Assembly (NCBI GenBank): GCA_949291545.1 | Contig: CASEWB010000007.1 | Location: forward strand, 179,271-243,270 | Source: an uncultured bacterium | Lineage (GTDB): Bacteria; Elusimicrobiota; Elusimicrobia; Elusimicrobiales; Elusimicrobiaceae | DNA length: 64,000 bases | Reading direction: 5' to 3' | Part shown: positions 1 to 64,000 of the stretch, in pieces | Position numbering within the stretch: position 1 is the stretch's first letter | How the letters are laid out: each line of letters begins with the position of its first letter | Translations under genes and position numbers: made by a program | The notes under the pieces: model-generated | Seen by the model: only the letters and a program-made list of their open reading frames with translations | Told to the model about the DNA's origin: nothing | Databases searched by the model: none

Positions 1-487
1 GTTGCAGGTAAATTTGCGTTTTGGCGTTTTCGTACGCATAATATTTTTGCAAATCTTCCAAATCGGTTTCTTGCCCGACGACGATTTTTATCACGTCGGC
101 TTTTTTTAGCATTTGCGCGCTGACGTATCTTTTGGGGGAAACGCACACAAAATCCGCGCGGCTGACGTCGGTATCTTTTGCACCGTTTGTTTCCAGGTGC
201 ACTTGATAGCCGGCATTTTTAAAAACGGCAATAAGGGCGGGCAAATCCTGCTCGGTGGGTTCGCCGCCGGTGATAATGACCGCTTTGGCCGGCCAGGCCG
301 AAAGCGCTTTGAGCAATTCGGCGGCAGACATTGTTTGGCCTTCACGGGCGGCGTATTTTGTGTCACAGAAAGGGCAATTCATAGAACACCCGGCCAAACG
401 CACAAACACCGCCGGCATACCGGTGTGGCGGCCTTCGCCCTGGATAGAATAGAAAATTTCGTTAACCTTCCACGATGGCTGCGGCAT
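1..487 (-). CDS. queE: 7-carboxy-7-deazaguanine synthase, 3' end cut by window edge
   Basis: Radical SAM enzyme of queuosine (7-deazaguanine) biosynthesis, turning the QueD product 6-carboxytetrahydropterin into 7-carboxy-7-deazaguanine. The minus-strand translation reads MPQPSWKVNEIFYSIQGEG, then VRLAGCSMNCPFCDTKYA with the CX3CX2C cluster motif, then VIITGGEPTEQ, a pattern typical of QueE. The ATG at 487 is preceded by GGGAGA at good spacing and lies inside the end of queD, so the two overlap by 26 bases in different frames, suggesting translational coupling. About 162 codons are visible and the C-terminus lies outside the window. Identification is by motif; the start is well supported by the ribosome site. 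Confidence 0.9.
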   Translation of the reverse strand, partial: MPQPSWKVNEIFYSIQGEGRHTGMPAVFVRLAGCSMNCPFCDTKYAAREGQTMSAAELLKALSAWPAKAVIITGGEPTEQDLPALIAVFKNAGYQVHLETNGAKDTDVSRADFVCVSPKRYVSAQMLKKADVIKIVVGQETDLEDLQKYYAYENAKTQIYLQ

Positions 488-806
488 TGTCGCTCTCCCA
501 AATTTCCAGTGTTTTTAGGGCAAGCCCCTGTTCTTTTAGCGCCCGGCCCGTTTTTTGGAACAGAAACTGGGCCAAATTTTCAGCGGTGGGGTTTTCCACC
601 TGGTCGTTTAAAAATTGATGGTCGGGCAGTTGCTCGTCCAGTAATTTTTTGATTACTTTAAAATCGCATACCATACCGTCTGGGCGCACCGGGCCTTCTA
701 TTATAAAAACCGCTTTCCAGGTGTGTCCGTGCAGGTTGTGGCAGGGGCCGTCGTAATGCGGCAAGCGGTGTGCGGAACTAAAAGAGCGAATCAGTTTAAT
801 AAGCAT
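462..806 (-). CDS. queD: 6-carboxytetrahydropterin synthase (QueD/PTPS family)
   Basis: Converts 7,8-dihydroneopterin triphosphate to 6-carboxy-5,6,7,8-tetrahydropterin in the queuosine pathway. At 114 residues it has the normal length. Zinc-ligand histidines are visible in SSAHRLPHYDG and in CHNLHGHTWKA, the classic HxH pair, and the C-terminal IWESDNAAAIVE carries the conserved acidic segment. The start codon follows directly on the TAA of the upstream DUF1189 gene (TAAATG), and the end overlaps queE, so all three probably sit on one transcript. Other PTPS paralogues exist, but adjacency to queE makes the QueD assignment firm. Confidence 0.93.
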   Translation of the reverse strand: MLIKLIRSFSSAHRLPHYDGPCHNLHGHTWKAVFIIEGPVRPDGMVCDFKVIKKLLDEQLPDHQFLNDQVENPTAENLAQFLFQKTGRALKEQGLALKTLEIWESDNAAAIVEG

Positions 807-1547
807 TTATTTTACCTCTGGGAGTGTGTTAAAAATTTGCTGCATATAGATAATGCACAAAATAAGCTGGGCAAACGTAAAAAGCGGAATAGGGTACCAT
901 AAGCGGATATACCACAGCGCCGTCAGCGGGCCCAGCATAAAAAAGGCCCACTTAAACACGGCCCCGCGCGGAACGGCCGAGCGGAAAAGCAATTTAAAAA
1001 ATAATCCGGCCGCCGCCGCCAGGCAGAAGCCGAAAGCCAGCATAAAGGGAATAACCATTAAAGCCGTTAAAAAGGCTACCGCCGCCAAGGCGGTGGAAAA
1101 GGCTTCCTGCTGTTTTTGCAGGTTTTCCTGTGAGGTGACGAACGAAAAAGTTTCCGGCAATTGTTGCGTTTGTACGCCGCCGCTGCCGGCCATATAGAGC
1201 TTGTTGCCGCTTACCAACAATAGGGTGTTGGTGCGCAATAGTTCGTCGGCGGACGGGGGTGTTTTTAAAGAAGCGTCAAAGGTAATTTTAAAATCGCTTT
1301 GCGGTATGGATACGGATACGGGCGTTTGCGGTTGGACGAGCACGCCCTTTTCAAACGTAACTTGCGGGAAATTTTTTAAAAGAACCGGCAGGTTGTTTTG
1401 AATGTACCCACTTGTGAAAAAATAAAACACAATGGCCGATAGAAAAAACAAATACACGCCAAATCCAACCATAAACCGGCGCGAGGCAAATGTCAGCAAA
1501 TGGTAAACACGGAAAGAAAAAATTGTTTTTAGATGGGTCCAAATCAT
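807..1547 (-). CDS. DUF1189-like integral membrane protein
   Basis: A 246-residue membrane protein that resembles the DUF1189 family, whose biochemical role is unknown. One hydrophobic segment lies near residues 28-50, an extracytoplasmic domain spans about 55-150, and three or four hydrophobic segments fill residues 150-240. The gene has no Shine-Dalgarno site: TATAAT ends 6 nt before the ATG, so the mRNA may start at the start codon. It heads the queD-queE transcript, which may be a coincidence of position rather than function. The family call is from overall architecture and is less certain than the membrane topology. Confidence 0.7.
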   Translation of the reverse strand: MIWTHLKTIFSFRVYHLLTFASRRFMVGFGVYLFFLSAIVFYFFTSGYIQNNLPVLLKNFPQVTFEKGVLVQPQTPVSVSIPQSDFKITFDASLKTPPSADELLRTNTLLLVSGNKLYMAGSGGVQTQQLPETFSFVTSQENLQKQQEAFSTALAAVAFLTALMVIPFMLAFGFCLAAAAGLFFKLLFRSAVPRGAVFKWAFFMLGPLTALWYIRLWYPIPLFTFAQLILCIIYMQQIFNTLPEVK

Positions 1548-1553
1548 ATATTC

Positions 1554-1559
1554 ATTATA
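1554..1559 (-). promoter_or_regulatory. -10 element of a likely leaderless promoter
   Basis: TATAAT on the minus strand ends six bases before the ATG at 1547. There is no purine-rich ribosome site between them, so transcription would start at or next to the start codon. I could not see a convincing -35 hexamer. Confidence 0.55.
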
Positions 1560-1588
1560 CCAATTTGGGCCGTGCTACGCGGGCGGCC

Positions 1589-2176
1589 TTAATGGGCGGC
1601 GGAGGTTTTGTCTTGGCAGGTAAGTTCTGTGCCCAAAAAGAAAATTTGATTTTTCTTAAACACGCAAGAAAGTTTTTCGGAGCGGGGGGAGCCGTCCGGC
1701 GCGGGCGCAAGCGGCCGCAAACAGGCAATACGCGTGCAGGAATAGGTTTCCCCGCATTGGGGAAACGACGAAGAAGGAAAATTAGCAATAAACCAGGAAA
1801 AGTCCAAATTGTAGTTCAGCGCTGTTAAAAAATTGTCACAAGTCAGTTCGTCGGTAAAGGTGCAGCGGGGTTCGGCGGAGGAACTTTCGATGGTGATGGT
1901 TTGCTCCAGCAGGGTATAGCGTTCCGCGGCAATGGGGTCCCCTTGCACCATATACACGTCGTAGCAGGAATAGCCGGGCTTTTGGGCTTTGGTGCAAGTA
2001 AAACGTTTTAAAATATCGTGCCCCGGGCAGGTGTCTTCCACCAGGGCCGGGTCTGTGGACAAATATTGGGGCGTTTGGCGTACCGTTTGGGGTTTGTAGG
2101 CTGCGTCCGCCGCGTGCAAAGCGGCCAGCGCGCCAGCCAAAAGAACCACCGCCAACGGCAAGTAAATTTGTTTCAT
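1589..2176 (-). CDS. Secreted cysteine-rich protein of unknown function
   Basis: I do not recognise this protein. The ATG at 2176 is chosen because AGAGGA lies just upstream and the product then begins with a clean signal peptide (MKQIYLPLAVVLLAGALAAL, cleavage near HAADA). The mature part, about 170 residues, has roughly ten cysteines, such as EDTCPGHD, RFTCTKAQ, GYSCYD, PRCTFTDELTCDN and ETYSCTRIACL, pointing to a disulfide-bonded exported protein. An in-frame extension upstream lacks a signal-like sequence and is rejected as start. It stands alone between the queD transcript and the divergent PAS gene. Confidence 0.75.
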   Translation of the reverse strand: MKQIYLPLAVVLLAGALAALHAADAAYKPQTVRQTPQYLSTDPALVEDTCPGHDILKRFTCTKAQKPGYSCYDVYMVQGDPIAAERYTLLEQTITIESSSAEPRCTFTDELTCDNFLTALNYNLDFSWFIANFPSSSFPQCGETYSCTRIACLRPLAPAPDGSPRSEKLSCVFKKNQIFFLGTELTCQDKTSAAH

Positions 2177-2365
2177 TAGCTGTTCCTCTGTTTTTTTATC
2201 GTAGCAAATTTTTGGGGCTTTGCTGCCTTTTTTGCGCTTTAAAAAAAAGTTAGACGGCTTTTCCGTACGCACGCGGTCGTGCGCGCGTACATTGTATGTT
2301 GCAACAGCGAGAGGAATTTATTAAGATATATCCGTGCTGTTCTATTTTACGTCAACAGAGGGCTT

Positions 2366-5300
2366 ATGTCCAATAACATTTTTTCGTTTTTTTCCAAAAA
2401 AGATTCTCCCGCTCCGCAGGTAATCAAAACCCTTACGCCGGAAATGCTGGCTTTTTTGCAGCAATTTCCTACGGCTTTGTTACTGTTGGACGCTACCGGA
2501 AAAATTCTTTTTGCCAACGCCAGTGCGGCCGCCGTGCTGCATACGGAAGTTTCCTCTTTGACGGGAACGCATGTGGACCGCTTGGGCCTTACTATGCCCC
2601 AGGTGCGTGCCATGGCGGACGATCAGGCTGCCCGCAAAACCGTAATTCAGTTAGTTAACCGCAACGCAGACGAAGTATACGTCAGCGCCGGGGCGGGGGC
2701 ATTGGCGTCCACCCCGTTTATTATGCTTACGCTGGAGCCGGTGCCGTTGTTTAAGCAAATGAATGCCGAAAAAACTTTTTTGCGGTCTGTGTTTGACGGC
2801 TATCCCGTACCGGTGACGGTGCAGAATTTAGCCGGCATTTGTACCCTGTGGAACACCCAGGCCGAGCAGATGTTTGGCTTTAAATCGGCCGATACACAAG
2901 GCAAAAGCGTATACGAATTTTTGCCCAAAGAAATTGTCCCGTCCGTCCAACGCTTGGACGGGGACGTGCGCGCCAAACAGCATGCACGGGAAAATGTCCT
3001 TTTATCCTATAAAGACGCCAAAGGCGAAGAACGCACGCTTAACGTTACCAAAGTGCTTACTCCTAACGAAAATGGCAAAGGTCAAGCTATTTTAACGGTG
3101 TATGTAGATGTGACGGCCCGCCAGCAATACGAGCAGGATTTATTGCAAAACCGCACTTTGCTGCGTGCAGTGTTGGATAACGTGCCGCTGGGGTTGTATA
3201 CGCGCGATTGCGATAATAAAATGACGTTTTTTAACCGGCAAAGTATGGCGGTGCTGGGGGAAACCGATGTGAAATGCGTCAATACGCCGCACCCCCACCA
3301 AGATCCCAATATTGTGGAACAAAACCGCCTGCGCGAAGAACAGGTTTTAAAAGAAGGGAAAATCAAAGATTATCCCGAAGAAGTGTATACGGACCACAAC
3401 GGAAACGAGAAAATTTTGCATTTAATCAAAGTCCCGCTGATGGACGCCGGGCCCAAACCGTTGGTCTTGTCTATTGTGGAAGACATCACCAGCCGCCGCA
3501 TGCAGGAAAAAGAAATAGCCCGGGCCAACAGCTTTTTAACAGCTATTGTACAGAATGCGCCAATTGGGCTGTATGCCCGCGCGGCGGACGGGCGCATGTT
3601 GCTGCGCAATAAACAATGCGAGGAAATCTTTGGCGAAGTGTCCGACGAAGCCTTTGACTCTACCGGTGCGCTCCCGCACGAAACGCCGGAACAAGTGCAC
3701 GATTATATCATGCGCGAACGCTCCCTGTTGGAAAGTGGCCAAACGCTGGATATTCCGGTAGAAGAATACATTACCGGCGGCGGGCAAAAGAAACTGCTGC
3801 ATATGGTCAAGGTGCCGGTGCGTGGGGAAAACGGCGAACCGCAGTTTGTGGTGACGTTGGTGGAAGATATTACCGAGAAAAAAGCCCAGGAACGCGCCCT
3901 AATTGAAACCAAAAATTTCCTGCAGACGCTGCTTGACCAGGTGCCGGTGGCCATTTATGCCCGCGGGCAAGATGATAAATTGTCGTTTGTCAACCGCCGC
4001 GCGCACGAGCTGTTCCCGGACGAACGGGAATACCAAGCCAAAGACGATTTCTACGGCCAGCGCGAAAAGGCCATCTTCCGCGACGGGAAAATGGTGGAAT
4101 TCCCGGAAGAATGGTACACCACCTTGCGGGGGGAGAAAATCCTGCTCCACTTAATTAAAGCCCCTGTTTTTGATAAGGAAGGCAAACCTTTTATGGTGTT
4201 GACGGTGGCCGAGGATATTACCCAAAAGAAAGTCCAGGAAAAAGCCATTATCGATGCGAAAAACTTCCTCCAAACGGTTATCAATAACTTGCCGGTTTCG
4301 CTTTCGGTAAAAGATTACGACGGCAAATATATCTTGTGGAATAAAAAGAGCGAAGAAGTCTTTGGCGTAATGGCGGATTCTGTCATTGGGCGGACTTCTT
4401 ACCGGGCGGATATCAATAAGGACCAGGCGGAATTCCTGCGTGAATCGGACCTGCGTGTTTTTGAAAGCAAAAAAGAGCAGGATATCCCGCAGGAGCTTAT
4501 TTCTACCGCCGGCGAAGGCGTTAAAATTATGCATACGGTTAAAACGCCTGTGTTTAATGAAGACGGCACCCCCAACTGCTTGTTGATGGTGTCGGAAGAT
4601 ATTACCGCCAAAACAAAGATGGAAAAGCAAATCCGCGAAGCGAGCGACAAAAACACCCTGCTGGTGGAAAACGCCCGTGAAGGGATTGTGATCTTTGAAG
4701 ACGAAAAAGTTATCTATGCCAACCGCGCTTTGTGCCAAATTTTAGGGTATGAAGATGTGAAAGAAGTAAAAGGAAAGACCTTGTCCGACCTGGCGGCGGA
4801 AGACCACCGTATGTTCTTGAAAGATAAATATGATGCCGTGCTGTCCGGTGCCGATGACGCTTCCAGCGCGATAGATGTGCGCTTCTTAAAGAAAAACGGA
4901 CAAGAAGTGGAAACGGAATTTGCCGCTGTGGCGTCGCGTTATTTGGGGCGGCGCATAGTGCTGTGCTTCGTGCGGGACGTAACGGTTTCCAACCGTATGC
5001 TGCGCGACGTAAAAACCGAACGCGAGTGTTTCCGCGCCGCGTTTGAAAAAAGCGTTACGCCGGCGTTTATTATGACGCATAAAGGCTATATCAGCGTGAT
5101 GAACGAAGCCTGCCGGGCGATGTTCCACTTTACCGAAGCGGATAAAAACTTCTACCGCAATGTGTATATGAAGCCCGCCGTATCGCTGGCGGCCCGCCGG
5201 CAGCTGAAAGCGGGTAACCCGGCGCATATGGAGTATGTGTTTGATTTTGACCGCGCCGCCAGAATGTTCCCCGGCCGCATTGAAGGAAGCGGCAAAATAC

Positions 5301-7441
5301 CGCTTTCCGTCAGTTTTGTGCCGATTAACAAGCGCGACGCCAAGGACGGCACCGTGGAAGCGGATTATGTGGTGTTTTTGGAACGCAAGAACACCCAATG
5401 CCCGCCCCCGCCGCCTCCGGCCGCTCGCACCGCTCCGCAGCCAGCGGCTCCCGCAGCGCAGCCTGCGGCGGCACCCGGTTGGGTGATCAGCAAAACCTCC
5501 GAGGAAATGCTGGTGCTTCCCAATAGCGAACCATATGTACTGTGCGGCAAAAACTGGGAAATTGAGGTCTGCAACGATTTGTTCTGTTCGCTGTGTCAGC
5601 TGTCGGAACAGGAACTGCACGGGCAAGATTTGCGCCGCTTGTTTGAAGCGGAGTCCCTGTCCCGCTTGGAAGAAGATTTAAAATCTTTGGAAAAAGACGG
5701 TTCTTTGGCCAACCGGGAATACCGCATCAATTTAGCCAGCGGCTTAGAAAATACAGCCGTCCGCGTTACGGCGGTGAAAGAAGCCGACGGGCGGTATTTG
5801 TTCGTTATGCGCAATATGGCTTTCCACCGCCAGATCATGAAAATTTTGGAGGAACGTTCGGCCCGGTTAAATGCCTTGCTGGAAGCAACGGACGGAATTG
5901 TGTTTGGGGTCTTGTTTGAAAACGGCCGCTTTGGCCATATTGAACAATCCAATAAATTCCTGTCCCACATGTTAGGCTTTTCGCATGATGAATTGGTGCA
6001 TATGCCGTTTAAGGACTTGTTTTTTGACAAAGACCACAATTCCGAGCATTGCAAAGAAGTATTGGCCCGCGCCGAAGAAGAAACCGCCACACACGGAAAG
6101 GCCACGTTTAAACTGGCCGTGCGCAAGAAAGACGGTACTTCTTTTGAAGCGCAACTGGTGGTAACGGCGATGGATCTGCCTACCAAAGACGAAGTGCTGG
6201 TGGTAATGCGCGATGTGACGAATGAAATGAAAGAAGTGTCAAAAGATTCGCAAGAAGCGCAAGAACTCCAAAGCGTACGCCAAGCGCTGCCGGGCTTGTA
6301 TTTAAAAACGGATAGTGACGGGCGTGTGTTGGAGGTGTATTCCAATTTAACATATTTAGACAATAACCAGGCTTCCCAAACCTTCTTGAACAAAAAACCT
6401 GCTGCCTATTGGCCGGAGGAAGCGTCTTCCCGGGCGCTTTTTGCCATCAAGGAAGCACTCTCCATCAATGTCAGCACACGGTTTGAATTTGAGTGGACCG
6501 TCGCGGGAACGGTGCGGTATTTTGAAGCAATGGTCACCCCCATTGCGGGCCGTGCAGAAGCGGTCTTGTGGGTAAAAGACGTTTCCGACAAGCACGCCTA
6601 CGACGAAAAAATCCACCAACTCTACCGCGTCGCCAGCGAACCAGGGTTGTCTATTACCGAACAAGTGGACAAAATCCTGGCGTTTGGTTTAAAGCATTTT
6701 GCCGCGGATATCGGGTTGGTAATTCGCTTTGACCAAGGCAAATTGGGGTTGGAAAGCCATGTAGTGTATACCACTCCCAACGAATTAAATGTCGAGCGGT
6801 ATATGACGTTCCCGGTTGAAGAATGCCTGGTGGACGTGCCGGACGGCAATGTGGTGTTGTTCCCAGATTTGGAAAACACGGCTTGTTCGCACTGCTTGCA
6901 CAAGGAAAAAGGCTTTGGTTCTATGTTGGCTGCCCCGCTGTACGTCAGCGGTAAAGCGCAGGGGGCGTTGTGTTTTGCCTCGCGCCAGCCGCGGCGCAGC
7001 TTTGGGCAAGGGGCCGAAGAATTGATGGGCATTATGGCCCGCTTGCTGAGTTTGCGCATTGAACTGCGCCAAACGGGCAAAATGCTTAGCGAGGCTTCCC
7101 GTTCGCTCGCTCGTACGCTGGAATATGTGGAAATGCCTGCCGTAATGATGGATTTGGATTACCAGGTCACTTTCGCCAACCGGCCCTTTTTAGATGTGAC
7201 GGGCTTGCGCACCAACAATATTTTGGGGCGTGATTTCTTTACCGAAGTCATTCGCAACGAAGACCTTTCCAAGCGTATGTTTAAAGCGGCCGAAAATTCT
7301 GCCGCCGGGAATGCTTTCCAAGTGCGTATGGACTTGCTGCACGAAAACGGCTTGTATGAAGATACGGGCTGGGACGTATTTGCCTGCAAAGACGCCGATG
7401 GAAAAGTGGACGGCTATGCATTGATTGCGTCGGAAGGGTAA
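2366..7441 (+). CDS. Giant cytoplasmic multi-PAS/GAF protein without output domain
   Basis: About 1691 residues. From alternating helix, strand and conserved PAS patterns I count roughly twelve PAS domains (about residues 25, 135, 262, 390, 515, 630, 755, 885, 1055, 1165, 1305 and 1585 onward) and one GAF domain (about 1420-1575). A proline/alanine linker lies near 1010-1045. PAS 3-6 share a repeated opening such as FLQTLLDQVPVAIYAR and closing VVTLVEDITEKK, so they are recent tandem copies. No membrane segment, histidine kinase, GGDEF, EAL, receiver or DNA-binding domain is present; the protein ends inside its last PAS (ALIASEG). The ATG at 2366 has AGAGGG upstream; an in-frame longer start at 2279 has none. 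PAS/GAF domains bind small ligands, cofactors or partners, so this may be a scaffold or sensor signalling through another protein. Confidence 0.85.
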   Translation: MSNNIFSFFSKKDSPAPQVIKTLTPEMLAFLQQFPTALLLLDATGKILFANASAAAVLHTEVSSLTGTHVDRLGLTMPQVRAMADDQAARKTVIQLVNRNADEVYVSAGAGALASTPFIMLTLEPVPLFKQMNAEKTFLRSVFDGYPVPVTVQNLAGICTLWNTQAEQMFGFKSADTQGKSVYEFLPKEIVPSVQRLDGDVRAKQHARENVLLSYKDAKGEERTLNVTKVLTPNENGKGQAILTVYVDVTARQQYEQDLLQNRTLLRAVLDNVPLGLYTRDCDNKMTFFNRQSMAVLGETDVKCVNTPHPHQDPNIVEQNRLREEQVLKEGKIKDYPEEVYTDHNGNEKILHLIKVPLMDAGPKPLVLSIVEDITSRRMQEKEIARANSFLTAIVQNAPIGLYARAADGRMLLRNKQCEEIFGEVSDEAFDSTGALPHETPEQVHDYIMRERSLLESGQTLDIPVEEYITGGGQKKLLHMVKVPVRGENGEPQFVVTLVEDITEKKAQERALIETKNFLQTLLDQVPVAIYARGQDDKLSFVNRRAHELFPDEREYQAKDDFYGQREKAIFRDGKMVEFPEEWYTTLRGEKILLHLIKAPVFDKEGKPFMVLTVAEDITQKKVQEKAIIDAKNFLQTVINNLPVSLSVKDYDGKYILWNKKSEEVFGVMADSVIGRTSYRADINKDQAEFLRESDLRVFESKKEQDIPQELISTAGEGVKIMHTVKTPVFNEDGTPNCLLMVSEDITAKTKMEKQIREASDKNTLLVENAREGIVIFEDEKVIYANRALCQILGYEDVKEVKGKTLSDLAAEDHRMFLKDKYDAVLSGADDASSAIDVRFLKKNGQEVETEFAAVASRYLGRRIVLCFVRDVTVSNRMLRDVKTERECFRAAFEKSVTPAFIMTHKGYISVMNEACRAMFHFTEADKNFYRNVYMKPAVSLAARRQLKAGNPAHMEYVFDFDRAARMFPGRIEGSGKIPLSVSFVPINKRDAKDGTVEADYVVFLERKNTQCPPPPPPAARTAPQPAAPAAQPAAAPGWVISKTSEEMLVLPNSEPYVLCGKNWEIEVCNDLFCSLCQLSEQELHGQDLRRLFEAESLSRLEEDLKSLEKDGSLANREYRINLASGLENTAVRVTAVKEADGRYLFVMRNMAFHRQIMKILEERSARLNALLEATDGIVFGVLFENGRFGHIEQSNKFLSHMLGFSHDELVHMPFKDLFFDKDHNSEHCKEVLARAEEETATHGKATFKLAVRKKDGTSFEAQLVVTAMDLPTKDEVLVVMRDVTNEMKEVSKDSQEAQELQSVRQALPGLYLKTDSDGRVLEVYSNLTYLDNNQASQTFLNKKPAAYWPEEASSRALFAIKEALSINVSTRFEFEWTVAGTVRYFEAMVTPIAGRAEAVLWVKDVSDKHAYDEKIHQLYRVASEPGLSITEQVDKILAFGLKHFAADIGLVIRFDQGKLGLESHVVYTTPNELNVERYMTFPVEECLVDVPDGNVVLFPDLENTACSHCLHKEKGFGSMLAAPLYVSGKAQGALCFASRQPRRSFGQGAEELMGIMARLLSLRIELRQTGKMLSEASRSLARTLEYVEMPAVMMDLDYQVTFANRPFLDVTGLRTNNILGRDFFTEVIRNEDLSKRMFKAAENSAAGNAFQVRMDLLHENGLYEDTGWDVFACKDADGKVDGYALIASEG

Positions 7442-7448
7442 AGAAACC

Positions 7449-7513
7449 GCTGTTTTATCTCCCCGCGCTTGCCGCGTACGGGGGAAAATAGCAGGGCGGC
7501 GGTTAGTAACCGC
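7449..7513. other. Two hairpins between the PAS gene and pilin 1
   Basis: A long imperfect hairpin pairs GCTGTTTTATCTCCCCG (7449-7465) with CGGGGGAAAATAGC (7479-7492). A second perfect one pairs GCGGTT with AACCGC (7499-7504, 7508-7513). Neither is followed by a T run, so this is not a standard intrinsic terminator; it could be a processed or regulatory leader for the pilin mRNA. Confidence 0.5.
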
Positions 7514-7553
7514 TTGTTGTACAAGTTGCAAAAGATTTTTAAAGGAGGAAAAA

Positions 7554-8009
7554 ATGAAACAAGGTTTTACCTTAATTGAACTATTGGTTGTGGTATTAAT
7601 TATTGGGATATTATCGGCAGTGGCATTGCCCCAGTACGAAACGGCGGTGGAAAAGAGCCGTGCCTCGGAAGCCTTTATGAACGGCAAAACTATTTTAGAC
7701 GCTATGAACCGCGCCTTGACGGAACGCCCCAATGAAGCGCCCAATTCCCGTGCGTCGTTGGACGTGCGCCCCAATGGCGGGACTTGGAACAGTGCGGGCA
7801 CCCAATTTACGACGGAATGGTTTATGTATGATTTGTCCAAAGGGGACAGATTGGAAGTAACCCGGGATTTTGGTTCCGGTGATAAATATGTGCTGACCTT
7901 TTACAATAATTTAAGTTCGTCCCCGGATGCTAAAACCTGCACCGGAAGCGGTACCAAAGGGGCTAAGCTGTGCAAGTTGTTTTTGGCTTCCGGCTTTTCT
8001 TCTAACTAA
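7554..8009 (+). CDS. Type IV pilin-like protein (pilin 1)
   Basis: A 151-residue prepilin. The four-residue leader MKQG is followed by FTLIELLVVVLIIGILSAVA, the class III signal cut by prepilin peptidase PilD, with the conserved Glu at position 5 of the mature protein. The rest is a globular head with two cysteines near the C-terminus (KTCTGSG and KLCKLF) that could close a D-region loop. A strong AGGAGG site precedes the ATG. The gene is monocistronic and no assembly ATPase, platform or secretin gene is nearby, so it could be a major or minor pilin or a type II secretion pseudopilin. Two more pilins occur at 11979 and 26824. Confidence 0.88.
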   Translation: MKQGFTLIELLVVVLIIGILSAVALPQYETAVEKSRASEAFMNGKTILDAMNRALTERPNEAPNSRASLDVRPNGGTWNSAGTQFTTEWFMYDLSKGDRLEVTRDFGSGDKYVLTFYNNLSSSPDAKTCTGSGTKGAKLCKLFLASGFSSN

Positions 8010-8022
8010 AAGAATTCAAAAA

Positions 8023-8054
8023 AATACCGGGCCGAACAGCCCGGTATTTTTTTT
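8023..8054. terminator. Bidirectional intrinsic terminator between pilin 1 and dut
   Basis: Perfect stem AATACCGGGC / GCCCGGTATT with a 6-nt loop, a T run to the right and an A run to the left, placed between convergent genes. Confidence 0.9.
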
Positions 8055-8061
8055 GGATAAA

Positions 8062-8493
8062 TCAGTGGCTGCCGGTACTGCCAAAGCCGCCGCTTCCCCG
8101 GGAAGTATCGGATAACTCCTCCGCTTCTTCAAAAAGGGGGTAAAGGGTGGGCAGCACTACCAGCTGGGCTACTTTTTGCCCGGCTTCAAACGCAAAGGCT
8201 GCATCCGTTAAATTGTGCATACACACCAGCAGTTCCCCGCGGTACGGAGCATCTACCAAGCCGGCCATCGCCTTAATGCCTTTGCTTTCTACGGAACTTT
8301 TTCCCCAAATAATGCCCGAGGTGTTGGGGGGTAATTCCACGGCAATACCGGTGCGCACTTTTACCGTTGCATGCGGGGGCAGCACCGTATGTTCCAGGGC
8401 AAACAAGTCCGCACCCGAGTCCGTCGGGTGGGCGCGCAGCGGCAATTTGGCGCGCGGGTCCAGCTTTTTTACTTTCATTACAAGATCTGTCAT
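8062..8493 (-). CDS. dut: dUTP diphosphatase
   Basis: Hydrolyses dUTP to dUMP and pyrophosphate, keeping uracil out of DNA and supplying dUMP for thymidylate synthesis. The 143-residue length fits the trimeric family. All five motifs can be followed: SGADLFA, WGKSSVESKGI (motif II, variant of GRSG), GLVDAPYRGEL (motif III), GQKVAQLVVLP and the glycine-rich RGSGGFGSTG at the C-terminus. The start lies one base from the stop of the upstream HEAT-repeat gene, so the two form a transcript ending at the shared hairpin. Confidence 0.93.
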   Translation of the reverse strand: MTDLVMKVKKLDPRAKLPLRAHPTDSGADLFALEHTVLPPHATVKVRTGIAVELPPNTSGIIWGKSSVESKGIKAMAGLVDAPYRGELLVCMHNLTDAAFAFEAGQKVAQLVVLPTLYPLFEEAEELSDTSRGSGGFGSTGSH

Positions 8494-8494
8494 A

Positions 8495-9532
8495 TTAAAC
8501 CATTAATTTTTCAATTTGCCGCAAGGCATTTTCGGCATATACTTTTACGGAATCGTTTCCGGTCAGCGCCAGCGTTTTCAAAGGAGCAATTAAGCTTTTT
8601 AAGAGGCTGCTGTCAAAAGCCCTGTCCGAAGAAAAATGGAAAGCGTCCGGGTTAGCCAATACGCCCGCCATATAGGCAGCGGCGCGGGAAGCATTGATTT
8701 GCTCGTTTTGATTGGAGCTGGCCAGCGCTTGGCGCAGGGTTTCCACTGCGTTGCCTGTCATAAACCCTAAGGCCAGCGCATAGGTGTTGGCCGCAGGGGT
8801 TTGATAATTTTGCCGTAAACCTTTTGTAACGGTTTGCAGTGTATAGGTTCGGTTGGCGGCCAGGGCAGTGGCCAAGGCGGCTTGTACATCGGCATTATCT
8901 TCCGTTTTGGCCATTTTTAAAAGCTGTTTGGCGGCGGCTTCACTATGCAGGGTGCCCAGCCACGAAGCTGCCGCGGCGCGCGTTTGGGCGTCTTGCGCGG
9001 CGGAGGCTTGTTTTAAATATTTTAACTGGGTTTTTGCGCCGTCTGCCAACAGGTTCATAGCGCGGACGGCAAAATCCGGGTCGTAGATATACAGCAACAC
9101 TACATCCTGGACGTAGGTATTGTCTTTAGGGTTAATAATGCCGTAAGCGCCGGCGGCGTACGCCCGCAGGACGTTGTTTTTCCCGGTCAGCGCTTCTTGC
9201 AAAACGGGAATTAATTCCTCGTGAGACGACCCCATAGCCGTTACGATAACGGCGGAAAAAGTTTGCTTTAACGGATCGTCGCTTTTTAAAATCAAATTAA
9301 ACAAGGCCGGTTCCATCGTTTTGGCCGGCGGAATTTTTACCAAACTCGCTCCGGTGGCAAAGACGGTGTCCGGGTCTTTGGCCGAACGGAACAGCTGTAA
9401 AACTTGTTGGTTTTCGGCGGCGGTGCGGGTATTTTTTTGCAAAAGGGTCAGCGCATTCTGCAAAGAGGTCTGCGCCGAAGCGGGCCAAGCGGCCAGTAAA
9501 GCGGCTATAAGTAAAAAAGTTGTTTTTTTCAT
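8495..9532 (-). CDS. Exported HEAT-repeat protein
   Basis: A 345-residue protein starting with a signal peptide (MKKTTFLLIAALLAAWPASA, cut near AQ). The mature part is nearly all helical, with repeated units of about 35 residues of the HEAT/PBS-lyase type, for example VLRAYAAGAYGIINPKD, AVRAMNLLADGAKTQ, TRAAAASWLGTLHSE and KVYAENALRQIEKL. Such scaffolds mediate protein-protein contacts; no enzyme motif is visible. TATAAT at 9552-9557 and an AGAGGA ribosome site support the start. The function in the periplasm is unknown and the link to dut is probably only positional. Confidence 0.8.
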   Translation of the reverse strand: MKKTTFLLIAALLAAWPASAQTSLQNALTLLQKNTRTAAENQQVLQLFRSAKDPDTVFATGASLVKIPPAKTMEPALFNLILKSDDPLKQTFSAVIVTAMGSSHEELIPVLQEALTGKNNVLRAYAAGAYGIINPKDNTYVQDVVLLYIYDPDFAVRAMNLLADGAKTQLKYLKQASAAQDAQTRAAAASWLGTLHSEAAAKQLLKMAKTEDNADVQAALATALAANRTYTLQTVTKGLRQNYQTPAANTYALALGFMTGNAVETLRQALASSNQNEQINASRAAAYMAGVLANPDAFHFSSDRAFDSSLLKSLIAPLKTLALTGNDSVKVYAENALRQIEKLMV

Positions 9533-9551
9533 ACTAAAATCCTCTTTCTAC

Positions 9552-9557
9552 ATTATA
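9552..9557 (-). promoter_or_regulatory. -10 element upstream of the HEAT-repeat gene
   Basis: TATAAT on the minus strand, 19 nt before the ATG at 9532, leaving room for a short leader that contains AGAGGA. Confidence 0.5.
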
Positions 9558-9587
9558 CCATTAATGGGTTAAACGCTATAAATAGCA

Positions 9588-9616
9588 TAAAAAACCCCGC
9601 CAAGCATCAGCGGGGG
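9588..9616 (-). terminator. Intrinsic terminator of the 54-residue ORF
   Basis: Stem CCCCGC (9595-9600) / GCGGGG (9610-9615) followed on the minus strand by TTTTTTATG. It lies 22 nt past the stop of the small gene and upstream of the HEAT gene promoter. Confidence 0.75.
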
Positions 9617-9637
9617 ATAAAAAAAGAAAAGGGAAAT

Positions 9638-9802
9638 TTAGTGAACGGAAAGGGCTTCAGTCAGGCGTTCCGGAGCGACGGCGTTTTTTAAGCGTTTATC
9701 CGGGTTGTTTGCATAAATGTGCAAATCGTTTTGTTCTTTTAGCACCACCATTTTGGTGTTGCCTAGGGCTAGCAAAAAGCGCAGATTGGTTTTGTTCTTC
9801 AT
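9638..9802 (-). CDS. Small 54-residue protein, unknown function
   Basis: Short minus-strand ORF from the ATG at 9802 to the TAA at 9638, reading MKNKTNLRFLLALGNTKMVV and ending ERLTEALSVH. Support comes from an AGGAG site 9 nt upstream and its own intrinsic terminator just downstream. It is charged and mostly polar (KEQNDLHIYANNPDKRLKN), with no transmembrane segment or signal peptide. I do not recognise the family. It could be a small regulatory or structural protein. Confidence 0.6.
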   Translation of the reverse strand: MKNKTNLRFLLALGNTKMVVLKEQNDLHIYANNPDKRLKNAVAPERLTEALSVH

Positions 9803-9865
9803 AATACGGCTCCTGATAAAGTTTTTCTTTAATCATACTTTAGCTGTTTGGGGGGTAAACTGCAA

Positions 9866-9879
9866 GGGTCTTTGGACCC
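9866..9879. repeat. Short palindrome GGGTC-N4-GACCC, copy 1
   Basis: GGGTC TTTG GACCC upstream of the 9937 gene. Similar palindromes occur at 20810-20823 and 26674-26687, each in an intergenic space before a plus-strand gene. Confidence 0.45.
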
Positions 9880-9924
9880 AGGGGTTTGCTAGGCCCTTTT
9901 TGGACGGTGGCAATACGGATATGA

Positions 9925-9930
9925 TACAAT
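9925..9930 (+). promoter_or_regulatory. -10 element of a likely leaderless promoter
   Basis: TACAAT ends six bases before the ATG at 9937; no ribosome site lies between. TTGGAC near 9898 could be a -35 at slightly long spacing. Confidence 0.5.
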
Positions 9931-9936
9931 ACCCGT

Positions 9937-10908
9937 ATGAAAAAATTACACCTTTTATTTGTGTTTTTGCTGCTGGCGTGCAGCGGTTTTGCCCAGGAAG
10001 AAAGTGTTATGATTATTAATCCCGGCCGGGAAACGTTTATCCACTTTCCTTCTTCGGTCTTGGGGAATAAATATACCTTGACGGTCTTCCTGCCGGAAGA
10101 AGCCGTTCCTTTGTCCCGCCGATATCCGGTAGTTTATTTGTTGGGGGCGGGCCCGCAGCAGGCCCAGCAAGCCAAACAATTTTTGGAACAATATAGAGCT
10201 TTGGTAGTGGGAGTGAACTTCCAGGAAGAGGACTATCAAAACCAAGCCAAAATTGTGGAGTTTATTTCCCGTGAGTTGATGCCCTACATTGACACAAATT
10301 ACCTTATCTTTACCGATCCTTCCCAACGCACCATCGCCGCCCGCGGCAAGAGTGCGGCGCTGACGGCCCTGGAGCTATTTGCCAAACCCAATTTATTTGG
10401 GCGTCTGGCGTTGGCTTTCCCGGCGGACGCGATGGAACAATTTAAGTTGCCTCCGTCCGGCGCGCCGCGGGTGTATGTAACAGGGACACAGGCGGAATTG
10501 GCGCATGCCCAGCAGAAGCTGGAAGAGGCGGGGCTTGCCTATGGAACGGATTTTGCGCTGTCTTATGCAAAGCTGAGTGCGGGATTGTTTGAAGGGGTAG
10601 ATTATGACTATTTATCCGCCCCGGACAAAAAGGCCGCCCTCAAGCGCTTAAAAGGCCGCTTAAATACCCGGGTTTTACCCTTGGAAAGCAAAACCCCGGT
10701 GCGGTTGACGGTTGTGGCGCGGCTACAAAACGGACGGGACTATGCTTATGTACCCGTTTCCTTGCGCGTAAGCCCGCCTTATTTTGATTGGAACCCCGCG
10801 CGGGGGGAATTAACCTTGCGGGCTGGTGCGGAAGCAGGAAAGGCCAAAATCAGCGGGGGTGTGGATAAAATGGACTTTAGCGTAAAAATAAAGCTTAAAA
10901 AACAATAA
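9937..10908 (+). CDS. Exported esterase-like (alpha/beta-hydrolase-fold) protein
   Basis: A 323-residue protein with an N-terminal signal (MKKLHLLFVFLLLACSGFAQ; the LLAC could also act as a lipobox). The mature part resembles the esterase D/enterochelin-esterase family: YTLTVFLPEE, RRYPVVYLLGAG in place of the usual YPVLYLLHG, and a nucleophile-elbow-like ARGKSAALTALELF. The usual GxSxG is altered to GKSAA, and I see no clear catalytic Asp/His pair, so activity is doubtful. The C-terminal 90 residues look like a separate beta-rich domain. It has no Shine-Dalgarno site and is probably leaderless. Confidence 0.6.
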   Translation: MKKLHLLFVFLLLACSGFAQEESVMIINPGRETFIHFPSSVLGNKYTLTVFLPEEAVPLSRRYPVVYLLGAGPQQAQQAKQFLEQYRALVVGVNFQEEDYQNQAKIVEFISRELMPYIDTNYLIFTDPSQRTIAARGKSAALTALELFAKPNLFGRLALAFPADAMEQFKLPPSGAPRVYVTGTQAELAHAQQKLEEAGLAYGTDFALSYAKLSAGLFEGVDYDYLSAPDKKAALKRLKGRLNTRVLPLESKTPVRLTVVARLQNGRDYAYVPVSLRVSPPYFDWNPARGELTLRAGAEAGKAKISGGVDKMDFSVKIKLKKQ

Positions 10909-11037
10909 AAATACGCTAAAAAACCCGTTTTATGCAAAAAAAATGCAACTTGTCAACAGTTTTTTTAAAAATCTTCAAAAAAACTCTTTAGCGGGAAAAG
11001 TTTAAAATCTCCGACGGAAAAGAGAGTAAAAAAAGAC

Positions 11038-11198
11038 TTATCCCCCTATACACAAAGGCAAGTTATCCACAGAAAAACGGGGTTATCCACAGGTTGATAA
11101 AAAAATCCGTTTTTTTGCTGTATCAAAAAACCTTTTTCTGTGAGTAAGTGTAGAGTGAAAGGGAAATTATCCACAGGTTATCCACAGCGTGTGGATAA
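11038..11198. other. DnaA-box cluster, candidate replication origin
   Basis: Five exact TTATCCACA boxes: plus strand at 11063, 11083, 11167 and 11178, minus strand at 11190-11198. A one-mismatch box (CTATACACA, 11046-11054) and a weaker TTATCCCCC at 11038 add to it. The 10909-11265 intergenic space also contains AT-rich tracts on both sides of the first boxes, as expected of an unwinding element. No dnaA, dnaN or parAB gene is in the window, so it could instead be a DnaA-titration or DnaA-regulated site. Confidence 0.65.
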
Positions 11199-11216
11199 AT
11201 GGCAAAAGAGGAAATT

Positions 11217-11247
11217 TTGACTGCTTTCTTTGCTCTTTTGCTATAAT
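11217..11247 (+). promoter_or_regulatory. Promoter of the Pal-like lipoprotein gene
   Basis: TTGACT (11217-11222) and TATAAT (11242-11247) with a rather long 19-bp spacer, followed by AGGAGG and the ATG at 11266. It sits immediately beside the DnaA-box cluster. Confidence 0.6.
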
Positions 11248-11265
11248 GGGAACAGGAGGATTGTT

Positions 11266-11799
11266 ATGAACTTTAAAACCGTTTTGTTGTTTATTTGTGC
11301 CGCAGGATTGTTTGCCTGTTCTTCCGCGCAGGAAAAGGATTATGAGGAAATCCCCCGTCCGGCCAAGCGTGACCCTATTATCGAAGAACAAGCCAAAAAG
11401 AATGCCAAACTGTATAACCAGAGTGAAGCCCGTATGGCCAAAACGCTGCGTTTGCCGGCCATTACCTACGAGTTCGACTCTATCCGCCCGCCGGAATACG
11501 CCTACCCGTTTTTGGACAAAGTGGCCAATGTCATGAAGAGCCACCCGTCCCTGCACCTGATTATTGAAGGCCACACGGACCTGTTGGGCTCTAAAGAATA
11601 CAACTATTGGCTGGGGGCCTCGCGTGCGGCCGCAATGAAATCTTATTTGGTCAGCCGCGGCATCAACGCCGAACGTATTCGCATCCACTCTTACGGGAAA
11701 GACCGCCCGCTGACGTTGGATAATTCCAGCGACGGCCGCCGCACCAACCGCCGGGTGGAGTTTTCGTTCACCACACGCGAGTGGCCGGCTATTTATTAA
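11266..11799 (+). CDS. Peptidoglycan-associated OmpA/Pal-type lipoprotein
   Basis: A 177-residue outer-membrane lipoprotein. The signal ends in a lipobox (AAGLFACSSAQ), followed by a linker and an OmpA C-terminal peptidoglycan-binding domain from about residue 60: ITYEFDSIRPPEYAYPFLDK, LIIEGHTDLLGSKEYN and DGRRTNRRVEF, including the Asp and Arg that contact diaminopimelate. It would tie the outer membrane to the wall. No tol genes are nearby, so the specific name pal is not given. A strong AGGAGG site fixes the start at 11266. Confidence 0.9.
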   Translation: MNFKTVLLFICAAGLFACSSAQEKDYEEIPRPAKRDPIIEEQAKKNAKLYNQSEARMAKTLRLPAITYEFDSIRPPEYAYPFLDKVANVMKSHPSLHLIIEGHTDLLGSKEYNYWLGASRAAAMKSYLVSRGINAERIRIHSYGKDRPLTLDNSSDGRRTNRRVEFSFTTREWPAIY

Positions 11800-11816
11800 T
11801 TGCCTTTTAAACCGAC

Positions 11817-11847
11817 AAACCCCGGAGCTGATGCCCCGGGGTTTTTT
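11817..11847 (+). terminator. Intrinsic terminator after the Pal-like gene
   Basis: AACCCCGG / CCGGGGTT stem with a 10-nt loop and a T6 tail. Confidence 0.85.
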
Positions 11848-11875
11848 GTTGTGTTGAAAAAGGACAATAGAGGGG

Positions 11876-11902
11876 TTGACTCGTTTTTTTTTTTGATAAA
11901 TT
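11876..11902 (+). promoter_or_regulatory. Pilin 2 promoter with T11 tract in the spacer
   Basis: TTGACT, CG, eleven T, then GATAAATTTT. The same layout, with thirteen T, stands before pilin 3 (26789). Taking TAAATT as -10, the spacer is 15 bp here and 17 bp there. Homopolymer length in the -35/-10 spacer is a known basis for phase-variable expression in other bacteria. Confidence 0.6.
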
Positions 11903-11978
11903 TTCCTTAGTCTTTTTGGAAGGGGGAAAGTCTAAAAAACGCTTGAATCCCTTCTAATAGCTAATTTTAGGAGGATTT

Positions 11979-12524
11979 ATGAAGCCAGGCTTTACATTGA
12001 TGGAATTATTGGTTGTGATATTAATTATCGGAATTTTGGCCGCCATTGCGGTGCCGCAATATAGTAAGGCTATTGAAAAATCCCGCGCGGTGGAAGCCAT
12101 CAATTGGTTAAATACGGCGCTTAAAGCGGAACAGGTGTATCATGAAGCGAACGATGTTTATGCTACACACTTAGATCAGTTGGATATTGAAATGCCCGGG
12201 ATCCCGTGGAATCCGGCCAATGGAAATAATACCACCCGGGGAAAGAAATTTTTATTTACGATTCAGGCCCTGCCGGCTGCCCAATATAAAACGCTGTTGT
12301 TAACGGCCCAGCGCGGTACATCGGCGGATAATCCCTTATTTACCGTGGGTTCAGGCAAGTATACACAATATACGCTTAGTATTTCTGTAGACGAAAACGG
12401 CACCGTCCGCCGCTGGTGCCAAACTGCCAAGCCGACGGCTCCTTTAACGGCGGATATTACGTCCGGCGCTTCGGAAATTTGCCGTGCGTTGGCCAACGGG
12501 CACCCGGGCGGTATGATGCAGTAG
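11979..12524 (+). CDS. Type IV pilin-like protein (pilin 2)
   Basis: A 181-residue prepilin with leader MKPG followed by FTLMELLVVILIIGILAAIA, the Glu5 motif and hydrophobic helix required for pilus assembly. The amphipathic continuation is VPQYSKAIEKSRAVEA, then a beta-rich head with two C-terminal cysteines (RRWCQTAKP and ASEICRALA) likely forming a disulfide loop. AGGAGG precedes the ATG. It is monocistronic, with a poly-T promoter upstream and a strong terminator downstream. Role as major pilin, minor pilin or adhesin cannot be told from sequence. Confidence 0.88.
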   Translation: MKPGFTLMELLVVILIIGILAAIAVPQYSKAIEKSRAVEAINWLNTALKAEQVYHEANDVYATHLDQLDIEMPGIPWNPANGNNTTRGKKFLFTIQALPAAQYKTLLLTAQRGTSADNPLFTVGSGKYTQYTLSISVDENGTVRRWCQTAKPTAPLTADITSGASEICRALANGHPGGMMQ

Positions 12525-12553
12525 TTTTTGTGTAACGGTTTAGCAGACGATAC

Positions 12554-12586
12554 AAAAATCCCCGAAAATAAACTTTCGGGGATTTT
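12554..12586. terminator. Intrinsic terminator, bidirectional, after pilin 2
   Basis: Perfect stem AAAAATCCCCGAAA / TTTCGGGGATTTTT with a 5-nt loop between convergent genes. Confidence 0.92.
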
Positions 12587-12601
12587 TGATGGCGGAATAA
12601 A

Positions 12602-13489
12602 TTATTCCCCTATAATTTGGCGGGCTTTTTTGTCGTAGGCTTGGACGGTCCCGTCCTCCAGGCTAACCCGCCAAGTGCCGCACGAAAAGGTGGAGGCTTT
12701 TAGGTTTTTAATGTCTACCCCGGTGCGCGCTTGGGCGTGGCAGGTGACGGAATAGTCCCCTTGTGTATTAAGGGGGTCTGCCAACAAAATGCGTTCACTG
12801 AGCAGAAAGATAGCGCCCTGTTTTTTGTAGGTTTTATTCATTTGATAGAAGTAAGCGTCAATCTGGGTGCCGGCGCGGCGCAGCAACAGCGCGCGCGCTG
12901 CCCCTTCTTGGGCGGCTTTTTGGCGTGCGGCTTGTTTGGCGCGTTCGGCGGCGGCTTGGCGCTGTTGTTGCTCGGCCAAATAAGCGTTGCGCCGGGTTTG
13001 CAGCTGGCGGGAGGCGGCTTCTATTTGGGCTAAGCGGGCCGGATTTTCGTATTCTTTGTAGGAAAGTTTAACCAACCCTTTGTTATTGACGGCCCCCTTA
13101 GGGGACACGGCTACTTTGGTGGTATTTACCAAATTGGAATGTGATACCTTAAACGTTATTTTGCCGGGGGAATACTTGCGTGCCCGGCCGTAAAAGGCAA
13201 GGTCAGCGTCAAAATTTTTATTAAAGTCCAGGGTTACTTCGTCCTTATCACTGCGCCAACAGCAGTCCGATATACACGCCTGCGCCAAATTAATTTGCTC
13301 TGCCGCTTCCGGCGGCCAAAAACGAATGTTGAACTGGTAACACGAGTCGTACTGTTTGCCGTCATAGTCCAATTTTTTGGCAGGAATTTCCAGCCACGGC
13401 TTGGTGGTGGCTACGCCGGAGTTGTTGAGGGGAGTGTAACACGCCCCTAAAAGCAAAGTAAGAATTGCGCCGCAGAGTATTTTTTTCAT
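12602..13489 (-). CDS. Lipoprotein with coiled-coil segment, unknown function
   Basis: A 295-residue lipoprotein with lipobox TLLLGACYTP. An N-terminal beta-rich part has several cysteines (YDSCYQF, AQACISDCCWRS). A Gln/Ala/Arg-rich coiled coil spans about residues 150-200 (RLAQIEAASRQLQTRRNAY onward), and a C-terminal part has TCHAQARTGVD and FSCGTWRVSLEDG. I do not recognise a family. It starts without a ribosome site, six bases after a TATAAT, divergent from the channel gene at 13530. Confidence 0.7.
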   Translation of the reverse strand: MKKILCGAILTLLLGACYTPLNNSGVATTKPWLEIPAKKLDYDGKQYDSCYQFNIRFWPPEAAEQINLAQACISDCCWRSDKDEVTLDFNKNFDADLAFYGRARKYSPGKITFKVSHSNLVNTTKVAVSPKGAVNNKGLVKLSYKEYENPARLAQIEAASRQLQTRRNAYLAEQQQRQAAAERAKQAARQKAAQEGAARALLLRRAGTQIDAYFYQMNKTYKKQGAIFLLSERILLADPLNTQGDYSVTCHAQARTGVDIKNLKASTFSCGTWRVSLEDGTVQAYDKKARQIIGE

Positions 13490-13495
13490 ACACTT

Positions 13496-13501
13496 ATTAT
13501 A
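13496..13501 (-). promoter_or_regulatory. -10 element of a likely leaderless promoter
   Basis: TATAAT on the minus strand, then AAGTGT, then the ATG at 13489; no ribosome site. Confidence 0.55.
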
Positions 13502-13529
13502 ATAACTTTTTGAGTAAAGGGGAGCGCGT

Positions 13530-14810
13530 ATGAACTTTATTTTATCCTATGTGGAAAAAATGCCCTTAATCCCGGACCAATACAATGTGGTGGTGGCGCA
13601 AATTATTTCGGCCGTCGTTTTTTTGATTATTTTGTATGTGCTGGCCCGTGCTTCTTCGTGGTTTTTTAACCGCTATTTGGGCCGGTTGGTAGCCCGTATT
13701 AATTCGGACCGGTGGTTTACGGCCATGTCGGAACATCATTTCTTTACGGCGGTGGGCGTATTTGTAGCGGCATTGGCCGCCATTAACCTGCACCCCATTT
13801 TTATTACCAAAGATGTGGTGTGGGTAACCAAGGTAATGGGCAAAATAACCGGGTTATTTGTGGTCTTTAGCTTTTCGTGGCTGATTAATTCGCTGCTTAA
13901 CACCGTAGGCCGGCTGTATGGGCGCAACCCCAATATTCCTATTAAAGGGCTGGTGCAAGCGCTTAAAATTATTTTGTTTTTGGTTACGGCGCTGCTGGTT
14001 ATGTCTTTGCTGTTAGGGCGTAAACCTACTTACATCATTACCGGGTTGTCGGCTTTGGCGGCGGTGTTTTCTTTAATATTCAAAGACCCCATTTTAGGCT
14101 TTGCCGCCAGTATCCAACTGACCACCAACAAACTCATTAAAATTGGCGACTGGATTACCGTAGATTCCGCCGGTGCCGACGGGAACATTATTGATATTTC
14201 CCTTACCAGCGTGCGGGTGCAAAACTTCGATATGACTATCATCAGCGTACCCACCTATGATATGATTTCCAAACCTTTTAAAAACTGGAACGGTATGTAT
14301 GCGGCCAAAGCGCGGCGTATCCAGCGCAGTATTTTGTTAGATGTGGACACCGTTAAATTTTTGGACCGCCCTATGTTGGAGCGGCTTAAAAAAATTGCCT
14401 TGCTCAAAGACTATCTGGAGCAAAAAGAAAAGGAAATCAAAGAATTTAACGCCGAACGCAACGTGAAGGAAAACTTTTTAAACGGACGTCATTTGACCAA
14501 TATCGGGACGTTTCGCCACTATGCGGAGCTTTACTTAGCTTCCCGCCCGTATGTCGTGTCCAACGACCCGAACTTTACGCTTATGGTGCGCCAGCTGCCG
14601 CAAAACGCGCAGGGGCTGCCGCTGGAGATTTACTGCTTTTTAAACACTACCGTATGGACCGATTACGAAGCGCTGCAAAGTGATATTTTCGACCACCTTT
14701 TCTCGGTGCTGCCGGAATTTGGCCTTTATGCCTACCAGCAGCCCAGCGGACGCAACATTGCCAAAGGTATAGAAATATTCACCCGCCCGGACACACGGCC
14801 CCAAGCTTAA
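13530..14810 (+). CDS. MscS-family mechanosensitive channel, YbdG type
   Basis: A 426-residue inner-membrane channel likely releasing solutes on osmotic downshock. Five hydrophobic segments lie between residues 20 and 185. The pore-lining and beta-domain stretch matches YbdG/MscM-type channels rather than small MscS: ITGLSALAAVFSLIFKDPIL, LIKIGDWITVDSAGADGN, DISLTSVRVQNFDMTIISVP and FKNWNGMYAAKARRI. The C-terminus is a soluble domain with a charged helix near residues 290-320. AAGGGGAG precedes the ATG. It is divergent from the lipoprotein at 13489 and ends at a strong terminator. Confidence 0.9.
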   Translation: MNFILSYVEKMPLIPDQYNVVVAQIISAVVFLIILYVLARASSWFFNRYLGRLVARINSDRWFTAMSEHHFFTAVGVFVAALAAINLHPIFITKDVVWVTKVMGKITGLFVVFSFSWLINSLLNTVGRLYGRNPNIPIKGLVQALKIILFLVTALLVMSLLLGRKPTYIITGLSALAAVFSLIFKDPILGFAASIQLTTNKLIKIGDWITVDSAGADGNIIDISLTSVRVQNFDMTIISVPTYDMISKPFKNWNGMYAAKARRIQRSILLDVDTVKFLDRPMLERLKKIALLKDYLEQKEKEIKEFNAERNVKENFLNGRHLTNIGTFRHYAELYLASRPYVVSNDPNFTLMVRQLPQNAQGLPLEIYCFLNTTVWTDYEALQSDIFDHLFSVLPEFGLYAYQQPSGRNIAKGIEIFTRPDTRPQA

Positions 14811-14824
14811 AACTGCACTATAAC

Positions 14825-14853
14825 AAAAACCCCCGGTTCGGCCGGGGGTTTTT
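14825..14853. terminator. Intrinsic terminator after the MscS-type gene
   Basis: AAAAACCCCCGG / CCGGGGGTTTTT with a 5-nt loop; symmetrical enough to act on both strands. Confidence 0.9.
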
Positions 14854-14870
14854 GTTATAGATAAATCAAA

Positions 14871-14890
14871 TCCCCCGCCGAAGCGGGGGA
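14871..14890 (-). terminator. Hairpin terminator of the AGCS symporter gene
   Basis: CCCCCGC-CGAA-GCGGGGG directly downstream of the minus-strand symporter stop; the T run is weak, but the hairpin at 14825 backs it up. Confidence 0.65.
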
Positions 14891-14895
14891 AAAGA

Positions 14896-16398
14896 TTAGG
14901 AATTGGACTGCGTTTTTGCTTGTTTTCCTACAATGTTTTTGATGTTTTTGCGGGTTGTTTTCACAATTACTTTGCGGAAACACCACAGAGCCCAAATGTT
15001 GGGAACCGTCATCATCGTCATCGTAAAAATAGCCAAAGCCCACATAAAACGGGTAGAATTGTTGGCTTCAGCCGTGCGCAGCAAGGAATCGGCAATCGTA
15101 AAATCCCACGAGAAACTCGTTCCAATCCAACCGCCAATAAACACCAGCAAAATAAACAGAATGCGCGACGGTTTAATTAAGGCATTGGAGCCTTTGCAAA
15201 GGAATTGGAGGGATTTTTCCATATAATATCCCCAGCCGATAATCGTAGTAAACGAGAAGATTACCAGCGAGAAAATCAAAATAGGCGTTCCGATATACGG
15301 CACCGTTTTAAAGGCACTGTTGCACAGGTTGGCGGCATATACGTTGGGGTTTTGCCAATCGCCGGCCAGTACAATCACCAGCCCCGACAGCGTGCAGATA
15401 AAGATAGCCCAAAACACGGAAGTAGCCGAAATAATGGCCATTTGCGTAGCGCTGCGGGTTTTGGCCGCGGCCGCCGCAATGGATGCACTGCCCAGGCCGG
15501 CTTCGGTGGCCAATACGGCACGCGTCACCCCGGCGCTGACGGCGGGAATCATGGCTTGCAGAATGCCCATAATTCCTATGCCAATCGCCCCGCCGGCCGC
15601 CGCTTTGCCGGTGAAAGCACTTTTAACCACAATTAACGCGGCGGACGGAATTTCCGTAAAGTGCATACATAACACGATTAAGGCAATCAGCAAATACAAG
15701 CTGCCCATAATCGGCACCAGCCATTCGGAATACGCCGCAATGCGTTTTACGCCGCCAATCACCACCACGGCGGTAGCGACAGCTACAAAAAGGCCCACAT
15801 ACCAGGGGTTCAAGTTGTAACCCTCGCGCAGCGCGTCGGCAATAGAGTTGGACTGCAAGGCGCTCCCGGCGGTAAGCCCCATCAACAGGGTTCCTACTGC
15901 AAAGATAATGCCCAACCATTTAAATTTAAGAATGTTGGAAAGGTAATACATCGGGCCGCCCACATATTCTCCGTCGGGCAGTTTTACGCGGTATTTAAAC
16001 GCCACCATACATTCGCAGTATTTAATGGCAAAGTTGAAAAACCCGGCCACAATCATCCAAAACAACGCCCCGGGGCCTCCTTCCGCCACGGCCGTTGTTA
16101 CGCCGATAATGCTGCCGGTGCCCACCGTGGCGCCAATCATCACCGCCAGGGAGCCAAAGCTGCTTACCATACCTTCCGATTCTACTTTTGTAACCGAAAG
16201 CTTCATTGCCGGCCAAGTATATTTTTGGATAAAGTGCAGCCGTACCGTAAAGTATATTCCTAAAAAGAGCAAGATGATAATCATAGGCGGGCCCCACACC
16301 AAGGTATTGAACCCGTTCATCAAGTCATATGCGCTTTGCACGGAAGGCCCCGTTACAAACGCAACAAGCGCAAGCCATAACTGTTGGATAGTTTGCAT
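14896..16398 (-). CDS. Sodium:alanine/glycine symporter, AGCS family
   Basis: A 500-residue multi-pass inner-membrane carrier for sodium-coupled uptake of alanine, glycine or related amino acids. AGCS signatures are visible: GATVGTGSIIGVTTAVAEGG followed by PGALFWMIVAGFF (residues about 88-120), and RAVLATEAGLGSASIAAAAA near 300. About eleven hydrophobic segments can be followed. The ATG at 16398 follows an AGGAGGAA site. The gene is monocistronic. Which amino acid is carried cannot be told; an alanine/glycine carrier suits an amino-acid-using gut anaerobe. Confidence 0.92.
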   Translation of the reverse strand: MQTIQQLWLALVAFVTGPSVQSAYDLMNGFNTLVWGPPMIIILLFLGIYFTVRLHFIQKYTWPAMKLSVTKVESEGMVSSFGSLAVMIGATVGTGSIIGVTTAVAEGGPGALFWMIVAGFFNFAIKYCECMVAFKYRVKLPDGEYVGGPMYYLSNILKFKWLGIIFAVGTLLMGLTAGSALQSNSIADALREGYNLNPWYVGLFVAVATAVVVIGGVKRIAAYSEWLVPIMGSLYLLIALIVLCMHFTEIPSAALIVVKSAFTGKAAAGGAIGIGIMGILQAMIPAVSAGVTRAVLATEAGLGSASIAAAAAKTRSATQMAIISATSVFWAIFICTLSGLVIVLAGDWQNPNVYAANLCNSAFKTVPYIGTPILIFSLVIFSFTTIIGWGYYMEKSLQFLCKGSNALIKPSRILFILLVFIGGWIGTSFSWDFTIADSLLRTAEANNSTRFMWALAIFTMTMMTVPNIWALWCFRKVIVKTTRKNIKNIVGKQAKTQSNS

Positions 16399-16522
16399 GA
16401 ATATTTTTGATTCCTCCTAAACGGTACAACCTTTTTATTTTACTAAAAATAGATAAAAAACGGTGCGAAAAATTTTAAAATTTCATAGGGGAAAAATCTT
16501 TCCAAGTACGTCCAATATGATA

Positions 16523-16553
16523 TATAATGAAATAACACGCGGGCCAGGCCCGC
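16523..16553 (+). promoter_or_regulatory. -10 element and leader hairpin before the 16573 lipoprotein
   Basis: TATAAT at 16523-16528, then a compact hairpin GCGGGC-CAG-GCCCGC (16539-16553) in the predicted leader, then AAGGAG and the ATG. The hairpin may stabilise the mRNA 5' end. The 16399-16572 space holds nothing else I can recognise. Confidence 0.5.
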
Positions 16554-16572
16554 AAATATAAGGAGACGGGTT

Positions 16573-17022
16573 ATGAAAAAACTTTTACTCGCGGCCTTTG
16601 TGGCTGCTTTGGGCGTATCTGCTTGTTCGTCGGGCAATTCCAACACCAAAACCGCTGACGGAACCAACTATTCTTCCAGCGAAGCCAAATACCAAATCAT
16701 TGACCAAGAATTTGACAATATGCTCGCGCCTGAGGCCGATTACGATTCTATCCCCGCGTACGAGCTGCAAGCCTGCGGCGATTCTTACCTGCCGCCTGCT
16801 ACCACCGTGTTAAAAGGGGCTACTAAACCCGCCGCTAAAAAACCGGCTAAAAAGGCGTCCTCGTCCTCGGCCGCGTCCGAAAAATCTTCTTCGGAAGTGA
16901 ACACGACCAAAAAAGTCGTCAACAATACCAACATTTATTACATTAATGGCGACGCGCCGGCTTCTTCCACCACCACGACTACCACCTATTCCAGCGAAGA
17001 AGCCCTGCCGGATACCCTGTAA
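16573..17022 (+). CDS. Small lipoprotein of unknown function
   Basis: A 149-residue lipoprotein: MKKLLLAAFVAALGVSACSS has a textbook lipobox (VSAC). After a Ser/Thr-rich start comes an acidic stretch (IIDQEFDNMLAPEADYDSIP), a Lys/Ala/Pro segment (KPAAKKPAKKASSSS) and a Thr/Ser-rich tail. This low-complexity, basic middle could bind the cell wall, in the way lysine/proline-rich lipoproteins do, but that is inference. AAGGAG marks the start. nadA begins seven bases after its stop without a ribosome site of its own, so the two are probably co-transcribed. Confidence 0.75.
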   Translation: MKKLLLAAFVAALGVSACSSGNSNTKTADGTNYSSSEAKYQIIDQEFDNMLAPEADYDSIPAYELQACGDSYLPPATTVLKGATKPAAKKPAKKASSSSAASEKSSSEVNTTKKVVNNTNIYYINGDAPASSTTTTTTYSSEEALPDTL

Positions 17023-17028
17023 TTTTTT

Positions 17029-18072
17029 ATGCTTCAGACGTTAACTAAAGAAGCTCAGCTTACCGAAGAAGCCCATAGACTCTATGGGCTTCTTAAATCT
17101 GTGTCCAAAGAGGACGGCTCCCGCTGGACGTATGAAGACTGCTTGGCCGCCGCTCCCTATACCCTTTCCATTAATCAGTTTAAAAAAGAAAAAAACGCCG
17201 TTATTTTGGCCCATTCCTATACCACGCCGGACCTGGTGTACGGCGTAGCGGATTACCGGGGGGACTCCTACGAACTGGCCCTAAAAGCGCGTGATTCGTC
17301 GGCGGATATGATTGTTTTTGCCGGGGTATGGTTTATGGCGGAAACCGCCAAAATTTTAAACCCGCATAAAAAAGTGCTTATCCCGGCGGGGCATGCGGGC
17401 TGTTCTTTGGCGGACGCAATTACTGGGGCCGAAATGCAGCAGCTGCGGGCGCAGTATCCCGGTGTGCCAGCCTTGTGCTACATTAACAGCGTGGCGGAAG
17501 TAAAAGCCCATTGCGACGCGTGCGTAACTTCCGGCAATGTGTTTGACATTGCCCAAAAGCTGCCGGGAAAGGAATTGATTTTTGTGCCTGATTTGCTGAT
17601 GGCAAAAAATCTGGAAGCGGAACTTGTCCGCCGCGGCACACCTAAAAAAATTATTGCGGCCGGCGGTTCGTGCTGTGTGCACGACAAATACCAGCCGCAC
17701 GACGTGGAAAAACTCCGTGCCCAATACCCTGGCATTAAAGTAGTGGCCCACCCGGAATGCCCGATAGAGGTTTGCCGCTTGTGCGATTATGTAGGCAGTA
17801 CCAAGGGTATGACGGCGTATGTGGCCGGGTCGGACGCCGAAACATTTGGCATGCTGACCGAATTTGGCTTGGTGAACCGGCTGGAAGCGGAATTCCCGCA
17901 GAAAAAATTTGTCTGGCCTTTTGGCGTGTGCCGCTCCATGAAGCGCAACACGCTGCAAAATACTTTGGAAGCCTTGATTGACCCACGCCCCGAACAGGTG
18001 GTGGAAGTGGCCCCCGCCGTGGCGGCCGAGGCCAAAAAAGCAATTGATAAAATGTTTGAGTTAGCCCAATGA
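17029..18072 (+). CDS. nadA: Quinolinate synthase
   Basis: Condenses iminoaspartate with dihydroxyacetone phosphate to quinolinate in de novo NAD synthesis, using a [4Fe-4S] cluster. The 347-residue protein shows KNAVILAHSYTTPDLVYGVA, FAGVWFMAETAKILNP and three cluster-cysteine regions: HAGCSLADAITG, AAGGSCCVHDKY and PFGVCRSMKRNTLQ. Its stop overlaps the nadC start by four bases (ATGA), a tight two-gene operon. nadB (aspartate oxidase) is not in the window, so iminoaspartate must come from an enzyme encoded elsewhere. Confidence 0.95.
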   Translation: MLQTLTKEAQLTEEAHRLYGLLKSVSKEDGSRWTYEDCLAAAPYTLSINQFKKEKNAVILAHSYTTPDLVYGVADYRGDSYELALKARDSSADMIVFAGVWFMAETAKILNPHKKVLIPAGHAGCSLADAITGAEMQQLRAQYPGVPALCYINSVAEVKAHCDACVTSGNVFDIAQKLPGKELIFVPDLLMAKNLEAELVRRGTPKKIIAAGGSCCVHDKYQPHDVEKLRAQYPGIKVVAHPECPIEVCRLCDYVGSTKGMTAYVAGSDAETFGMLTEFGLVNRLEAEFPQKKFVWPFGVCRSMKRNTLQNTLEALIDPRPEQVVEVAPAVAAEAKKAIDKMFELAQ

Positions 18073-18902
18073 TACTGGATAAAATTATAGAACTTGCTCT
18101 CTTGGAAGATTTGAGCCTGGGGGATATTACCTCCGATACTATTTTCACACCCGAAAACCGCGCCAAAGCGGCTATTTTCGCCAAAGAGGATTTGGTCCTG
18201 TGCGGTATGGAAACGGCCCGCGAGGTTTTCCGCGCGGTGGACGAAGAAATCGTTTTTACGCCCCTTAAAAAAGACGGGGACGATGTAAAAAAAGGCGAAA
18301 AAGTGTTGGAGCTGGAAGGCCGCACCCTTTCCATTTTAAAGGCCGAACGCACCGCGCTTAATTTTATGCAGCGCCAAAGCGGTATTGCCACCGCGGCGCG
18401 TGAATATGCGGCAGTGGGCAAAAAATACGGCGTAATGATTGTGGATACACGCAAAACCCAGCCCGGTTTGCGGCGGTTGGATAAATATGCCGTCCGAGTA
18501 GGGGGGGCCCGCAACCACCGCATCAGTTTAGCCGACAGCGTAATGATTAAAGACAACCATATCGCGGCGGCGGGTTCCATTACGGCGGCCGTCAAAAAGA
18601 TTAAAGACGTTATCGGCCATACACCTAAAGTGGAAGTGGAAACCACCACATTGGAAGAAGCAAAAGAAGCCTTGGCCGCGGGCGCGGATATTATTATGCT
18701 GGACAATATGACGCCCCAACAGGTGGCGGCTTGCAAAAAGGAAATCGCCGGCCGCGCAGTGATAGAAGTTTCCGGCGGAGTAAACAAAAACAATTTGGAG
18801 GCTTATTGCCAAGCTGCGCCGGACGTGATTTCCATGGGGGCGCTGACGCATTCCGTTCCCGCCAAAGATTTGAGCTTAAAAATTGTACAATATATCAGTT
18901 AA
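18069..18902 (+). CDS. nadC: Nicotinate-nucleotide diphosphorylase (carboxylating)
   Basis: Quinolinate phosphoribosyltransferase: quinolinate plus PRPP gives nicotinate mononucleotide, CO2 and pyrophosphate. The 277-residue protein is full length, with ALLEDLSLGDITSDTIF at the N-terminus, ERTALNFMQRQSGIATAA, VDTRKTQPGLRRLDKYAVRV (substrate-binding Arg/Lys cluster), NHRISLADSVMIKDNH, EVETTTLEEAKEAL and a terminal VSGGVNKNNLEAY. It overlaps nadA by four bases and is followed 28 bases later by the aminotransferase gene. Confidence 0.95.
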   Translation: MILDKIIELALLEDLSLGDITSDTIFTPENRAKAAIFAKEDLVLCGMETAREVFRAVDEEIVFTPLKKDGDDVKKGEKVLELEGRTLSILKAERTALNFMQRQSGIATAAREYAAVGKKYGVMIVDTRKTQPGLRRLDKYAVRVGGARNHRISLADSVMIKDNHIAAAGSITAAVKKIKDVIGHTPKVEVETTTLEEAKEALAAGADIIMLDNMTPQQVAACKKEIAGRAVIEVSGGVNKNNLEAYCQAAPDVISMGALTHSVPAKDLSLKIVQYIS

Positions 18903-18930
18903 GGTAAATTGAAGAATTGTGGAGCTGTAA

Positions 18931-20136
18931 ATGAATTATAATAAGTTGTTTTCCCAGGTAGTCAGCCGCTCCAAAGCGTCCGCTATCAGAGAACTTTTAA
19001 AAGTTATCTCCCGCCCCGAAATTATTTCTTTTGCGGGGGGGTTGCCGGATCCGGATTTGTTTCCGACGAAAGAAGTGTCCGATATTATGGGCAAAGTCGT
19101 GGCTAATTCGCCTAAAGAAGCGCTCCAGTATGGAACGACGGAAGGGCAGGATTGCCTAAAGAAAGAATTAATTAAATTGCTTAAGCAAACGGAACAAATT
19201 GATGTCACCCCGGAACAGTTGTTGGTGGTTTCTGCCTCGCAGCAGGCGCTGGATATGACGGCGCGTTTGTTTGTAAACCCCGGCGATGCCATCATTACCG
19301 CGTGCCCAACCTATTTGGGGGCTTTGCAGGCTTTCCATGTGGCGGGGGCGGATATTTTAGGCGCCGAAAGCGACGAATACGGCGTATTGCCGGAAGATTT
19401 GGAAGCTAAGTTAAAAATCTTGCAGGCCCAGGGCCGCCCGTGCAAATTTGTGTATTTAGTGCCGGATTTCCAAAACCCGACGGGTACTACTATCCCGGAA
19501 GAACGCCGCTTGAAAATTTTGGAAATTGCTAAAAAATACGATACTTTTATTTTGGAGGACTCCCCTTACCGCCAAGTCCGTTTCGAAGGGACCTCCCCGC
19601 GCACTTTTTACGCGCTGGACGAAAGCCGCAGCCATGTGGTAACGTTGTTTACGTTTTCCAAAGTATTTGTGCCCGGTTTCCGCTTGGGATACATTATCGG
19701 GCCGGAAGAAGTGATCCGCAAATACGTTATTTTAAAGCAAGCTATGGATTTGTGCACCTCGCCTATTTTGCAGTTGGCCACGGCGGAATATTTGCGCCGG
19801 GGGCTGCTGTTGGCACATGTGGACCAGATTATTGCCGCCTACCGCGAAAAACGCGATTTAATGCTTAAAACGCTGGAAGAAATTATGCCTAAATCCGTTT
19901 CGTGGACGCGCCCGGAAGGCGGGTTGTTCTTGTGGCTGACTTTGCCCAAACATATGGACGCTACAAAACTGCTTGCCAAAGCCATTGAAAACAAAGTGGC
20001 GTATGTGGCCGGGGTGGATTTTTACCCCGCGGGGGATGTGTTTAACGATATGCGCTTGAATTTTTCTTATTCGTCCAAAGAACAAATTGTGGAAGGGCTA
20101 AAGCGCCTGGCACAGACGATTAAGGATAATTTATAA
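18931..20136 (+). CDS. PLP-dependent aminotransferase, fold type I (class I/II)
   Basis: A 401-residue aminotransferase of the group that includes LysN (2-aminoadipate aminotransferase) and the catalytic domain of MocR regulators; no DNA-binding domain is attached. Visible motifs are SFAGGLPDPDLFP, LVVSASQQALDMTAR, VPDFQNPTGTTIPEERR (cofactor-binding Asn), EDSPYRQVRF (Asp/Tyr) and TFSKVFVPGFRLGYIIGP with the Schiff-base lysine. The substrate is uncertain: aminoadipate, aromatic or branched-chain amino acids are all possible. GGAG precedes the ATG. It may be co-transcribed with nadAC and ends at a strong terminator. Confidence 0.88.
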   Translation: MNYNKLFSQVVSRSKASAIRELLKVISRPEIISFAGGLPDPDLFPTKEVSDIMGKVVANSPKEALQYGTTEGQDCLKKELIKLLKQTEQIDVTPEQLLVVSASQQALDMTARLFVNPGDAIITACPTYLGALQAFHVAGADILGAESDEYGVLPEDLEAKLKILQAQGRPCKFVYLVPDFQNPTGTTIPEERRLKILEIAKKYDTFILEDSPYRQVRFEGTSPRTFYALDESRSHVVTLFTFSKVFVPGFRLGYIIGPEEVIRKYVILKQAMDLCTSPILQLATAEYLRRGLLLAHVDQIIAAYREKRDLMLKTLEEIMPKSVSWTRPEGGLFLWLTLPKHMDATKLLAKAIENKVAYVAGVDFYPAGDVFNDMRLNFSYSSKEQIVEGLKRLAQTIKDNL

Positions 20137-20144
20137 CCGTATAG

Positions 20145-20172
20145 AATTCCGGGTGTTAAGCCCGGAATTTTT
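20145..20172 (+). terminator. Intrinsic terminator after the aminotransferase gene
   Basis: AATTCCGGG / CCCGGAATT with a 7-nt loop and a T-rich tail. Confidence 0.85.
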
Positions 20173-20266
20173 ATTTGTAGTTTGTCTGCCCGGCGGAAAG
20201 CCGTTCCGCTTGCGGAAAATAACTTAAACAGCTTTTTGGGGTTGGTGGAGGAGCCTGGTGGCCCAT

Positions 20267-20289
20267 AAAAACGCCCGCTTGCGCGGGCG
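20267..20289 (-). terminator. Intrinsic terminator of the OsmC-like gene
   Basis: CGCCCGC-TTGC-GCGGGCG, followed on the minus strand by TTTTTATGG. Confidence 0.8.
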
Positions 20290-20308
20290 CTAAAACGGGC
20301 GGCGGCTG

Positions 20309-20695
20309 TCAGTTCCCGTCCCGCACGACGGAAATTTCGTGCGTTATTTTTACATGCCGCGCCACCAAACAGCGTTTGGCTACTTCCACCAAGGCGTTTT
20401 CGTATTTTTCCGGAAAGTCCGGCGGCAGGTGGATAAAAACTTTTATTTTATCAATGACGTACTCATTGATATTCCATTCGGGTTCCAACGTCAGATAAAC
20501 CGTTTCGGGCAGGTTATGCTGTTTTAAAAAATTCAGCACAAATACGCCGCTGCAACTGCCTAGCGAAGCCAAAAACAAATCAATAGGCGTAGGAGCGCTG
20601 GACTCCCCGCCGTGTTCCTTGCTTTGGTCGGTTAGAATGTCAAAATTTTTGACGTGAACATTTACTTTTTTGTTTCCCGCAAAGGTGATTTTCAT
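20309..20695 (-). CDS. OsmC/Ohr-family protein
   Basis: A 128-residue protein of the OsmC fold. Members often reduce organic peroxides with a Cys pair. Here the first cysteine is in LASLGSCSGVFVLNFLKQ on the expected long helix and the second in VAKRCLVARHVKITHEI, close to the family's CPVH-type position. The N-terminal EHGGESSAPTPIDLFLASLG matches the family consensus. It is more like the YhfA branch than Ohr itself, whose substrates are poorly known. It is a single gene with its own terminator. Confidence 0.82.
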   Translation of the reverse strand: MKITFAGNKKVNVHVKNFDILTDQSKEHGGESSAPTPIDLFLASLGSCSGVFVLNFLKQHNLPETVYLTLEPEWNINEYVIDKIKVFIHLPPDFPEKYENALVEVAKRCLVARHVKITHEISVVRDGN

Positions 20696-20770
20696 ACCCC
20701 CGGCTCCTTGCTTATAAGATAAAGGTGTGTAATAAGTATAATTGCCGACGGGAAAAAATCAAGCCCCCCG

Positions 20771-20830
20771 GGGCGCAGGCCAGAGGGACCAAGAGACCTG
20801 GTCGAGAATGGGTCTAAAGACCCTGGCGCC
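20771..20830. other. Multi-hairpin intergenic element with palindrome copy 2
   Basis: An outer stem GGCGC (20772-20776) / GCGCC (20826-20830) encloses two perfect hairpins, GACCA-N7-TGGTC (20787-20803) and GGGTCT-AA-AGACCC (20810-20823). It lies about 40 bases upstream of the gene at 20870. It resembles a small structured RNA or a dispersed palindromic repeat, not a tRNA. Confidence 0.45.
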
Positions 20831-20869
20831 GTGCGCGGAGATTTTTCAAAATTATAATAAGGGATAATT

Positions 20870-21814
20870 ATGAAAAAAATTATTATTTTGTTTATTGTCG
20901 CTGTATTGCTGCCCCAAGGCGTTTGTGCCCAGAAACAGTGGGAACAGGTTTTTCGGGCGGCTACTTGTTCCGCCGGGGCCAAGATGTTCCGGCCGCTTTC
21001 CAATGCCTCTATTGAACGGCTGGTGGCACGCGGCCACAGCGGGTTAGTGCTGCGCCGGGCATTGGGGGTAACGGTTCAACGCAATTATCCGGCTGCGTCT
21101 ATTTTAAAAGACGGCGAATTAAACCGCGTGCTTTTGCGCCAAGCGTGGAAAGAAATGGCTGTAAATAAGTACCGCTGGGAAGAAGGCAATACCTTGGGTT
21201 TAAATACTTGGCTGATTGTGCTGGCGCACCGGATTCGGGAAGGGATAAAAGTAAACCCCGATATTCTAAAAATTATGGAACAAGAGCTGAACCTGGCCCA
21301 ACAGGACGCTGAGCGAGAGTTTATCAAGCGCTACCAATATGTTCGTTTTGCGCCGGATTACCAGGATAATCCCGCGTTTTTGGACCTGCTGGGAGAGTCG
21401 GTGGCTCAACGTTTGGAAACGCGCGTTTTGCCCCGGTTAAGTACGGCGGACCGCGTCCGTTTTTTGCAAGTATTGATGCGGGGGGTCTTTGCCAGCCCGG
21501 TAAACTGGCAGGAAGTGCATATCGCTTTTTTAGGCCAAGAAATCCGTGAAGCTCTAAGCGCTTGTGGCAAAAATATGCAGCAAGTGGAGTGGTACGGCGA
21601 AATGAAAAAAGCTATGCGGGAATGTTCCCGCCACACAGCCTACGAAGCGGCTAAATTCAATATTACATCGGTTAATAAATTGCGCGAAATGTTTATCGAG
21701 GATTTACGGGAGGCTTCCCCTCGTTTTACGGCGGATCCAAACGTATACAAGGAGTGGAATATGCTGATAAAGTTCCTGGAAAATAAACAAAAAAACCGCA
21801 TTTATACACCGTAA
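20870..21814 (+). CDS. Secreted protein of unknown function
   Basis: A 314-residue protein with a signal peptide (MKKIIILFIVAVLLPQGVCA, cleavage before QKQWEQ). The mature part is predicted mainly helical and rich in Arg, Glu and Leu (for example IERLVARGHSGLVLRRALG and IKVNPDILKIMEQELNLAQ), with three scattered cysteines. I do not recognise a family or catalytic motif. A TATAAT (20853-20858) and a very short leader with AAGGGA precede the ATG. A strong terminator follows, so it is monocistronic. Confidence 0.75.
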   Translation: MKKIIILFIVAVLLPQGVCAQKQWEQVFRAATCSAGAKMFRPLSNASIERLVARGHSGLVLRRALGVTVQRNYPAASILKDGELNRVLLRQAWKEMAVNKYRWEEGNTLGLNTWLIVLAHRIREGIKVNPDILKIMEQELNLAQQDAEREFIKRYQYVRFAPDYQDNPAFLDLLGESVAQRLETRVLPRLSTADRVRFLQVLMRGVFASPVNWQEVHIAFLGQEIREALSACGKNMQQVEWYGEMKKAMRECSRHTAYEAAKFNITSVNKLREMFIEDLREASPRFTADPNVYKEWNMLIKFLENKQKNRIYTP

Positions 21815-21829
21815 ATCTTGTTTATTTTT

Positions 21830-21863
21830 AAAAGCCCCGCCTGGCGACAGGCGGGGCTTTTTT
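21830..21863 (+). terminator. Intrinsic terminator after the 20870 gene
   Basis: Perfect 14-bp stem AAAAGCCCCGCCTG / CAGGCGGGGCTTTT with loop GCGA. Confidence 0.93.
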
Positions 21864-21948
21864 GCAAACCGGCTTTAGCAGCCTGGCCGGCGGCGGCGCA
21901 AAAAGGGGGGAATTTTCCGCCGTACTGTGTTGGACAATAAGGCCATAA

Positions 21949-21975
21949 AAAAGCCCGGGCTAAGCCCGGGCTTTG
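21949..21975 (-). terminator. Intrinsic terminator of the phosphate transporter operon
   Basis: Hairpin AAGCCCGGGC / GCCCGGGCTT, followed on the minus strand by TTTTTTATGG. Confidence 0.85.
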
Positions 21976-21987
21976 GTTTAAAGTGCT

Positions 21988-23034
21988 TTAGAACAGGCTT
22001 GTTTTTAACCAATAGCTGAGTGCCGATATTACCGCCGCGGCGGGAATGGTGATAAACCAAGCCCACACAATGCGGTTGGCTACCCCCCAGCGCACGCAGG
22101 ACAAGCGGCGCAGGGAGCCAATCCCTACAATAGCACCGGTGATGGTGTGGGTGGTGCTTACGGGCACGCCCATAACCGAGGCAATAAAGAGCGAAATAGC
22201 CGAGCCCGATTCGGCGCAGAAGCCGTCCACCGGGCGCAGACGGGTGATTTTTTGGCCCATCGTTTTGACAATTCTCCATCCGCCCGACAAAGTGCCCAAG
22301 GCAATCGCTCCGTGGCACAAAAGCACCACGGAAAGAGGCACAATGAACGCCCCTTGCGCTACGGCGTGCATTTCTTCGTGGGTAAGCAGAAAATTGCGTA
22401 TCGGGGCGACTTCGCTCCCAGCCAGGCCGCCCAACAGGAGCATACTGATAATACCCATCGTTTTTTGCGCGTCATTTCCGCCGTGTCCCAACGAATAGGC
22501 CGCCGCCGATAAAAGCTGCCCTTTGCGGAACCAATGGTCCACTTTGTAGGGGTTAAACGGACGGCAAATGTTAAACACGATAATTCCTATAATCGTGCTC
22601 AGCAGGAAGCCTAATAACGGAGAGAGAAAAATAAACAAGACCGTTTTCAGAATACCGCCTGCCATCAGCGCGTTTACGCCGCCTTTTACAAAGCCGGCGC
22701 CAATCAGCCCGCCGATTAGGGCGTGGGACGAGCTGGACGGAAGCCCCCACCACCAGGTGAGGATATTCCACACGCAAGCGCCCATCAGCGCACCAAATAC
22801 CAGGTTGGAGTCTACAATATGGATATCCACAATGCCCGCTCCAATGGTTTTGGCCACGCCGGTATGGAACACTAAAAACGCGACGAAGTTGAAAAACGCC
22901 GCCCACGCTACTGCTACTTTAGGCGATAATACCCGTGTGGAAACCACGGTGGCTACCGAGTTGGCGGCATCGTGGAACCCGTTTAAATAATCAAAAAACA
23001 ACGCTAAAATGATTAAGAATAATATCCAAAGCAT
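21988..23034 (-). CDS. PiT-family inorganic phosphate transporter
   Basis: A 348-residue low-affinity phosphate (metal-phosphate) carrier in the inner membrane. The two inverted PiT signatures are present: FDYLNGFHDAANSVATVVST near residue 15 and YSLGHGGNDAQKTMGIISML near residue 190. Ten hydrophobic segments can be followed, with GLPSSSSHALIGGLIGA and GVPVSTTHTITGAIVGIG as the paired half-repeat motifs. It lies 14 bases downstream of the DUF47 gene, the usual operon partner of PiT transporters, and ends at a strong terminator. Confidence 0.93.
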   Translation of the reverse strand: MLWILFLIILALFFDYLNGFHDAANSVATVVSTRVLSPKVAVAWAAFFNFVAFLVFHTGVAKTIGAGIVDIHIVDSNLVFGALMGACVWNILTWWWGLPSSSSHALIGGLIGAGFVKGGVNALMAGGILKTVLFIFLSPLLGFLLSTIIGIIVFNICRPFNPYKVDHWFRKGQLLSAAAYSLGHGGNDAQKTMGIISMLLLGGLAGSEVAPIRNFLLTHEEMHAVAQGAFIVPLSVVLLCHGAIALGTLSGGWRIVKTMGQKITRLRPVDGFCAESGSAISLFIASVMGVPVSTTHTITGAIVGIGSLRRLSCVRWGVANRIVWAWFITIPAAAVISALSYWLKTSLF

Positions 23035-23048
23035 ATTTGGGCCCTGCC

Positions 23049-23666
23049 TTAGTTGTTCTTAACCAGAATAGATTCCACCATATTGGCGGCGTGCTCGCAA
23101 TTGTCCGTCACTTGTTCGGCCAGCTCATAAAGTTCTTTTTGTTTGATAACCATCAACGGGTCTTTTTCGTTTTCGAACAAGGAGGAAATCGCCTCGTCGC
23201 GCAGGACATCGCCTTCGTTTTCCAAACGGTTGATTTCTACGCATTGCAGGAGGGTTTCTTTCATGTTTTTATTGCTGCGCAGCGAGGCTAAGGCCTTTTG
23301 CAGCGCTTTGGCCGTGGATTCAATGGTGGCGGCCATCTTGCGGCTGAATTCCGTCGGTTTTTGGATTTTGTATAAGCAGAACCGATTGGTGATTAAATAA
23401 ATCCCGTCTATAATATCGTCCAAGCGGTTGGCCAGGGCTAAAATATCTTCCCGGTCGAAGGGGGTGATAAATGTTTCGTTTAAGGTGTTAATAGTGGTGT
23501 GGGTCAGTTCATCGCCGTAGTGTTCCAGCTCGTGCATCTCGCGGACGTTTTCGGGCGTAAATTCCCCTTTGTCCACGAGTTTTTTGTAAAACTCGGCGGC
23601 ACGGACGATGTTTTCGGTTTGTTTGTCAAACAAGTCAAAGAATTTTACTTCTTTCGGTAAGAACAT
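23049..23666 (-). CDS. DUF47 / PhoU-like accessory protein
   Basis: A 205-residue all-helical protein of the DUF47 (TIGR00153) family, related to PhoU. It is thought to regulate the PiT transporter encoded next to it. Characteristic acidic segments include HELEHYGDELTHTTINTL, ITPFDREDILALANRLDDII and EINRLENEGDVLRDEAISSL, the probable metal-binding E/DxxxD-type motifs on paired helices. It is the first gene of a two-gene operon with the transporter; GGAG stands before the ATG. Confidence 0.9.
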   Translation of the reverse strand: MFLPKEVKFFDLFDKQTENIVRAAEFYKKLVDKGEFTPENVREMHELEHYGDELTHTTINTLNETFITPFDREDILALANRLDDIIDGIYLITNRFCLYKIQKPTEFSRKMAATIESTAKALQKALASLRSNKNMKETLLQCVEINRLENEGDVLRDEAISSLFENEKDPLMVIKQKELYELAEQVTDNCEHAANMVESILVKNN

Positions 23667-23776
23667 AGGTTATTACTCCATTTAGTATTAATTTTATTTT
23701 TCATCTTACTTCTTGCGGGCCCGGCGCGCCGTAGCGGCCGGGAGGGTACGGCATTTACTGCGAAATCGTATTAAAA

Positions 23777-23805
23777 ACGCCCGTTTGCAAATGGCAAACG
23801 GGCGT
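23777..23805 (-). terminator. Intrinsic terminator of ackA
   Basis: ACGCCCGTTTGC / GCAAACGGGCGT perfect stem, followed on the minus strand by TTTTTAATACG. Confidence 0.9.
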
Positions 23806-23814
23806 AAACAAAAA

Positions 23815-25179
23815 CTAGTTTTTCAACTCCTGCTTAAGCTGCTCGGGCAAGTTAATAGCGGCTTTTAATAAGAAAGGACGCTTTTTAACTTCTTCTATAA
23901 AGGCTGCATCGCGCAGTTTGTTGCGGTAGTCTTTCTCCTGGAAGATGTAGCGGAACTTGGTATACACGTCGTATGTCCCGGCCAGGAGGGCCACAATATC
24001 TTGCACGCCCACGATTTCTTCGTCCGTGGGAATGACAAAGATTTTTACTTTAGAGTTGTCCGCCGAGATGCAGCATTCGGCTTTGTTGGTATCGGCGGCG
24101 TTGTTGCGTTCTTCGTCTAACACGATGCCGAAGTTTTCCAACCCTTTTAAAATCATTTCGCGGATATTGGTGGCGCGTTCGCCTACGCCGGCGGTAAAAA
24201 CGATGCTGTCCAGCCGGCCCAGGGCGGCCATGTAGGCGCCGATGTATTTTTTCACGCGGTAGCATTCCACTTCCAGCGCCAGTTTGCACAGTTCGTCGCC
24301 GTTGGCGGCGCCTTTGCGCACGTCACGCTGGTCGGCAAAGCGGTCGCCGGTGAGGGCATACATACCACTTTTTTTGTTCAAAATTTTGTACATTTCGTCC
24401 GGGCTCATATTCAGCTTTTTCATCATATGGAAGCAGATGGACGGGTCCATATCGCCGGAGCGGGTGCCCATTACAAGCCCTTCTAACGGGGTGAGGCCCA
24501 TGCTGGTGTCCAGGCACTGGCCGTTTTTCACGGCCGTCACGCTGGCGCCGGCGCCAATGTGGCAGACGATGGTGTTTACTTCGTCCACATTTTTGCCCAA
24601 AAGCACCGCGGCGCGGCGGGAGGTGTACAAAACGGAAGAACCGTGGAACCCGTAGCGGCGGATTTGATAATCGGTATACCATTTGCGCGGCAACGCATAC
24701 ATATAAGAAGAAGCCGGCATGGTTTGGTGGAAAGCGGTGTCCATTACGCACACATGGGTGACGTTCGGTAGCAGCGCGCGGGCGGCTTCAATGCCCATAA
24801 TATGGGCGGGGTTGTGCAGGGGGGCCAAGTCGGAAATATTTTTGAGTTCTTCCACGACTTTATCGTCCACGATAACAGATTTGGCAAATTTCCCGCCGTG
24901 CACGATGCGGTGGCCTACGGCGCTTATGACGTTGATGTTTTCAATGACGCCGTGTTCCTTGTCGGTCAAGGTTTCAATCACCAAGTTGATGGCGTCTTTA
25001 TGGTCTTTGCAATTGCGTTTTAGTTCAAAGGTGGGGTACCCGTTGCGGTCCTGTGAAATGAAGGACCCTTCAATGCCGATGCGTTCCACCGCGCCGGCGC
25101 AGAGGCTTTTCTTCTGGTCCCAGTCGTATACGCTGTATTTGACCGAAGAACTGCCGCAGTTTAAAAATAATATAATCAT
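23815..25179 (-). CDS. ackA: Acetate kinase with C-terminal extension
   Basis: Interconverts acetyl phosphate plus ADP and acetate plus ATP, the ATP-yielding last step of acetate fermentation. Motifs include FLNCGSSSVKYSVYDW, AVGHRIVHGGKFAKS, MDTAFHQTMP, YGFHGSSVLYTSRRAA, GAGASVTAVKNGQCLDTSMG, GTRSGDMDPSI and FTAGVGERATNIRE, so the catalytic core is complete. At 454 residues it is about 50 longer than usual: after the normal end near VGVQDIVALLAG there is a charged tail (TKFRYIFQEKDYRNKLRDAA onward). No pta gene is adjacent. A downstream-proximal AAGGA site precedes the ATG. Confidence 0.95.
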   Translation of the reverse strand: MIILFLNCGSSSVKYSVYDWDQKKSLCAGAVERIGIEGSFISQDRNGYPTFELKRNCKDHKDAINLVIETLTDKEHGVIENINVISAVGHRIVHGGKFAKSVIVDDKVVEELKNISDLAPLHNPAHIMGIEAARALLPNVTHVCVMDTAFHQTMPASSYMYALPRKWYTDYQIRRYGFHGSSVLYTSRRAAVLLGKNVDEVNTIVCHIGAGASVTAVKNGQCLDTSMGLTPLEGLVMGTRSGDMDPSICFHMMKKLNMSPDEMYKILNKKSGMYALTGDRFADQRDVRKGAANGDELCKLALEVECYRVKKYIGAYMAALGRLDSIVFTAGVGERATNIREMILKGLENFGIVLDEERNNAADTNKAECCISADNSKVKIFVIPTDEEIVGVQDIVALLAGTYDVYTKFRYIFQEKDYRNKLRDAAFIEEVKKRPFLLKAAINLPEQLKQELKN

Positions 25180-25337
25180 ATGGATAAATTCCTTTTTGCT
25201 CCCAGGCGGGAGCGGAAAATTTGCGGAGGAAAACCCTCCCTCATTATTATTGTAGCAAAAAGCCAGCCAGGCGTGAACCGGATTTTTGGGCTTGCGTGCG
25301 CGGCGGCAGTTTGTTAGTATGGCTGTAAGGAGATTTT

Positions 25338-26555
25338 ATGAAGAGAAAACTGGGACTGGTTTGTATTTTGCTTTGCGCCAGTTTGGCGGCGTGGGCGGCT
25401 GGATTTTCGCGCCCTGGGCAAATTGACGACGTGGCCGGCATTCCCGGCAAGCGCGGATATTCCGGCGACGGTGGGGACGCTTTAAAAGCCCGGTTGGGCA
25501 ATCCTATGGGGGTGGCGGTGGATAGCCACGGCAATTTGTATTTTTCCGATACGGCCAACCACCGTGTGCGCCGCATAGACGCGCGCACCGGCGAGGTGGA
25601 AACCATTGCCGGCACTGGCAAACGCGGCTTTGACAACGACGGCGGTAACGCCAATATGGCGGCTTTGAACGGCCCTACGGGTTTGGCCTTTGATACGTTG
25701 GGCAATTTGTACATTGCCGATACGGGCAACCACCGCGTGCGCATCGTAACCCCCAAAGGGTACATGTATACGGTGGCGGGGGACGGGCGCAAAGACTATA
25801 ATGGCAACGGCCTGCGGCCAGTATCCTCCAGTTTAAACAACCCTACGGGGGTGGCTGTCAGCCCGCAAGGGGAACTCTATATCGCCGATACGGGAAATCA
25901 TTTAATCCGCAAGATAGACCGCCACAGCGGTTTTTTGGTCAATGTGGTGGGGACGGGCGACGCGGGGGCCAGCGGCGATTTTGAGCTGGCCATCAATGCA
26001 GAACTTAATAAACCGTCGGCTATTGTGTTTGACGATAAAGGCAATTTGTTTATTGCCGATACGGGCAACCACCGCGTGCGCTGGGTAGAACCGCGGAAAC
26101 ACTTGATTTTTACCATTGCCGGTACGGGCAAGCGCGGTTTTTCGGGAGAGGGCGACCGCAAATGTACCGACAGCGCTTTTAGCAACCCTACCGGCTTGGC
26201 TGTGGATAAACAAGGCCGCTTGTATATTGCCGATACGGACAACCAGCGTATCCGCCGTTTGACCGTGGAAAGCCAAATGGACAGCAAGGTGGTAACAGTG
26301 GTCGGCACCGGCGAACGCGGCTATAACGGCGACGGCATAGACGCTTGGGACGCTAAATTGGCTTACCCGGGGGCGATGGTTATTACGCGGTTTGACCAGT
26401 TGTTCTTTGTGGATACGGGCAATAATGTAATTCGCCGGGTGTCGGGGATTTCTCGGGTGGAGCCGCCCGTCAAATATACGGGCTATGGCAAAGAGGCACC
26501 CAAACAACCCGACGAGCGGAATTTTATCCAAGTGCTCTTTGGCGGCAAAAAGTAA
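25338..26555 (+). CDS. Exported NHL-repeat beta-propeller protein
   Basis: A 405-residue protein with a signal peptide (MKRKLGLVCILLCASLAAWA) and about six NHL repeats of some 55 residues, each with the pattern NPxGVAVDxxGNLYIADTGN followed by HRVR, for example VDSHGNLYFSDTANHRVRRI and FDTLGNLYIADTGNHRVRIV. Between them recur GTGKRGF- and GERGYNGDG-type turns. These fold as a six-bladed propeller that binds proteins or glycans. No extra catalytic domain is seen. AAGGAG precedes the ATG; the gene is monocistronic with a terminator at 26583. Confidence 0.88.
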   Translation: MKRKLGLVCILLCASLAAWAAGFSRPGQIDDVAGIPGKRGYSGDGGDALKARLGNPMGVAVDSHGNLYFSDTANHRVRRIDARTGEVETIAGTGKRGFDNDGGNANMAALNGPTGLAFDTLGNLYIADTGNHRVRIVTPKGYMYTVAGDGRKDYNGNGLRPVSSSLNNPTGVAVSPQGELYIADTGNHLIRKIDRHSGFLVNVVGTGDAGASGDFELAINAELNKPSAIVFDDKGNLFIADTGNHRVRWVEPRKHLIFTIAGTGKRGFSGEGDRKCTDSAFSNPTGLAVDKQGRLYIADTDNQRIRRLTVESQMDSKVVTVVGTGERGYNGDGIDAWDAKLAYPGAMVITRFDQLFFVDTGNNVIRRVSGISRVEPPVKYTGYGKEAPKQPDERNFIQVLFGGKK

Positions 26556-26582
26556 CGTCTTTACGCAAACGGTTTTGTGGCG

Positions 26583-26614
26583 GCGCTCCTGCCGAATTGG
26601 CGGGAGCGCTTTTT
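26583..26614 (+). terminator. Intrinsic terminator after the NHL gene
   Basis: GCGCTCCTGCC / GGCGGGAGCGC with one G-T pair, loop GAATT, then TTTTT. Confidence 0.88.
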
Positions 26615-26673
26615 GGGTACTTTTTGTGCCCCCAAAAGACAGCAAACTTCTGTCGTGTGAACGAACATGAAGA

Positions 26674-26687
26674 GGGTCGGATGACCC
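26674..26687. repeat. Short palindrome GGGTC-N4-GACCC, copy 3
   Basis: AGGGTC-GGAT-GACCCT with flanking A/T pairs, in the space between the NHL gene and pilin 3. See copies at 9866 and 20810. Confidence 0.45.
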
Positions 26688-26788
26688 TTGGGGAGGGCGG
26701 CCGCAACTGGTTGTTCCCTTTTGCATCAGTATTGTATTTGTATTTTGTAAAACCCTGGCGGAAGCAGGGCTCCTCGGCCTGGAATGCC

Positions 26789-26843
26789 TTGACCCGTTTT
26801 TTTTTTTTTGATAAATTTTGACTATGATGAAAATTTATCAAAA
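26789..26843 (+). promoter_or_regulatory. Pilin 3 promoter with T13 spacer and overlapping inverted repeat
   Basis: TTGACC, CG, thirteen T, GATAAATTTT: the pilin 2 promoter plan with two more T, giving a 17-bp spacer to TAAATT. A perfect 14-bp inverted repeat, TTTTGATAAATTTT (26806-26819) and AAAATTTATCAAAA (26830-26843), covers the -10 and the ATG at 26824. It could be an operator or an mRNA 5' hairpin. Confidence 0.6.
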
Positions 26844-27336
26844 TTCCCCTACGATGAGCAAAAACGCCGGATTTACGTTAATAGAGCTGTTAGTGGCGGT
26901 TTTAATTATTGGTATCTTGGCGGCCATTGCGCTGCCTCAATATCAGGTGGCGGTTGCCAAAAGCCGCACGGCGGAGGCCGTAGCTGTCTTGACAACTATT
27001 ACGGAGGCGCAGGAAGTTTATTATATGGCTAACGGGCAGTATACAGATAATTTAGACGATTTAGATATTGATGTAAAGCCCATTTCAAAAGCGTGGGTAT
27101 TTGCCTGTAGCTTCAACCGAACCTGTTATGCTACTGCGCGTGAAGCGAATCTTCCGTCTTCCATAGAATTCCATTTGCTGAATGTGCCGCCTTCCATGCC
27201 GGCTTCTTACAGCGGCAAGCATTGGTGCCGGGTTTTGCCTGGGAATGATATGGGAACCCAAATTTGCAAAACATATGGGGCGCACGATCCAACTGTTAGC
27301 GCGGTTTCAGGCGCACAGTATTACTTGATGAACTGA
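26824..27336 (+). CDS. Type IV pilin-like protein (pilin 3)
   Basis: A prepilin of about 170 residues. The pilin signal is NAGFTLIELLVAVLIIGILA with Glu5, then AAIALPQYQVAVAKSRTAEA and a globular head with cysteines (FACSFNRTCYATA) and a C-terminal pair (KHWCRVLPG, GTQICKTYG). Two starts are possible: the ATG at 26824, six bases after the -10 (leaderless, leader peptide of 16 residues), or the ATG at 26854 with leader MSKNAG. Neither has a Shine-Dalgarno site; I give 26824 because of its position relative to the promoter. No pilus assembly genes are nearby. Confidence 0.85.
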   Translation: MMKIYQNSPTMSKNAGFTLIELLVAVLIIGILAAIALPQYQVAVAKSRTAEAVAVLTTITEAQEVYYMANGQYTDNLDDLDIDVKPISKAWVFACSFNRTCYATAREANLPSSIEFHLLNVPPSMPASYSGKHWCRVLPGNDMGTQICKTYGAHDPTVSAVSGAQYYLMN

Positions 27337-27354
27337 TTGGAAGAATATAAAAAT

Positions 27355-27378
27355 ACCCCGGAGCGCCCGCGCCGGGGT
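27355..27378. terminator. Hairpin terminator between pilin 3 and the phosphatase gene
   Basis: ACCCCGG / CCGGGGT with a 10-nt GC-rich loop; A run on the left gives a T run for the minus-strand gene, weaker to the right. Confidence 0.65.
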
Positions 27379-27396
27379 GCTTGTTATATAGCCGAA

Positions 27397-27834
27397 TTAT
27401 TTTGCTTTCAGTTTTTCCGCCGCCGCTAGTACGGCTTTTTTCAGCCGCTCGGCGGATTTTTCAAACGCGCGGCCCGAAAGGGAAATGGGGTCCTCCAAGT
27501 CTTCTTCTTTGCCAAAGGCATAGTCGTTTAGCAGCCACATTTTGTCTAGATACTGGGCGTAGCGGTCGGATATTTTATCCAAGTGTGCCTGTTCCATAAA
27601 AAAAATGATGTCGGCTTTTTCCAAATCCTCTTTTGTCAGCTGGGTGGACGTGTGGGGGGAAGATATAATTCCGTTTTTTTGCAAAAAATCCGTCACTTTG
27701 GCGGGCACGCGGTAGGAAGCGTCCGCATACAGCCCGCGCGAAAATACCGTTCCTTGCGGCATCATCGGGCGCAATAATTCCTCCGCCATAAAGCTGCGGC
27801 AAATGTTGGCGTGGCAGATAAACAGGATATTCAT
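27397..27834 (-). CDS. Low-molecular-weight protein tyrosine phosphatase
   Basis: A 145-residue LMW-PTP. The P-loop LFICHANICRSFMAEEL has the CX5R(S) signature at the N-terminus, and KEEDLEDPISLSG supplies the general-acid Asp in a DP motif. In exopolysaccharide loci such enzymes (Wzb, Etp) dephosphorylate the tyrosine-rich tail of the Wzc kinase, and a Wzc-like gene lies 2.4 kb away on the other strand. Its start follows a TATAGT by seven bases with no ribosome site. An arsenate-reductase role is less likely given the neighbourhood. Confidence 0.9.
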   Translation of the reverse strand: MNILFICHANICRSFMAEELLRPMMPQGTVFSRGLYADASYRVPAKVTDFLQKNGIISSPHTSTQLTKEDLEKADIIFFMEQAHLDKISDRYAQYLDKMWLLNDYAFGKEEDLEDPISLSGRAFEKSAERLKKAVLAAAEKLKAK

Positions 27835-27841
27835 CTATATC

Positions 27842-27863
27842 ACTATACCAAATTTTATACAAT
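27842..27863. promoter_or_regulatory. Overlapping divergent promoters for phosphatase and ligase-like genes
   Basis: Minus-strand TATAGT (27842-27847) stands seven bases before the ATG at 27834; plus-strand TACAAT (27858-27863) stands eight bases before the ATG at 27872. The -10 boxes are only ten bases apart, so the two promoters must compete for polymerase, and both mRNAs look leaderless. Confidence 0.5.
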
Positions 27864-27871
27864 ACTCAGGT

Positions 27872-29506
27872 ATGACTGTTTTTCTAAAAGCACTCTTGGG
27901 GGTTCTCCTTTTTTTTGCGCCTTTCAGTTTCGCCGCGGCGGAGCCGTGGGCGTTTTCCGTGTTGCAAGGCGGCATTTTTGTAGGTTTTTTGCTGTTGCTG
28001 TTCTCCCGCCGCCAGCTTATTTATACCAAGCCGCTTAAATGGCTGTTTTTTACCTTCGCTTTCTTGATTGGCTATACTCTTTTGCAGTCCCTTTTTACCC
28101 AAACTTTATTAGATACTCCTGCTTGGCATCCGGCTACATTTGTGCGGCTGTATTCGCTGGAGCACGCGTCTTGGTTTGTAACTTATTTGGTCTTGCTCGT
28201 GTGGGTGCCCAATGTGTGGGAATCGTTTAAATCCAACCGGATTTTGTTGTTTTTGATTGTGCTGTGCGGCTTTGCAGTAGGTTTGTGCGCCCTGGGACTG
28301 CAAAAAGGGCAGTATATCCAATTTTTCACCGGGTTAAAGGCTGGTTTCGGACCGTTTTTAAACCGAAACCACGCGGGCGTGTTTTTGGGAATGTGCGCAC
28401 TGATTACCTTGGGGTATGCCGTTTCGTCCTGGACGGATTATGCCCATTTCCGCGCTAACCGCCGCGGAAATGAATTTATCTTGCGCCAAAGCTTTTTAGG
28501 ACTGGTGTTTTTGGGGTTGAGCGCGCTGGTGATTGCCACACGCTCCCGCGGGGGAATGTTATCCTTGGGGACGGGGATTTTCTTTTATAGTTTTTTGTGC
28601 TGTTTCTTCGTGCCCGAAAACACCAAAACGCGGGTAAAAGGCGTATTGATTGCAGCCGGCTTGCTGGCAGCCGCGGCGGCCATCGTATGGTGGCAGGCGG
28701 ACGCTATCAACGCATTTGCCCAGCGGGCAACAGGTACCTCCGAAGAAACCCGCAAAATGCTTTACCGCGCCGCGTGGGATATGATTCAGATATACCCTTG
28801 GTGGGGCATTGGCGTGGGCGCAATGCCGGTGGCCCTTACGTCGTTTATGGAGTATCCCCTTAATGCCTATGTGGAACGCTTGCACAGCGACTGGCTGGAA
28901 ATGCTGTTGGGGATGGGATTTATCGGATATATTTTGGTGATTGTGGGCGCCGGAACGGCGGCGTGGATACTGATTAAACGCCTTACCCATTTGGAACGTA
29001 AAAAACAGCTGTTGTATGCCGCTTTGTTAAGTGCCGTGGTGGTAATGTGTGTAGGAAGTACGGTTGATTTCCACTTTTTTATCCCGGCCAATGCCTTTTT
29101 GTTTTTTGTTATTTTGGGGCTGGCGTGCAGTCCATCGTATTATAAAGGGCACGTCCATACGCTTTCCTGCGGCCCGGTGCTGACGGGGGTTATCTGCGTG
29201 GTGTTGGCGGCCGCCTGCTATCTCCCAACCCAACGTACGATAGCGTGGAGGTTGTTCGTGTTTGGCAAGGGGCTGAAGCATGAGTCCCAAATCACCCTAT
29301 ACCAGCAAGGCCTCCAGCACTATTCTTCACCCCGTTTTGCGCTGCGGCTGGGGAATGCTTACTTTAACTACAGCCTGCGGACCAAAGACCCTGCCCGCTC
29401 CGCCCAATTGCGCAGCCAAGCCCACCAGTTGGCGGAAACCTATTTGAAAAAATACCCGAAAGAAAAAGAACTTTCCAAACTGTATATGATATCCCTCCCA
29501 CAATAA
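27872..29506 (+). CDS. O-antigen ligase / polymerase-like membrane protein
   Basis: About 544 residues with some eleven hydrophobic segments. The Wzy_C/O-antigen ligase region includes GFGPFLNRNHAGVFLGMCAL, SALVIATRSRGGMLSLGTG and YPWWGIGVGAMPVALTSF, followed by RLHSDWLEMLLGMGFIGYIL, the usual periplasmic Arg/His pattern of this family. A C-terminal soluble part of about 100 residues (from CYLPTQRTIA) is helical and TPR-like. It would polymerise or ligate repeat units at the periplasmic face. The start at 27872 is chosen over an in-frame upstream ATG because the latter lies inside the phosphatase gene. Confidence 0.82.
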   Translation: MTVFLKALLGVLLFFAPFSFAAAEPWAFSVLQGGIFVGFLLLLFSRRQLIYTKPLKWLFFTFAFLIGYTLLQSLFTQTLLDTPAWHPATFVRLYSLEHASWFVTYLVLLVWVPNVWESFKSNRILLFLIVLCGFAVGLCALGLQKGQYIQFFTGLKAGFGPFLNRNHAGVFLGMCALITLGYAVSSWTDYAHFRANRRGNEFILRQSFLGLVFLGLSALVIATRSRGGMLSLGTGIFFYSFLCCFFVPENTKTRVKGVLIAAGLLAAAAAIVWWQADAINAFAQRATGTSEETRKMLYRAAWDMIQIYPWWGIGVGAMPVALTSFMEYPLNAYVERLHSDWLEMLLGMGFIGYILVIVGAGTAAWILIKRLTHLERKKQLLYAALLSAVVVMCVGSTVDFHFFIPANAFLFFVILGLACSPSYYKGHVHTLSCGPVLTGVICVVLAAACYLPTQRTIAWRLFVFGKGLKHESQITLYQQGLQHYSSPRFALRLGNAYFNYSLRTKDPARSAQLRSQAHQLAETYLKKYPKEKELSKLYMISLPQ

Positions 29507-29533
29507 AAACTATTTCAATAGGGTTAGATTTTG

Positions 29534-29539
29534 TAAAAT
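29534..29539 (+). promoter_or_regulatory. -10 element before the Wza-like gene
   Basis: TAAAAT ends eight bases before the ATG at 29548, with no ribosome site between; a further ATG at 29542 is too close to the -10 to be used from this promoter. Confidence 0.45.
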
Positions 29540-29547
29540 ATATGCGT

Positions 29548-30198
29548 ATGAATAAAACCGTTTTGCTGTTTCTGTTGGGCGCGGTGATTGCGCCCTTTTT
29601 AGCGGCTTGTTCCCAGGCGCCCGTACGGGTGCAGAACGGGCCTGATGCTTCCGTCTCGCAGGAAGTTGTGCAGGGCTTGGCGCAGGTGCGCGCGCCCAGC
29701 GCTTATCACTTGCAGCCCGGCGATTTATTGGAAATCCAAGTTTTTATGGAAGACGATATGCAGCGCACCCTGCGTGTAAGCGGCGGGGGGAGTGTGACTT
29801 TCCCGCTGGTGGGCAATGTACCCGTGGCCGGCTATACTGTGGCCGAGGCCGAAGACCAACTGGCCAATGCTTTAAAAACCTATTTAAAAAACCCCCAAGT
29901 ATCTATTTTAATCAAAGAATACGGCAACAAAACGGTTTATGTACTGGGGCAGGTGTCCAAGCCGGCAGCTATCCAAATCCCGCCGGAAAAGGAACTGACG
30001 GTGTTGGAAGCTATTACGTCCGTAGGCGGGTTTACCGATGTGGCCGCTACGTCTAAAGTGCGTGTACTGCGTATGGAAGGCGGCCGCCAAAAAGCGCTGG
30101 ACGTAGATGTGACCCAAATCACCAAGCAGGGCAATAAAGCAATGGATATCCCGCTGCAGCCCGGTGATGTGGTGTTTGTACCGCAAAGTATGTTCTAA
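29548..30198 (+). CDS. Polysaccharide export outer-membrane lipoprotein (Wza-like)
   Basis: A 216-residue lipoprotein with lipobox FLAACSQAP. It has the polysaccharide export domain (YHLQPGDLLEIQVFMEDDMQ and VSGGGSVTFPLVGNVPVAGY) and one SLBB domain (VYVLGQVSKPAAIQIPPEK to the C-terminal IPLQPGDVVFVPQSMF). Such proteins build the outer-membrane or periplasmic exit channel for exopolysaccharide. It lacks the long C-terminal helix of E. coli Wza, so a separate outer-membrane barrel may be used; a candidate lies at 47539. The wzc-like gene follows after nine bases. Confidence 0.92.
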   Translation: MNKTVLLFLLGAVIAPFLAACSQAPVRVQNGPDASVSQEVVQGLAQVRAPSAYHLQPGDLLEIQVFMEDDMQRTLRVSGGGSVTFPLVGNVPVAGYTVAEAEDQLANALKTYLKNPQVSILIKEYGNKTVYVLGQVSKPAAIQIPPEKELTVLEAITSVGGFTDVAATSKVRVLRMEGGRQKALDVDVTQITKQGNKAMDIPLQPGDVVFVPQSMF

Positions 30199-30207
30199 GG
30201 GGAATTT

Positions 30208-31929
30208 ATGGAAAACGTGACCAACAAAGAATTGGATTTTAGTTATTATTTAAACATTATTTTTAAACGTTTTTGGCTGATTGTAGGAATGGTAGCCGTT
30301 GGATTAGTGGCGGCGGTATTGGTGAACCTTTTTATGCGCCCGGCTTACAAAGCCACGGCCTTAATGATGATTAACCAGGAAGATGCCGGCAAAATTGATG
30401 CTACCCCTTATGGCTCTTTTACCAGCGAAGAAGATTACTACCGTACCCAATACCAGCTGCTCACCAGCCGCTCCCTGTTGGAAAAAATCTACCGCAATAT
30501 GGACCTGGGCCAATACGAACAATTTGCTAATCCTTCTGGCGTAAAAAAGTTGGAAAAAGCTCTTTCGGTAGAGCCTATCACCCGCAGCCGTTTGGTAAAT
30601 GTTTCCGCTACCACTTACGACCCGAAATTATCGGCTGAAATTGCCAATACGCTGGTAAATACTTTTGTGGCCGAAAACGTAAGCAACCGTATTTTTATGG
30701 GGCAGGACGTGATTGCCGCGTTGGAAAATACGGAACGCAGCCCGGAAGAACAGGAACTGTTAAATTCGATGCCGCAGGTGGTAAACAGCGATTTTATCAA
30801 ATCCCTTAAACAACAGGCCGCCCAGCTGGCGGGGCAGGAAGCCCAGCTTTCGGCCAAATACACGTCCAAGCACCCGGAGTTAATATCGGTGCACAACCAG
30901 CTGGAAGCTATCAACCAGCAAATTAACACCGAAACGCGCCGCTTGGTGCAGAGTATTAAGATTGAACTTTCGGGGCAGTTTTCCGGCAACAATATCCGCG
31001 TGGTGGACCCGGCCGTAACACCCGAAAAACCCGTCCGCCCGCGCAAATTGCTCAATCTGGCGATTGGCCTGATGGCCGGGGGCCTATTGGGGCTGCTGAT
31101 TGTGTTTGTGTTGGAATTTTTGGACCAGAGTGTAAAGTCTTCCGAAGATTTGGAAGAAAAACTCGGCCTGCCGTTCTTGGGGTTTGTCCCGTACGAAAAG
31201 AAAGGCAAAAAAAAAGAAGCCGAGTACGCCACGATGCTCAAAGAAGGCAATTACCTGATGGCCGAAAACGTGCGCAACGTGCGTACGATGCTGGATTTTG
31301 CGTTATCTGATAACCACAACGCACCGATTTTGATTTCCAGCTCCTTGCAGGGCGAAGGCAAAAGCCACTTGTCCTCCAACTTGCTGGTGGCCATGGCCCA
31401 AGCCGGTAAAAAAGTGTTGCTCGTTGACGGCGATTTGCGCCGCGCACGCGTGCATAAAGTGTTCCGCCTGTCCACCGAAAAGGGCTTAAGCAACATTTGG
31501 GACGCAGACCCGCAGAAAGCCGACTATGCTTATAATGTTCAGCCGGTGAAAGACGTGCCGAATTTGTTTGTAATGACGGCCGGACAGCGTCCGCCAAATC
31601 CGGCGGAGTTGTTAAATACGCCCAAACTGGCGGATTTTATTGAATGGGCTAAAAAGAATTACGACCAGGTGGTTATTGACTGCCCGGCTATTCTTCCCGT
31701 GTCCGACACGCTTTTGTGGGGGAAATACATTCCGCGTTCCGTGTTTGTGATTAAATACGGCAAAACCAACGCTAAATTGGCCAAAATTGCCCTTGATAAG
31801 CTGCAAAAGGCCGGTATTAAGGTGCTGGGGGCGGTGATAGGCCATTACAAGCCCGAAGGCCTTTCTTACGGCAAATACGGCTATTACAAAAGTTACAGCT
31901 ATTACAGCGAAGATAAAGAAAAGAAGTAA
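30208..31929 (+). CDS. Polysaccharide co-polymerase with BY-kinase domain (Wzc-like)
   Basis: A 573-residue inner-membrane protein that sets chain length and drives export. The N-terminal Wzz domain begins LDFSYYLNIIFKRFWLIVGM with the first membrane helix, has a periplasmic helical part, and a second helix near residue 290 (GLMAGGLLGLLIVFVLEFLD) after the P-rich motif PEKPVRPRKLLN. The cytoplasmic kinase has Walker A SSSLQGEGKSHLSSN, A' VLLVDGDLRRARVH and B VVIDCPAILPVSD, and a tyrosine cluster at the end (YGKYGYYKSYSYYSEDKEKK) that is autophosphorylated in this family. The phosphatase at 27397 is the expected counterpart. Confidence 0.93.
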   Translation: MENVTNKELDFSYYLNIIFKRFWLIVGMVAVGLVAAVLVNLFMRPAYKATALMMINQEDAGKIDATPYGSFTSEEDYYRTQYQLLTSRSLLEKIYRNMDLGQYEQFANPSGVKKLEKALSVEPITRSRLVNVSATTYDPKLSAEIANTLVNTFVAENVSNRIFMGQDVIAALENTERSPEEQELLNSMPQVVNSDFIKSLKQQAAQLAGQEAQLSAKYTSKHPELISVHNQLEAINQQINTETRRLVQSIKIELSGQFSGNNIRVVDPAVTPEKPVRPRKLLNLAIGLMAGGLLGLLIVFVLEFLDQSVKSSEDLEEKLGLPFLGFVPYEKKGKKKEAEYATMLKEGNYLMAENVRNVRTMLDFALSDNHNAPILISSSLQGEGKSHLSSNLLVAMAQAGKKVLLVDGDLRRARVHKVFRLSTEKGLSNIWDADPQKADYAYNVQPVKDVPNLFVMTAGQRPPNPAELLNTPKLADFIEWAKKNYDQVVIDCPAILPVSDTLLWGKYIPRSVFVIKYGKTNAKLAKIALDKLQKAGIKVLGAVIGHYKPEGLSYGKYGYYKSYSYYSEDKEKK

Positions 31930-31956
31930 AGAAAGTACGGTTTTATCCGACAATCA

Positions 31957-31984
31957 AAATCCCGGGTTTGTAAACCCGGGATTT
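31957..31984. terminator. Terminator between wzc-like gene and opposed EPS cassette
   Basis: Perfect AAATCCCGGGTTT / AAACCCGGGATTT with a 2-nt loop; can serve both the plus-strand wzc gene and the minus-strand cassette. Confidence 0.88.
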
Positions 31985-32034
31985 TAGTTTTACAGCAACT
32001 CTATATGGCCAAGCGGCTCAACAGCTCTGTTTAC

Positions 32035-33192
32035 TTATTCCAATAAGGTAACAATGAGCGTTTGAACAGGCTCTTGCTGATAGCGTGCAAAGAAAATTTC
32101 TCGGTTGAAGTGTGGCTGTGGGCTTGTTTTTAACGGCAAGTTAAAAGTGGTTACTTTTTCCAACGGAACGGAAACATATTGCACCGTTGAGAGTTGTTTA
32201 AAGAAAGAACGGCCCTTTTCCGACGAAATAATTAAAACGGAAATCCCTAGTTTTTGATCCTGCTTGGATAGGATGGAACGAGGCCAGGCGCCCCATAAAT
32301 CTCCCATTGTAAAATCGCTCCAATGCTGGTTGTTTTTAAAAGCGCAAGCGTGACAGGCGGGCCGCAAAATAAGGTCCTTTAAAAAGGCCTTTAAAAAAGC
32401 ATTTTCGTAAGTGGTATGCGAAAACTTACGAAAGAGTGAACGAAACACTTCGTTTAAACTGCGTTTATCTCCGTGGATGCGGGGACCTTTATTCGTTTGA
32501 AAACTTAAATAAAATTTATTCCAGGCAAAGAATTTGTTTCTAAAATTAATGGCTTTAATTTTTGTATGAATAAAATTTTCATCTAAAAACTTCCGCCACA
32601 CTGCTGGCGAGGGAACCCCGTGGCAAATGATATCCGCCGTGAGCAGGTTTTCGTATTCTTTGCCCAGATAATTTTTTAGTCCGGCTATCTGGCAGGGCGT
32701 ACCAGTAAAGAGTACAGGACGGCCTTGGTCTAAGAAGTTTTTAGCTTGCTGGAAGGTATTTCCAATGTTGCTTTGTACATATTTAGAACGGCGGAGTTTA
32801 TCCAAATCTTCCAGCGTTTCGGCGGATTGGTGGCAGACGTTCCAATCTTTATCAAATCCGGCACCAAATACCACGCCTCCCTTTTCCAAAACGGGCTGTG
32901 CCAGCGCCGTAAACATTCCGCCGGAAGAACTTGCCTTGCGCACTTTTTTGGAGGTATGTTTGGCCGCGTAGATGGCCAGTGCAGCATGCGGCTCCGGCGG
33001 GTGTAAAACGGGACAGACTTTTTCGCATAACCCGCAGTCGACGCATGAGGTTTGGTCTACTGTAGGATATAAAAAGCCCTCTGCATCCGATTGCATGGTA
33101 ATACAAGCTTTTGGGCACACATTCAAGCATGCGCTGCATCCGCAGCAGTTCTGCTGTGGAGTTAAAGAAAGGATAGAATTCGTATGGGGCAT
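32035..33192 (-). CDS. FrhB-like iron-sulfur protein of the EPS cassette (copy 1)
   Basis: About 385 residues of the family annotated as coenzyme F420 hydrogenase/dehydrogenase beta subunit. Two ferredoxin-type [4Fe-4S] motifs open the protein (CCGCSACLNVCPKACI and CVDCGLCEKVCPVLHP), followed by SSSGGMFTALAQPVLEKGG, VLFTGTPCQIAGLKNYLG, DIICHGVPSPAVW and a cysteine group RPACHACAFKN near residue 270. In EPS loci these proteins accompany polysaccharide pyruvyl transferases; their reaction is unknown and F420 use is not implied. GGAG fits the ATG at 33192 better than the one at 33201. Its first 200 residues are almost the same as copy 2 at 34463. Confidence 0.85.
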   Translation of the reverse strand: MPHTNSILSLTPQQNCCGCSACLNVCPKACITMQSDAEGFLYPTVDQTSCVDCGLCEKVCPVLHPPEPHAALAIYAAKHTSKKVRKASSSGGMFTALAQPVLEKGGVVFGAGFDKDWNVCHQSAETLEDLDKLRRSKYVQSNIGNTFQQAKNFLDQGRPVLFTGTPCQIAGLKNYLGKEYENLLTADIICHGVPSPAVWRKFLDENFIHTKIKAINFRNKFFAWNKFYLSFQTNKGPRIHGDKRSLNEVFRSLFRKFSHTTYENAFLKAFLKDLILRPACHACAFKNNQHWSDFTMGDLWGAWPRSILSKQDQKLGISVLIISSEKGRSFFKQLSTVQYVSVPLEKVTTFNLPLKTSPQPHFNREIFFARYQQEPVQTLIVTLLE

Positions 33193-33204
33193 AGAAAACA
33201 TCTC

Positions 33205-34290
33205 CTATGATAGGCAACAATGACTGTTAGGTGTGGGTTGATTTAAAATCATACGCAAAAAATCAAATGATTTTTTGCGTGAGTCTTCGAGCCGTTTATT
33301 AACGGCAGGCCAGTCGATGGTAGCGTCAAGCTCGGTAAGATTATCTATCCAGCGGTCTTCCAACTGCACCGTGGCCAAAAGCTGCTCCAAACGTGAATTG
33401 GCCGGCCAAGATGGGGGGAGCCTATCTACAAAGAAAGTCTTGTTGAGATTAATGGAAAAAGAAAGACCATGGAAGGAATTGGTTACTACATAAGCTGCCT
33501 TTTGAAAATATCCTATAAATTCTTGCGGAGTACACATTAAATAAGGAATATCTTTCAGCGGAGTTGCGGAAATGGCAAGCAACGGCAGCGATTTTAAGCG
33601 GGCTAAGTTTTTAGCAAAAGAAATGATTTTGTCGTTGTCGTCCATTAAGTACATAAGAATATACCGGCTGCGCGTAGTTGGTTTGGCAAAAGACAACCAT
33701 TGCGACTTAGTTAACAAAAGAGTTGGGTCCAATACGACGGGCACTTCTTTTCCAGTCAATTCCCGCACTATATCGGCTCCCGTTTGCTCCCTGACAGAAA
33801 TGTGCGGGATTTGCTGTAATAAGCGGGCACAGATCGGTTTGAATTCTTCTTCTATATATGAAAAACCAAAACTGGCGGAATAAGATGCTTTTTGTTGGGA
33901 ATCAGTTACAAAATCCAGCAAAAATGCGGTGTCTCCCTTGGTAATGGCTGCATTCCAAACTTGGTCGCTTCCTGTAATAAATAAATCGAAGTGACCGTTT
34001 AATCGGGGCAAATCTTTTTTTAAAAGTTTAGGGGTATCCTGCAGGTATTGTTTGATAAAACTATAAAAATACAGTGGTGCAAAAGGATAACCCGAAAAAG
34101 TTTTTTTCCAACTTTTCCATAAAAAACGTAGTTTCCGCCGGAAGCGCGTGTCAGGGTAAAATCCAGCGTGATAATCTATACAAAAGGCTTGTTTTCCCAT
34201 GGATTGAATAGTGCGTTTAAGGGCATATGCCTGGAGCACCGCTCCATAATTTAAAGCTTTTGAAAAAGTGCAGATTGCAATTCTTTTCAT
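33205..34290 (-). CDS. Polysaccharide pyruvyl transferase family protein (copy 1)
   Basis: About 361 residues with the GT-B-like fold of the CsaB/ExoV family. It opens MKRIAICTFSKALNYGAVLQ and has FDLFITGSDQVWNAAITKGD, DPTLLLTKSQW and a C-terminal AAYVVTNSFHGLSFSINLNK, the NSFHG motif typical of the family. Family members transfer pyruvate from phosphoenolpyruvate to a sugar as a ketal, though many members are uncharacterised and may transfer other groups. An in-frame upstream start at 34359 is rejected because homology begins at MKRIAI. The FrhB-like gene follows 12 bases later. Confidence 0.85.
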   Translation of the reverse strand: MKRIAICTFSKALNYGAVLQAYALKRTIQSMGKQAFCIDYHAGFYPDTRFRRKLRFLWKSWKKTFSGYPFAPLYFYSFIKQYLQDTPKLLKKDLPRLNGHFDLFITGSDQVWNAAITKGDTAFLLDFVTDSQQKASYSASFGFSYIEEEFKPICARLLQQIPHISVREQTGADIVRELTGKEVPVVLDPTLLLTKSQWLSFAKPTTRSRYILMYLMDDNDKIISFAKNLARLKSLPLLAISATPLKDIPYLMCTPQEFIGYFQKAAYVVTNSFHGLSFSINLNKTFFVDRLPPSWPANSRLEQLLATVQLEDRWIDNLTELDATIDWPAVNKRLEDSRKKSFDFLRMILNQPTPNSHCCLS

Positions 34291-34462
34291 AAACCAAGCG
34301 CGTGACCGTAGCAAATATTTTTCAGGCACTGGGTGGACTCGGTCGGTATCTCTACCCAAGGCGTTTATAATAAATCAGTATCATTATAACAAAAAATGAT
34401 GTGACGGAAGGGAAATCCGCTAGCTGTTTGTGCGTCTAGAAATGGTTGAACCGAAAAGGATA

Positions 34463-35665
34463 TTAAGACCGGTGCAGCACACAAAACAGCCTGCGGTAAA
34501 TGTGTTGCAAAATTTGTATAGGCAGTATTTTTTCACTAAGTAAAGCGGGTATCAGCTTGTTGAGCGGTTCTTTTTGGTACCGTGCGAAAAATTCCGCCCG
34601 CTTGGGATGTTCCGATACAGAAGTTGCATAGTACGGGTTGTACTTGACTAATAGTTCTAATGGAACGGATTCGTATAGCAGAGAATTTTGTATTTGTTCA
34701 AAAAAGCATTTTCCTTTGGGGGTGTTAATGAGCAAGGCGCTGACGCCTTTTTTATCATAAAAATGCGGACAGATGTACTGGATGCCCCATAAATCGCCTA
34801 TGGTAAAATCCGCCGCCCGGCTACTTCCTTTAAAGTGACATTTGTGGCAAGAGGGCCTTTCATAGAGGTTGGAAATGAAAAAAGAAAGGCAAAATAAGGA
34901 GCGAAATAAGTATCCTTTCCGAGCAAAAAACAGTTTTTTAAAAGGGCGTAAGTATAGGGGGAGCATTGGAACCTCTTTGCCATGAACGGTTATAGACAGA
35001 TAGGACGCGTCCCACCCGATGGTTTTATCCCGGAAGTCTATGGCGGTAATAGGTTTATTGGAAAAGTTTTCTTCTAAAAATTTTTGCCACACTCCTGGCG
35101 AGGGAACCCCGTGGCAAATGATGTCCACCGTTAATAAATTTTCGTAGTCTTTCCCTAAATAATTTTTCAGTCCGACTATTTGACATGGGGTGCCGGTAAA
35201 GAGCACCTGGCGGCCTTTGTCCAAGAACTGTTTGGCCTGTTGGAAAGTCTTTCCAATATCGCTTTGTACATATTTGGATCGGCGGAGTTTATCCAAATCT
35301 TTTAAAGTTTCAGCGTATTGATGACAGACGTTCCAATCTTTATCAAATCCGGCGCCAAACACGACGCCGCCCTTTTCCAAAATGGGTTGTGCCAACGCCG
35401 TAAACATACCTCCAGAAGAACTTTTGGAAAGAGAAACAGTATCTTTCAGTTTGGCGGCATAGGCGGCCGGCATATCCGGCAAAAAGGGGGGATGTAAAAC
35501 CGGGCAGACTTTTTCGCACAAGCCGCAGTTGACGCAGGAGGCCGAATCTACGTGTGGATAGAGGAATCCTTCCTCGTCGGGTTGCATAGAAATGGCACCC
35601 TTGGGGCACGCATTGGCACAGGCGGCACAGCCGCAACAGAGAGATTTATTTTGTATATGTATCAT
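34463..35665 (-). CDS. FrhB-like iron-sulfur protein of the EPS cassette (copy 2)
   Basis: A 400-residue paralogue of copy 1: CCGCAACANACPKGAI and CVNCGLCEKVCPVLHP bind two [4Fe-4S] clusters, then SSSGGMFTALAQPILEKGG, VLFTGTPCQIVGLKNYLG, DIICHGVPSPGVW and RPSCHKCHFKGSSR. Residues about 85-205 differ from copy 1 at only a few positions, whereas the C-terminal halves are clearly divergent, as if a shared front half had been copied or converted. The start overlaps the flippase stop by four bases (ATGA). The partner substrate is unknown. The 34291-34462 space contains no gene I can support. Confidence 0.85.
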   Translation of the reverse strand: MIHIQNKSLCCGCAACANACPKGAISMQPDEEGFLYPHVDSASCVNCGLCEKVCPVLHPPFLPDMPAAYAAKLKDTVSLSKSSSGGMFTALAQPILEKGGVVFGAGFDKDWNVCHQYAETLKDLDKLRRSKYVQSDIGKTFQQAKQFLDKGRQVLFTGTPCQIVGLKNYLGKDYENLLTVDIICHGVPSPGVWQKFLEENFSNKPITAIDFRDKTIGWDASYLSITVHGKEVPMLPLYLRPFKKLFFARKGYLFRSLFCLSFFISNLYERPSCHKCHFKGSSRAADFTIGDLWGIQYICPHFYDKKGVSALLINTPKGKCFFEQIQNSLLYESVPLELLVKYNPYYATSVSEHPKRAEFFARYQKEPLNKLIPALLSEKILPIQILQHIYRRLFCVLHRS

Positions 35666-37176
35666 TTGCGTATGAGATATTTGTTAAGTGGTGTTAAAAT
35701 AAGATTTTTTTCGTAAGTGTTAAAAGCAAGAGCCCAGAGACAAATGAAATACAAAACCGTGAAAAAGATAATTTCTCCGCCCAATGTCCATACCGTATTT
35801 CCAAAGTGCAAGTGACTTTTTACGACTAGGAAAAGACATACAGGCAAGCACATGATTATGAAAATCCGTAACAGTTGCTTAAAAAAAGCGGGAATATCTA
35901 ACTTGATAATTTTATAATAATACATATTTAAAATGATTCCCTGCCCCAATAACAGACAGCTTGTCGTTACCCATGCACAGGCCAGTGCTCCATATTTTTT
36001 TGCAAGAGGAATAGATATCATTACGTTCATAGCCGCAATGATAACAAAAATGATAGAGCGGAATGCGTGTTTGTTTTTAGCTTGCAAAATCAAAATACCC
36101 GTGTTTTGTACAAGCGGAATAATTAATCCGAACATTAAAATCAGGGCATAAGTATATGCCGGAAGGAAATCTTTCCCTACCCAGAGTACGAGGAATTGTT
36201 TCCCAAATAAAAAGAAACCGAAAAATATCAACATGACTACATAAAACTGCAGCCGCCCGACTTTTGTAAAAATAGCATTGATTTGGGGTAAAGACTCCTC
36301 CGTAGTTGCAAGGGCGGACAGTTTGGGTAAAAAAACCGAACTGACGGTGGAGGAAAAGCTCATAAATGCGGTACTTAATTGAACCGATACAGCATACACC
36401 GCTACAGCCACCGTACCCGCAACAGCGCCCAAGATTAACTGTCCCGTCCGCCAATATACTTGGTCCATAATGACATTTAAAAATATAAAAAACGAGAAAA
36501 ACAAAATTTCCTTTATAAACTTGATGTCTTTGCGGTGCAGTTTAAAGCGGACTTGTAAGCGTTTAATGGCATACCAAGCATTTGTGCTTAGTAAGGCAAA
36601 ATTGCACAATGTTTGTACGATTACTACACACAGCACGCTGGCTTTAATGTGTAATGCTAACAATACCAGCAAAGGCTGCAAAATAATATTTAGCAAATTC
36701 ATGCTCTTTAAAAAGACGAACCTTTCATGCGCTTGAATAATTGCCGAAAAAATATTACCGGGTATCACAAATGTTAAATTGAAGAGCATGATGAGGTAGA
36801 TTTGTTTTGCCGTATGCAATTCGGCAGGGGAAAGTGTGTTGGTATAGAATGGCAATAAACAAAACAGTGCGGCCAGGCCTACCACAAAAAGACAACCGGC
36901 AATGATTCCATATAAGCGCAGGACAGTAGCCAACAGATTTTCTTGCCCTTGGATGTCCTTGGTGGCTAATAAACGGGAATAGTAGCGAATTGTAGTGTTG
37001 GCCAGCCCGAAATCCATGATGGTAAGGTATGCAATCATGGACCCGACGAGCTGATAAAGGCCGTATTGTTCTTTGCTTAAAAAAGCTAACAAAAGCGGGA
37101 TATAGATAAACCCTATGACGGCGTTTAAACCCATAGAAATATAGGATAAAATCACTCCCGCTTTGCGTTGGTTCAT
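35662..37176 (-). CDS. Polysaccharide flippase (Wzx/MATE-like)
   Basis: A 504-residue membrane protein with about 12-14 hydrophobic segments of the MOP superfamily, moving lipid-linked repeat units to the periplasmic face. The N-terminus GLNAVIGFIYIPLLLAFLSK followed by EQYGLYQLVGSMIAYLTIMD is typical of Wzx-type exporters (E/QYG motif), as is LANTTIRYYSRLLATKD. It overlaps the downstream FrhB-like gene by four bases and follows a pyruvyl-transferase-like gene by four, so it is an integral member of the operon. Sugar specificity cannot be told. Confidence 0.9.
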   Translation of the reverse strand: MNQRKAGVILSYISMGLNAVIGFIYIPLLLAFLSKEQYGLYQLVGSMIAYLTIMDFGLANTTIRYYSRLLATKDIQGQENLLATVLRLYGIIAGCLFVVGLAALFCLLPFYTNTLSPAELHTAKQIYLIMLFNLTFVIPGNIFSAIIQAHERFVFLKSMNLLNIILQPLLVLLALHIKASVLCVVIVQTLCNFALLSTNAWYAIKRLQVRFKLHRKDIKFIKEILFFSFFIFLNVIMDQVYWRTGQLILGAVAGTVAVAVYAVSVQLSTAFMSFSSTVSSVFLPKLSALATTEESLPQINAIFTKVGRLQFYVVMLIFFGFFLFGKQFLVLWVGKDFLPAYTYALILMFGLIIPLVQNTGILILQAKNKHAFRSIIFVIIAAMNVMISIPLAKKYGALACAWVTTSCLLLGQGIILNMYYYKIIKLDIPAFFKQLLRIFIIMCLPVCLFLVVKSHLHFGNTVWTLGGEIIFFTVLYFICLWALAFNTYEKNLILTPLNKYLIRK

Positions 37177-37180
37177 AGTA

Positions 37181-38404
37181 CTATAATAGCTTTTTTACTT
37201 CTTCCGCGGCTTGGTATGCTTTGGCGATATATCCGGGCATAAACTCTTTGTAATGGGCGCAGATTTTTGCTTCATTGGCCATCAAATTGACAAATGCCCG
37301 GGTAACTTCATCTTGCTCTTTGAGCCCTTGCACCGGCAGCACATAGCCTTCTTCCGTGCCGAAAATATCCCGGGCAATGCCGCGCGCTTTTACAGAGTAT
37401 CCAATAACCAGCGTGGGCACCTGGGTGGAATAGGCCGCAATAGAGGCATGAGTGCGTGCCGCCACCATAAAGCGACATTGGGAAATAATTCCTTTCAATT
37501 CCATCGCATTATACAGTTTGTCTATTAAACAGACCCGGCCTGTATGTTTAAATTGGCGATATAGCTTTGTTAAAGGCTCTAAATCGTTGTTGTTTTCCCA
37601 AATGACATGGGGAATTAGAGCAATATTCATTGGCGTGTTTTGTAGGATGTAGCGCATTAGCGTTTCAAAATTTTTAAATGCAATGTTACCGCTATGTTCT
37701 AACCGTTGTACCAGGGGGCTTAAATTCAGGCCTACGGTGTTACCGGGAAGGAAATTGCTCGGTAAATCCGTTGGCAGAACTTTATCCATTACAAAGGCCG
37801 GATCGGGAAATAGGTGGGTGTTTTTGTTAATGCCGTTTTGAATTAAGGCATTATAGGTTAGTGATTCCCTGGCTGTAATGAGGGAATAGCGGTTTAAATC
37901 TTCACGTAATGTCTTGTCATTCTTAATATCTTTTGGTTCAATGGAGCATCCCCAAAGGGTGGTTTTCTTGCCGTTGTTGCAAATGGTTTGGTTCAGGAGT
38001 GGAAGTCTGCCTAAAGATCCATAACAATAATTATCGCCTCCAATAGAAAGAAAGACATCAGCCGCAGAAATAAGTTCTTCTATAGGTAAAAGCTTAAATT
38101 CTTTTCTTGCTTTTAAATTGCGCAGTCTGCTTAAGATAAAAGACGGCAAATGTTGTTTAAGTATCGGCAAGACACTGTGTCCTTGTGCTGTATCAGATGC
38201 CAAGGTACCAAATTGATATATAGGGAGATATTTATCCAAACCAAAAAGTTCATCCTGTTGTTTGTTGAAAGAAAATAGCACTGTGGATGCCCCAGATACA
38301 ATAGCTCTTGTTCCGCGCACAATGGCTTCGCAGCCATGATTCTTGCTGCCATTATGGTAGTATAGAACTAACTCTTTTTTGTTTTGTGAATATTTTATTT
38401 GCAT
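37181..38404 (-). CDS. Polysaccharide pyruvyl transferase family protein (copy 2)
   Basis: A 407-residue member of the pyruvyl transferase family, more distant from copies 1 and 3 than these are from each other. Visible: ELVLYYHNGSKNHGCEAIVR, AADVFLSIGGDNYCYGS, TLWGCSIEPKDI, LITARESLTYNAL, NTVGLNLSPLVQR and CRFMVAARTHASIAAYSTQV, the equivalent of the SFHG region with an ARTHA variant. This pattern occurs in cap and EPS clusters of gut bacteria. Function as a ketal-pyruvate transferase is inferred from family only. AT-rich sequence of about 70 bases separates it from the polymerase gene upstream. Confidence 0.82.
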   Translation of the reverse strand: MQIKYSQNKKELVLYYHNGSKNHGCEAIVRGTRAIVSGASTVLFSFNKQQDELFGLDKYLPIYQFGTLASDTAQGHSVLPILKQHLPSFILSRLRNLKARKEFKLLPIEELISAADVFLSIGGDNYCYGSLGRLPLLNQTICNNGKKTTLWGCSIEPKDIKNDKTLREDLNRYSLITARESLTYNALIQNGINKNTHLFPDPAFVMDKVLPTDLPSNFLPGNTVGLNLSPLVQRLEHSGNIAFKNFETLMRYILQNTPMNIALIPHVIWENNNDLEPLTKLYRQFKHTGRVCLIDKLYNAMELKGIISQCRFMVAARTHASIAAYSTQVPTLVIGYSVKARGIARDIFGTEEGYVLPVQGLKEQDEVTRAFVNLMANEAKICAHYKEFMPGYIAKAYQAAEEVKKLL

Positions 38405-38477
38405 GAGTGTTAATCTTCTATTATAATTTTGTTTTTACTTATTATTAAAGATAACAAAAATCATTGTAGCGTCATAT

Positions 38478-39569
38478 TTAAAAGCAAAATTTAAACGGCA
38501 AAATATAGTTCCATTCGGGTCGATAAATAAATACAATGCTTGCATATAAGACAAAACAGCAAAAAAGGATACTAATCAGTAGTATACGTATGGTCTTAGG
38601 ATAGGCGCCTATACAAACAGGAATAGATACTAAATTGAAACTAGAAAAGTACAATACTAAACGTTCCAAAACAGTGCCTCTAATTGAAACGAATTGTACA
38701 CAAAAAGCAATGACTGCGCACCACAATAAAAATGGAATAGGCAAGGCGGATTTAGTGATTACATGGGCGCGTTGAGAAAATTGGTAAGAAAAAAAACAAA
38801 AGAGCATAATGGCTAATTGAATTAAAGCTTTCGCAATAGAAGCAATTTTGGTTTCTTCCCCGAGCAGGATATTTCCTCTATATCCACCATAACGACCCGT
38901 TATTGCAATGATTTGACCAATAATAGGAGATAACAGAATAAAAACCAGCCCAGAAATTAGGATGCATCCACAAAGATATCGTACCTTTAATGGTAAATTA
39001 TAGAGAAAATATAGACTAATAGCTATTAGTGCTGATACATGAAAAGTCGATGCTAAGCAACAACTTATTACAAATGGAATAAATTGGCGATGCGTAACAA
39101 ATGGCAGAGCTACTAATACGATAGATACTGCGAGATACTGGCGCATGATGTTTAGTGTCCCCCCGAAAAAAAGGACAAGAAACAACAAGATTGAAAATAA
39201 AACCCTTGGGCTGTATTTATAGATAAATATACAAATTGTTGAAGTAATTATAATTGCATTAGATAGTAGAATTGATTGCGGGTTTTTCCACAGAAAAGCT
39301 ACAAGTTGGTTATACCACAGATAACCTTTTTCCATATGCGAGATCAATAATTCAGGATAATGAGAAGACAAAATAAATGTATTGATGTAATTTAATGTGT
39401 CATTACCTATGTTCCAAGCCCGAAACCCAGCGATAAAAACAAGTTCCGCACAAACAACGCTTAAAAATAAAATTTTTCCACGTTTAGTTTGGATCGGGAA
39501 ACATAAACCTTGTAAAAAAACAAGAATTAATAAAAGATAAAATTGCCATAGGTGTTGCATATTAATCAC
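38478..39569 (-). CDS. EpsG/Wzy-like polysaccharide polymerase
   Basis: A 363-residue, very hydrophobic protein with about ten membrane segments and low GC content. GFRAWNIGNDTLNYI near residue 50 matches the EpsG family hallmark (R..xxxDTxxY), and LNIMRQYLAVSIVLVALPF is the typical next motif with an Arg-Gln pair. It would polymerise repeat units made by the cassette. The start is given as the GTG at 39569, which has AGGGA five bases upstream; an ATG lies three codons further on. It overlaps the glycosyltransferase gene by eight bases. Confidence 0.82.
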   Translation of the reverse strand: MINMQHLWQFYLLLILVFLQGLCFPIQTKRGKILFLSVVCAELVFIAGFRAWNIGNDTLNYINTFILSSHYPELLISHMEKGYLWYNQLVAFLWKNPQSILLSNAIIITSTICIFIYKYSPRVLFSILLFLVLFFGGTLNIMRQYLAVSIVLVALPFVTHRQFIPFVISCCLASTFHVSALIAISLYFLYNLPLKVRYLCGCILISGLVFILLSPIIGQIIAITGRYGGYRGNILLGEETKIASIAKALIQLAIMLFCFFSYQFSQRAHVITKSALPIPFLLWCAVIAFCVQFVSIRGTVLERLVLYFSSFNLVSIPVCIGAYPKTIRILLISILFCCFVLYASIVFIYRPEWNYILPFKFCF

Positions 39570-40665
39570 TTATTTCCCTATAGAAACGTTCCAATTGCAA
39601 TGTATTTTGCAAAATGTCAAAGTTAACGGTTTGAAATGTTTGTTTTATTAACGCTAAATCAGTATTTCTTTCCCCTTGCAAAACGTGTTGAGCCCACACC
39701 TCAGGTGAATATTTAAGAGGAAGTTGTTGTGCATTTATTATTCGTGCTTGCTTAGGAACGCCATCCGATATTAATACGGGCAAACCAGTTGCTTCGGCTT
39801 CAATGGCTGCAAGTCCCAATCCTTCAAACAAAGAAGGGAAAAGAAAAAAATCCATGGCATATAACCATTTTCTGACATCATTGCTTACTCCTAAAAAGAA
39901 GACAGATTGATGTAAGTGCTTTTTGTGAACATATTGTTGTACTGATTTTAAAAGAGGCCCGGCTCCAATAAGCAACAATGCAGAATTAGGTCTCATTTTA
40001 TGAATTCGTTCAAAAATATCTATTAAGAAAAAATGGTTTTTCTGAGGAACAAAACGACCAATATGCCCTACTACAAATTTATCTTGTAAATTTAATTTGG
40101 CTCTTGTCTGTTCCCGAATGGTGGGATTGAAACGGAATTTTTCCAAATCTATCCCATTATTAACAACTAAATAATTTTTTTTAAAATATACTTTACCCGC
40201 CAAATCGGAACATGCCAATTTATAATCTATTAGAGGCCAAACGGCATGTAGCAATACATAATTGCGGATAGCACTCCATTTTTTGTCACTCCAAGCTGTT
40301 AGATGGGCATGTTGTATAATTGTTTTAACGCCATAGAATTTAGCGATGGAAAAACATATTGCATTCAAATGTGTTATATGTGAATGAACAATATCATAGT
40401 GATTATTTTGAAAAAACCTTTTTATTCCACGAGCGAAACTAACACTGTCTCGTAAGCCCGAGCAAGGAATGCAAAAAATCCGACCGCCAAGTTTGCGAAC
40501 TTCATCAGTAAAACAGTTTGTCCCAACAGGAGAACTATGTATTAAATAGTCAAACTGTATTTTGGATCGGTCTATGTGCCTATGCCAATTCAATACAACG
40601 TGAGCAACACCGCTTGAGCAGTTTAAACTAGATAAAATTTGCAGTATTCTGAATGGGCCCTTCAT
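39562..40665 (-). CDS. Glycosyltransferase family 4
   Basis: A 367-residue GT-B retaining glycosyltransferase. The N-terminal half has ILQILSSLNCSSGVAHVVLN and DIVHSHITHLNAICFSIAKF; the C-terminal half has VGHIGRFVPQKNHFFLIDIF, LLIGAGPLLKSVQQYV, VFFLGVSNDVRKWLYAMDFF and LFPSLFEGLGLAAIEAEATG, which includes the EX7E motif that binds the nucleotide sugar. It is cytoplasmic and adds one sugar to the lipid-linked unit. The start overlaps the preceding FrhB-like stop by four bases (ATGA). Confidence 0.93.
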   Translation of the reverse strand: MKGPFRILQILSSLNCSSGVAHVVLNWHRHIDRSKIQFDYLIHSSPVGTNCFTDEVRKLGGRIFCIPCSGLRDSVSFARGIKRFFQNNHYDIVHSHITHLNAICFSIAKFYGVKTIIQHAHLTAWSDKKWSAIRNYVLLHAVWPLIDYKLACSDLAGKVYFKKNYLVVNNGIDLEKFRFNPTIREQTRAKLNLQDKFVVGHIGRFVPQKNHFFLIDIFERIHKMRPNSALLLIGAGPLLKSVQQYVHKKHLHQSVFFLGVSNDVRKWLYAMDFFLFPSLFEGLGLAAIEAEATGLPVLISDGVPKQARIINAQQLPLKYSPEVWAQHVLQGERNTDLALIKQTFQTVNFDILQNTLQLERFYREISD

Positions 40666-41858
40666 AATTTCCTCTTATGTAACAAATATCGAAAATATTT
40701 ATATACAAAAACCGGCAGTAACGCTTTCACTGTTTCGCGTATGTGCTGATTAGTCGGGGTATAGCTTTTTGCTTTTTTTAAGACAAAAGCAAGGGGTTCC
40801 CTTTTTTTCAAGGCTCTCATTATTTCTTTCCGCCCTAGGGGGATATGTCTGCCGGATCTAAAAGCAGATTGAAAGGGTATGAGCTTTTCTTGTGATACGA
40901 GTTTTGCCACTATCCTTTTTTCTTCAATGCAATTTGTAAATATTTGTTTTCCACGTTCAGAACAGATAACTGCGGCCGAGACTCCTTTTTCATTTAAATC
41001 AAATAAATTACCCCAAAAATCTCCCAAGCGAATATCAGCGAAAGAAAAAATTTTTTTAGCTTGGCAGGCATAACAAGAAGAATTCATACATAAATCGGAA
41101 AAAAATAACTGATAAAATGGATTTTTATGTTCTTTAACTGACAAAATCTTGTTCTCGCCCTTATGTAACGTCATTAAAAAATTGTGCCAGCCGCCACTTT
41201 TATCTCTAAAAACCACTTTATCCCATGTTTCTCGAGCAGGGAAATACTCCTTACACACCAATTGCCATACTAAATAAGAAGGAACTCCATGGCAAAAGCA
41301 ATCAACCAGTATTAAATTGTTTCTCCGTCCGAATAAGACCGCCGCCTTATGCATTCCGGCTATTTGGCATGGAGTGCCAAACACAATATATTTCTCTTGG
41401 CTTTTTAAAACCTCTTTAAAAGCATCTACCGTGTAACTCTGTAAATATTTAGAACCTTTAAACGCGGTCGTTTCTTCCACAGACGAGGCAAGTACCGTGC
41501 GTGCCTGGCCTAAAGTTTCATCATATATAACTCCCGCCACTTTATACCCGTTCTTGATGCCCCACTTGGCAATAACAGAAGCCAGTCCCCCGGATGCACT
41601 ACTTTTTCTTTCAACGGTATCCTTGCTCCAAGCTGCATATAATTCATATGGCTGAGAAAGAGAAGAAGTTTCTTGCTGAATCATTTTGGGGCAAGCCACA
41701 AGACATTTACCGCAAGAAACGCACTGCTGCTCATTGACAACTGCCTCAAAAAAGCCGTCTTGATTTATGCTTACCGTCAAAGCGTTTTGAGGACATACTG
41801 CTGCACACACTCCACAGCCACTGCATTCTTGTGTTAAATGCACACAATTATTTACCAT
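40662..41858 (-). CDS. FrhB-like iron-sulfur protein of the EPS cassette (copy 3)
   Basis: A 398-residue protein with the same plan as copies 1 and 2 but diverged throughout: CSGCGVCAAVCPQNALTV and CVSCGKCLVACPKMIQQE for two [4Fe-4S] clusters, then SASGGLASVIAKWGIKNGYK, IVFGTPCQIAGMHKAAV, VDCFCHGVPSYLVWQLVC and a cysteine pair in MNSSCYACQAKKIFSF. It overlaps the pyruvyl-transferase-like gene upstream by 11 bases, the tightest of the pairs in the cassette. The role is unknown; a redox or radical chemistry step on a sugar or its substituent is possible. Confidence 0.85.
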   Translation of the reverse strand: MVNNCVHLTQECSGCGVCAAVCPQNALTVSINQDGFFEAVVNEQQCVSCGKCLVACPKMIQQETSSLSQPYELYAAWSKDTVERKSSASGGLASVIAKWGIKNGYKVAGVIYDETLGQARTVLASSVEETTAFKGSKYLQSYTVDAFKEVLKSQEKYIVFGTPCQIAGMHKAAVLFGRRNNLILVDCFCHGVPSYLVWQLVCKEYFPARETWDKVVFRDKSGGWHNFLMTLHKGENKILSVKEHKNPFYQLFFSDLCMNSSCYACQAKKIFSFADIRLGDFWGNLFDLNEKGVSAAVICSERGKQIFTNCIEEKRIVAKLVSQEKLIPFQSAFRSGRHIPLGRKEIMRALKKREPLAFVLKKAKSYTPTNQHIRETVKALLPVFVYKYFRYLLHKRKL

Positions 41859-42942
41859 CCAGGACCTTCCTTAGGAAATTTTCACCTTTGGTTCTGTTCT
41901 CTAAAATGCATCTATTGATTGTTTCCCAATCCAAAGGAACAGAAAAATGTTGTTTTAACTGCTCAAAGTCTGTAATCTGGGCTTGCTGCGCGTCAAACAT
42001 GTCCAACAAGGCCGTCATTTTATTGGTATTAATTGGTCTCATTAGACAAGCAAACGAGGTATTGGTTATTAACGACAAAACACTTCCGTGGAAAGTATCG
42101 GTTATCACACTTGTTGCTTTTTTGAAAACCCCCAGCAATTCTAGAGGATCTACATTTAAATTAATATCTGCCCACTTATGATAGTATCCGGCAGATACAA
42201 TCGGAAGGCCCATTTCCTTCGCGTATTTTTTAATTTTAGTTACTTCATCAGGAGCGTTCATATTCCTATCATATGCATACACTACCAGATAGTTCGGGGG
42301 AAGAATGGGAAGGCGGGTCTCGGCAATTTCTTTCTTAAATCCATAAAGTAAAACGGGGTCACACACCACTTCCGCTTCCAATCCGGTCAATTCTTTTACT
42401 GTTTGAAAAGAAAAAACATCACGAACGGATAAATAATGAAATCGCTTTAATCCCGATGCAATTAGTTCCCGACAAGCCCGTTTATCAATCAAATTGGCAT
42501 TGGTCTGCCCAAAGCTGGGCGCATAAGAAAACAACAGCGGTGCCGTTAGCGTATGGCTGTACATCCAAGGAGAACATCCTACCTCTAAGGAAAACGCTTC
42601 ATCGCTTCCAATGCAAATTGCATCTAAATTCTTGTGTTCTGGATAAAGAGCTTGAAAGGTAAAATTTCTTTTTTTAAAACGATTTAATTGATTGTGTTTT
42701 TTGAAATTAAATAAAGTTTTTTTAATGCCATTTTCCCTGAAATATTGCTTATATATAGAAAAAGATTTTAAAGATAAATTATATTTATTACGTAAAGAGG
42801 ATTCTATGAAATCATAATTTCTGTTATAAGTAAGTTCCACTATTTGATGACCCATTTGTTTTAATACTGCCGCGAGGGCAAACATTTGTAACATTCCCCC
42901 GTGGTTGTGAATTTGAAAGAGTGTTAAAATCCCGATTTTCAT
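41848..42942 (-). CDS. Polysaccharide pyruvyl transferase family protein (copy 3)
   Basis: A 364-residue family member opening MKIGILTLFQIHNHGGMLQM, with LDAICIGSDEAFSLEVGCSP, YAPSFGQTNANLI, SVRDVFSFQTVKELTG, VVCDPVLLYGFK and the family motif ATSVITDTFHGSVLSLITNT (TFHG). Copies 1 and 3 share this layout. It is translationally coupled to FrhB-like copy 3 by an 11-base overlap and lies three bases from the GT2 gene upstream. The transferred group and acceptor sugar are not determined by the sequence. Confidence 0.85.
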   Translation of the reverse strand: MKIGILTLFQIHNHGGMLQMFALAAVLKQMGHQIVELTYNRNYDFIESSLRNKYNLSLKSFSIYKQYFRENGIKKTLFNFKKHNQLNRFKKRNFTFQALYPEHKNLDAICIGSDEAFSLEVGCSPWMYSHTLTAPLLFSYAPSFGQTNANLIDKRACRELIASGLKRFHYLSVRDVFSFQTVKELTGLEAEVVCDPVLLYGFKKEIAETRLPILPPNYLVVYAYDRNMNAPDEVTKIKKYAKEMGLPIVSAGYYHKWADINLNVDPLELLGVFKKATSVITDTFHGSVLSLITNTSFACLMRPINTNKMTALLDMFDAQQAQITDFEQLKQHFSVPLDWETINRCILENRTKGENFLRKVLDGK

Positions 42943-42945
42943 ATT

Positions 42946-43776
42946 TTATCTCAAAATCCTTTTATAAAATTTGGCTCTTAGCTGATTAGGCATCAATACC
43001 TGTACGGTAAACCGCACTGCAGTATTAAAGGCATATCTAAACGGGGAAATCATTCCATATTGCAGTAATTCATTTTGCAGGGCCAAATTGCTCTTAAAAT
43101 ACTTCCAACCGCCCCGGCGGGCAAACATATGCTCATCTACCCGCATTTTGACTAACGCATCCGGTAAATTGGCCATTTTTGCTCCATTGTGGGCCATACG
43201 CACCCATAAATCATAATCTTCAAACAAGTGAAATGCCCGGTATCCTCCCGCTTTCTCTACTGCCGATTTTTTGAACATAACGGTTTGTTGGTTAAATGGC
43301 GAGCGGGATTTTACATAGTGCTTAATTTCTTCGTCCGTCAAAGGTACGCGGCGAAACGAGAGCGTTTGCAAGGTTTGGGCGTCTACTTCTTCGTTTTGGC
43401 CACCGCAGATATCCGTTTTCGGGTATTGTTGAAAATAGTGAAGCAATTTTTCAAAACGATTTGGCAGGCAAATATCGTCTGCATCCATTAAAGCCACTAA
43501 TTCATAGGCACATTTGGGCACAGCCTCTTGCAAAGCTGCTCCGCGGCCTCGGTTCTGGGGGAAATACCAGTTAATAACTCCTTGCTTTTGCGCGTATTCT
43601 TCCAATACCTTATGCAATTCTTCCGGCACGGGGCCGTCCACCGCCACCGCTACTTCTGCCGGGCGTACGGTGTTAGTCAAAACGCTGTCTAGCGCCTGGG
43701 CCACCCATACAGGGTTGTCCTTGGCGTATACGGACATCAACACAGAAAAAGGCGGAAATGATAGGTTCATATGCAT
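42946..43776 (-). CDS. Glycosyltransferase family 2
   Basis: A 276-residue GT-A glycosyltransferase, first gene of the minus-strand cassette. Motifs are FSVLMSVYAKDNPVWVAQAL, VAVDGPVPEELH, PQNRGRGAALQEAVPKC, ELVALMDADDICLPNRFEKL (DADD metal site), KSRSPFNQQTVMFKKSAV and FHLFEDYDLWVRMAHNG (ED catalytic-base region). It resembles beta-sugar transferases of EPS loci. AAGGA precedes the ATG at 43776 and a TATAAT lies at 43791-43796. Its base composition is nearer to that of the flanking chromosome than to the middle of the cassette. Confidence 0.92.
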   Translation of the reverse strand: MHMNLSFPPFSVLMSVYAKDNPVWVAQALDSVLTNTVRPAEVAVAVDGPVPEELHKVLEEYAQKQGVINWYFPQNRGRGAALQEAVPKCAYELVALMDADDICLPNRFEKLLHYFQQYPKTDICGGQNEEVDAQTLQTLSFRRVPLTDEEIKHYVKSRSPFNQQTVMFKKSAVEKAGGYRAFHLFEDYDLWVRMAHNGAKMANLPDALVKMRVDEHMFARRGGWKYFKSNLALQNELLQYGMISPFRYAFNTAVRFTVQVLMPNQLRAKFYKRILR

Positions 43777-43790
43777 TTTAATCCTTTTAA

Positions 43791-43796
43791 ATTATA
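43791..43796 (-). promoter_or_regulatory. -10 element of the EPS cassette promoter
   Basis: TATAAT on the minus strand, 14 bases before the ATG at 43776, with AAGGA between. It is the only good promoter seen for the nine-gene cassette. Confidence 0.5.
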
Positions 43797-43850
43797 CTAT
43801 TTTAAGTTTTTTTATCCAATGAAAGATTGCTAAAAAAATCCAACATTTCC

Positions 43851-43879
43851 TTGTTGGAATTCTTCCAAAACGGTATAAT
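43851..43879 (+). promoter_or_regulatory. Promoter of the epimerase / glycosyl transferase operon
   Basis: TTGTTG (43851-43856), 17-bp spacer, TATAAT (43874-43879), then a leader of about 40 bases to the ATG at 43924. CCAACA-N6-TGTTGG is a small inverted repeat overlapping the -35 and could be an operator. Confidence 0.65.
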
Positions 43880-43923
43880 GGAAATAGTAATTTGTTTACA
43901 TTAATTCCATTTTCCCTATTTTT

Positions 43924-44865
43924 ATGCCGACAGAAAAATTTACTTGGGTAATTACCGGCGGAGCCGGGTTTATTGGCTCGCATTTGGCGCGGGAGTTAGT
44001 CCGCAGTGGCCAGCGCGTGCGGGTGTTTGATAATTTTTCGGGCGGATTTCGTTCCAATTTGGCTGATATCGTAGATAAAATCGAGATACTGGAAGGGGAT
44101 ATCCGCGATTGGCGCGCCGTACAGCAGGCATTTGCCGGGGCGGATTATGTGCTGCACCACGCAGCGTTGGTATCGGTGGCGGAATCGGTTGAAAAGCCCT
44201 TAATAGCCGAAGAAATAAACGTCCGCGGCACTGGAAATGTATTGGAGGCGGCCCGACGGCAGGGGGTGCGCCGGGTGGTGTTTGCCTCGTCCAGCGCTGT
44301 ATATGGCAACCGGCCAGAGTTGCCTTACCGTGAAGACACGCCGGAAGATTGTCAATCCCCCTATGCTTGGTCCAAACAGGCGGGCGCGCGGCTGTGCAAC
44401 CTCTACACGCAAAACTATAAATTGGAAACGGTTGTTTTGCGGTATTTTAATGTGTTTGGGCCGGGGCAAAACCCTAATTCCGCATATGCGGCGGTGATTG
44501 CTAAGTTTATGCAATTAGCCGCGCAGAACCGACCGCTGGGGATTGATTGGGACGGCCAACAAAGCCGTGATTTTGTAAACGTGCGTGATGTGGTGCAGGC
44601 CAATTTATTGGCGGCTTTAAAGGCACAGCCGGGGGAAACCTATAATGTGGCCAGCGGGAGGACTACCTCTCTGTTGGAACTGGCGGATTTGATAGAAGAA
44701 ATTTCCGGGCGTACACTGGGGCGGGTATTTCGGCCCAAACGCCCGGGAGATGTAAAATTATCGTCGGCAGATATTTCTAAAATTCAAAGATTGGGGTTTG
44801 TGCCGCGGGTGACGCTGAAAGAAGGATTGCTAGAGATGTGGCGCGAAAGAAGGGAGTCTAAATGA
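43924..44865 (+). CDS. NAD-dependent nucleotide-sugar epimerase (SDR family)
   Basis: A 313-residue extended SDR enzyme of the GalE/WbpP group, making a UDP-hexose or UDP-HexNAc for the polymer. The Rossmann motif is VITGGAGFIGSHLARELV, then ILEGDIRDWRAVQQAF, YVLHHAALVSVAESVEKP, FASSSAVYGN, and SPYAWSKQAG with the catalytic YxxxK. The C-terminal PGDVKLSSADISKIQRLGF is typical of 4-epimerases acting on N-acetylated sugars, but the substrate is inferred. It overlaps the next gene by four bases. There is no evident Shine-Dalgarno sequence before the ATG. Confidence 0.9.
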   Translation: MPTEKFTWVITGGAGFIGSHLARELVRSGQRVRVFDNFSGGFRSNLADIVDKIEILEGDIRDWRAVQQAFAGADYVLHHAALVSVAESVEKPLIAEEINVRGTGNVLEAARRQGVRRVVFASSSAVYGNRPELPYREDTPEDCQSPYAWSKQAGARLCNLYTQNYKLETVVLRYFNVFGPGQNPNSAYAAVIAKFMQLAAQNRPLGIDWDGQQSRDFVNVRDVVQANLLAALKAQPGETYNVASGRTTSLLELADLIEEISGRTLGRVFRPKRPGDVKLSSADISKIQRLGFVPRVTLKEGLLEMWRERRESK

Positions 44866-46193
44866 GATCGAAGGCCTGGTTTGTATTGTTAGATTTTTGT
44901 GCCTTTTTTGCCATTTTGTTTATTGTAATTGCCTTGCGTACGGCGCATATTGATATAGCTCATTACTTGCATAATGTAGAAGTCTTCCTGCCTATTTTTA
45001 TTTTATGCGTATTTTTCCTATGGATTTTTTCTTTTTATGATGCCCAATCTTTGCGCAAGCGGGCCGTCCCTTATAAAATGTTGGCGGTGGCGTTTGTGTT
45101 AAGCGTGCTGGCTTCGGCGGCGGTTATTTATTTTGTCACGCCTATTTATGCTATTGCCACGCCCAAAACGGTGTTGGTGGCAGTTTTATTCTTATTTTTT
45201 TGTTATATCTACTGGCAACGTAAAAACTACTTTAAGCTGGATTTTGCCAAAACCACCCTGCTGCTGTTTGGGGAAAGCCCCACATTGACGGAAATTTTGG
45301 AAGAAGTAAAACATTCGGCCGGATTTAAATTGCGTGCGCACGATCCGGAGCCGCTAGCGGATAAAAATTATTCTTTACGCAATTTGGACCAAGTTATCGT
45401 AAGCAGCCGTTTGTTAGATGGCAATTCAAGTGCGTGGGAGCGGATTTCGCGCGATTTTATTGGCAAAGGCGCCAGTGTGGACTCGGATTTTAACGCGTTT
45501 GAACGGATTTTCCGCCGTGTATCGCGCGAAAGTATTTCTAATGGAGTGTGGCTGTTATTAGGGGTAGGAAACCGGCGTGGAAGTTCTGTTTATGCCATGC
45601 TCAAAAGAACAATGGATTTAGTGCTTTCTTGCTTACTATTGCCCTTTTTGTTGCCTTTAGGTTTGTTTATTTACCTTTGTATCCGTTTGATAGATAAATA
45701 TCCGCCCTTTTTTGTACAAAAAAGGGTTGGATATTTAGAAAAACCTATCTACATCTATAAATTCCGTACGATTAAACCGGGCGGAACCGAAGCCGATATT
45801 ACGCGCAGCGGCAAAATTTTACGTCGGTTTCGTTTGGACGAAATTCCACAAATTATCAATGTGCTAAAGGGGGAAATTTCGTTTGTGGGGCCTCGTCCGA
45901 TTTGGAGCAATGAATATGAATTTTTAAAGAAATATATTCCCAATCACAATTTGCGTACGATTGTAAAGCCGGGTATTACGGGTTGGGCGCAGCTTAATTT
46001 TAAGGCTCCGCCGACGTATTTTAATTTCCGTAATGACCAGCCGGACAAAATAGAAAGTAATGCTTTTGATGCGGCGTTTACGCGCTTTTCCTACGACGTG
46101 TGGTACATCAAAAACCGTTCGTTGTGGCTGGATATAGAAATTATGATTAAAACGGGCATTCGCGCGTTTATCAAGGATTCTTATGTGGGCTAA
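44862..46193 (+). CDS. Polyprenyl-phosphate hexose-1-phosphate transferase (WbaP/WcaJ-like)
   Basis: A 443-residue initiating phosphoglycosyl transferase that loads the first sugar phosphate on undecaprenyl phosphate. Four hydrophobic segments at the N-terminus are followed by a degenerate cofactor-less domain and the catalytic domain from about residue 250: KRTMDLVLSCLLLPFLLPLG, then VQKRVGYLEKPIYIYKFRTI, RRFRLDEIPQIINVLKGEIS followed by FVGPRPIW (the Asp-Glu catalytic pair), and VKPGITGWAQLNF. The operon order epimerase, transferase, glycosidase-like is tight, with overlaps of 4 and 11 bases. Confidence 0.93.
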   Translation: MRSKAWFVLLDFCAFFAILFIVIALRTAHIDIAHYLHNVEVFLPIFILCVFFLWIFSFYDAQSLRKRAVPYKMLAVAFVLSVLASAAVIYFVTPIYAIATPKTVLVAVLFLFFCYIYWQRKNYFKLDFAKTTLLLFGESPTLTEILEEVKHSAGFKLRAHDPEPLADKNYSLRNLDQVIVSSRLLDGNSSAWERISRDFIGKGASVDSDFNAFERIFRRVSRESISNGVWLLLGVGNRRGSSVYAMLKRTMDLVLSCLLLPFLLPLGLFIYLCIRLIDKYPPFFVQKRVGYLEKPIYIYKFRTIKPGGTEADITRSGKILRRFRLDEIPQIINVLKGEISFVGPRPIWSNEYEFLKKYIPNHNLRTIVKPGITGWAQLNFKAPPTYFNFRNDQPDKIESNAFDAAFTRFSYDVWYIKNRSLWLDIEIMIKTGIRAFIKDSYVG

Positions 46194-47208
46194 AACAACA
46201 TTCTTCAGCTTGCTGCTGGCTTGCTCGGCCGCGGGATACGCGGGCGAATTTCCGATTTGTATGTACGGGGTGAACAACCCTCAAGACGTGCCGACCTTAA
46301 AAAAGGCTGGTTTTTCGTGTTTTCAAACGTACCGCCGCGAGCCGGAGTTGTTAAACCAGCTGGCTCAAGCCGCCCAAAAAGAAGGTATGAAAACGCTTTT
46401 TTATCCGTGGCTTATGTTGGACGAAAATAAATTTGTCCAAGAAGCGCAGCATTGGCCGGTATTGGCGTGGTATTTGGTGGACGAGCCGGACGTTGCGCGC
46501 TGGAGCCGCGAGCGCGTAGCCAAGAGCCATACGCGTTCCAAAGAGGCGTTCCCCAATCATCCGACGGCGATAGTCGTCGGGCAGGGCAAAACGGCGGTGC
46601 CGTTTTACGATTTATCTGATGTGTTTATGGTGGATTGGTACCCCGTACCGCATTTGCCGCTTACGTCGCTGGGGGACCAAGTAGCCCTAGCACGAGCGGA
46701 AATCCAAAAAACAGACTGCCCGGATAAACCGCTATGGGCGGTGGTGCAATTATTCGACTGGAAAGAATATAAACAATATCGCCCGGATAATGACCGTATT
46801 GGGCGGTTCCCTACGCAGGAAGAATTGCGGTTTATGTCATATGACGCGATTATGAACGGGGCAACGGGGCTTTTTTATTTTATTTTTACGACTAACGGCA
46901 AACCGCTTCCGTCCGCCAGGCCGGAATACTGGGCGCGTATTGTGCCTGTTACGCAGGAAATTTCTTCTTTTCGGCCGGTGTTAGAGGGGGGAAAAGTGGT
47001 TAAAAACCCCGTGTCGGCGGCTAAAGCCGGCGTGTTGGAACTAAAAACCTGGAAATACGCCGGGGATAAATATACGCTTGTGTTAAACCCAATGGATTCT
47101 GCCCAGCCGGTTCCGGAAAAACTCCTCAAAAAGAAATATCAGCCGTTGTTTGGAGCCCACAAAACGGCGCAAATTCCGCCTTATGGCGTGTGGATATTGC
47201 AGTATTAA
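46183..47208 (+). CDS. Secreted TIM-barrel glycoside-hydrolase-like protein
   Basis: A 341-residue exported protein (signal MWAKTTFFSLLLACSAAGYA). The mature part looks like a TIM barrel: ICMYGVNNPQDVPTLKKAGF, MKTLFYPWLMLDENKF, WPVLAWYLVDEPDVARWSRE with an acid in the DEP motif at the usual position of the acid/base, DVFMVDWYPVPHLPL, DAIMNGATGLFYFIFTTNG and a C-terminal beta-domain. No exact GH family can be named. It overlaps the glycosyl transferase gene by 11 bases, so it is likely an EPS-processing or polymer-trimming enzyme. Confidence 0.7.
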   Translation: MWAKTTFFSLLLACSAAGYAGEFPICMYGVNNPQDVPTLKKAGFSCFQTYRREPELLNQLAQAAQKEGMKTLFYPWLMLDENKFVQEAQHWPVLAWYLVDEPDVARWSRERVAKSHTRSKEAFPNHPTAIVVGQGKTAVPFYDLSDVFMVDWYPVPHLPLTSLGDQVALARAEIQKTDCPDKPLWAVVQLFDWKEYKQYRPDNDRIGRFPTQEELRFMSYDAIMNGATGLFYFIFTTNGKPLPSARPEYWARIVPVTQEISSFRPVLEGGKVVKNPVSAAKAGVLELKTWKYAGDKYTLVLNPMDSAQPVPEKLLKKKYQPLFGAHKTAQIPPYGVWILQY

Positions 47209-47229
47209 CCGCACTCATTCGATTTGCTG

Positions 47230-47257
47230 CAAAAGCCGCCTTCGGGCGGCTTTTTTA
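47230..47257 (+). terminator. Intrinsic terminator of the EPS plus-strand operon
   Basis: AAAAGCCGCC-TTCG-GGCGGCTTTTTT. Confidence 0.92.
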
Positions 47258-47267
47258 TGTCCCTTTT

Positions 47268-47498
47268 ATGGCGGATAGATGTTTATTAATAGAAGCTGCC
47301 GCTCCAGTGGGTCCGTGCGGTGCGGATAGTTGGGGAAATTCCTCCATTGCGGCCATGAAATCTGCCCAACGGCTGTGGAACGGACGCGTGGGGCTTTTTA
47401 TGGCAGTTATCCGGGGAATAATAATTTGGCCGTTGGTGAATTTGGGCGGGCTGCGGGCTTTGCGCACGGTACTTGTGCGCATGTTCAGCCGGGCATAA
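47268..47498 (+). CDS. Doubtful 76-residue ORF between two terminators
   Basis: The segment between the terminators at 47230 and 47499 has open frames on both strands. The plus-strand one runs from the ATG at 47268 (MADRCLLIEAAAPVGPCGAD) to a TAA abutting the next hairpin and has a hydrophobic C-terminal stretch (VGLFMAVIRGIIIWPLVNLG). The minus frame over 47255-47530 is also open. There is no ribosome site or promoter for either. It could be a gene remnant, a small RNA or a non-coding spacer; I do not recognise it. Confidence 0.25.
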   Translation: MADRCLLIEAAAPVGPCGADSWGNSSIAAMKSAQRLWNGRVGLFMAVIRGIIIWPLVNLGGLRALRTVLVRMFSRA

Positions 47499-47524
47499 AA
47501 AACCCCGCCCGAAGGCGGGGTTTT
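47499..47524. terminator. Bidirectional terminator before the beta-barrel gene
   Basis: AAAACCCCGCC-CGAA-GGCGGGGTTTT, serving the minus-strand barrel gene and anything on the plus strand. Confidence 0.88.
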
Positions 47525-47538
47525 AGGCAATTGGTTGA

Positions 47539-48666
47539 TTAGAACAACGCTTTGGCGTAGATACCCGCTTGGTTGCGGTTATAGTCAAAGGGGTTCGTGT
47601 TGGACTGGCGGGTGCGGAACTGATACCACACACCGGCAGAGAGCCAATCTTTGAACTGATAATCCAGCGCGGGGCGGATCGTGTACAGATCGTCATTTCT
47701 CTTGGTGTTGCCCTCATAGCGGTCGTAGGCCATGTTTTCCCAACCCAAGGTCAAAGAAGCGGTCCATTTGTCAAAGATTTTCTGGGAAGCATACAACGAA
47801 ACCAGCGTGTCGGCATAGTAACGGTTGGAACCATACATAGATTCCTGCATGCTGCGTTCACCGGACAAGCGGATCGTGTTGCGGTCGGTCGGCTGCCACT
47901 GCAAAGCTACATAATAACCAAAAAGGTCGTTGTAGTTGTTTACGCCGGGCACGTCGTTTTCATAGTCGCGCATGGCGTAAGTCACTTTGGCAATACCGTT
48001 TACGGTCGCGGCGATGTCACCTTCCACACCCAAACCGACGGTGTTGCCGGTGGAGTTGTTGTCTTTGTTGGTTTCATACGCGATATCCGAGTACATGTAT
48101 TCCGCAAAGAAGTTGGTCTTCGGGGAAACATTGTAGAACAGTTTGGCGCCCACGTTCACGCGGTTGCGGTTCAAGTCGTCGCCGTATTCAGCTTGGAAAT
48201 AGCGGTCGTAGGAATCGTCCGCAAACAAACCGAAGCCCAGGGTTTTTTCAGTAGAGGTTTTGAAGCTGATATAACCCGTGTTGTTGATGCGTTCGGCACG
48301 TTCCGTGAGTTCGCTGTTGGCCGGGTCGGAGGTATACAGGAAGTTATCCCCGATGTTGAACATATCGTTTTTCAGGTCCACATTGGCCAAAGCGTTCCAA
48401 TAGTTGTTTTTGGAGCTGTCTTCGGTATAGGCGTTGTAGCCTACCAAACCGGTGGCCGAAAGTTCCAAACCGGAACCGGGCACATTGGCTTTGTAGTTGG
48501 CACCCACCTGGGTGGAGCTGATGAACGAATCTTTGGTGTTTTCGTCGGTCAAATAGATGTTGTCATCGTAGCTGACGTCTTCCGACACCATAAATTTAAG
48601 CGGCGTCTGGGCGGCGGCAGGCCACGCCATCAGCACGGTTAAAAATACGATTGCGATTTTTTTCAT
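47539..48666 (-). CDS. Outer-membrane beta-barrel protein (BBP2-like porin)
   Basis: A 375-residue protein with signal peptide MKKIAIVFLTVLMAWPAAAQ and a mature part of alternating amphipathic strands ending in a terminal phenylalanine (GIYAKALF), the mark of outer-membrane barrels. Strands such as GLELSATGLVGYNAYTE, KTLGFGLFADDSYDRYF, TNFFAEYMYSDIAYET and AGVWYQFRTRQSNTNPFDYN fit the putative beta-barrel porin 2 family, often encoded in exopolysaccharide loci and thought to provide the outer-membrane export pore. It forms an operon with the small secreted protein upstream and may complete the Wza-like channel. Confidence 0.78.
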   Translation of the reverse strand: MKKIAIVFLTVLMAWPAAAQTPLKFMVSEDVSYDDNIYLTDENTKDSFISSTQVGANYKANVPGSGLELSATGLVGYNAYTEDSSKNNYWNALANVDLKNDMFNIGDNFLYTSDPANSELTERAERINNTGYISFKTSTEKTLGFGLFADDSYDRYFQAEYGDDLNRNRVNVGAKLFYNVSPKTNFFAEYMYSDIAYETNKDNNSTGNTVGLGVEGDIAATVNGIAKVTYAMRDYENDVPGVNNYNDLFGYYVALQWQPTDRNTIRLSGERSMQESMYGSNRYYADTLVSLYASQKIFDKWTASLTLGWENMAYDRYEGNTKRNDDLYTIRPALDYQFKDWLSAGVWYQFRTRQSNTNPFDYNRNQAGIYAKALF

Positions 48667-48688
48667 ATCGTGTGTTTTCTCCTAAAAC

Positions 48689-49237
48689 TTAGCGCGGAGC
48701 CGACGGGCTGAGCGTTTCGGCTACGTCTTGGGTGGCCTGTTCAGAGGCGGTGCTGCTTACAGCCGTAGCGGCTACGAAAGCAGGTATTTCTTCCGAAGAA
48801 GCGGCAGCAGCGGAACCTTGTACCACGTTTTTGGCGGATACAGAAGCCCCTTTGGCCACGCCAGCGGTTTTGCCGTTGGCATCAGTTACCGTGATATAAC
48901 CCTGATTAACGGTGATGACTTGCGTGTTGGGATTTACGGAGAACGAAGCATTGCCGGTAGCATTGACGGTGGCGTTGTTGATTTTTACGCCAGCGAAGTT
49001 GCTGCCTTCCACCGTTACGTCGCCGTTGGCGGCTTGTTTAACGGTTACTTTTACGCCTTTGGGAATAAAAACTTTTACCCCATTGTACGTTACAGTAGTA
49101 TCCATATTGCCCGTAGCGGATACAACACTGCCGTTGTTGTAATTGGTTACTTTGCCGTTAGCTTCCACGGTTACAGCGGCTTGCGCCGTGGCAACCATCA
49201 AAAGCGCGCCAAAGACCAAAGCAAGATTTCTTTTCAT
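48689..49237 (-). CDS. Small secreted protein, possibly FecR-like repeat fold
   Basis: A 182-residue protein with signal peptide MKRNLALVFGALLMVATAQA. The mature part has repeated short beta strands rich in Val, Asn and Gly (VTVEANGKVTNYNNGSV, VKVFIPKGVKVTVKQAANGD, VITVNQGYITVTDANGKTAG), recalling the FecR/right-handed beta-helix type, and ends in an Ala/Ser/Thr-rich tail. I am not sure of the family. It lies 22 bases upstream of the barrel gene in the same direction, so the two probably act together at the cell surface. Confidence 0.65.
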   Translation of the reverse strand: MKRNLALVFGALLMVATAQAAVTVEANGKVTNYNNGSVVSATGNMDTTVTYNGVKVFIPKGVKVTVKQAANGDVTVEGSNFAGVKINNATVNATGNASFSVNPNTQVITVNQGYITVTDANGKTAGVAKGASVSAKNVVQGSAAAASSEEIPAFVAATAVSSTASEQATQDVAETLSPSAPR

Positions 49238-49358
49238 ACTATGGCGAACTCCTTGTGTTATTTTGTACTTCTAATAAAGAATAGCATATTTGGATAAGGA
49301 ATGCTTTCAAAAAATGTGCAGAAAAGGATTAGTTTTACTATCGTGCTTAGGTGGGGTA

Positions 49359-49386
49359 TTGCTGTGGGTACAAATAATGCTACAAT
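49359..49386 (+). promoter_or_regulatory. Promoter of the alpha-2-macroglobulin / PBP1C operon
   Basis: TTGCTG (49359-49364), 16-bp spacer, TACAAT (49381-49386), then GGGAGG and the ATG at 49414. Confidence 0.6.
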
Positions 49387-49413
49387 GGTGATATCTTGCA
49401 GGGAGGAATAATT

Positions 49414-52400
49414 ATGCAATCCAATCGTTTGGTGGTGCGCGCAGGCGCGGTGGCCGCTTCGTTTTTGTTGGCGGCCGGTAGCTTGTTGGCTGCACCCGCA
49501 CTGAAAGTTTTATCCGCTACGCCCAAAGGCCAGCTGACCTATACCGGGCGCCAGGCTGTAAACATCACTTTTAACCAGCCGGTGGTAGCTTTGGGGGAAG
49601 AGAGCGAGTTTGCTTCTTCGGACTGCCCCATTTCTATCACGCCCGTGGTAAAAGGCACCTGCCGCTACAGCGGTACGCAAACCCTGGTGTTTGAGCCGGC
49701 CTCCGACTGGCCGGACTCCACGGCTTTTACGGTAAAGCTCAAAGCCGGTTTTAAGTCGGCCGTATCGGGCCAAAAATTGGCACAGGCGTATAGCTTTGAG
49801 TTTACTACGCCCCGCCCGCATGTGAGTATGGTCCGCCCCGGGCATAATGAACATTGGATTAACTTATATCCCACCTTATATATAGTATTTAATATGCCGG
49901 TGAATTTGGAAACCATTAACGATTATGCCGAGCTTTCCTATATGGTGGCGCCGGAGCCGACGTTAAGCGAAAAAATTGGCCTTTCCAAAAACAAACGTCC
50001 CGACGTTAAAAAAACCGTTCCGTTAATTATCCGCCCCATCAGCCCGCTGGAATGGGAAAAGGATTTTTCTTATTACCAAAAGGAATGCATTATCGCGGTG
50101 AATGCCTTGGATACCCTGCAAAAAGGCACCCGCTATACGCTTACGCTCAAAGAAGGATTGCAAGGCACCCGCGGCCCGCTGGGTATGGCCAAAGCGTATG
50201 AAACCAGTTTCTACACCTATCCGGAGCTTTCTGTATTGGACGTGGTGAAAGAAGGTTGCTTGCCTCTTGTTCCGTCAGTGGATTTTTCTTCCCCGGTCCG
50301 TATGCGCGAACTGTATGCCGCCGCCACGGTGGAACCGGCCTCTGCCAAACGCCAAATGACCGAGCAGGAACTAAATGCCTTGGGGGCGGATATTGTCGAC
50401 CCGAAGACCGGCGCGGCGTATTTCCGCACGGCGCTTTCTTTTTTGGATTTGAAACCCAACCAGGACATCACGGTTACCTTAAACAAAAGCCTGCAGGATA
50501 TTTATGGCAACGCTTTAGGGCAAGATTATACGTTTACCATTACGAACAACGGCTATTGCCCGGCGGTGGATTTTTCGGGCGGATTAGGCGTGCTGGAAAG
50601 CTATTTGAGCCCGCGTTTGCCCATTGACTTGATGAATACCCCTTCCCTGCCGGTGCGCGGTGCGCGGTTTAATAAGGATAACTTTATCCCGTTTGATAAA
50701 GCTTCCAGCGGGTATTGTGCCCAAAAACCGCTTACGGACCCGACTTTCTCCGGGAACTATACGTTTAAAGACGTCAAAGACCGCACTTATAAAACCTTTA
50801 TTGATTTGACTAAATTCAACCCAACGGCCAAAGACAGCATTGTCTTTAGCCAAGTGAAGCTGACAGGTAAAAAATACGGCGATAAAGGCTGCTGGGTTTC
50901 TTCTACGGATAATATTACGGATGTAGGGGTGACGTTTAAAACGTCGCCGGAAGATATCCTCATTTGGGCCACTTCCCTGCAGACGGGCGACCCGATGGCC
51001 AACTTGGCGGTGGAACTGCGCGACAAAACCAATAAAATTTTGTGGACGGGCAGCACCGATATGAACGGTCTGGCCCGCGCACCCGGTTGGAAAAAACTGG
51101 ATACGGAACTGCCGTCTTGGGGGCAGCCCGAAATTTATGCATTTGTTTCCAGCGCGGGGGGTGATGCGGTTGTTAGCAGTTTGTGGAACCAAGGGTTGGA
51201 ACCGTGGCGTTTTAATTTAAGCTACGATTATGACCCGCAGCAAGAATATGTCCGCTCCATTTTGTTTGCCGACCGCGGCATCTACCGCCCCGGCGAAACG
51301 ATGTATATTAAAGGGGTATCTCGTATGATGCAGGACGGCGCTTGGCGCCTGCCGGATATCGTGCGGGGTACGGTCACCATCAGCGACGCCCGCGGCGAAG
51401 AAGTGTTTAAACAGGACGTTACGGTTTCTTCCGCGATGGGCACTTTTAATTTGCAGTACAATATCCCCAAAAACGCTTTTACCGGCCGCTGGGGCGTGCG
51501 TTTTACGCCGACGGTCAAAACTGCGCAAAACGTAGATTATGCCTACTATTCGTTTGACGTGGAAGCCGTCAAACAGGCGGATTTTAAAGTAAATCTGCGT
51601 GCGGAAGGGGAAAATTATTTGTCCGGGCAGGAAGCTTCTTTTGCGGCGTCGGCCCAATACAACTTTGGTTCGCCGCTGGCGGAGGCCAAAGCCCAGTGGA
51701 CGCTGCGCCGCGAAATGGCGTGGTTTGAACCTAAAGGGTTTGAAGGGTATACCTTTACGCCGTATTTCCTGCGCGAGAATGAATATAAAGATAACGGCAA
51801 ACTGCTGTTAAATTCGTCCGGCACATTGGACGCGAAAGGGGCGATTTCTTTCTCGGCTCGTATGCCGTCCGTATCGTTCCCCACCAATGTATATGCCGAG
51901 CTGGGCGTACAATCGCCCGCGCGGCAGGAACTGTTTGCCCGCACGTCCGTGACGGTGCACCCGGCCTCTTTCTATTTGGGCTCCAAACTGCTTTCCGAGC
52001 GGGTGGAGTTGGGCGAGCCCGTCCGGGCTGAAATTGTGGCTGTCACGCCGGAAGGCAAACGCACACAAGCCGCTGTTACGGCGCAAATCCGCAAGGAACA
52101 ATGGTTCAGCATTCGCAAGACGGGGCTTTCGGGCCGCTTGGAATGGGTGAGCGAAAAGAAAGTAACCGAGCTGCCTGCCCAAACGCTGAAAGTGGGCGAA
52201 AAAGGCGCCGTCCTTTCGTTTGACCCGCAAGAATCCGGCAGCTATTATGTGACGCTTACCTCCCAGGACGAACAAGGCCGCAAAGTAGTGGGCGGATTTG
52301 ATGTGTTTGTCTATGGCGAAGGCCAAGCCTACTGGAAGAAAACCGACGACGATTTGCTCGTCCTTACGGCCGACAAGAACGAATACAAACCCGGCAAAAC

Positions 52401-55065
52401 GGCGCGCATTTCGGTTCAGTCCCCGTATGAAAAAGCCCTCGCCTTGGTGACGGTAGAGCGCGAAGGCATTTTGGACGCGTGGGTAACGCCTATTAAAGGC
52501 GGGGCCGATTATGTAGAAGTGCCGGTCAAGCCTTCTTATTTGCCTAACGTCTACGTCAGCGTAACGCTGGTGCGCGGCCGCACGGCCGACCCGGTGGACG
52601 AAAAAGGACTGGATTTGGGCAAACCCCAAGGCAAAGTGGGGTATGTCAATTTGAACATTGTGCCTGATTCCAAAAAAATGGAACCGGTCATAAAGCCCAA
52701 TAAAGAAAAATACCAACCGGGCGAAGAAGTAACCCTTAAAATTACGGCTAAGCCCAACGCCAAGAACACCCCGGCCGAAGTGGTGGTAATGGTGGTGGAC
52801 GAAGGCGTGCTGGCGTTGAGCGATTACAAAACGCCGGATTTGTTTAGCGCATTTTACGGTTCGCGCCCCGTGTCCGTATTTACGATGGATAACCGCGTGT
52901 ATGTGGTGGGGCAGCGCAACTTTGGCGAAAAAGGCGAAAACCGCGGCGGCGGCGGCTCGGCCGACGCAAAACTGGGTGGGGTGGATTTACGCTCCAACTT
53001 TGTATTTACGCCGTACTTCAACGCGGCTGTAACGACCGATAAAAAAGGCCGCGCCGAAGTGAAATTTAAACTGCCCGACAACCTGACCAAATTCCGCATT
53101 ATGGCCGTAGCTATGACGGCGGACGAATTTGGCTCGGCGGAAACGTTTGTACAGGTTTCCAAACCGGTGATGGTTACCTCCAACCTGCCGCGCTTTGCGC
53201 GCAAAGGGGATAAATTCTCCTGCGGGGCGGTGGTGTACAATTACGAAGACAAAAAAGGCGATATGGAAGTAACCGCCCGTGCGGAAGGAGCTGTAAAGCT
53301 GTCCGGCCCGCAGACTCAAACGGTGAATGTGCCCTTGGGCGCGGCGCGGGAAGTGACGTGGGCGTGCGAAGCCGTGCAGGACGGTACGGCGCGCGTAGCG
53401 TTTAGCGTAAAAGGCAAAAAAGATTCCGACGGCGTACAAACCGAGCTGACGGTATCGCCGGTGGAAAAACCGCAGACGCTTGCACTGTATGCGGCTACGG
53501 ACGGCACGCAGGAAGAACTGCTGGATAAACCCGGCAATTTGAATCATTCTGCCGATAACCGCATTACGCTTTCGCTGGCTTCTACGGCACTGTTAAACCT
53601 CAAAGGCTCTATGGTGTATTTAATGACGTATCCGTACGACTGCCTGGAACAGAAAATGTCCAAAATTCTGCCGGTGGTAACGGGTGCGCAGCTGGTGGAA
53701 GATTTTAAACTGGGCGATATGGCCGAGTTGAAACCCCAAGTGCAGGAAATTTTGGACTTAATAACGGATTACCAATCCGCCGCCGGCGGGTTTGGGTATT
53801 GGAAAAATTCCCAGCCCGACCCGTATGTAACGGCCTACGCGCTGGAAGTGAATTATCTGGCCAAGCAGGCGGGTTATACGGTGCAGGATAAAGCGCTCGA
53901 AAAAGCCGCCCAATGGCTGGAAGGTGCATTTTCTAACAAAGTTCAAAAGGCCTATGCGTATTCGTCGTTGGAAACGGACACGGCCCGCGCGTATGCGGTG
54001 TATGTGCTGTCGCTCTACGGCAAGAATATGCAAAGTGCGTTTAACAACCTCTATGGCAAAGTAGGTTCTCTGCCGCTTCCGGCCCAAACTTATTTGTTAA
54101 AGGCGGCCCAAGCGGGGGGAAACACGGCGCAAGTAAAAGCAAAAATTGCGCAAGGTATTTTAAACCACATTGCCTATACGCCCCAAGCGGCCTATTTTGA
54201 TACGCCCGCCCAAATGCCTTGGCTGCATATGGACAATATAAAAGGGACCGCCTTGGCGTTGGACGCTTTGTTGTACGCTGGGCAGCCGTTTGCGGACGGT
54301 TTCAAAACGGCTTCGTGGCTGCTTTCCCAGTTAAATGCCGAAGGGCACTGGAACAACACCAGTGTCAATGCGGCGGTGTTTACGGCGTTAAATACCTACT
54401 ATCGCACGGCCGAAAGTACCGAGCCGGATTATGCGGCTTCCGCCAAACTGGGTGCGAAAGACCTGCTGTCGGCCTCGTTCAAAGGCAGAACGGTGGATAA
54501 TCCGTCCGCCTCTGTCCCGTTTGCCGACGTGTATGGCGATGGTACCGAAGCGCGCGTGACGTTTGCCAAAGAAGGCGCCGGTACGCTGTATTATACGTTG
54601 GGCCAGGTGTATGAGCCGCGCTCGTACGAAAAACCGGTGGACGCCGGATTTACGGTGTCGCGCGAAATTACCACGCTGGACGGAAAACCGGTAACGGAGA
54701 TTGTGGCGGGCGAACGTTACAAAGTGACGCTGCACGTCAAAAATGCGGCCTCCCGGTACTTTGTAGTGGTGGAAGATTTCATTCCTGCCGGGTTTGAAAT
54801 TATTAACACGTCCCTGGCCACCGAATCGCAGGAACAAGCTGCTGCCTTGAATAAAGACGGCTACAACGGCTTTGAACGCGACGAAAAATACGACGACCGC
54901 ATTGCCGCATTTGCCGATTATCTGCCCGCGGGGGAACACACCTATTCCTACTTGGTGTCGGCCTCGGTGGCGGGTACGTTTGCTTACCCGAGCTTGTGGG
55001 CCAGCCAGATGTATGAACCGGCGGTGTTTGGCCGCAACGCGACGGAAACACTCGTTATCAAATAA
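49414..55065 (+). CDS. Bacterial alpha-2-macroglobulin with thioester site
   Basis: About 1883 residues, a periplasmic protease trap. A signal peptide (AASFLLAAGSLLAAPALKVL) precedes Ig-like MG domains (for example GQLTYTGRQAVNITFNQPVV and FADRGIYRPGETMYIKGVSR), a bait-containing region with VVVMVVDEGVLALSDYKTPD, the A2M family domain (FTPYFNAAVTTDKKGRAEVK) and the thioester motif YPYDCLEQKMS with Cys near residue 1410, followed by the alpha/alpha-toroid TED (GGFGYWKNSQPDPYVTAYAL) and a receptor-like C-terminal domain. The signal lacks a lipobox Cys, unlike E. coli YfhM, so it may be free in the periplasm. The stop shares a base with the pbpC start (TAATG). Confidence 0.95.
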   Translation: MQSNRLVVRAGAVAASFLLAAGSLLAAPALKVLSATPKGQLTYTGRQAVNITFNQPVVALGEESEFASSDCPISITPVVKGTCRYSGTQTLVFEPASDWPDSTAFTVKLKAGFKSAVSGQKLAQAYSFEFTTPRPHVSMVRPGHNEHWINLYPTLYIVFNMPVNLETINDYAELSYMVAPEPTLSEKIGLSKNKRPDVKKTVPLIIRPISPLEWEKDFSYYQKECIIAVNALDTLQKGTRYTLTLKEGLQGTRGPLGMAKAYETSFYTYPELSVLDVVKEGCLPLVPSVDFSSPVRMRELYAAATVEPASAKRQMTEQELNALGADIVDPKTGAAYFRTALSFLDLKPNQDITVTLNKSLQDIYGNALGQDYTFTITNNGYCPAVDFSGGLGVLESYLSPRLPIDLMNTPSLPVRGARFNKDNFIPFDKASSGYCAQKPLTDPTFSGNYTFKDVKDRTYKTFIDLTKFNPTAKDSIVFSQVKLTGKKYGDKGCWVSSTDNITDVGVTFKTSPEDILIWATSLQTGDPMANLAVELRDKTNKILWTGSTDMNGLARAPGWKKLDTELPSWGQPEIYAFVSSAGGDAVVSSLWNQGLEPWRFNLSYDYDPQQEYVRSILFADRGIYRPGETMYIKGVSRMMQDGAWRLPDIVRGTVTISDARGEEVFKQDVTVSSAMGTFNLQYNIPKNAFTGRWGVRFTPTVKTAQNVDYAYYSFDVEAVKQADFKVNLRAEGENYLSGQEASFAASAQYNFGSPLAEAKAQWTLRREMAWFEPKGFEGYTFTPYFLRENEYKDNGKLLLNSSGTLDAKGAISFSARMPSVSFPTNVYAELGVQSPARQELFARTSVTVHPASFYLGSKLLSERVELGEPVRAEIVAVTPEGKRTQAAVTAQIRKEQWFSIRKTGLSGRLEWVSEKKVTELPAQTLKVGEKGAVLSFDPQESGSYYVTLTSQDEQGRKVVGGFDVFVYGEGQAYWKKTDDDLLVLTADKNEYKPGKTARISVQSPYEKALALVTVEREGILDAWVTPIKGGADYVEVPVKPSYLPNVYVSVTLVRGRTADPVDEKGLDLGKPQGKVGYVNLNIVPDSKKMEPVIKPNKEKYQPGEEVTLKITAKPNAKNTPAEVVVMVVDEGVLALSDYKTPDLFSAFYGSRPVSVFTMDNRVYVVGQRNFGEKGENRGGGGSADAKLGGVDLRSNFVFTPYFNAAVTTDKKGRAEVKFKLPDNLTKFRIMAVAMTADEFGSAETFVQVSKPVMVTSNLPRFARKGDKFSCGAVVYNYEDKKGDMEVTARAEGAVKLSGPQTQTVNVPLGAAREVTWACEAVQDGTARVAFSVKGKKDSDGVQTELTVSPVEKPQTLALYAATDGTQEELLDKPGNLNHSADNRITLSLASTALLNLKGSMVYLMTYPYDCLEQKMSKILPVVTGAQLVEDFKLGDMAELKPQVQEILDLITDYQSAAGGFGYWKNSQPDPYVTAYALEVNYLAKQAGYTVQDKALEKAAQWLEGAFSNKVQKAYAYSSLETDTARAYAVYVLSLYGKNMQSAFNNLYGKVGSLPLPAQTYLLKAAQAGGNTAQVKAKIAQGILNHIAYTPQAAYFDTPAQMPWLHMDNIKGTALALDALLYAGQPFADGFKTASWLLSQLNAEGHWNNTSVNAAVFTALNTYYRTAESTEPDYAASAKLGAKDLLSASFKGRTVDNPSASVPFADVYGDGTEARVTFAKEGAGTLYYTLGQVYEPRSYEKPVDAGFTVSREITTLDGKPVTEIVAGERYKVTLHVKNAASRYFVVVEDFIPAGFEIINTSLATESQEQAAALNKDGYNGFERDEKYDDRIAAFADYLPAGEHTYSYLVSASVAGTFAYPSLWASQMYEPAVFGRNATETLVIK

Positions 55066-57176
55066 TGAAAAAAGTTTGGACGGTGCTTTTTACTCTGCTT
55101 CTTCCCTGCCTGTTACTAGGCGGGGAAGAAGCGTTTTTATTGTCGCCTTCCAAACAAATTTACGACCGTTCCGGCGTGCCTATGCGGGGGTTCTTATCGG
55201 AAAATAACACCTACTATTTGCCGGTGCCGTTGGGGGAAATTTCCCCCTGGCTGATTGCCGCCACCTTGGCGGCGGAGGACAAGCGGTTTTTCTCGCACCC
55301 GGGGGTGGACGTAAAAGCCATTTTGCGCGCCGCTTGGCAGAATGCCTCGGGCGGGGAGATTGTATCCGGTGCGTCCACCATCACCCAACAGTTGGCCCGC
55401 GCGCTGGAGCCGCGCCCGCGCACGTTGTGGGGCAAAGCCAAAGAAGCCTATAATGCGCTGGCTTTGGAACGGAAATTGACAAAGGAAGAAATCCTGGAGG
55501 ATTATTTTAACCTGCTGGAGCTAGGCAATTTGACGCAGGGAGTGGAGGCGGCCAGCCGGTTTTATTTTAATGTGCCGGCGGCGGAACTTTCGTTGTCCCA
55601 GGCGGCTTTTTTGGCGGGGCTGATTAAATCGCCCACTTACTACAATCCGCTTAAACACTTTTCGCGTGCCCTTAAACGGCGCGATTGGGTGCTAAAGCGT
55701 ATGTTGGAAAATGAATTTATCGACCAAGAAATGTACCAAATGGCGCTGGCTGAAAAGTTGGAACTCAAATCCGCTTCCCGCCCGTTTGATGCGCCCCATT
55801 TTACACGTTTTCTTTATCCTTTGCTGCCCAAAGACGCCAAAGACGTCTATTCCACCCTGGACCGCGATTTGCAGCTGTATGCCGAACAGCTGGTAAAAAA
55901 TTACATTTCCCACTTGCAGGAAGAAAACGTCACTAATGCGGCGGTGGTAGTAGTAGACAATGCCACCGGGGGAATTTTGGCCTATGTCGGCTCGGCCGAT
56001 TTTTATAACGAAAAAACAAACGGACAGGTGGACGGCGCGCGCGCCCTGCGCCAGCCGGGTTCGGCCTTAAAACCGTTTGTGTACGGCCTAGCGTTTGAAA
56101 GCGGCCTCTTAACGCCAGCTTCGCTCCTGTCGGACGAAGACACCTTTTTTGAAGGCGGCTTCCGCCCCCGCAACTATGACGAAAATTATCACGGTTTTGT
56201 GTCGGCCCGCTCCGCCCTTGCGTGTTCCTACAATATTCCCGCCGTCAAAGCGGCCGAAAAAACAGGCGCCACCGATTTGCTGGCGCTGTTGCGCCGTGCC
56301 GGGCTGACAAGTTTGGAAAAACCGGCCGATTTTTATGGCCTGGGGCTGGCCTTGGGCAATGGCGAAGTGCGCCTGTTGGATTTAACCAATGCGTATGCCG
56401 CGCTGGCGCGGGGGGGAATTTATAAACCGCTTTTGGTAGCGCGAGACCCGGTGATACAGCTGCCGGGGCGCGAAACGCGGGTATTTTCCGAGCAAACGGC
56501 TTATTTGGTGACGGATATCCTGGCGGATAATAACGCACGAGCCCCGGCGTTTGGGCTCAATTCGCCCCTTTCCGTGCCTTTTGCTTTGGCGGCTAAGACG
56601 GGTACGTCTAAAGATTATAAAGATAATTTTACGATGGCTTATACGCCGCGCTGGACCATTGGCGTATGGGTGGGCAATTTTGACGCTACCCCTATGCAAA
56701 AAATTTCCGGGGTAACGGGCGCCGGCCCCATTATGCACGATTTGGCGGTTTATTTGGAGCGTAAATATCCGTCCACTCCTTTTTCTGTACCCGAAGGCGT
56801 GCAACGCGCGTTGGTGTGCACCCAAAGCGGGCTTTTGGCCGGGGAACGGTGCACGCATACGAAGGAAGAAGTTTTTGATAAGCGCCATCTGCCCGCTGTG
56901 TGCGATGGAACCCATACCGCGGCCCCGCAGGCATTAAAAATTCTTTCCCCTGAACCCGGGGACGTATATAAGATAGACCCTTCTGTTCCGTTGGCCTCGC
57001 AAGCAGCCAAGTTTACGGCGCTCTGCCCGGAAGCTAAGTGCACTTGGAAGTTGGACGGGAAAAAGCGCCCCTCCGTCGGCTGTGAAGATTGGTGGACCCT
57101 TACGCCGGGCAAACACCACTTGAGCGTATCTTGCGCCGGCCAAACGGACGAGGTTTATTTCGAAGTGCTGCCCTAG
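55065..57176 (+). CDS. pbpC: Penicillin-binding protein 1C
   Basis: A 703-residue bifunctional peptidoglycan synthase-type protein anchored by an N-terminal hydrophobic segment. Glycosyltransferase (GT51) motifs: AAEDKRFFSHPGVDVKAILR, GASTITQQLARAL, RKLTKEEILEDYFNLLELGN. Transpeptidase motifs: QPGSALKPFVYG (SxxK), ALACSYNIPA (SxN) and AAKTGTSKDYKDN (KTGT). The C-terminal 90 residues (ILSPEPGDVYKIDPSVPLAS to the end) are the BiPBP_C domain specific to PBP1C. It is coupled to the alpha-2-macroglobulin gene, the classic pair thought to guard and repair the wall after outer-membrane breach. Confidence 0.96.
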   Translation: MKKVWTVLFTLLLPCLLLGGEEAFLLSPSKQIYDRSGVPMRGFLSENNTYYLPVPLGEISPWLIAATLAAEDKRFFSHPGVDVKAILRAAWQNASGGEIVSGASTITQQLARALEPRPRTLWGKAKEAYNALALERKLTKEEILEDYFNLLELGNLTQGVEAASRFYFNVPAAELSLSQAAFLAGLIKSPTYYNPLKHFSRALKRRDWVLKRMLENEFIDQEMYQMALAEKLELKSASRPFDAPHFTRFLYPLLPKDAKDVYSTLDRDLQLYAEQLVKNYISHLQEENVTNAAVVVVDNATGGILAYVGSADFYNEKTNGQVDGARALRQPGSALKPFVYGLAFESGLLTPASLLSDEDTFFEGGFRPRNYDENYHGFVSARSALACSYNIPAVKAAEKTGATDLLALLRRAGLTSLEKPADFYGLGLALGNGEVRLLDLTNAYAALARGGIYKPLLVARDPVIQLPGRETRVFSEQTAYLVTDILADNNARAPAFGLNSPLSVPFALAAKTGTSKDYKDNFTMAYTPRWTIGVWVGNFDATPMQKISGVTGAGPIMHDLAVYLERKYPSTPFSVPEGVQRALVCTQSGLLAGERCTHTKEEVFDKRHLPAVCDGTHTAAPQALKILSPEPGDVYKIDPSVPLASQAAKFTALCPEAKCTWKLDGKKRPSVGCEDWWTLTPGKHHLSVSCAGQTDEVYFEVLP

Positions 57177-57201
57177 CCGGTTTCTTTAGTAACCCTAAAA
57201 A

Positions 57202-57231
57202 AACCCGGTTTTCCGTTTGGAAAACCGGGTT
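57202..57231. terminator. Bidirectional terminator between pbpC and MATE genes
   Basis: AACCCGGTTTTCC-GTTT-GGAAAACCGGGTT perfect stem between convergent genes, A-rich on the left. Confidence 0.85.
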
Positions 57232-57251
57232 AAATTGTTTATGGCTGTCCA

Positions 57252-58652
57252 TCAGACGGCGGCCTTTTGGGGCGCGGGCCGCTTGCTAAAAAAGAAGTTC
57301 TGCCCGTGCTTGTGGAAAAAGTCCGAAATCATTTTGACGGCGATGGACGTGGAAATAGCATCGGCAAACACCGGCGCCAAAAACACTCCCGTAAGCCCCC
57401 AAAAAAGAGGCAAAATCAGTACCAGCGGAATGACCAGCAGTACTTGGCGGGACAAACTTAAAAACGCCGCCTTTAAAGGCTTGTTGATGGCCTGGAAAAA
57501 GCTGGTAGTCAGTACTTGGATGGGGATAATAGGCAACAAGATGTTAAACAAGCGTATGACGCGGGAAGCTAAATCCACCAAAGCGGTATCGTTGGCGCTG
57601 AAAGCCGAAGCAATCGGGCGGGCAAACACTTCCAGCAGGATAAACCCAATGGTTGTAATAATTCCGCCCCAGCGCATGGCCATTTTAAGCGTTTGGATAG
57701 CGGTGGAGTATTTGCGCGCTCCGTGGTTGTAGCCAATAAGCGGCTGGGCCCCCTGCGAAATGCCGATAAGCGGCATCATGACCAGGGTGTTGACGCTGAC
57801 GGCAATTCCTACCGCCGATATAGCGATATTGCCGCCGTATTTTAACAAGGAATGGTTTAAAATAATGTTTAGCGTGCTGGAGGCCAACTGAAACGCAAAT
57901 TGCGAAAAGCCAATGGCCATACTGTTTAGGGCAATATGCCATTTGAGGCGGAAATATTTCCAGCGCAGGCGGTAAAAACTGCGTTGCCCCGTAAAGAAAA
58001 GCATAATCCAGGTGAACGAAATTACCTGCCCCGTAACCGTGGCCGCCGCCGCCCCTTGAATGCCCCAGTGAAAGACAAAAATGTAAATCGGGCCTAAGGC
58101 AATGTTGATAAACGCCCCGATAAATTGCGTGCCCATGGCGGTTTTGGGGTGGCCAGAGGAGCGGATAAAGTTGTTCATACCTACGCCAATGGCAAACAAA
58201 AAGTAGCCCGGCAGTACCACGGTGGCATAAGCGCGCGCGTATGGGAGCACTTCACTATCGGCACCCAGAAAGCCTAAAAACGGGTCCAAAAACAGGTAAC
58301 TCAGCAGGGTAATCAGGCCGGACGTAAGGGCCAGCAACACAAAGGCGTTCCCCAAAATCAGTTGGGCTTCTTCTTCCTTCTTTTCGCCCAAGCGGATAGA
58401 AAACAAAGCATTTGCCCCCACGCCGATTAAAGCGCTAAAACCCATATAGATAAGCCCCAGCGGAAACAAAATCGTAATACCTGCCAGGCCATTTGCGCCC
58501 ACGTCCTGCCCTACATAAATACGGGAAATAATGTTATATATTGCGTTGACGAACATGCCTGCCACGGCAGGAGCGGAAAATTTAATAAGCAATTGGGAAA
58601 TAGTTTTTGCTTTAAACGGATTTTTTTCAGCAATAGATACAGCCGTTGCCAT
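57252..58652 (-). CDS. MATE-family multidrug / cation antiporter
   Basis: A 466-residue efflux protein with twelve hydrophobic segments in two homologous halves. The N-terminus KTISQLLIKFSAPAVAGMFV followed by NAIYNIISRIYVGQDVGANG is a typical MatE opening, and the second half opens WHIALNSMAIGFSQFAFQLA. The sequence SQGAQPLIGYNHGARKYSTA is the MATE family signature. It exports drugs or metabolites using sodium or proton gradients; the substrate is unknown. The ATG at 58652 has AGAGG at ten bases; an in-frame GTG at 58670 is less likely. Confidence 0.9.
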   Translation of the reverse strand: MATAVSIAEKNPFKAKTISQLLIKFSAPAVAGMFVNAIYNIISRIYVGQDVGANGLAGITILFPLGLIYMGFSALIGVGANALFSIRLGEKKEEEAQLILGNAFVLLALTSGLITLLSYLFLDPFLGFLGADSEVLPYARAYATVVLPGYFLFAIGVGMNNFIRSSGHPKTAMGTQFIGAFINIALGPIYIFVFHWGIQGAAAATVTGQVISFTWIMLFFTGQRSFYRLRWKYFRLKWHIALNSMAIGFSQFAFQLASSTLNIILNHSLLKYGGNIAISAVGIAVSVNTLVMMPLIGISQGAQPLIGYNHGARKYSTAIQTLKMAMRWGGIITTIGFILLEVFARPIASAFSANDTALVDLASRVIRLFNILLPIIPIQVLTTSFFQAINKPLKAAFLSLSRQVLLVIPLVLILPLFWGLTGVFLAPVFADAISTSIAVKMISDFFHKHGQNFFFSKRPAPQKAAV

Positions 58653-58763
58653 AAACAGATAACCTCTCACCTTATAAAGCCGCCCTCAAAAAAGGGCGAC
58701 TCTTATATTTTACAAAATACCGCACCTTTCCCGAGGAAATAAAAATTTCACTTAGGCAAAAAA

Positions 58764-58787
58764 ATCCCGGCGGGGTTTCCGCCGGGT
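58764..58787 (-). terminator. Terminator of the MORN/YwqK-like gene
   Basis: ATCCCGGCGG and CCGCCGGGT hairpin, followed on the minus strand by TTTTTTTGCC. Confidence 0.82.
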
Positions 58788-58807
58788 ATATCGTCAGAAA
58801 AGATATT

Positions 58808-59479
58808 TTAGTGCACTTTTTTAAGTGTTAAAATACCGTCTTCAAAGAACCATTCTTCAATCAGTTCGCCCGTTTCACTGAATTTTTTGGTTACGCCGTG
58901 GGGCTTGCCGTCTTTGTGGGGGGAAATAAGCGCAATGGTGCCGTTGGGGTGATAGATAATTTTATCGCCTACGATTTTGTCGTTTTTATAGGTGCATTCG
59001 GAGCGCAAATCCCCGTCGGGCGTATAGACTTTGCACACCCCGTTTAAATAGCCTTTTTTAAATTCGGCCGTTTCAAGCACTTTGCCGTCCGGGTAGTATT
59101 TTACTTGTTTGCCGTCTTGGATATCGTCCACATACGAAAATTCTTTATACAGCCGGCCCGTCGGGTGGAACACGCGCGCCTTGCCTTGAAGCATGCCGTT
59201 TTCGTAATATTTTTCAATACTTACTTTGCCGTTGTCAAAATAAATCTTGCACGCACCGTTGCGCTGGCCGTTTTTGAATTCGCATTGAAAATACACTTTG
59301 CCGTTTTCAAAAAATTCTTTAACCGTGCCGTCCGGCATAGTACCGGAGTGCTTTTCAATATCCAGGTTTTTATCAAGCGTTTCGGAATAGACTTCTTTCC
59401 CGTCGATATAATAGGTGCGGACGAACCCTATGTGGAGCGGATCATTCAAGCTGGTTGTTTTTCTGACGATGTCTGCCAT
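58808..59479 (-). CDS. MORN-2/YwqK-type repeat protein
   Basis: About 223 residues made of seven or eight repeats of 20-24 residues with the pattern G-x-x-K-x-Y/F-x-x-N/D-G-K, for example DGTVKEFFENGKVYFQCEFK, GACKIYFDNGKVSIEKYYEN and DGKQVKYYPDGKVLETAEFK. These form the MORN_2 / toxin-antitoxin YwqK antitoxin fold. No signal peptide is present, so it is probably cytoplasmic. No toxin gene is adjacent, so the antitoxin label should not be taken literally. GGAGGAG precedes the ATG at 59479, four bases after the stop of the flavoprotein gene, so the two are co-transcribed. Confidence 0.85.
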   Translation of the reverse strand: MADIVRKTTSLNDPLHIGFVRTYYIDGKEVYSETLDKNLDIEKHSGTMPDGTVKEFFENGKVYFQCEFKNGQRNGACKIYFDNGKVSIEKYYENGMLQGKARVFHPTGRLYKEFSYVDDIQDGKQVKYYPDGKVLETAEFKKGYLNGVCKVYTPDGDLRSECTYKNDKIVGDKIIYHPNGTIALISPHKDGKPHGVTKKFSETGELIEEWFFEDGILTLKKVH

Positions 59480-59483
59480 ACGT

Positions 59484-60710
59484 TTATTTCTCCTCCGGCA
59501 TTCCCTGTGCTGCGGCAAAGCCCGAAGCCCAGGCAAAATGCAAATTAAATCCGCCGCTTTTGCCGTCTACATCCAACAATTCCCCCGTCAGATACAGGCC
59601 CGGACATTTAAGCGACTCAAATGTATTATAGTTTATTTCTTGCGTATTTACACCCCCTGTTGCCGCCATGGCTTCGTTCCACGGGCGCACGCCGGTGGCC
59701 GTAAGCGGCCAGGCGCAAGGCGTTTGCACCAGTCTTTGGCGCGTGTTGGGGGTTTGGTCTTGCATAGGAATATTTTTGCGCAAACCAATAAAATCAATCA
59801 GCAAATTGGATACGCTTTCGTGCAGAATGCCGGCTAAAAAGTCCTTCGGCCGGCGGGTAGCGTAGGCCTTTAAGCGTTGTTCCAAAAACGCTTGGGGGTT
59901 TGGTAATTGCGGGAAAAAATTCATTGTCAAAGCCACATTCCCCTTAGTCAAAGCGCGCGATACGGCGGAACTAATGTTTAAAGCCGCCGGCCCGTTTAAG
60001 CCGTAATGGGTAAATAAGACTTCTCCTTCGGCTTGGTCTAGCCGTGTGTCGTTTTGGCGGGCTTCCAAGCGCACTTGGCAGCGTACACCCGTAAGGCGCG
60101 CCAGGGAAGTTTCTTTAATGCAAAGGGCGCTTAAGGCCGGGTGCGGCGTGATAAGCGTATGCCCAAGCGCGCGGGCCAGCTCGTAACCGCTTTGTGTGCC
60201 GCCAATTTGCGGGTAGGCGCACGAGCCGCAGGCCAATACCAGTTTTTTGGCTTGAAAGGAGCGCCCGTCGGCGGTAGTTACGGTGAAAGTTTTGCCGCGT
60301 TTGACGCGCACGGCCGGGCAGGAACAGAGCAGTTCCGCGCCGGCTTCGGCCACGGCCAATTTCAGCGGCTCGGCCACGGCGGTAGACTTGCCGGTGGAGG
60401 GAAACACCCGCCCCAGTTCTTCTTCGGTGGTTAGCACACCCAACCGGGAAAAATAATCCAAGCAGTGGCGAAAAGAAAATTTATCCAAAGTTTTGGCAAT
60501 CAGTTCTGCCGGTGCATGATAATAGGCCGGCGCCACATAAGCATTTGTCAAGTTGCAGCGGCCATTGCCGCTTGCCAAAATTTTGCGTGCAGGCTGGGGT
60601 TCCTTTTCCAAGACCAATGTTTTGCGTCTGGCGCGCGCACATTCCAGCGCGCATACCAGCCCGCTGGCTCCGGCACCAATGATAATTACGTCGTAAAGAG
60701 GGGAAGTCAT
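59484..60710 (-). CDS. HI0933/YhiN-family FAD-dependent oxidoreductase
   Basis: A 408-residue flavoprotein. The N-terminus YDVIIIGAGASGLVCALECA holds the GxGxxG dinucleotide motif, then LVLEKEPQPARKILASGNGR with CNLTNA, the hallmark of the HI0933 family. LVLACGSCAYPQIGGTQSGY and a C-terminal AATGGVNTQEINYNTFESL with GLYLTGELLDVDGKSGGFNL complete it. The reaction catalysed is not firmly known; a role in RNA modification or redox has been suggested for relatives. It begins seven bases after TACACT with no ribosome site. Confidence 0.9.
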   Translation of the reverse strand: MTSPLYDVIIIGAGASGLVCALECARARRKTLVLEKEPQPARKILASGNGRCNLTNAYVAPAYYHAPAELIAKTLDKFSFRHCLDYFSRLGVLTTEEELGRVFPSTGKSTAVAEPLKLAVAEAGAELLCSCPAVRVKRGKTFTVTTADGRSFQAKKLVLACGSCAYPQIGGTQSGYELARALGHTLITPHPALSALCIKETSLARLTGVRCQVRLEARQNDTRLDQAEGEVLFTHYGLNGPAALNISSAVSRALTKGNVALTMNFFPQLPNPQAFLEQRLKAYATRRPKDFLAGILHESVSNLLIDFIGLRKNIPMQDQTPNTRQRLVQTPCAWPLTATGVRPWNEAMAATGGVNTQEINYNTFESLKCPGLYLTGELLDVDGKSGGFNLHFAWASGFAAAQGMPEEK

Positions 60711-60745
60711 CGATTACAGTGTAGCAAAAAAAATCAGTTTTTGTC

Positions 60746-60778
60746 TTGACAGGTTTTTCCTTGCGGATATACTATAAT
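60746..60778 (+). promoter_or_regulatory. Promoter of the secreted low-complexity protein operon
   Basis: TTGACA (60746-60751) and TATACT (60768-60773, 16-bp spacer), overlapping TATAAT (60773-60778), followed by TAGGAGG and the ATG at 60799. It faces away from the flavoprotein promoter. Confidence 0.7.
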
Positions 60779-60798
60779 AGTAAGAAATAGGAGGTTCT

Positions 60799-61440
60799 AT
60801 GCGGATTTTAAGTATTCTTTTGTTTTTATGTTTATGTATTCCCGCGGCCGATGCCCAAACGTATCGCGCGGGAGAAGTGAACCGGGCTAATTTTGGCAGT
60901 TCGGCCCAGCAGGAAGCGTCCTCTTCTAGTGCGCCGGGGGCGAAATCTTCCATTCAAACGCGCACTTTTAGCAATTACAGCTCCCGCCAGCGCGAATGGG
61001 ATAAAGGAGTGCAAACGCAAGGCGTCCGTACCGAAACGGTAACCCCGAAAACTTTTCAAGAGCAGGTTGCCCAAACCGACAAAGCCGTAGACGCTATTGT
61101 ATCGGGCGGTGCGCGCCCGGCGGCTGCCGCCAATACGGCGGCAGATGGCAAAAAAACCGCAGCGGCTGCCCCAGCACCGGAGAAACCTGCTGCTGCCAGC
61201 ACGGATACAGCCTCCGGGGTGGAGGCGGCTAATGCGGCCGCGGCCAATGCGGCGGCTATGTCCCAAGTACAGAATTTGATGCAAAGCCTGCAGTCTTTGC
61301 AACAAGCGGCCGGAGCGGTTGGGGCAGGTGCGGCTTCTGCCGGCGGGAATGCGGCGGCGGCCAAGGCCAGCCAACAAGCAAATAATGCGGTGAGCGCCCA
61401 TTCGGCGGATATTTCGGCTTTTATGAATGCGGGCAAATAA
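60799..61440 (+). CDS. Secreted alanine-rich protein of unknown function
   Basis: A 213-residue protein with signal peptide MRILSILLFLCLCIPAADA. The mature N-terminal 80 residues are Ser/Gln/Arg-rich and polar (FGSSAQQEASSSSAPGAKSS, QTRTFSNYSSRQREWDKGVQ); the rest is mostly Ala, Gln, Asn and Gly in helical low-complexity stretches (ASGVEAANAAAANAAAMSQV onward). There are no cysteines after the signal. No family is recognised. It is followed 36 bases later by another secreted low-complexity protein, so the pair probably forms a surface or periplasmic assembly. Confidence 0.7.
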   Translation: MRILSILLFLCLCIPAADAQTYRAGEVNRANFGSSAQQEASSSSAPGAKSSIQTRTFSNYSSRQREWDKGVQTQGVRTETVTPKTFQEQVAQTDKAVDAIVSGGARPAAAANTAADGKKTAAAAPAPEKPAAASTDTASGVEAANAAAANAAAMSQVQNLMQSLQSLQQAAGAVGAGAASAGGNAAAAKASQQANNAVSAHSADISAFMNAGK

Positions 61441-61476
61441 CCTCAAAGGGGCTGGCGGCAAGGGGGATAACGTAAT

Positions 61477-62133
61477 ATGAAACATTGTTTTTACGTCTTA
61501 ATAGGGGTAAGCACCATGTGCCTATATGGCAACCCGGCGGCTGCCGCCCAGCCGGCTGCTACACAGGTGCAAGTATCCCGTCCTACTACCCAAGTGACGG
61601 TCAATCGCCCCCGCACCCAAGTAACGGTTTCCCGTCCGGCTACGAGTACTGCCGTTAGTCGGCCGGTAACGGCTGTCCCTGTTAATCGGCCGGAAACCCA
61701 AGTAAAGGTTTCCCGCCCGACAACAGAAGTGGCGGTAAATCGCCCGGTTACAGAAGCAGGGGTTTTCCGCCCGGTTACAGCGGGTTCCGTGGTGGCATCT
61801 TCGTCCAACCCTGGCAAAACGGTGGCTCCTGCGGAGGGAAGTTCTTCCTCGGCGAAGACTTCCATGAGTGGCTATAAACCCCCTGTGGCAAAAGATTTTA
61901 AAGCTCCCGCGGCAGCAGCCCAGCTGGGGGGCGGAAACAGCGGACTAGGAAATAAGACCAACGAAGCTGAAAAAGATTCCGCCGCTGCAGCCCGTCAAAC
62001 CGCCGCGGCCCAAAACCCGAGTGCCTTGTCCGCTGATAAAGTGTTGGCTAATAGCCAGGCTCTTTCCAGCGGGGGGGTAAATAAGCTGCAAAAGACCTTG
62101 GAAGAACAGCAAAAAAGCGCCCAAAAGAAATAG
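61477..62133 (+). CDS. Secreted protein with eight nine-residue VSRP/VNRP repeats
   Basis: A 218-residue protein. After a signal peptide (MKHCFYVLIGVSTMCLYGNP, cleavage in the Ala-rich stretch) there are about eight tandem units of nine residues (27 bases), alternating VSRPTTQVT and VNRPRTQVT types and drifting to VFRPVTAGS at the end. The C-terminal half is Ala/Ser/Gln-rich (SAAAARQTAAAQNPSALSAD) with a terminal charged helix (KLQKTLEEQQKSAQKK). The short-period repeat suggests an extended, beta-like fibre or wall-spanning stalk. AAGGGGG lies 12 bases before the ATG. I know of no family. Confidence 0.7.
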   Translation: MKHCFYVLIGVSTMCLYGNPAAAAQPAATQVQVSRPTTQVTVNRPRTQVTVSRPATSTAVSRPVTAVPVNRPETQVKVSRPTTEVAVNRPVTEAGVFRPVTAGSVVASSSNPGKTVAPAEGSSSSAKTSMSGYKPPVAKDFKAPAAAAQLGGGNSGLGNKTNEAEKDSAAAARQTAAAQNPSALSADKVLANSQALSSGGVNKLQKTLEEQQKSAQKK

Positions 62134-62143
62134 TTTTATGTCT

Positions 62144-62175
62144 AAAACCCCGCATATGATATGGCGGGGTTTTTT
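62144..62175 (+). terminator. Intrinsic terminator of the low-complexity protein operon
   Basis: AAAACCCCGC / GCGGGGTTTT with a 10-nt loop and T6 tail. Confidence 0.9.
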
Positions 62176-62222
62176 ATGCCCAAGTGGGGGGATAAAATCC
62201 TATTAATATAGGCTAGATAAGA

Positions 62223-62278
62223 CCATAAAACGGGGGGAATTCCCTTAGCAAACGGGATTTCCCCTTTTTGTTTTATGG
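62223..62278. repeat. Long imperfect inverted repeat
   Basis: Outer arms CCATAAAAC / GTTTTATGG, then GGGGAA / TTCCCC, then CCC / GGG around TTAGCAAAC. All arms pair in register, giving a 56-base hairpin. It could be a miniature mobile element or a structured RNA. Confidence 0.5.
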
Positions 62279-62502
62279 CAGAAATATCAAAAAGTGGGAG
62301 AATTCTTTGGCTAAAAATTGCTTCTTATGCCTTATGGCGAGGAAATATACCCTAAAAATGCCATATATAAGAGGCGCCTTTACAAAGAAAAATTCTTTCT
62401 TTTGGAATTTGGGCGGTTCGGTTTCTTACAGTTCCCTGTTGGTATCTACTGGGGAAATGTTGTGAAACTTCATTGTAAACAGTTTATAGACCTCTCAAGG
62501 AC

Positions 62503-62547
<45 letters not shown>

Positions 62548-63007
62548 TAGACCTTTGTTTGATTGGTTATCCTGTCCCTGCTGTACATATTGGGGCCGAG
62601 GGGGAACCCTCTTTTTAAATTCCTTGTTTCCCTCTAACGTAAAAATAATCGAATTTCCCCCTTAAAACCCCATTTATAAAGCAATCTCCGCTTCTTTCCC
62701 TCCCTTGTTTTGCCGGTGCTTAGGGCCATTTTGAGGGAAATATCCTGTTTTTTGCAGATTTCGAGATAGAAACCCCCTCATGGAAGCTTGTTATCTATAT
62801 TAAAGAACGAAAGGCTTCTTATAATTCTGCAAGGAGTTTGATAGGGCAGAGCCCCATGGGGTGATAAAAAAGAAAGAATCCCAGCCAAGCCCCCCTTTTC
62901 CCGGTTAGCGGCGTTTTCCTCCTTATTCCTCAAATACCTCAAATACTGCGGACTATGTTATGGGTTTTACAGGGATTGCCTCTAATGCCCGCGCCTCGTG
63001 CTTAAAT

Positions 63008-63072
63008 AACCGATAAGACCAGCTGATCAAAATCAGCAAAGGACTGTACTTGGAACTATGCCCTTATCGGTT
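63008..63072. other. Candidate structured RNA element
   Basis: A perfect 10-bp outer stem AACCGATAAG / CTTATCGGTT (63008-63017, 63063-63072) encloses an inner hairpin GCTGAT-CAAA-ATCAGC (63022-63037) and about 25 unpaired bases; a T6 run follows at 63081. Orientation and function are unknown. Confidence 0.45.
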
Positions 63073-63790
63073 CTAGGAGGTTTTTTGTTTGTTAAGGATT
63101 TCCAGCTGCAGGCGTTAGCGGCCTTGCGTGTGAGGGGGCCTCTACCCCTATGAGTTTAAAAGCCCTTTTAGAGTTACAGAAACATTGGAGTAGGGGAATG
63201 TGGCAAATATCCAATATAATGACCCTCTTTATTTCGTTTTGGCCCATACCCTAGGTACCCCTAAATCGTTCTGGGGCGTTTTTGGCGATTTGTGATGTTA
63301 TTTTAATTTATATTAAAATTTAAGGATAATTTATTTTATATGTTGTTTTGTGTTTTTAAAGAAAAAAAGGGGGAGAAATAAAAAATAAAAAACAGATAAG
63401 TAGAGCGATATATAAAAAGTCAATTTTTTGTAAAAATAATGCGTAAGAAAATGTTAGTGCTGATAGCAATTTTGCGGTAAAATTTAATTTTTTAAAATCA
63501 AATTTTGTACTAAAAATGAATTTTAAATTGTATCAAAAACAAGTATTCTTCGCTCAAAAAAAGGCGTATTTTTGTGAGATCTTAAAAAATTTTTTCTGCT
63601 AAAAAACAATATCTATAATATTTATTATTTTTGATAGAAAAAATGTTAAAAAACAAATAAAATACAAATAAATCTAATAATTTATTTATATAATCAAAAA
63701 GTGTTTTTTTAGATGTTTTAATTAACATAATAAAAATTATCATTAGTTATGAGAGCCGGACAAAAACCCCCCTTTTTCAAAAAAGGAAAC

Positions 63791-64000
63791 CTAATTTATG
63801 CCAAGCTGATGCGAATGTTTATAAACAGGTTATTCCGGTTTTTGTAAGCGCGGATTTTGATACTAGATTGTAAGTTTTCTATGATTATACTATTTATATC
63901 TTCAATCGGATATATTTCTTCTTTCTCTGTGTTTTTCAATTTCAATTGGTTGTTTTTAACACTTATATGTGCCTCACTGCCGACAAAAAGGTTGTAAAAT
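63791..64000 (-). pseudogene. Frameshifted N-terminal remnant resembling Cas1
   Basis: The minus strand from 63999 reads FYNLFVGSEAHISVKNNQLK, then PIEDINSIIIENLQSSI, a good match in plan to the Cas1 N-terminal beta-domain (SxAxLSxKxxQL, P-EDI-xxIIIEN). The frame then drifts; the next frame reads SKSALTKTGITCL, like the Cas1 SALxxLxxxGI helix, and the third reads VYKHSHQLGIN, like the next conserved CDxKHxPxGI. So two small frameshifts interrupt about 80 residues before a stop, and the remaining 200 residues of Cas1 are missing. The true start lies past the window edge. Type II-C is the closest in style. A database search is needed to be sure. Confidence 0.5.

What the first reader, a model, noticed from the sequence alone, without database searches (positions are those of the whole stretch)
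11876..11902. Two pilin genes share a promoter whose -35/-10 spacer is a poly-T tract of different length
Seen: TTGAC(T/C)CG, T11 or T13, GATAAATTTT stands before pilin 2 (11876) and pilin 3 (26789). The flanks are otherwise different, so the element is conserved as a unit. Taking TAAATT as -10, the spacer is 15 bp at one locus and 17 bp (the sigma-70 optimum) at the other. Known: slipped-strand changes in homopolymers inside promoter spacers switch fimbriae and outer-membrane proteins on and off in Bordetella, Haemophilus and Neisseria. Inference: pilus expression in this lineage is phase-variable.
Basis: partly seen in the sequence, partly recalled or inferred. Interest (0 to 1): 0.75.

Follow-up and report, generated by a model that had tools for sequence, protein, structure and literature searches.

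The report
Dozens of poly-T pilin promoter switches
In this bacterium 36 of the 37 long runs of T in the genome sit in the predicted promoters of separate pilin-like genes, and the run length differs between related species, so each run likely works as a slippage switch that tunes one pilus protein.

Summary
TTGACYCG-T(n)-GATAAATTTT stands at 11876 (T11) and 26789 (T13). It occurs 15 times in the 1.55 Mb genome, each time before a type IV pilin-like gene. Of all 37 T runs of 10 or more there, 36 are predicted -35/-10 spacers of pilin-like genes. In other genomes of the genus the -35 and -10 letters change (TAAATT, TACATT, TACACT, TATAAT), but the T spacer stays and spacing peaks at 16 bp (151 of 226 sites). 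Run length differs between matched loci of related species; one pair has T13 against T12 with one substitution in 400 upstream bases. This is the signature of promoter-spacer phase variation (meningococcal porA, Mycoplasma hyorhinis vlp), here in Elusimicrobia-type bacteria and at dozens of pilin loci. In 142 of 227 pilin loci the ATG lies where transcription should start (predicted leaderless mRNA), in most of them within a dyad. Not shown: length variants within one population, transcription starts, any effect on expression.

The parts
11876..11881 (+). -35-like hexamer TTGACT of pilin 2
   Evidence: sequence; same place in 15 genome copies
11884..11894 (+). T11 run inside the spacer (spacer 15 bp)
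11897..11902 (+). -10-like hexamer TAAATT of pilin 2; predicted transcription start near 11909
   Evidence: sequence; the hexamer varies as TANANT at the same place in other pilin loci; start not mapped
11969..11974 (+). Shine-Dalgarno site AGGAGG of pilin 2 (leadered class)
   Evidence: sequence
11979..12524 (+). pilin 2, N-methylation type IV pilin-like protein, 181 aa
   Evidence: Pfam PF07963 E 9e-07
11853..12600 (+). unit (promoter, pilin 2, terminator-like hairpin) missing at the matching place of relative G012
   Evidence: flanks align to L384 with 15 bases between them; limits approximate
26789..26794 (+). -35-like hexamer TTGACC of pilin 3
   Evidence: sequence
26797..26809 (+). T13 run inside the spacer (spacer 17 bp); T12 at the matching locus of relative G014
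26812..26817 (+). -10-like hexamer TAAATT of pilin 3
   Evidence: sequence
26810..26839 (+). dyad around the start codon (arms 26810-26820 and 26829-26839)
   Evidence: sequence; pairing in register over 70 distinct sequences of this class
26824..27336 (+). pilin 3, type IV pilin-like protein, 170 aa; ATG at the predicted transcription start, no Shine-Dalgarno-like site (predicted leaderless mRNA)
   Evidence: Pfam PF07963 E 1.9e-09 and PF16732; ATG at 13-14 nt from the G of GNTANANT in 142 of 227 loci, 0 of 142 with a Shine-Dalgarno-like site, against 73 of 79 at other distances

Best explanation
Each element is a predicted sigma-70-type promoter whose -35/-10 spacer is a pure run of T, and slipped-strand gain or loss of T likely changes the spacing and so switches or tunes the one pilin gene behind it. 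Because 36 pilin-like genes of this genome each carry a run of 10 or more T, cells of one clone would differ in which of many divergent pilins they make. Shown here: the fixed -35/T-run/-10 layout, its near-exclusive link to pilin-like genes in this genome, a length mode that gives a 16-bp spacer, and length differences between related species. Inferred: that the hexamers are the promoter, that spacing sets output, that lengths vary within a population, and that transcription starts at the ATG in the leaderless class.
For: 36 of 37 T>=10 runs of the genome precede N-methylation ORFs in sense direction, where about 105 runs are expected by a first-order model from the window and only 1 lies elsewhere. 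The T run stays while -35 and -10 letters change between loci and species, one species having a perfect TATAAT (G063). Spacer mode 16 bp (151 of 226); where the -35 side is one base longer the run is mostly one shorter (T11 in 17 of 22 against T12 in 133 of 193). Of 75 relaxed-spacer matches in eight motif-bearing genomes, 70 have an unbroken T run after TTGACNNG. Lengths differ in 17 of 30 matched pairs and are T10, T12, T13, T15, T16 in five like promoters of G079. Pilins behind the runs are diverse, median 27% identity past residue 30 in 35 of them.
Against: No length variation within one population and no expression data could be seen. The sharp mode at one spacing would also fit a static promoter. 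Run lengths come from draft assemblies. 13 of 30 matched pairs have the same length. The feature is not universal in the genus: 9 of 61 genomes lack T10-GNTANANT and 2 have no T>=10 run; over all 61 genomes only 1349 of 2382 T>=10 runs have that context, and most of the rest were not examined. The reversed control pattern is non-zero in 6 of 61 genomes, 174 in all. MutS is present, so no mutator background is evident.
Confidence: 0.72

Rival explanations
1. Static T-tract promoter: the run is kept for its stiffness or as a binding or bending element, length drift is tolerated noise, and expression is not switched by slippage.
For: Sharp length mode (T12 in 133 of 193 loci of the common class); A/T tracts have special structure (recalled).
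Against: The run is a pure homopolymer in 70 of 75 matches, about a third of loci sit off the 16-bp mode (75 of 226), and long runs are almost absent elsewhere in this genome.
Confidence: 0.16
2. Copying alone: recent duplication or gene conversion of pilin units spreads one promoter, and the T run has no role of its own.
For: Units are gained or lost whole; some neighbouring copies are alike (L340).
Against: The same layout recurs with different -35 and -10 letters and at proteins only 27% alike past residue 30; letters around the run diverge while the run stays pure.
Confidence: 0.07
3. The dyad around the start codon, not the T run, is the main control: it is an operator for a shared repressor, or an RNA fold that silences read-through transcripts.
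For: Dyad pairs 80% in register against at most 41% when slid and persists in 8 of 78 leadered loci against 0.13 expected.
Against: 53 of the 78 leadered T-run loci are in -10 classes with no dyad at all, so the T run does not depend on it; only pair 9-20 covaries clearly (0 of 2000 shuffles), 6-23 weakly (22 of 2000).
Confidence: 0.08
4. Assembly artefact: true lengths are uniform and the differences are homopolymer errors.
For: All lengths come from draft assemblies.
Against: Differences of 2 and 5 bases between matched loci (T8/T10, T10/T15) and T10 to T16 within one genome exceed what I would expect of such errors (judgement).
Confidence: 0.03

Closest known systems
Neisseria meningitidis porA (PMC3639595, passages seen)
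   Same: Homopolymer (11 G) between -35 and -10; shorter variants (9G, 10G) arise and change the level of a surface protein.
   Different: One locus, poly-G, outer membrane porin; here poly-T at dozens of pilin loci.
Mycoplasma hyorhinis vlp genes (PMC10502178, passage seen)
   Same: A family of surface protein genes, each with its own promoter-region homopolymer (poly-A) whose length changes go with ON/OFF transcription.
   Different: Seven vlp genes in one strain (PMC4198240, passage), lipoproteins; here 36 dispersed pilin-like genes, poly-T on the sense strand, many predicted leaderless.
Bordetella fim2/fim3 poly-C and Haemophilus hif TA-repeat promoters (recalled; hif seen only as a reference title)
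   Same: Repeat length in the promoter controls fimbriae.
   Different: Other repeat units, one or two loci, chaperone-usher fimbriae rather than type IV pilins.
IS10 and phage T4 fold-back of read-through mRNA (recalled)
   Same: A start region buried in a hairpin unless transcription starts inside it: a possible reading of the dyad.
   Different: Not tested here; different genes.

Membership tests
promoter-spacer homopolymer phase variation (porA/vlp kind) | homopolymer between -35 and -10 at near-optimal spacing | tested here: met
   spacer mode 16 bp in 151 of 226 sites; hexamers are predictions
promoter-spacer homopolymer phase variation (porA/vlp kind) | long tract rare elsewhere in the genome | tested here: met
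   1 of 37 T>=10 runs is not before an N-methylation ORF; G or C runs of nine: 0
promoter-spacer homopolymer phase variation (porA/vlp kind) | tract length differs between related genomes at the same locus | tested here: met
   17 of 30 chosen matched pairs, not all independent
promoter-spacer homopolymer phase variation (porA/vlp kind) | length variants within one clone or population | not testable with these tools
   one genome per species, no reads; viral contigs gave 0
promoter-spacer homopolymer phase variation (porA/vlp kind) | expression depends on tract length | not testable with these tools
   no expression data
type IV pilin-like proteins | N-terminal methylation motif followed by a hydrophobic helix | tested here: met
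   PF07963 above cut-off for both window proteins and for 67 of the 70 places found in the genome
leaderless mRNA | start codon at the transcription start, no Shine-Dalgarno | tested here: inconclusive
   142 of 227 loci fit by position and 0 of these 142 have a Shine-Dalgarno-like site; transcription starts not mapped

The most novel reading that the evidence does not exclude
One genus of Elusimicrobia-type bacteria runs a combinatorial pilus lottery. Dozens of divergent pilin genes each sit behind their own poly-T slippage promoter, in principle 2 to the 36th coat states in this genome. In the commonest class the mRNA starts at the ATG, inside a dyad that hides the start codon in any transcript read through from a neighbouring gene, so only the switchable promoter can express the pilin.
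Probability: 0.3. Interest if true: 0.87.

Novelty: new variant of a known kind. Interest (0 to 1): 0.74.

Why it matters
If true, it is a large set of simple-sequence promoter switches devoted to one protein family, in a little-studied phylum. It offers a reason why one 1.5 Mb genome carries about 70 N-methylation ORFs. It makes testable, with existing reads, whether this lineage varies its surface as better-known host-associated bacteria do, and how spacer length tunes promoters when the spacer is one T run. Four searches of the paper library that pair an Elusimicrobi- term with pilin, phase variation, type IV pili or homopolymer listed no title on such a system; one search listed 20 of 79 papers. 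The library holds open-licence papers only, and the Elusimicrobium minutum genome paper is not held, so a report elsewhere is not excluded.

Tried and rejected
Housekeeping promoter: rejected for this genome, since 36 of 37 T>=10 runs precede pilin-like genes. Of the 40 T8-GNTANANT places, two have no pilin signature behind them (C6:50736 and C7:239988); the second, T8, precedes a HI0933-like flavoprotein gene.

Protein constraint alone as cause of the dyad: rejected, because the right arm is kept in 8 of 78 leadered loci where it does not code. RNA fold versus operator stays open.

Within-species variation: viral contigs held no match, and the genome collections hold one genome per species. 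Mutator background: MutS found. Poly-G switches: no run of nine.

Rows dropped or odd. The 30 pairs are my choice from the 80: I left out T6/T7 rows (mostly the reverse arm of the dyad), within-genome pairs and weakly matched pairs. The 30 include a four-species set counted as six pairs and a three-locus set counted as three; L040/L138 picked a different site than; several pairs lack an alignable upstream flank. In one search, 22 of 249 sites had no pilin signature within 420 nt: five loci end within 125 nt, one holds a run of N, four (L051, L060, L132, L176) carry the usual start and leader letters but no pilin signature by my test, two (L064) precede another exported-type protein, and ten are unexplained or unrelated T runs. 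Two T8 spacers are doubtful assignments. In G011, 3 of 3 T runs fetched without the -10 context had no pilin signature behind them (L315-L317).

Full report
Observation. Both genes carry the Pfam N-methylation motif. The window lies at C7:179271-243270 of an unnamed 1.55 Mb genome, 92% complete. The strict motif occurs there 15 times, with 0 for the reversed pattern, and all 15 stand before pilin-like N-termini. In named records the motif is mostly in Elusimicrobi- titles: 64 of the 80 rows shown (a capped list of 110), 9 more titled only 'uncultured bacterium'. The 7 rows from other groups have only six or seven T, or an interrupted run.

The T run is the conserved thing. N-methylation matches number 70 in this genome, 67 above the curated cut-off. 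Every T run of 10 or more on both strands makes 37, and 36 lie 44 to 187 nt before an N-methylation block in sense direction. The one exception follows a GC-rich hairpin and looks like a terminator (L333). A first-order Markov model from the window expects about 105 such runs. There is no run of nine G or C. So this genome avoids long homopolymers almost everywhere except in pilin promoters.

Spacing. In 38 pilin loci of this genome with T8 or more the spacer is 16 bp in 18, 15 in 6, 17 in 6, 14 in 4, and other values in 4 (two of these doubtful). The 26 pilin-like N-termini without such a run gave nine promoter-like matches, with spacers of 17 bp (6), 16 (2) and 19 (1), against about 0.3 per length in shuffles. 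So an ordinary sigma-70-like layout is probably in use. Over 249 distinct sites with T8 or more, from the loci held, 227 have a pilin signature within 420 nt. Among 226 with a recognisable -35 the spacer is 16 bp in 151, 15 in 27, 17 in 20, 14 in 15 and other values in 13. Where the -35 side is one base longer, the run is mostly one base shorter: 17 of 22 are T11, against T12 in 133 of 193 of the common class. The longer class comes largely from G011 and G015, so these are not independent events. A 16-bp mode for T-tract DNA against 17 for mixed DNA may reflect the tighter twist of A/T tracts (inference from recalled DNA structure). Both window copies (15 and 17 bp) are one off the mode, so neither can be called ON from sequence.

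Genus-wide. T10 followed by GNTANANT occurs in 52 of 61 genomes of the genus. The reversed control is 0 in 55 of 61 genomes and 174 in total in the other six, 113 of them in G011; there and in G015 the -35 side TTGACAT-N-G before the run itself fits the reversed pattern, while G004, G031, G061 and G064 were not looked into. Over all 61 genomes 1349 of 2382 T>=10 runs have the context; in 17 of the 56 genomes with at least five such runs it is 80% or more (629 of 672). Of 30 sample loci, 27 have a pilin signature behind the run; two of the three misses end too early to tell. Other letters are in use elsewhere: G011 has TTGACATCG-T11-GCTACATT, with pilins behind all 16 such sites fetched, and G063 has TTGAATCG-T12-CTTATAAT, with 11 of 12 fetched runs before pilins. 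All three G029 runs fetched, of five, precede pilins. Two genomes have no T>=10 run at all, one of them 96% complete, so the system is not universal. The strict motif was absent from the 24 same-order genomes outside the genus; other letters were not sought there.

Length changes. In 30 matched pairs chosen, 17 differ in run length. The clearest is L036/L358, T13/T12, with one substitution and no indel in the 400 upstream bases (10 substitutions and 2 indels in the 600 downstream). The pilin 3 locus of the window is T13 here and T12 in relative G014, with 85% identity upstream and 96% over the gene. A four-species set (L047, L230, L347, L369) reads T12, T11, T10 and G+T11, with at most one indel in the 1000 flanking bases of any pair. 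Five like promoters of G079 with near-identical flanks have T10, T12, T13, T15 and T16. These are differences between species or paralogs. Variation inside one population was not testable.

Translation start and dyad. In 138 of 227 pilin loci the first in-frame ATG is 14 nt, and in 4 it is 13 nt, from the G of GNTANANT, which is where transcription should begin, about 7 nt after the -10. None of these 142 has a Shine-Dalgarno-like site, while 73 of 79 loci with a later ATG do; 6 loci had no in-frame ATG. This predicts leaderless mRNAs. A dyad GATAAATTTTG-N8-CAAAATTTATC is centred on the start codon: over 70 distinct sequences pairing is 80% in register and at most 41% when slid, and one pair covaries clearly. 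It persists in 8 of 78 leadered loci against 0.13 expected: 6 of 17 with TAAATT, 2 of 8 with TACAAT, 0 of 53 others. If transcription starts in the loop, the promoter's own mRNA lacks the left arm, whereas read-through RNA would fold over the ATG. That is the fold-back logic known from IS10 and some T4 genes (recalled), offered here only as a hypothesis.

Mobility of the unit. The pilin 2 stretch, about 11853-12600, is missing at the matching place of relative G012, where the two flanks lie 15 bases apart. So a single pilin gene with its own promoter and terminator-like hairpin was gained or lost as a unit. The proteins are diverse: median identity 27% beyond residue 30 over 595 pairs of 35 pilins.

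Verdict. Promoter-spacer phase variation is known from porA (PMC3639595, passages) and vlp (PMC10502178, passages). New here are the bacterial group, the poly-T unit, the number of loci, the confinement of long runs to one gene family, and the predicted leaderless dyad start. Phase variation remains the most likely but unproven function.

Noticed in passing
window 7554-8009: A third N-methylation ORF (pilin 1) has a Shine-Dalgarno site and no T-run promoter in the 150 bases before it.
   Followed up: partly
window 60718-60733, minus strand: T8-GCTACACT stands before a HI0933-like flavoprotein gene (59484-60710, minus), not a pilin; its in-frame ATG also lies close to the predicted transcription start.
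   Followed up: partly
L004, L076, L111, L121, L155, L158; probably also L051, L060, L132, L176: The usual leader letters are present, but no in-frame ATG or no pilin signature is found. By eye several differ from intact relatives at short A or G runs, so a second, translational slippage site or plain decay is possible.
   Followed up: no
L339 (G034:C4:9000-12200): Two poly-T promoters with the same near flanks but T12 and T10 precede two exported-type proteins (350 and 340 aa) whose first halves are the same and whose ends differ: the switch layout may extend beyond pilins.
   Followed up: partly
many loci, e.g. L003, L009, L010: A short GC-rich inverted repeat (such as GGCC-tggaa-GGCC) often ends right before TTGAC; role unknown.
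   Followed up: no
L316 (G011:C9:16000-17700): A -35 plus T11 runs directly into letters that look like the inside of a pilin gene, without -10 or start, as if a deletion had joined them.
   Followed up: no
L333 (G000:C6:443677-443686): The only T>=10 run of the genome not before a pilin follows a GC-rich hairpin, like a terminator.
   Followed up: partly
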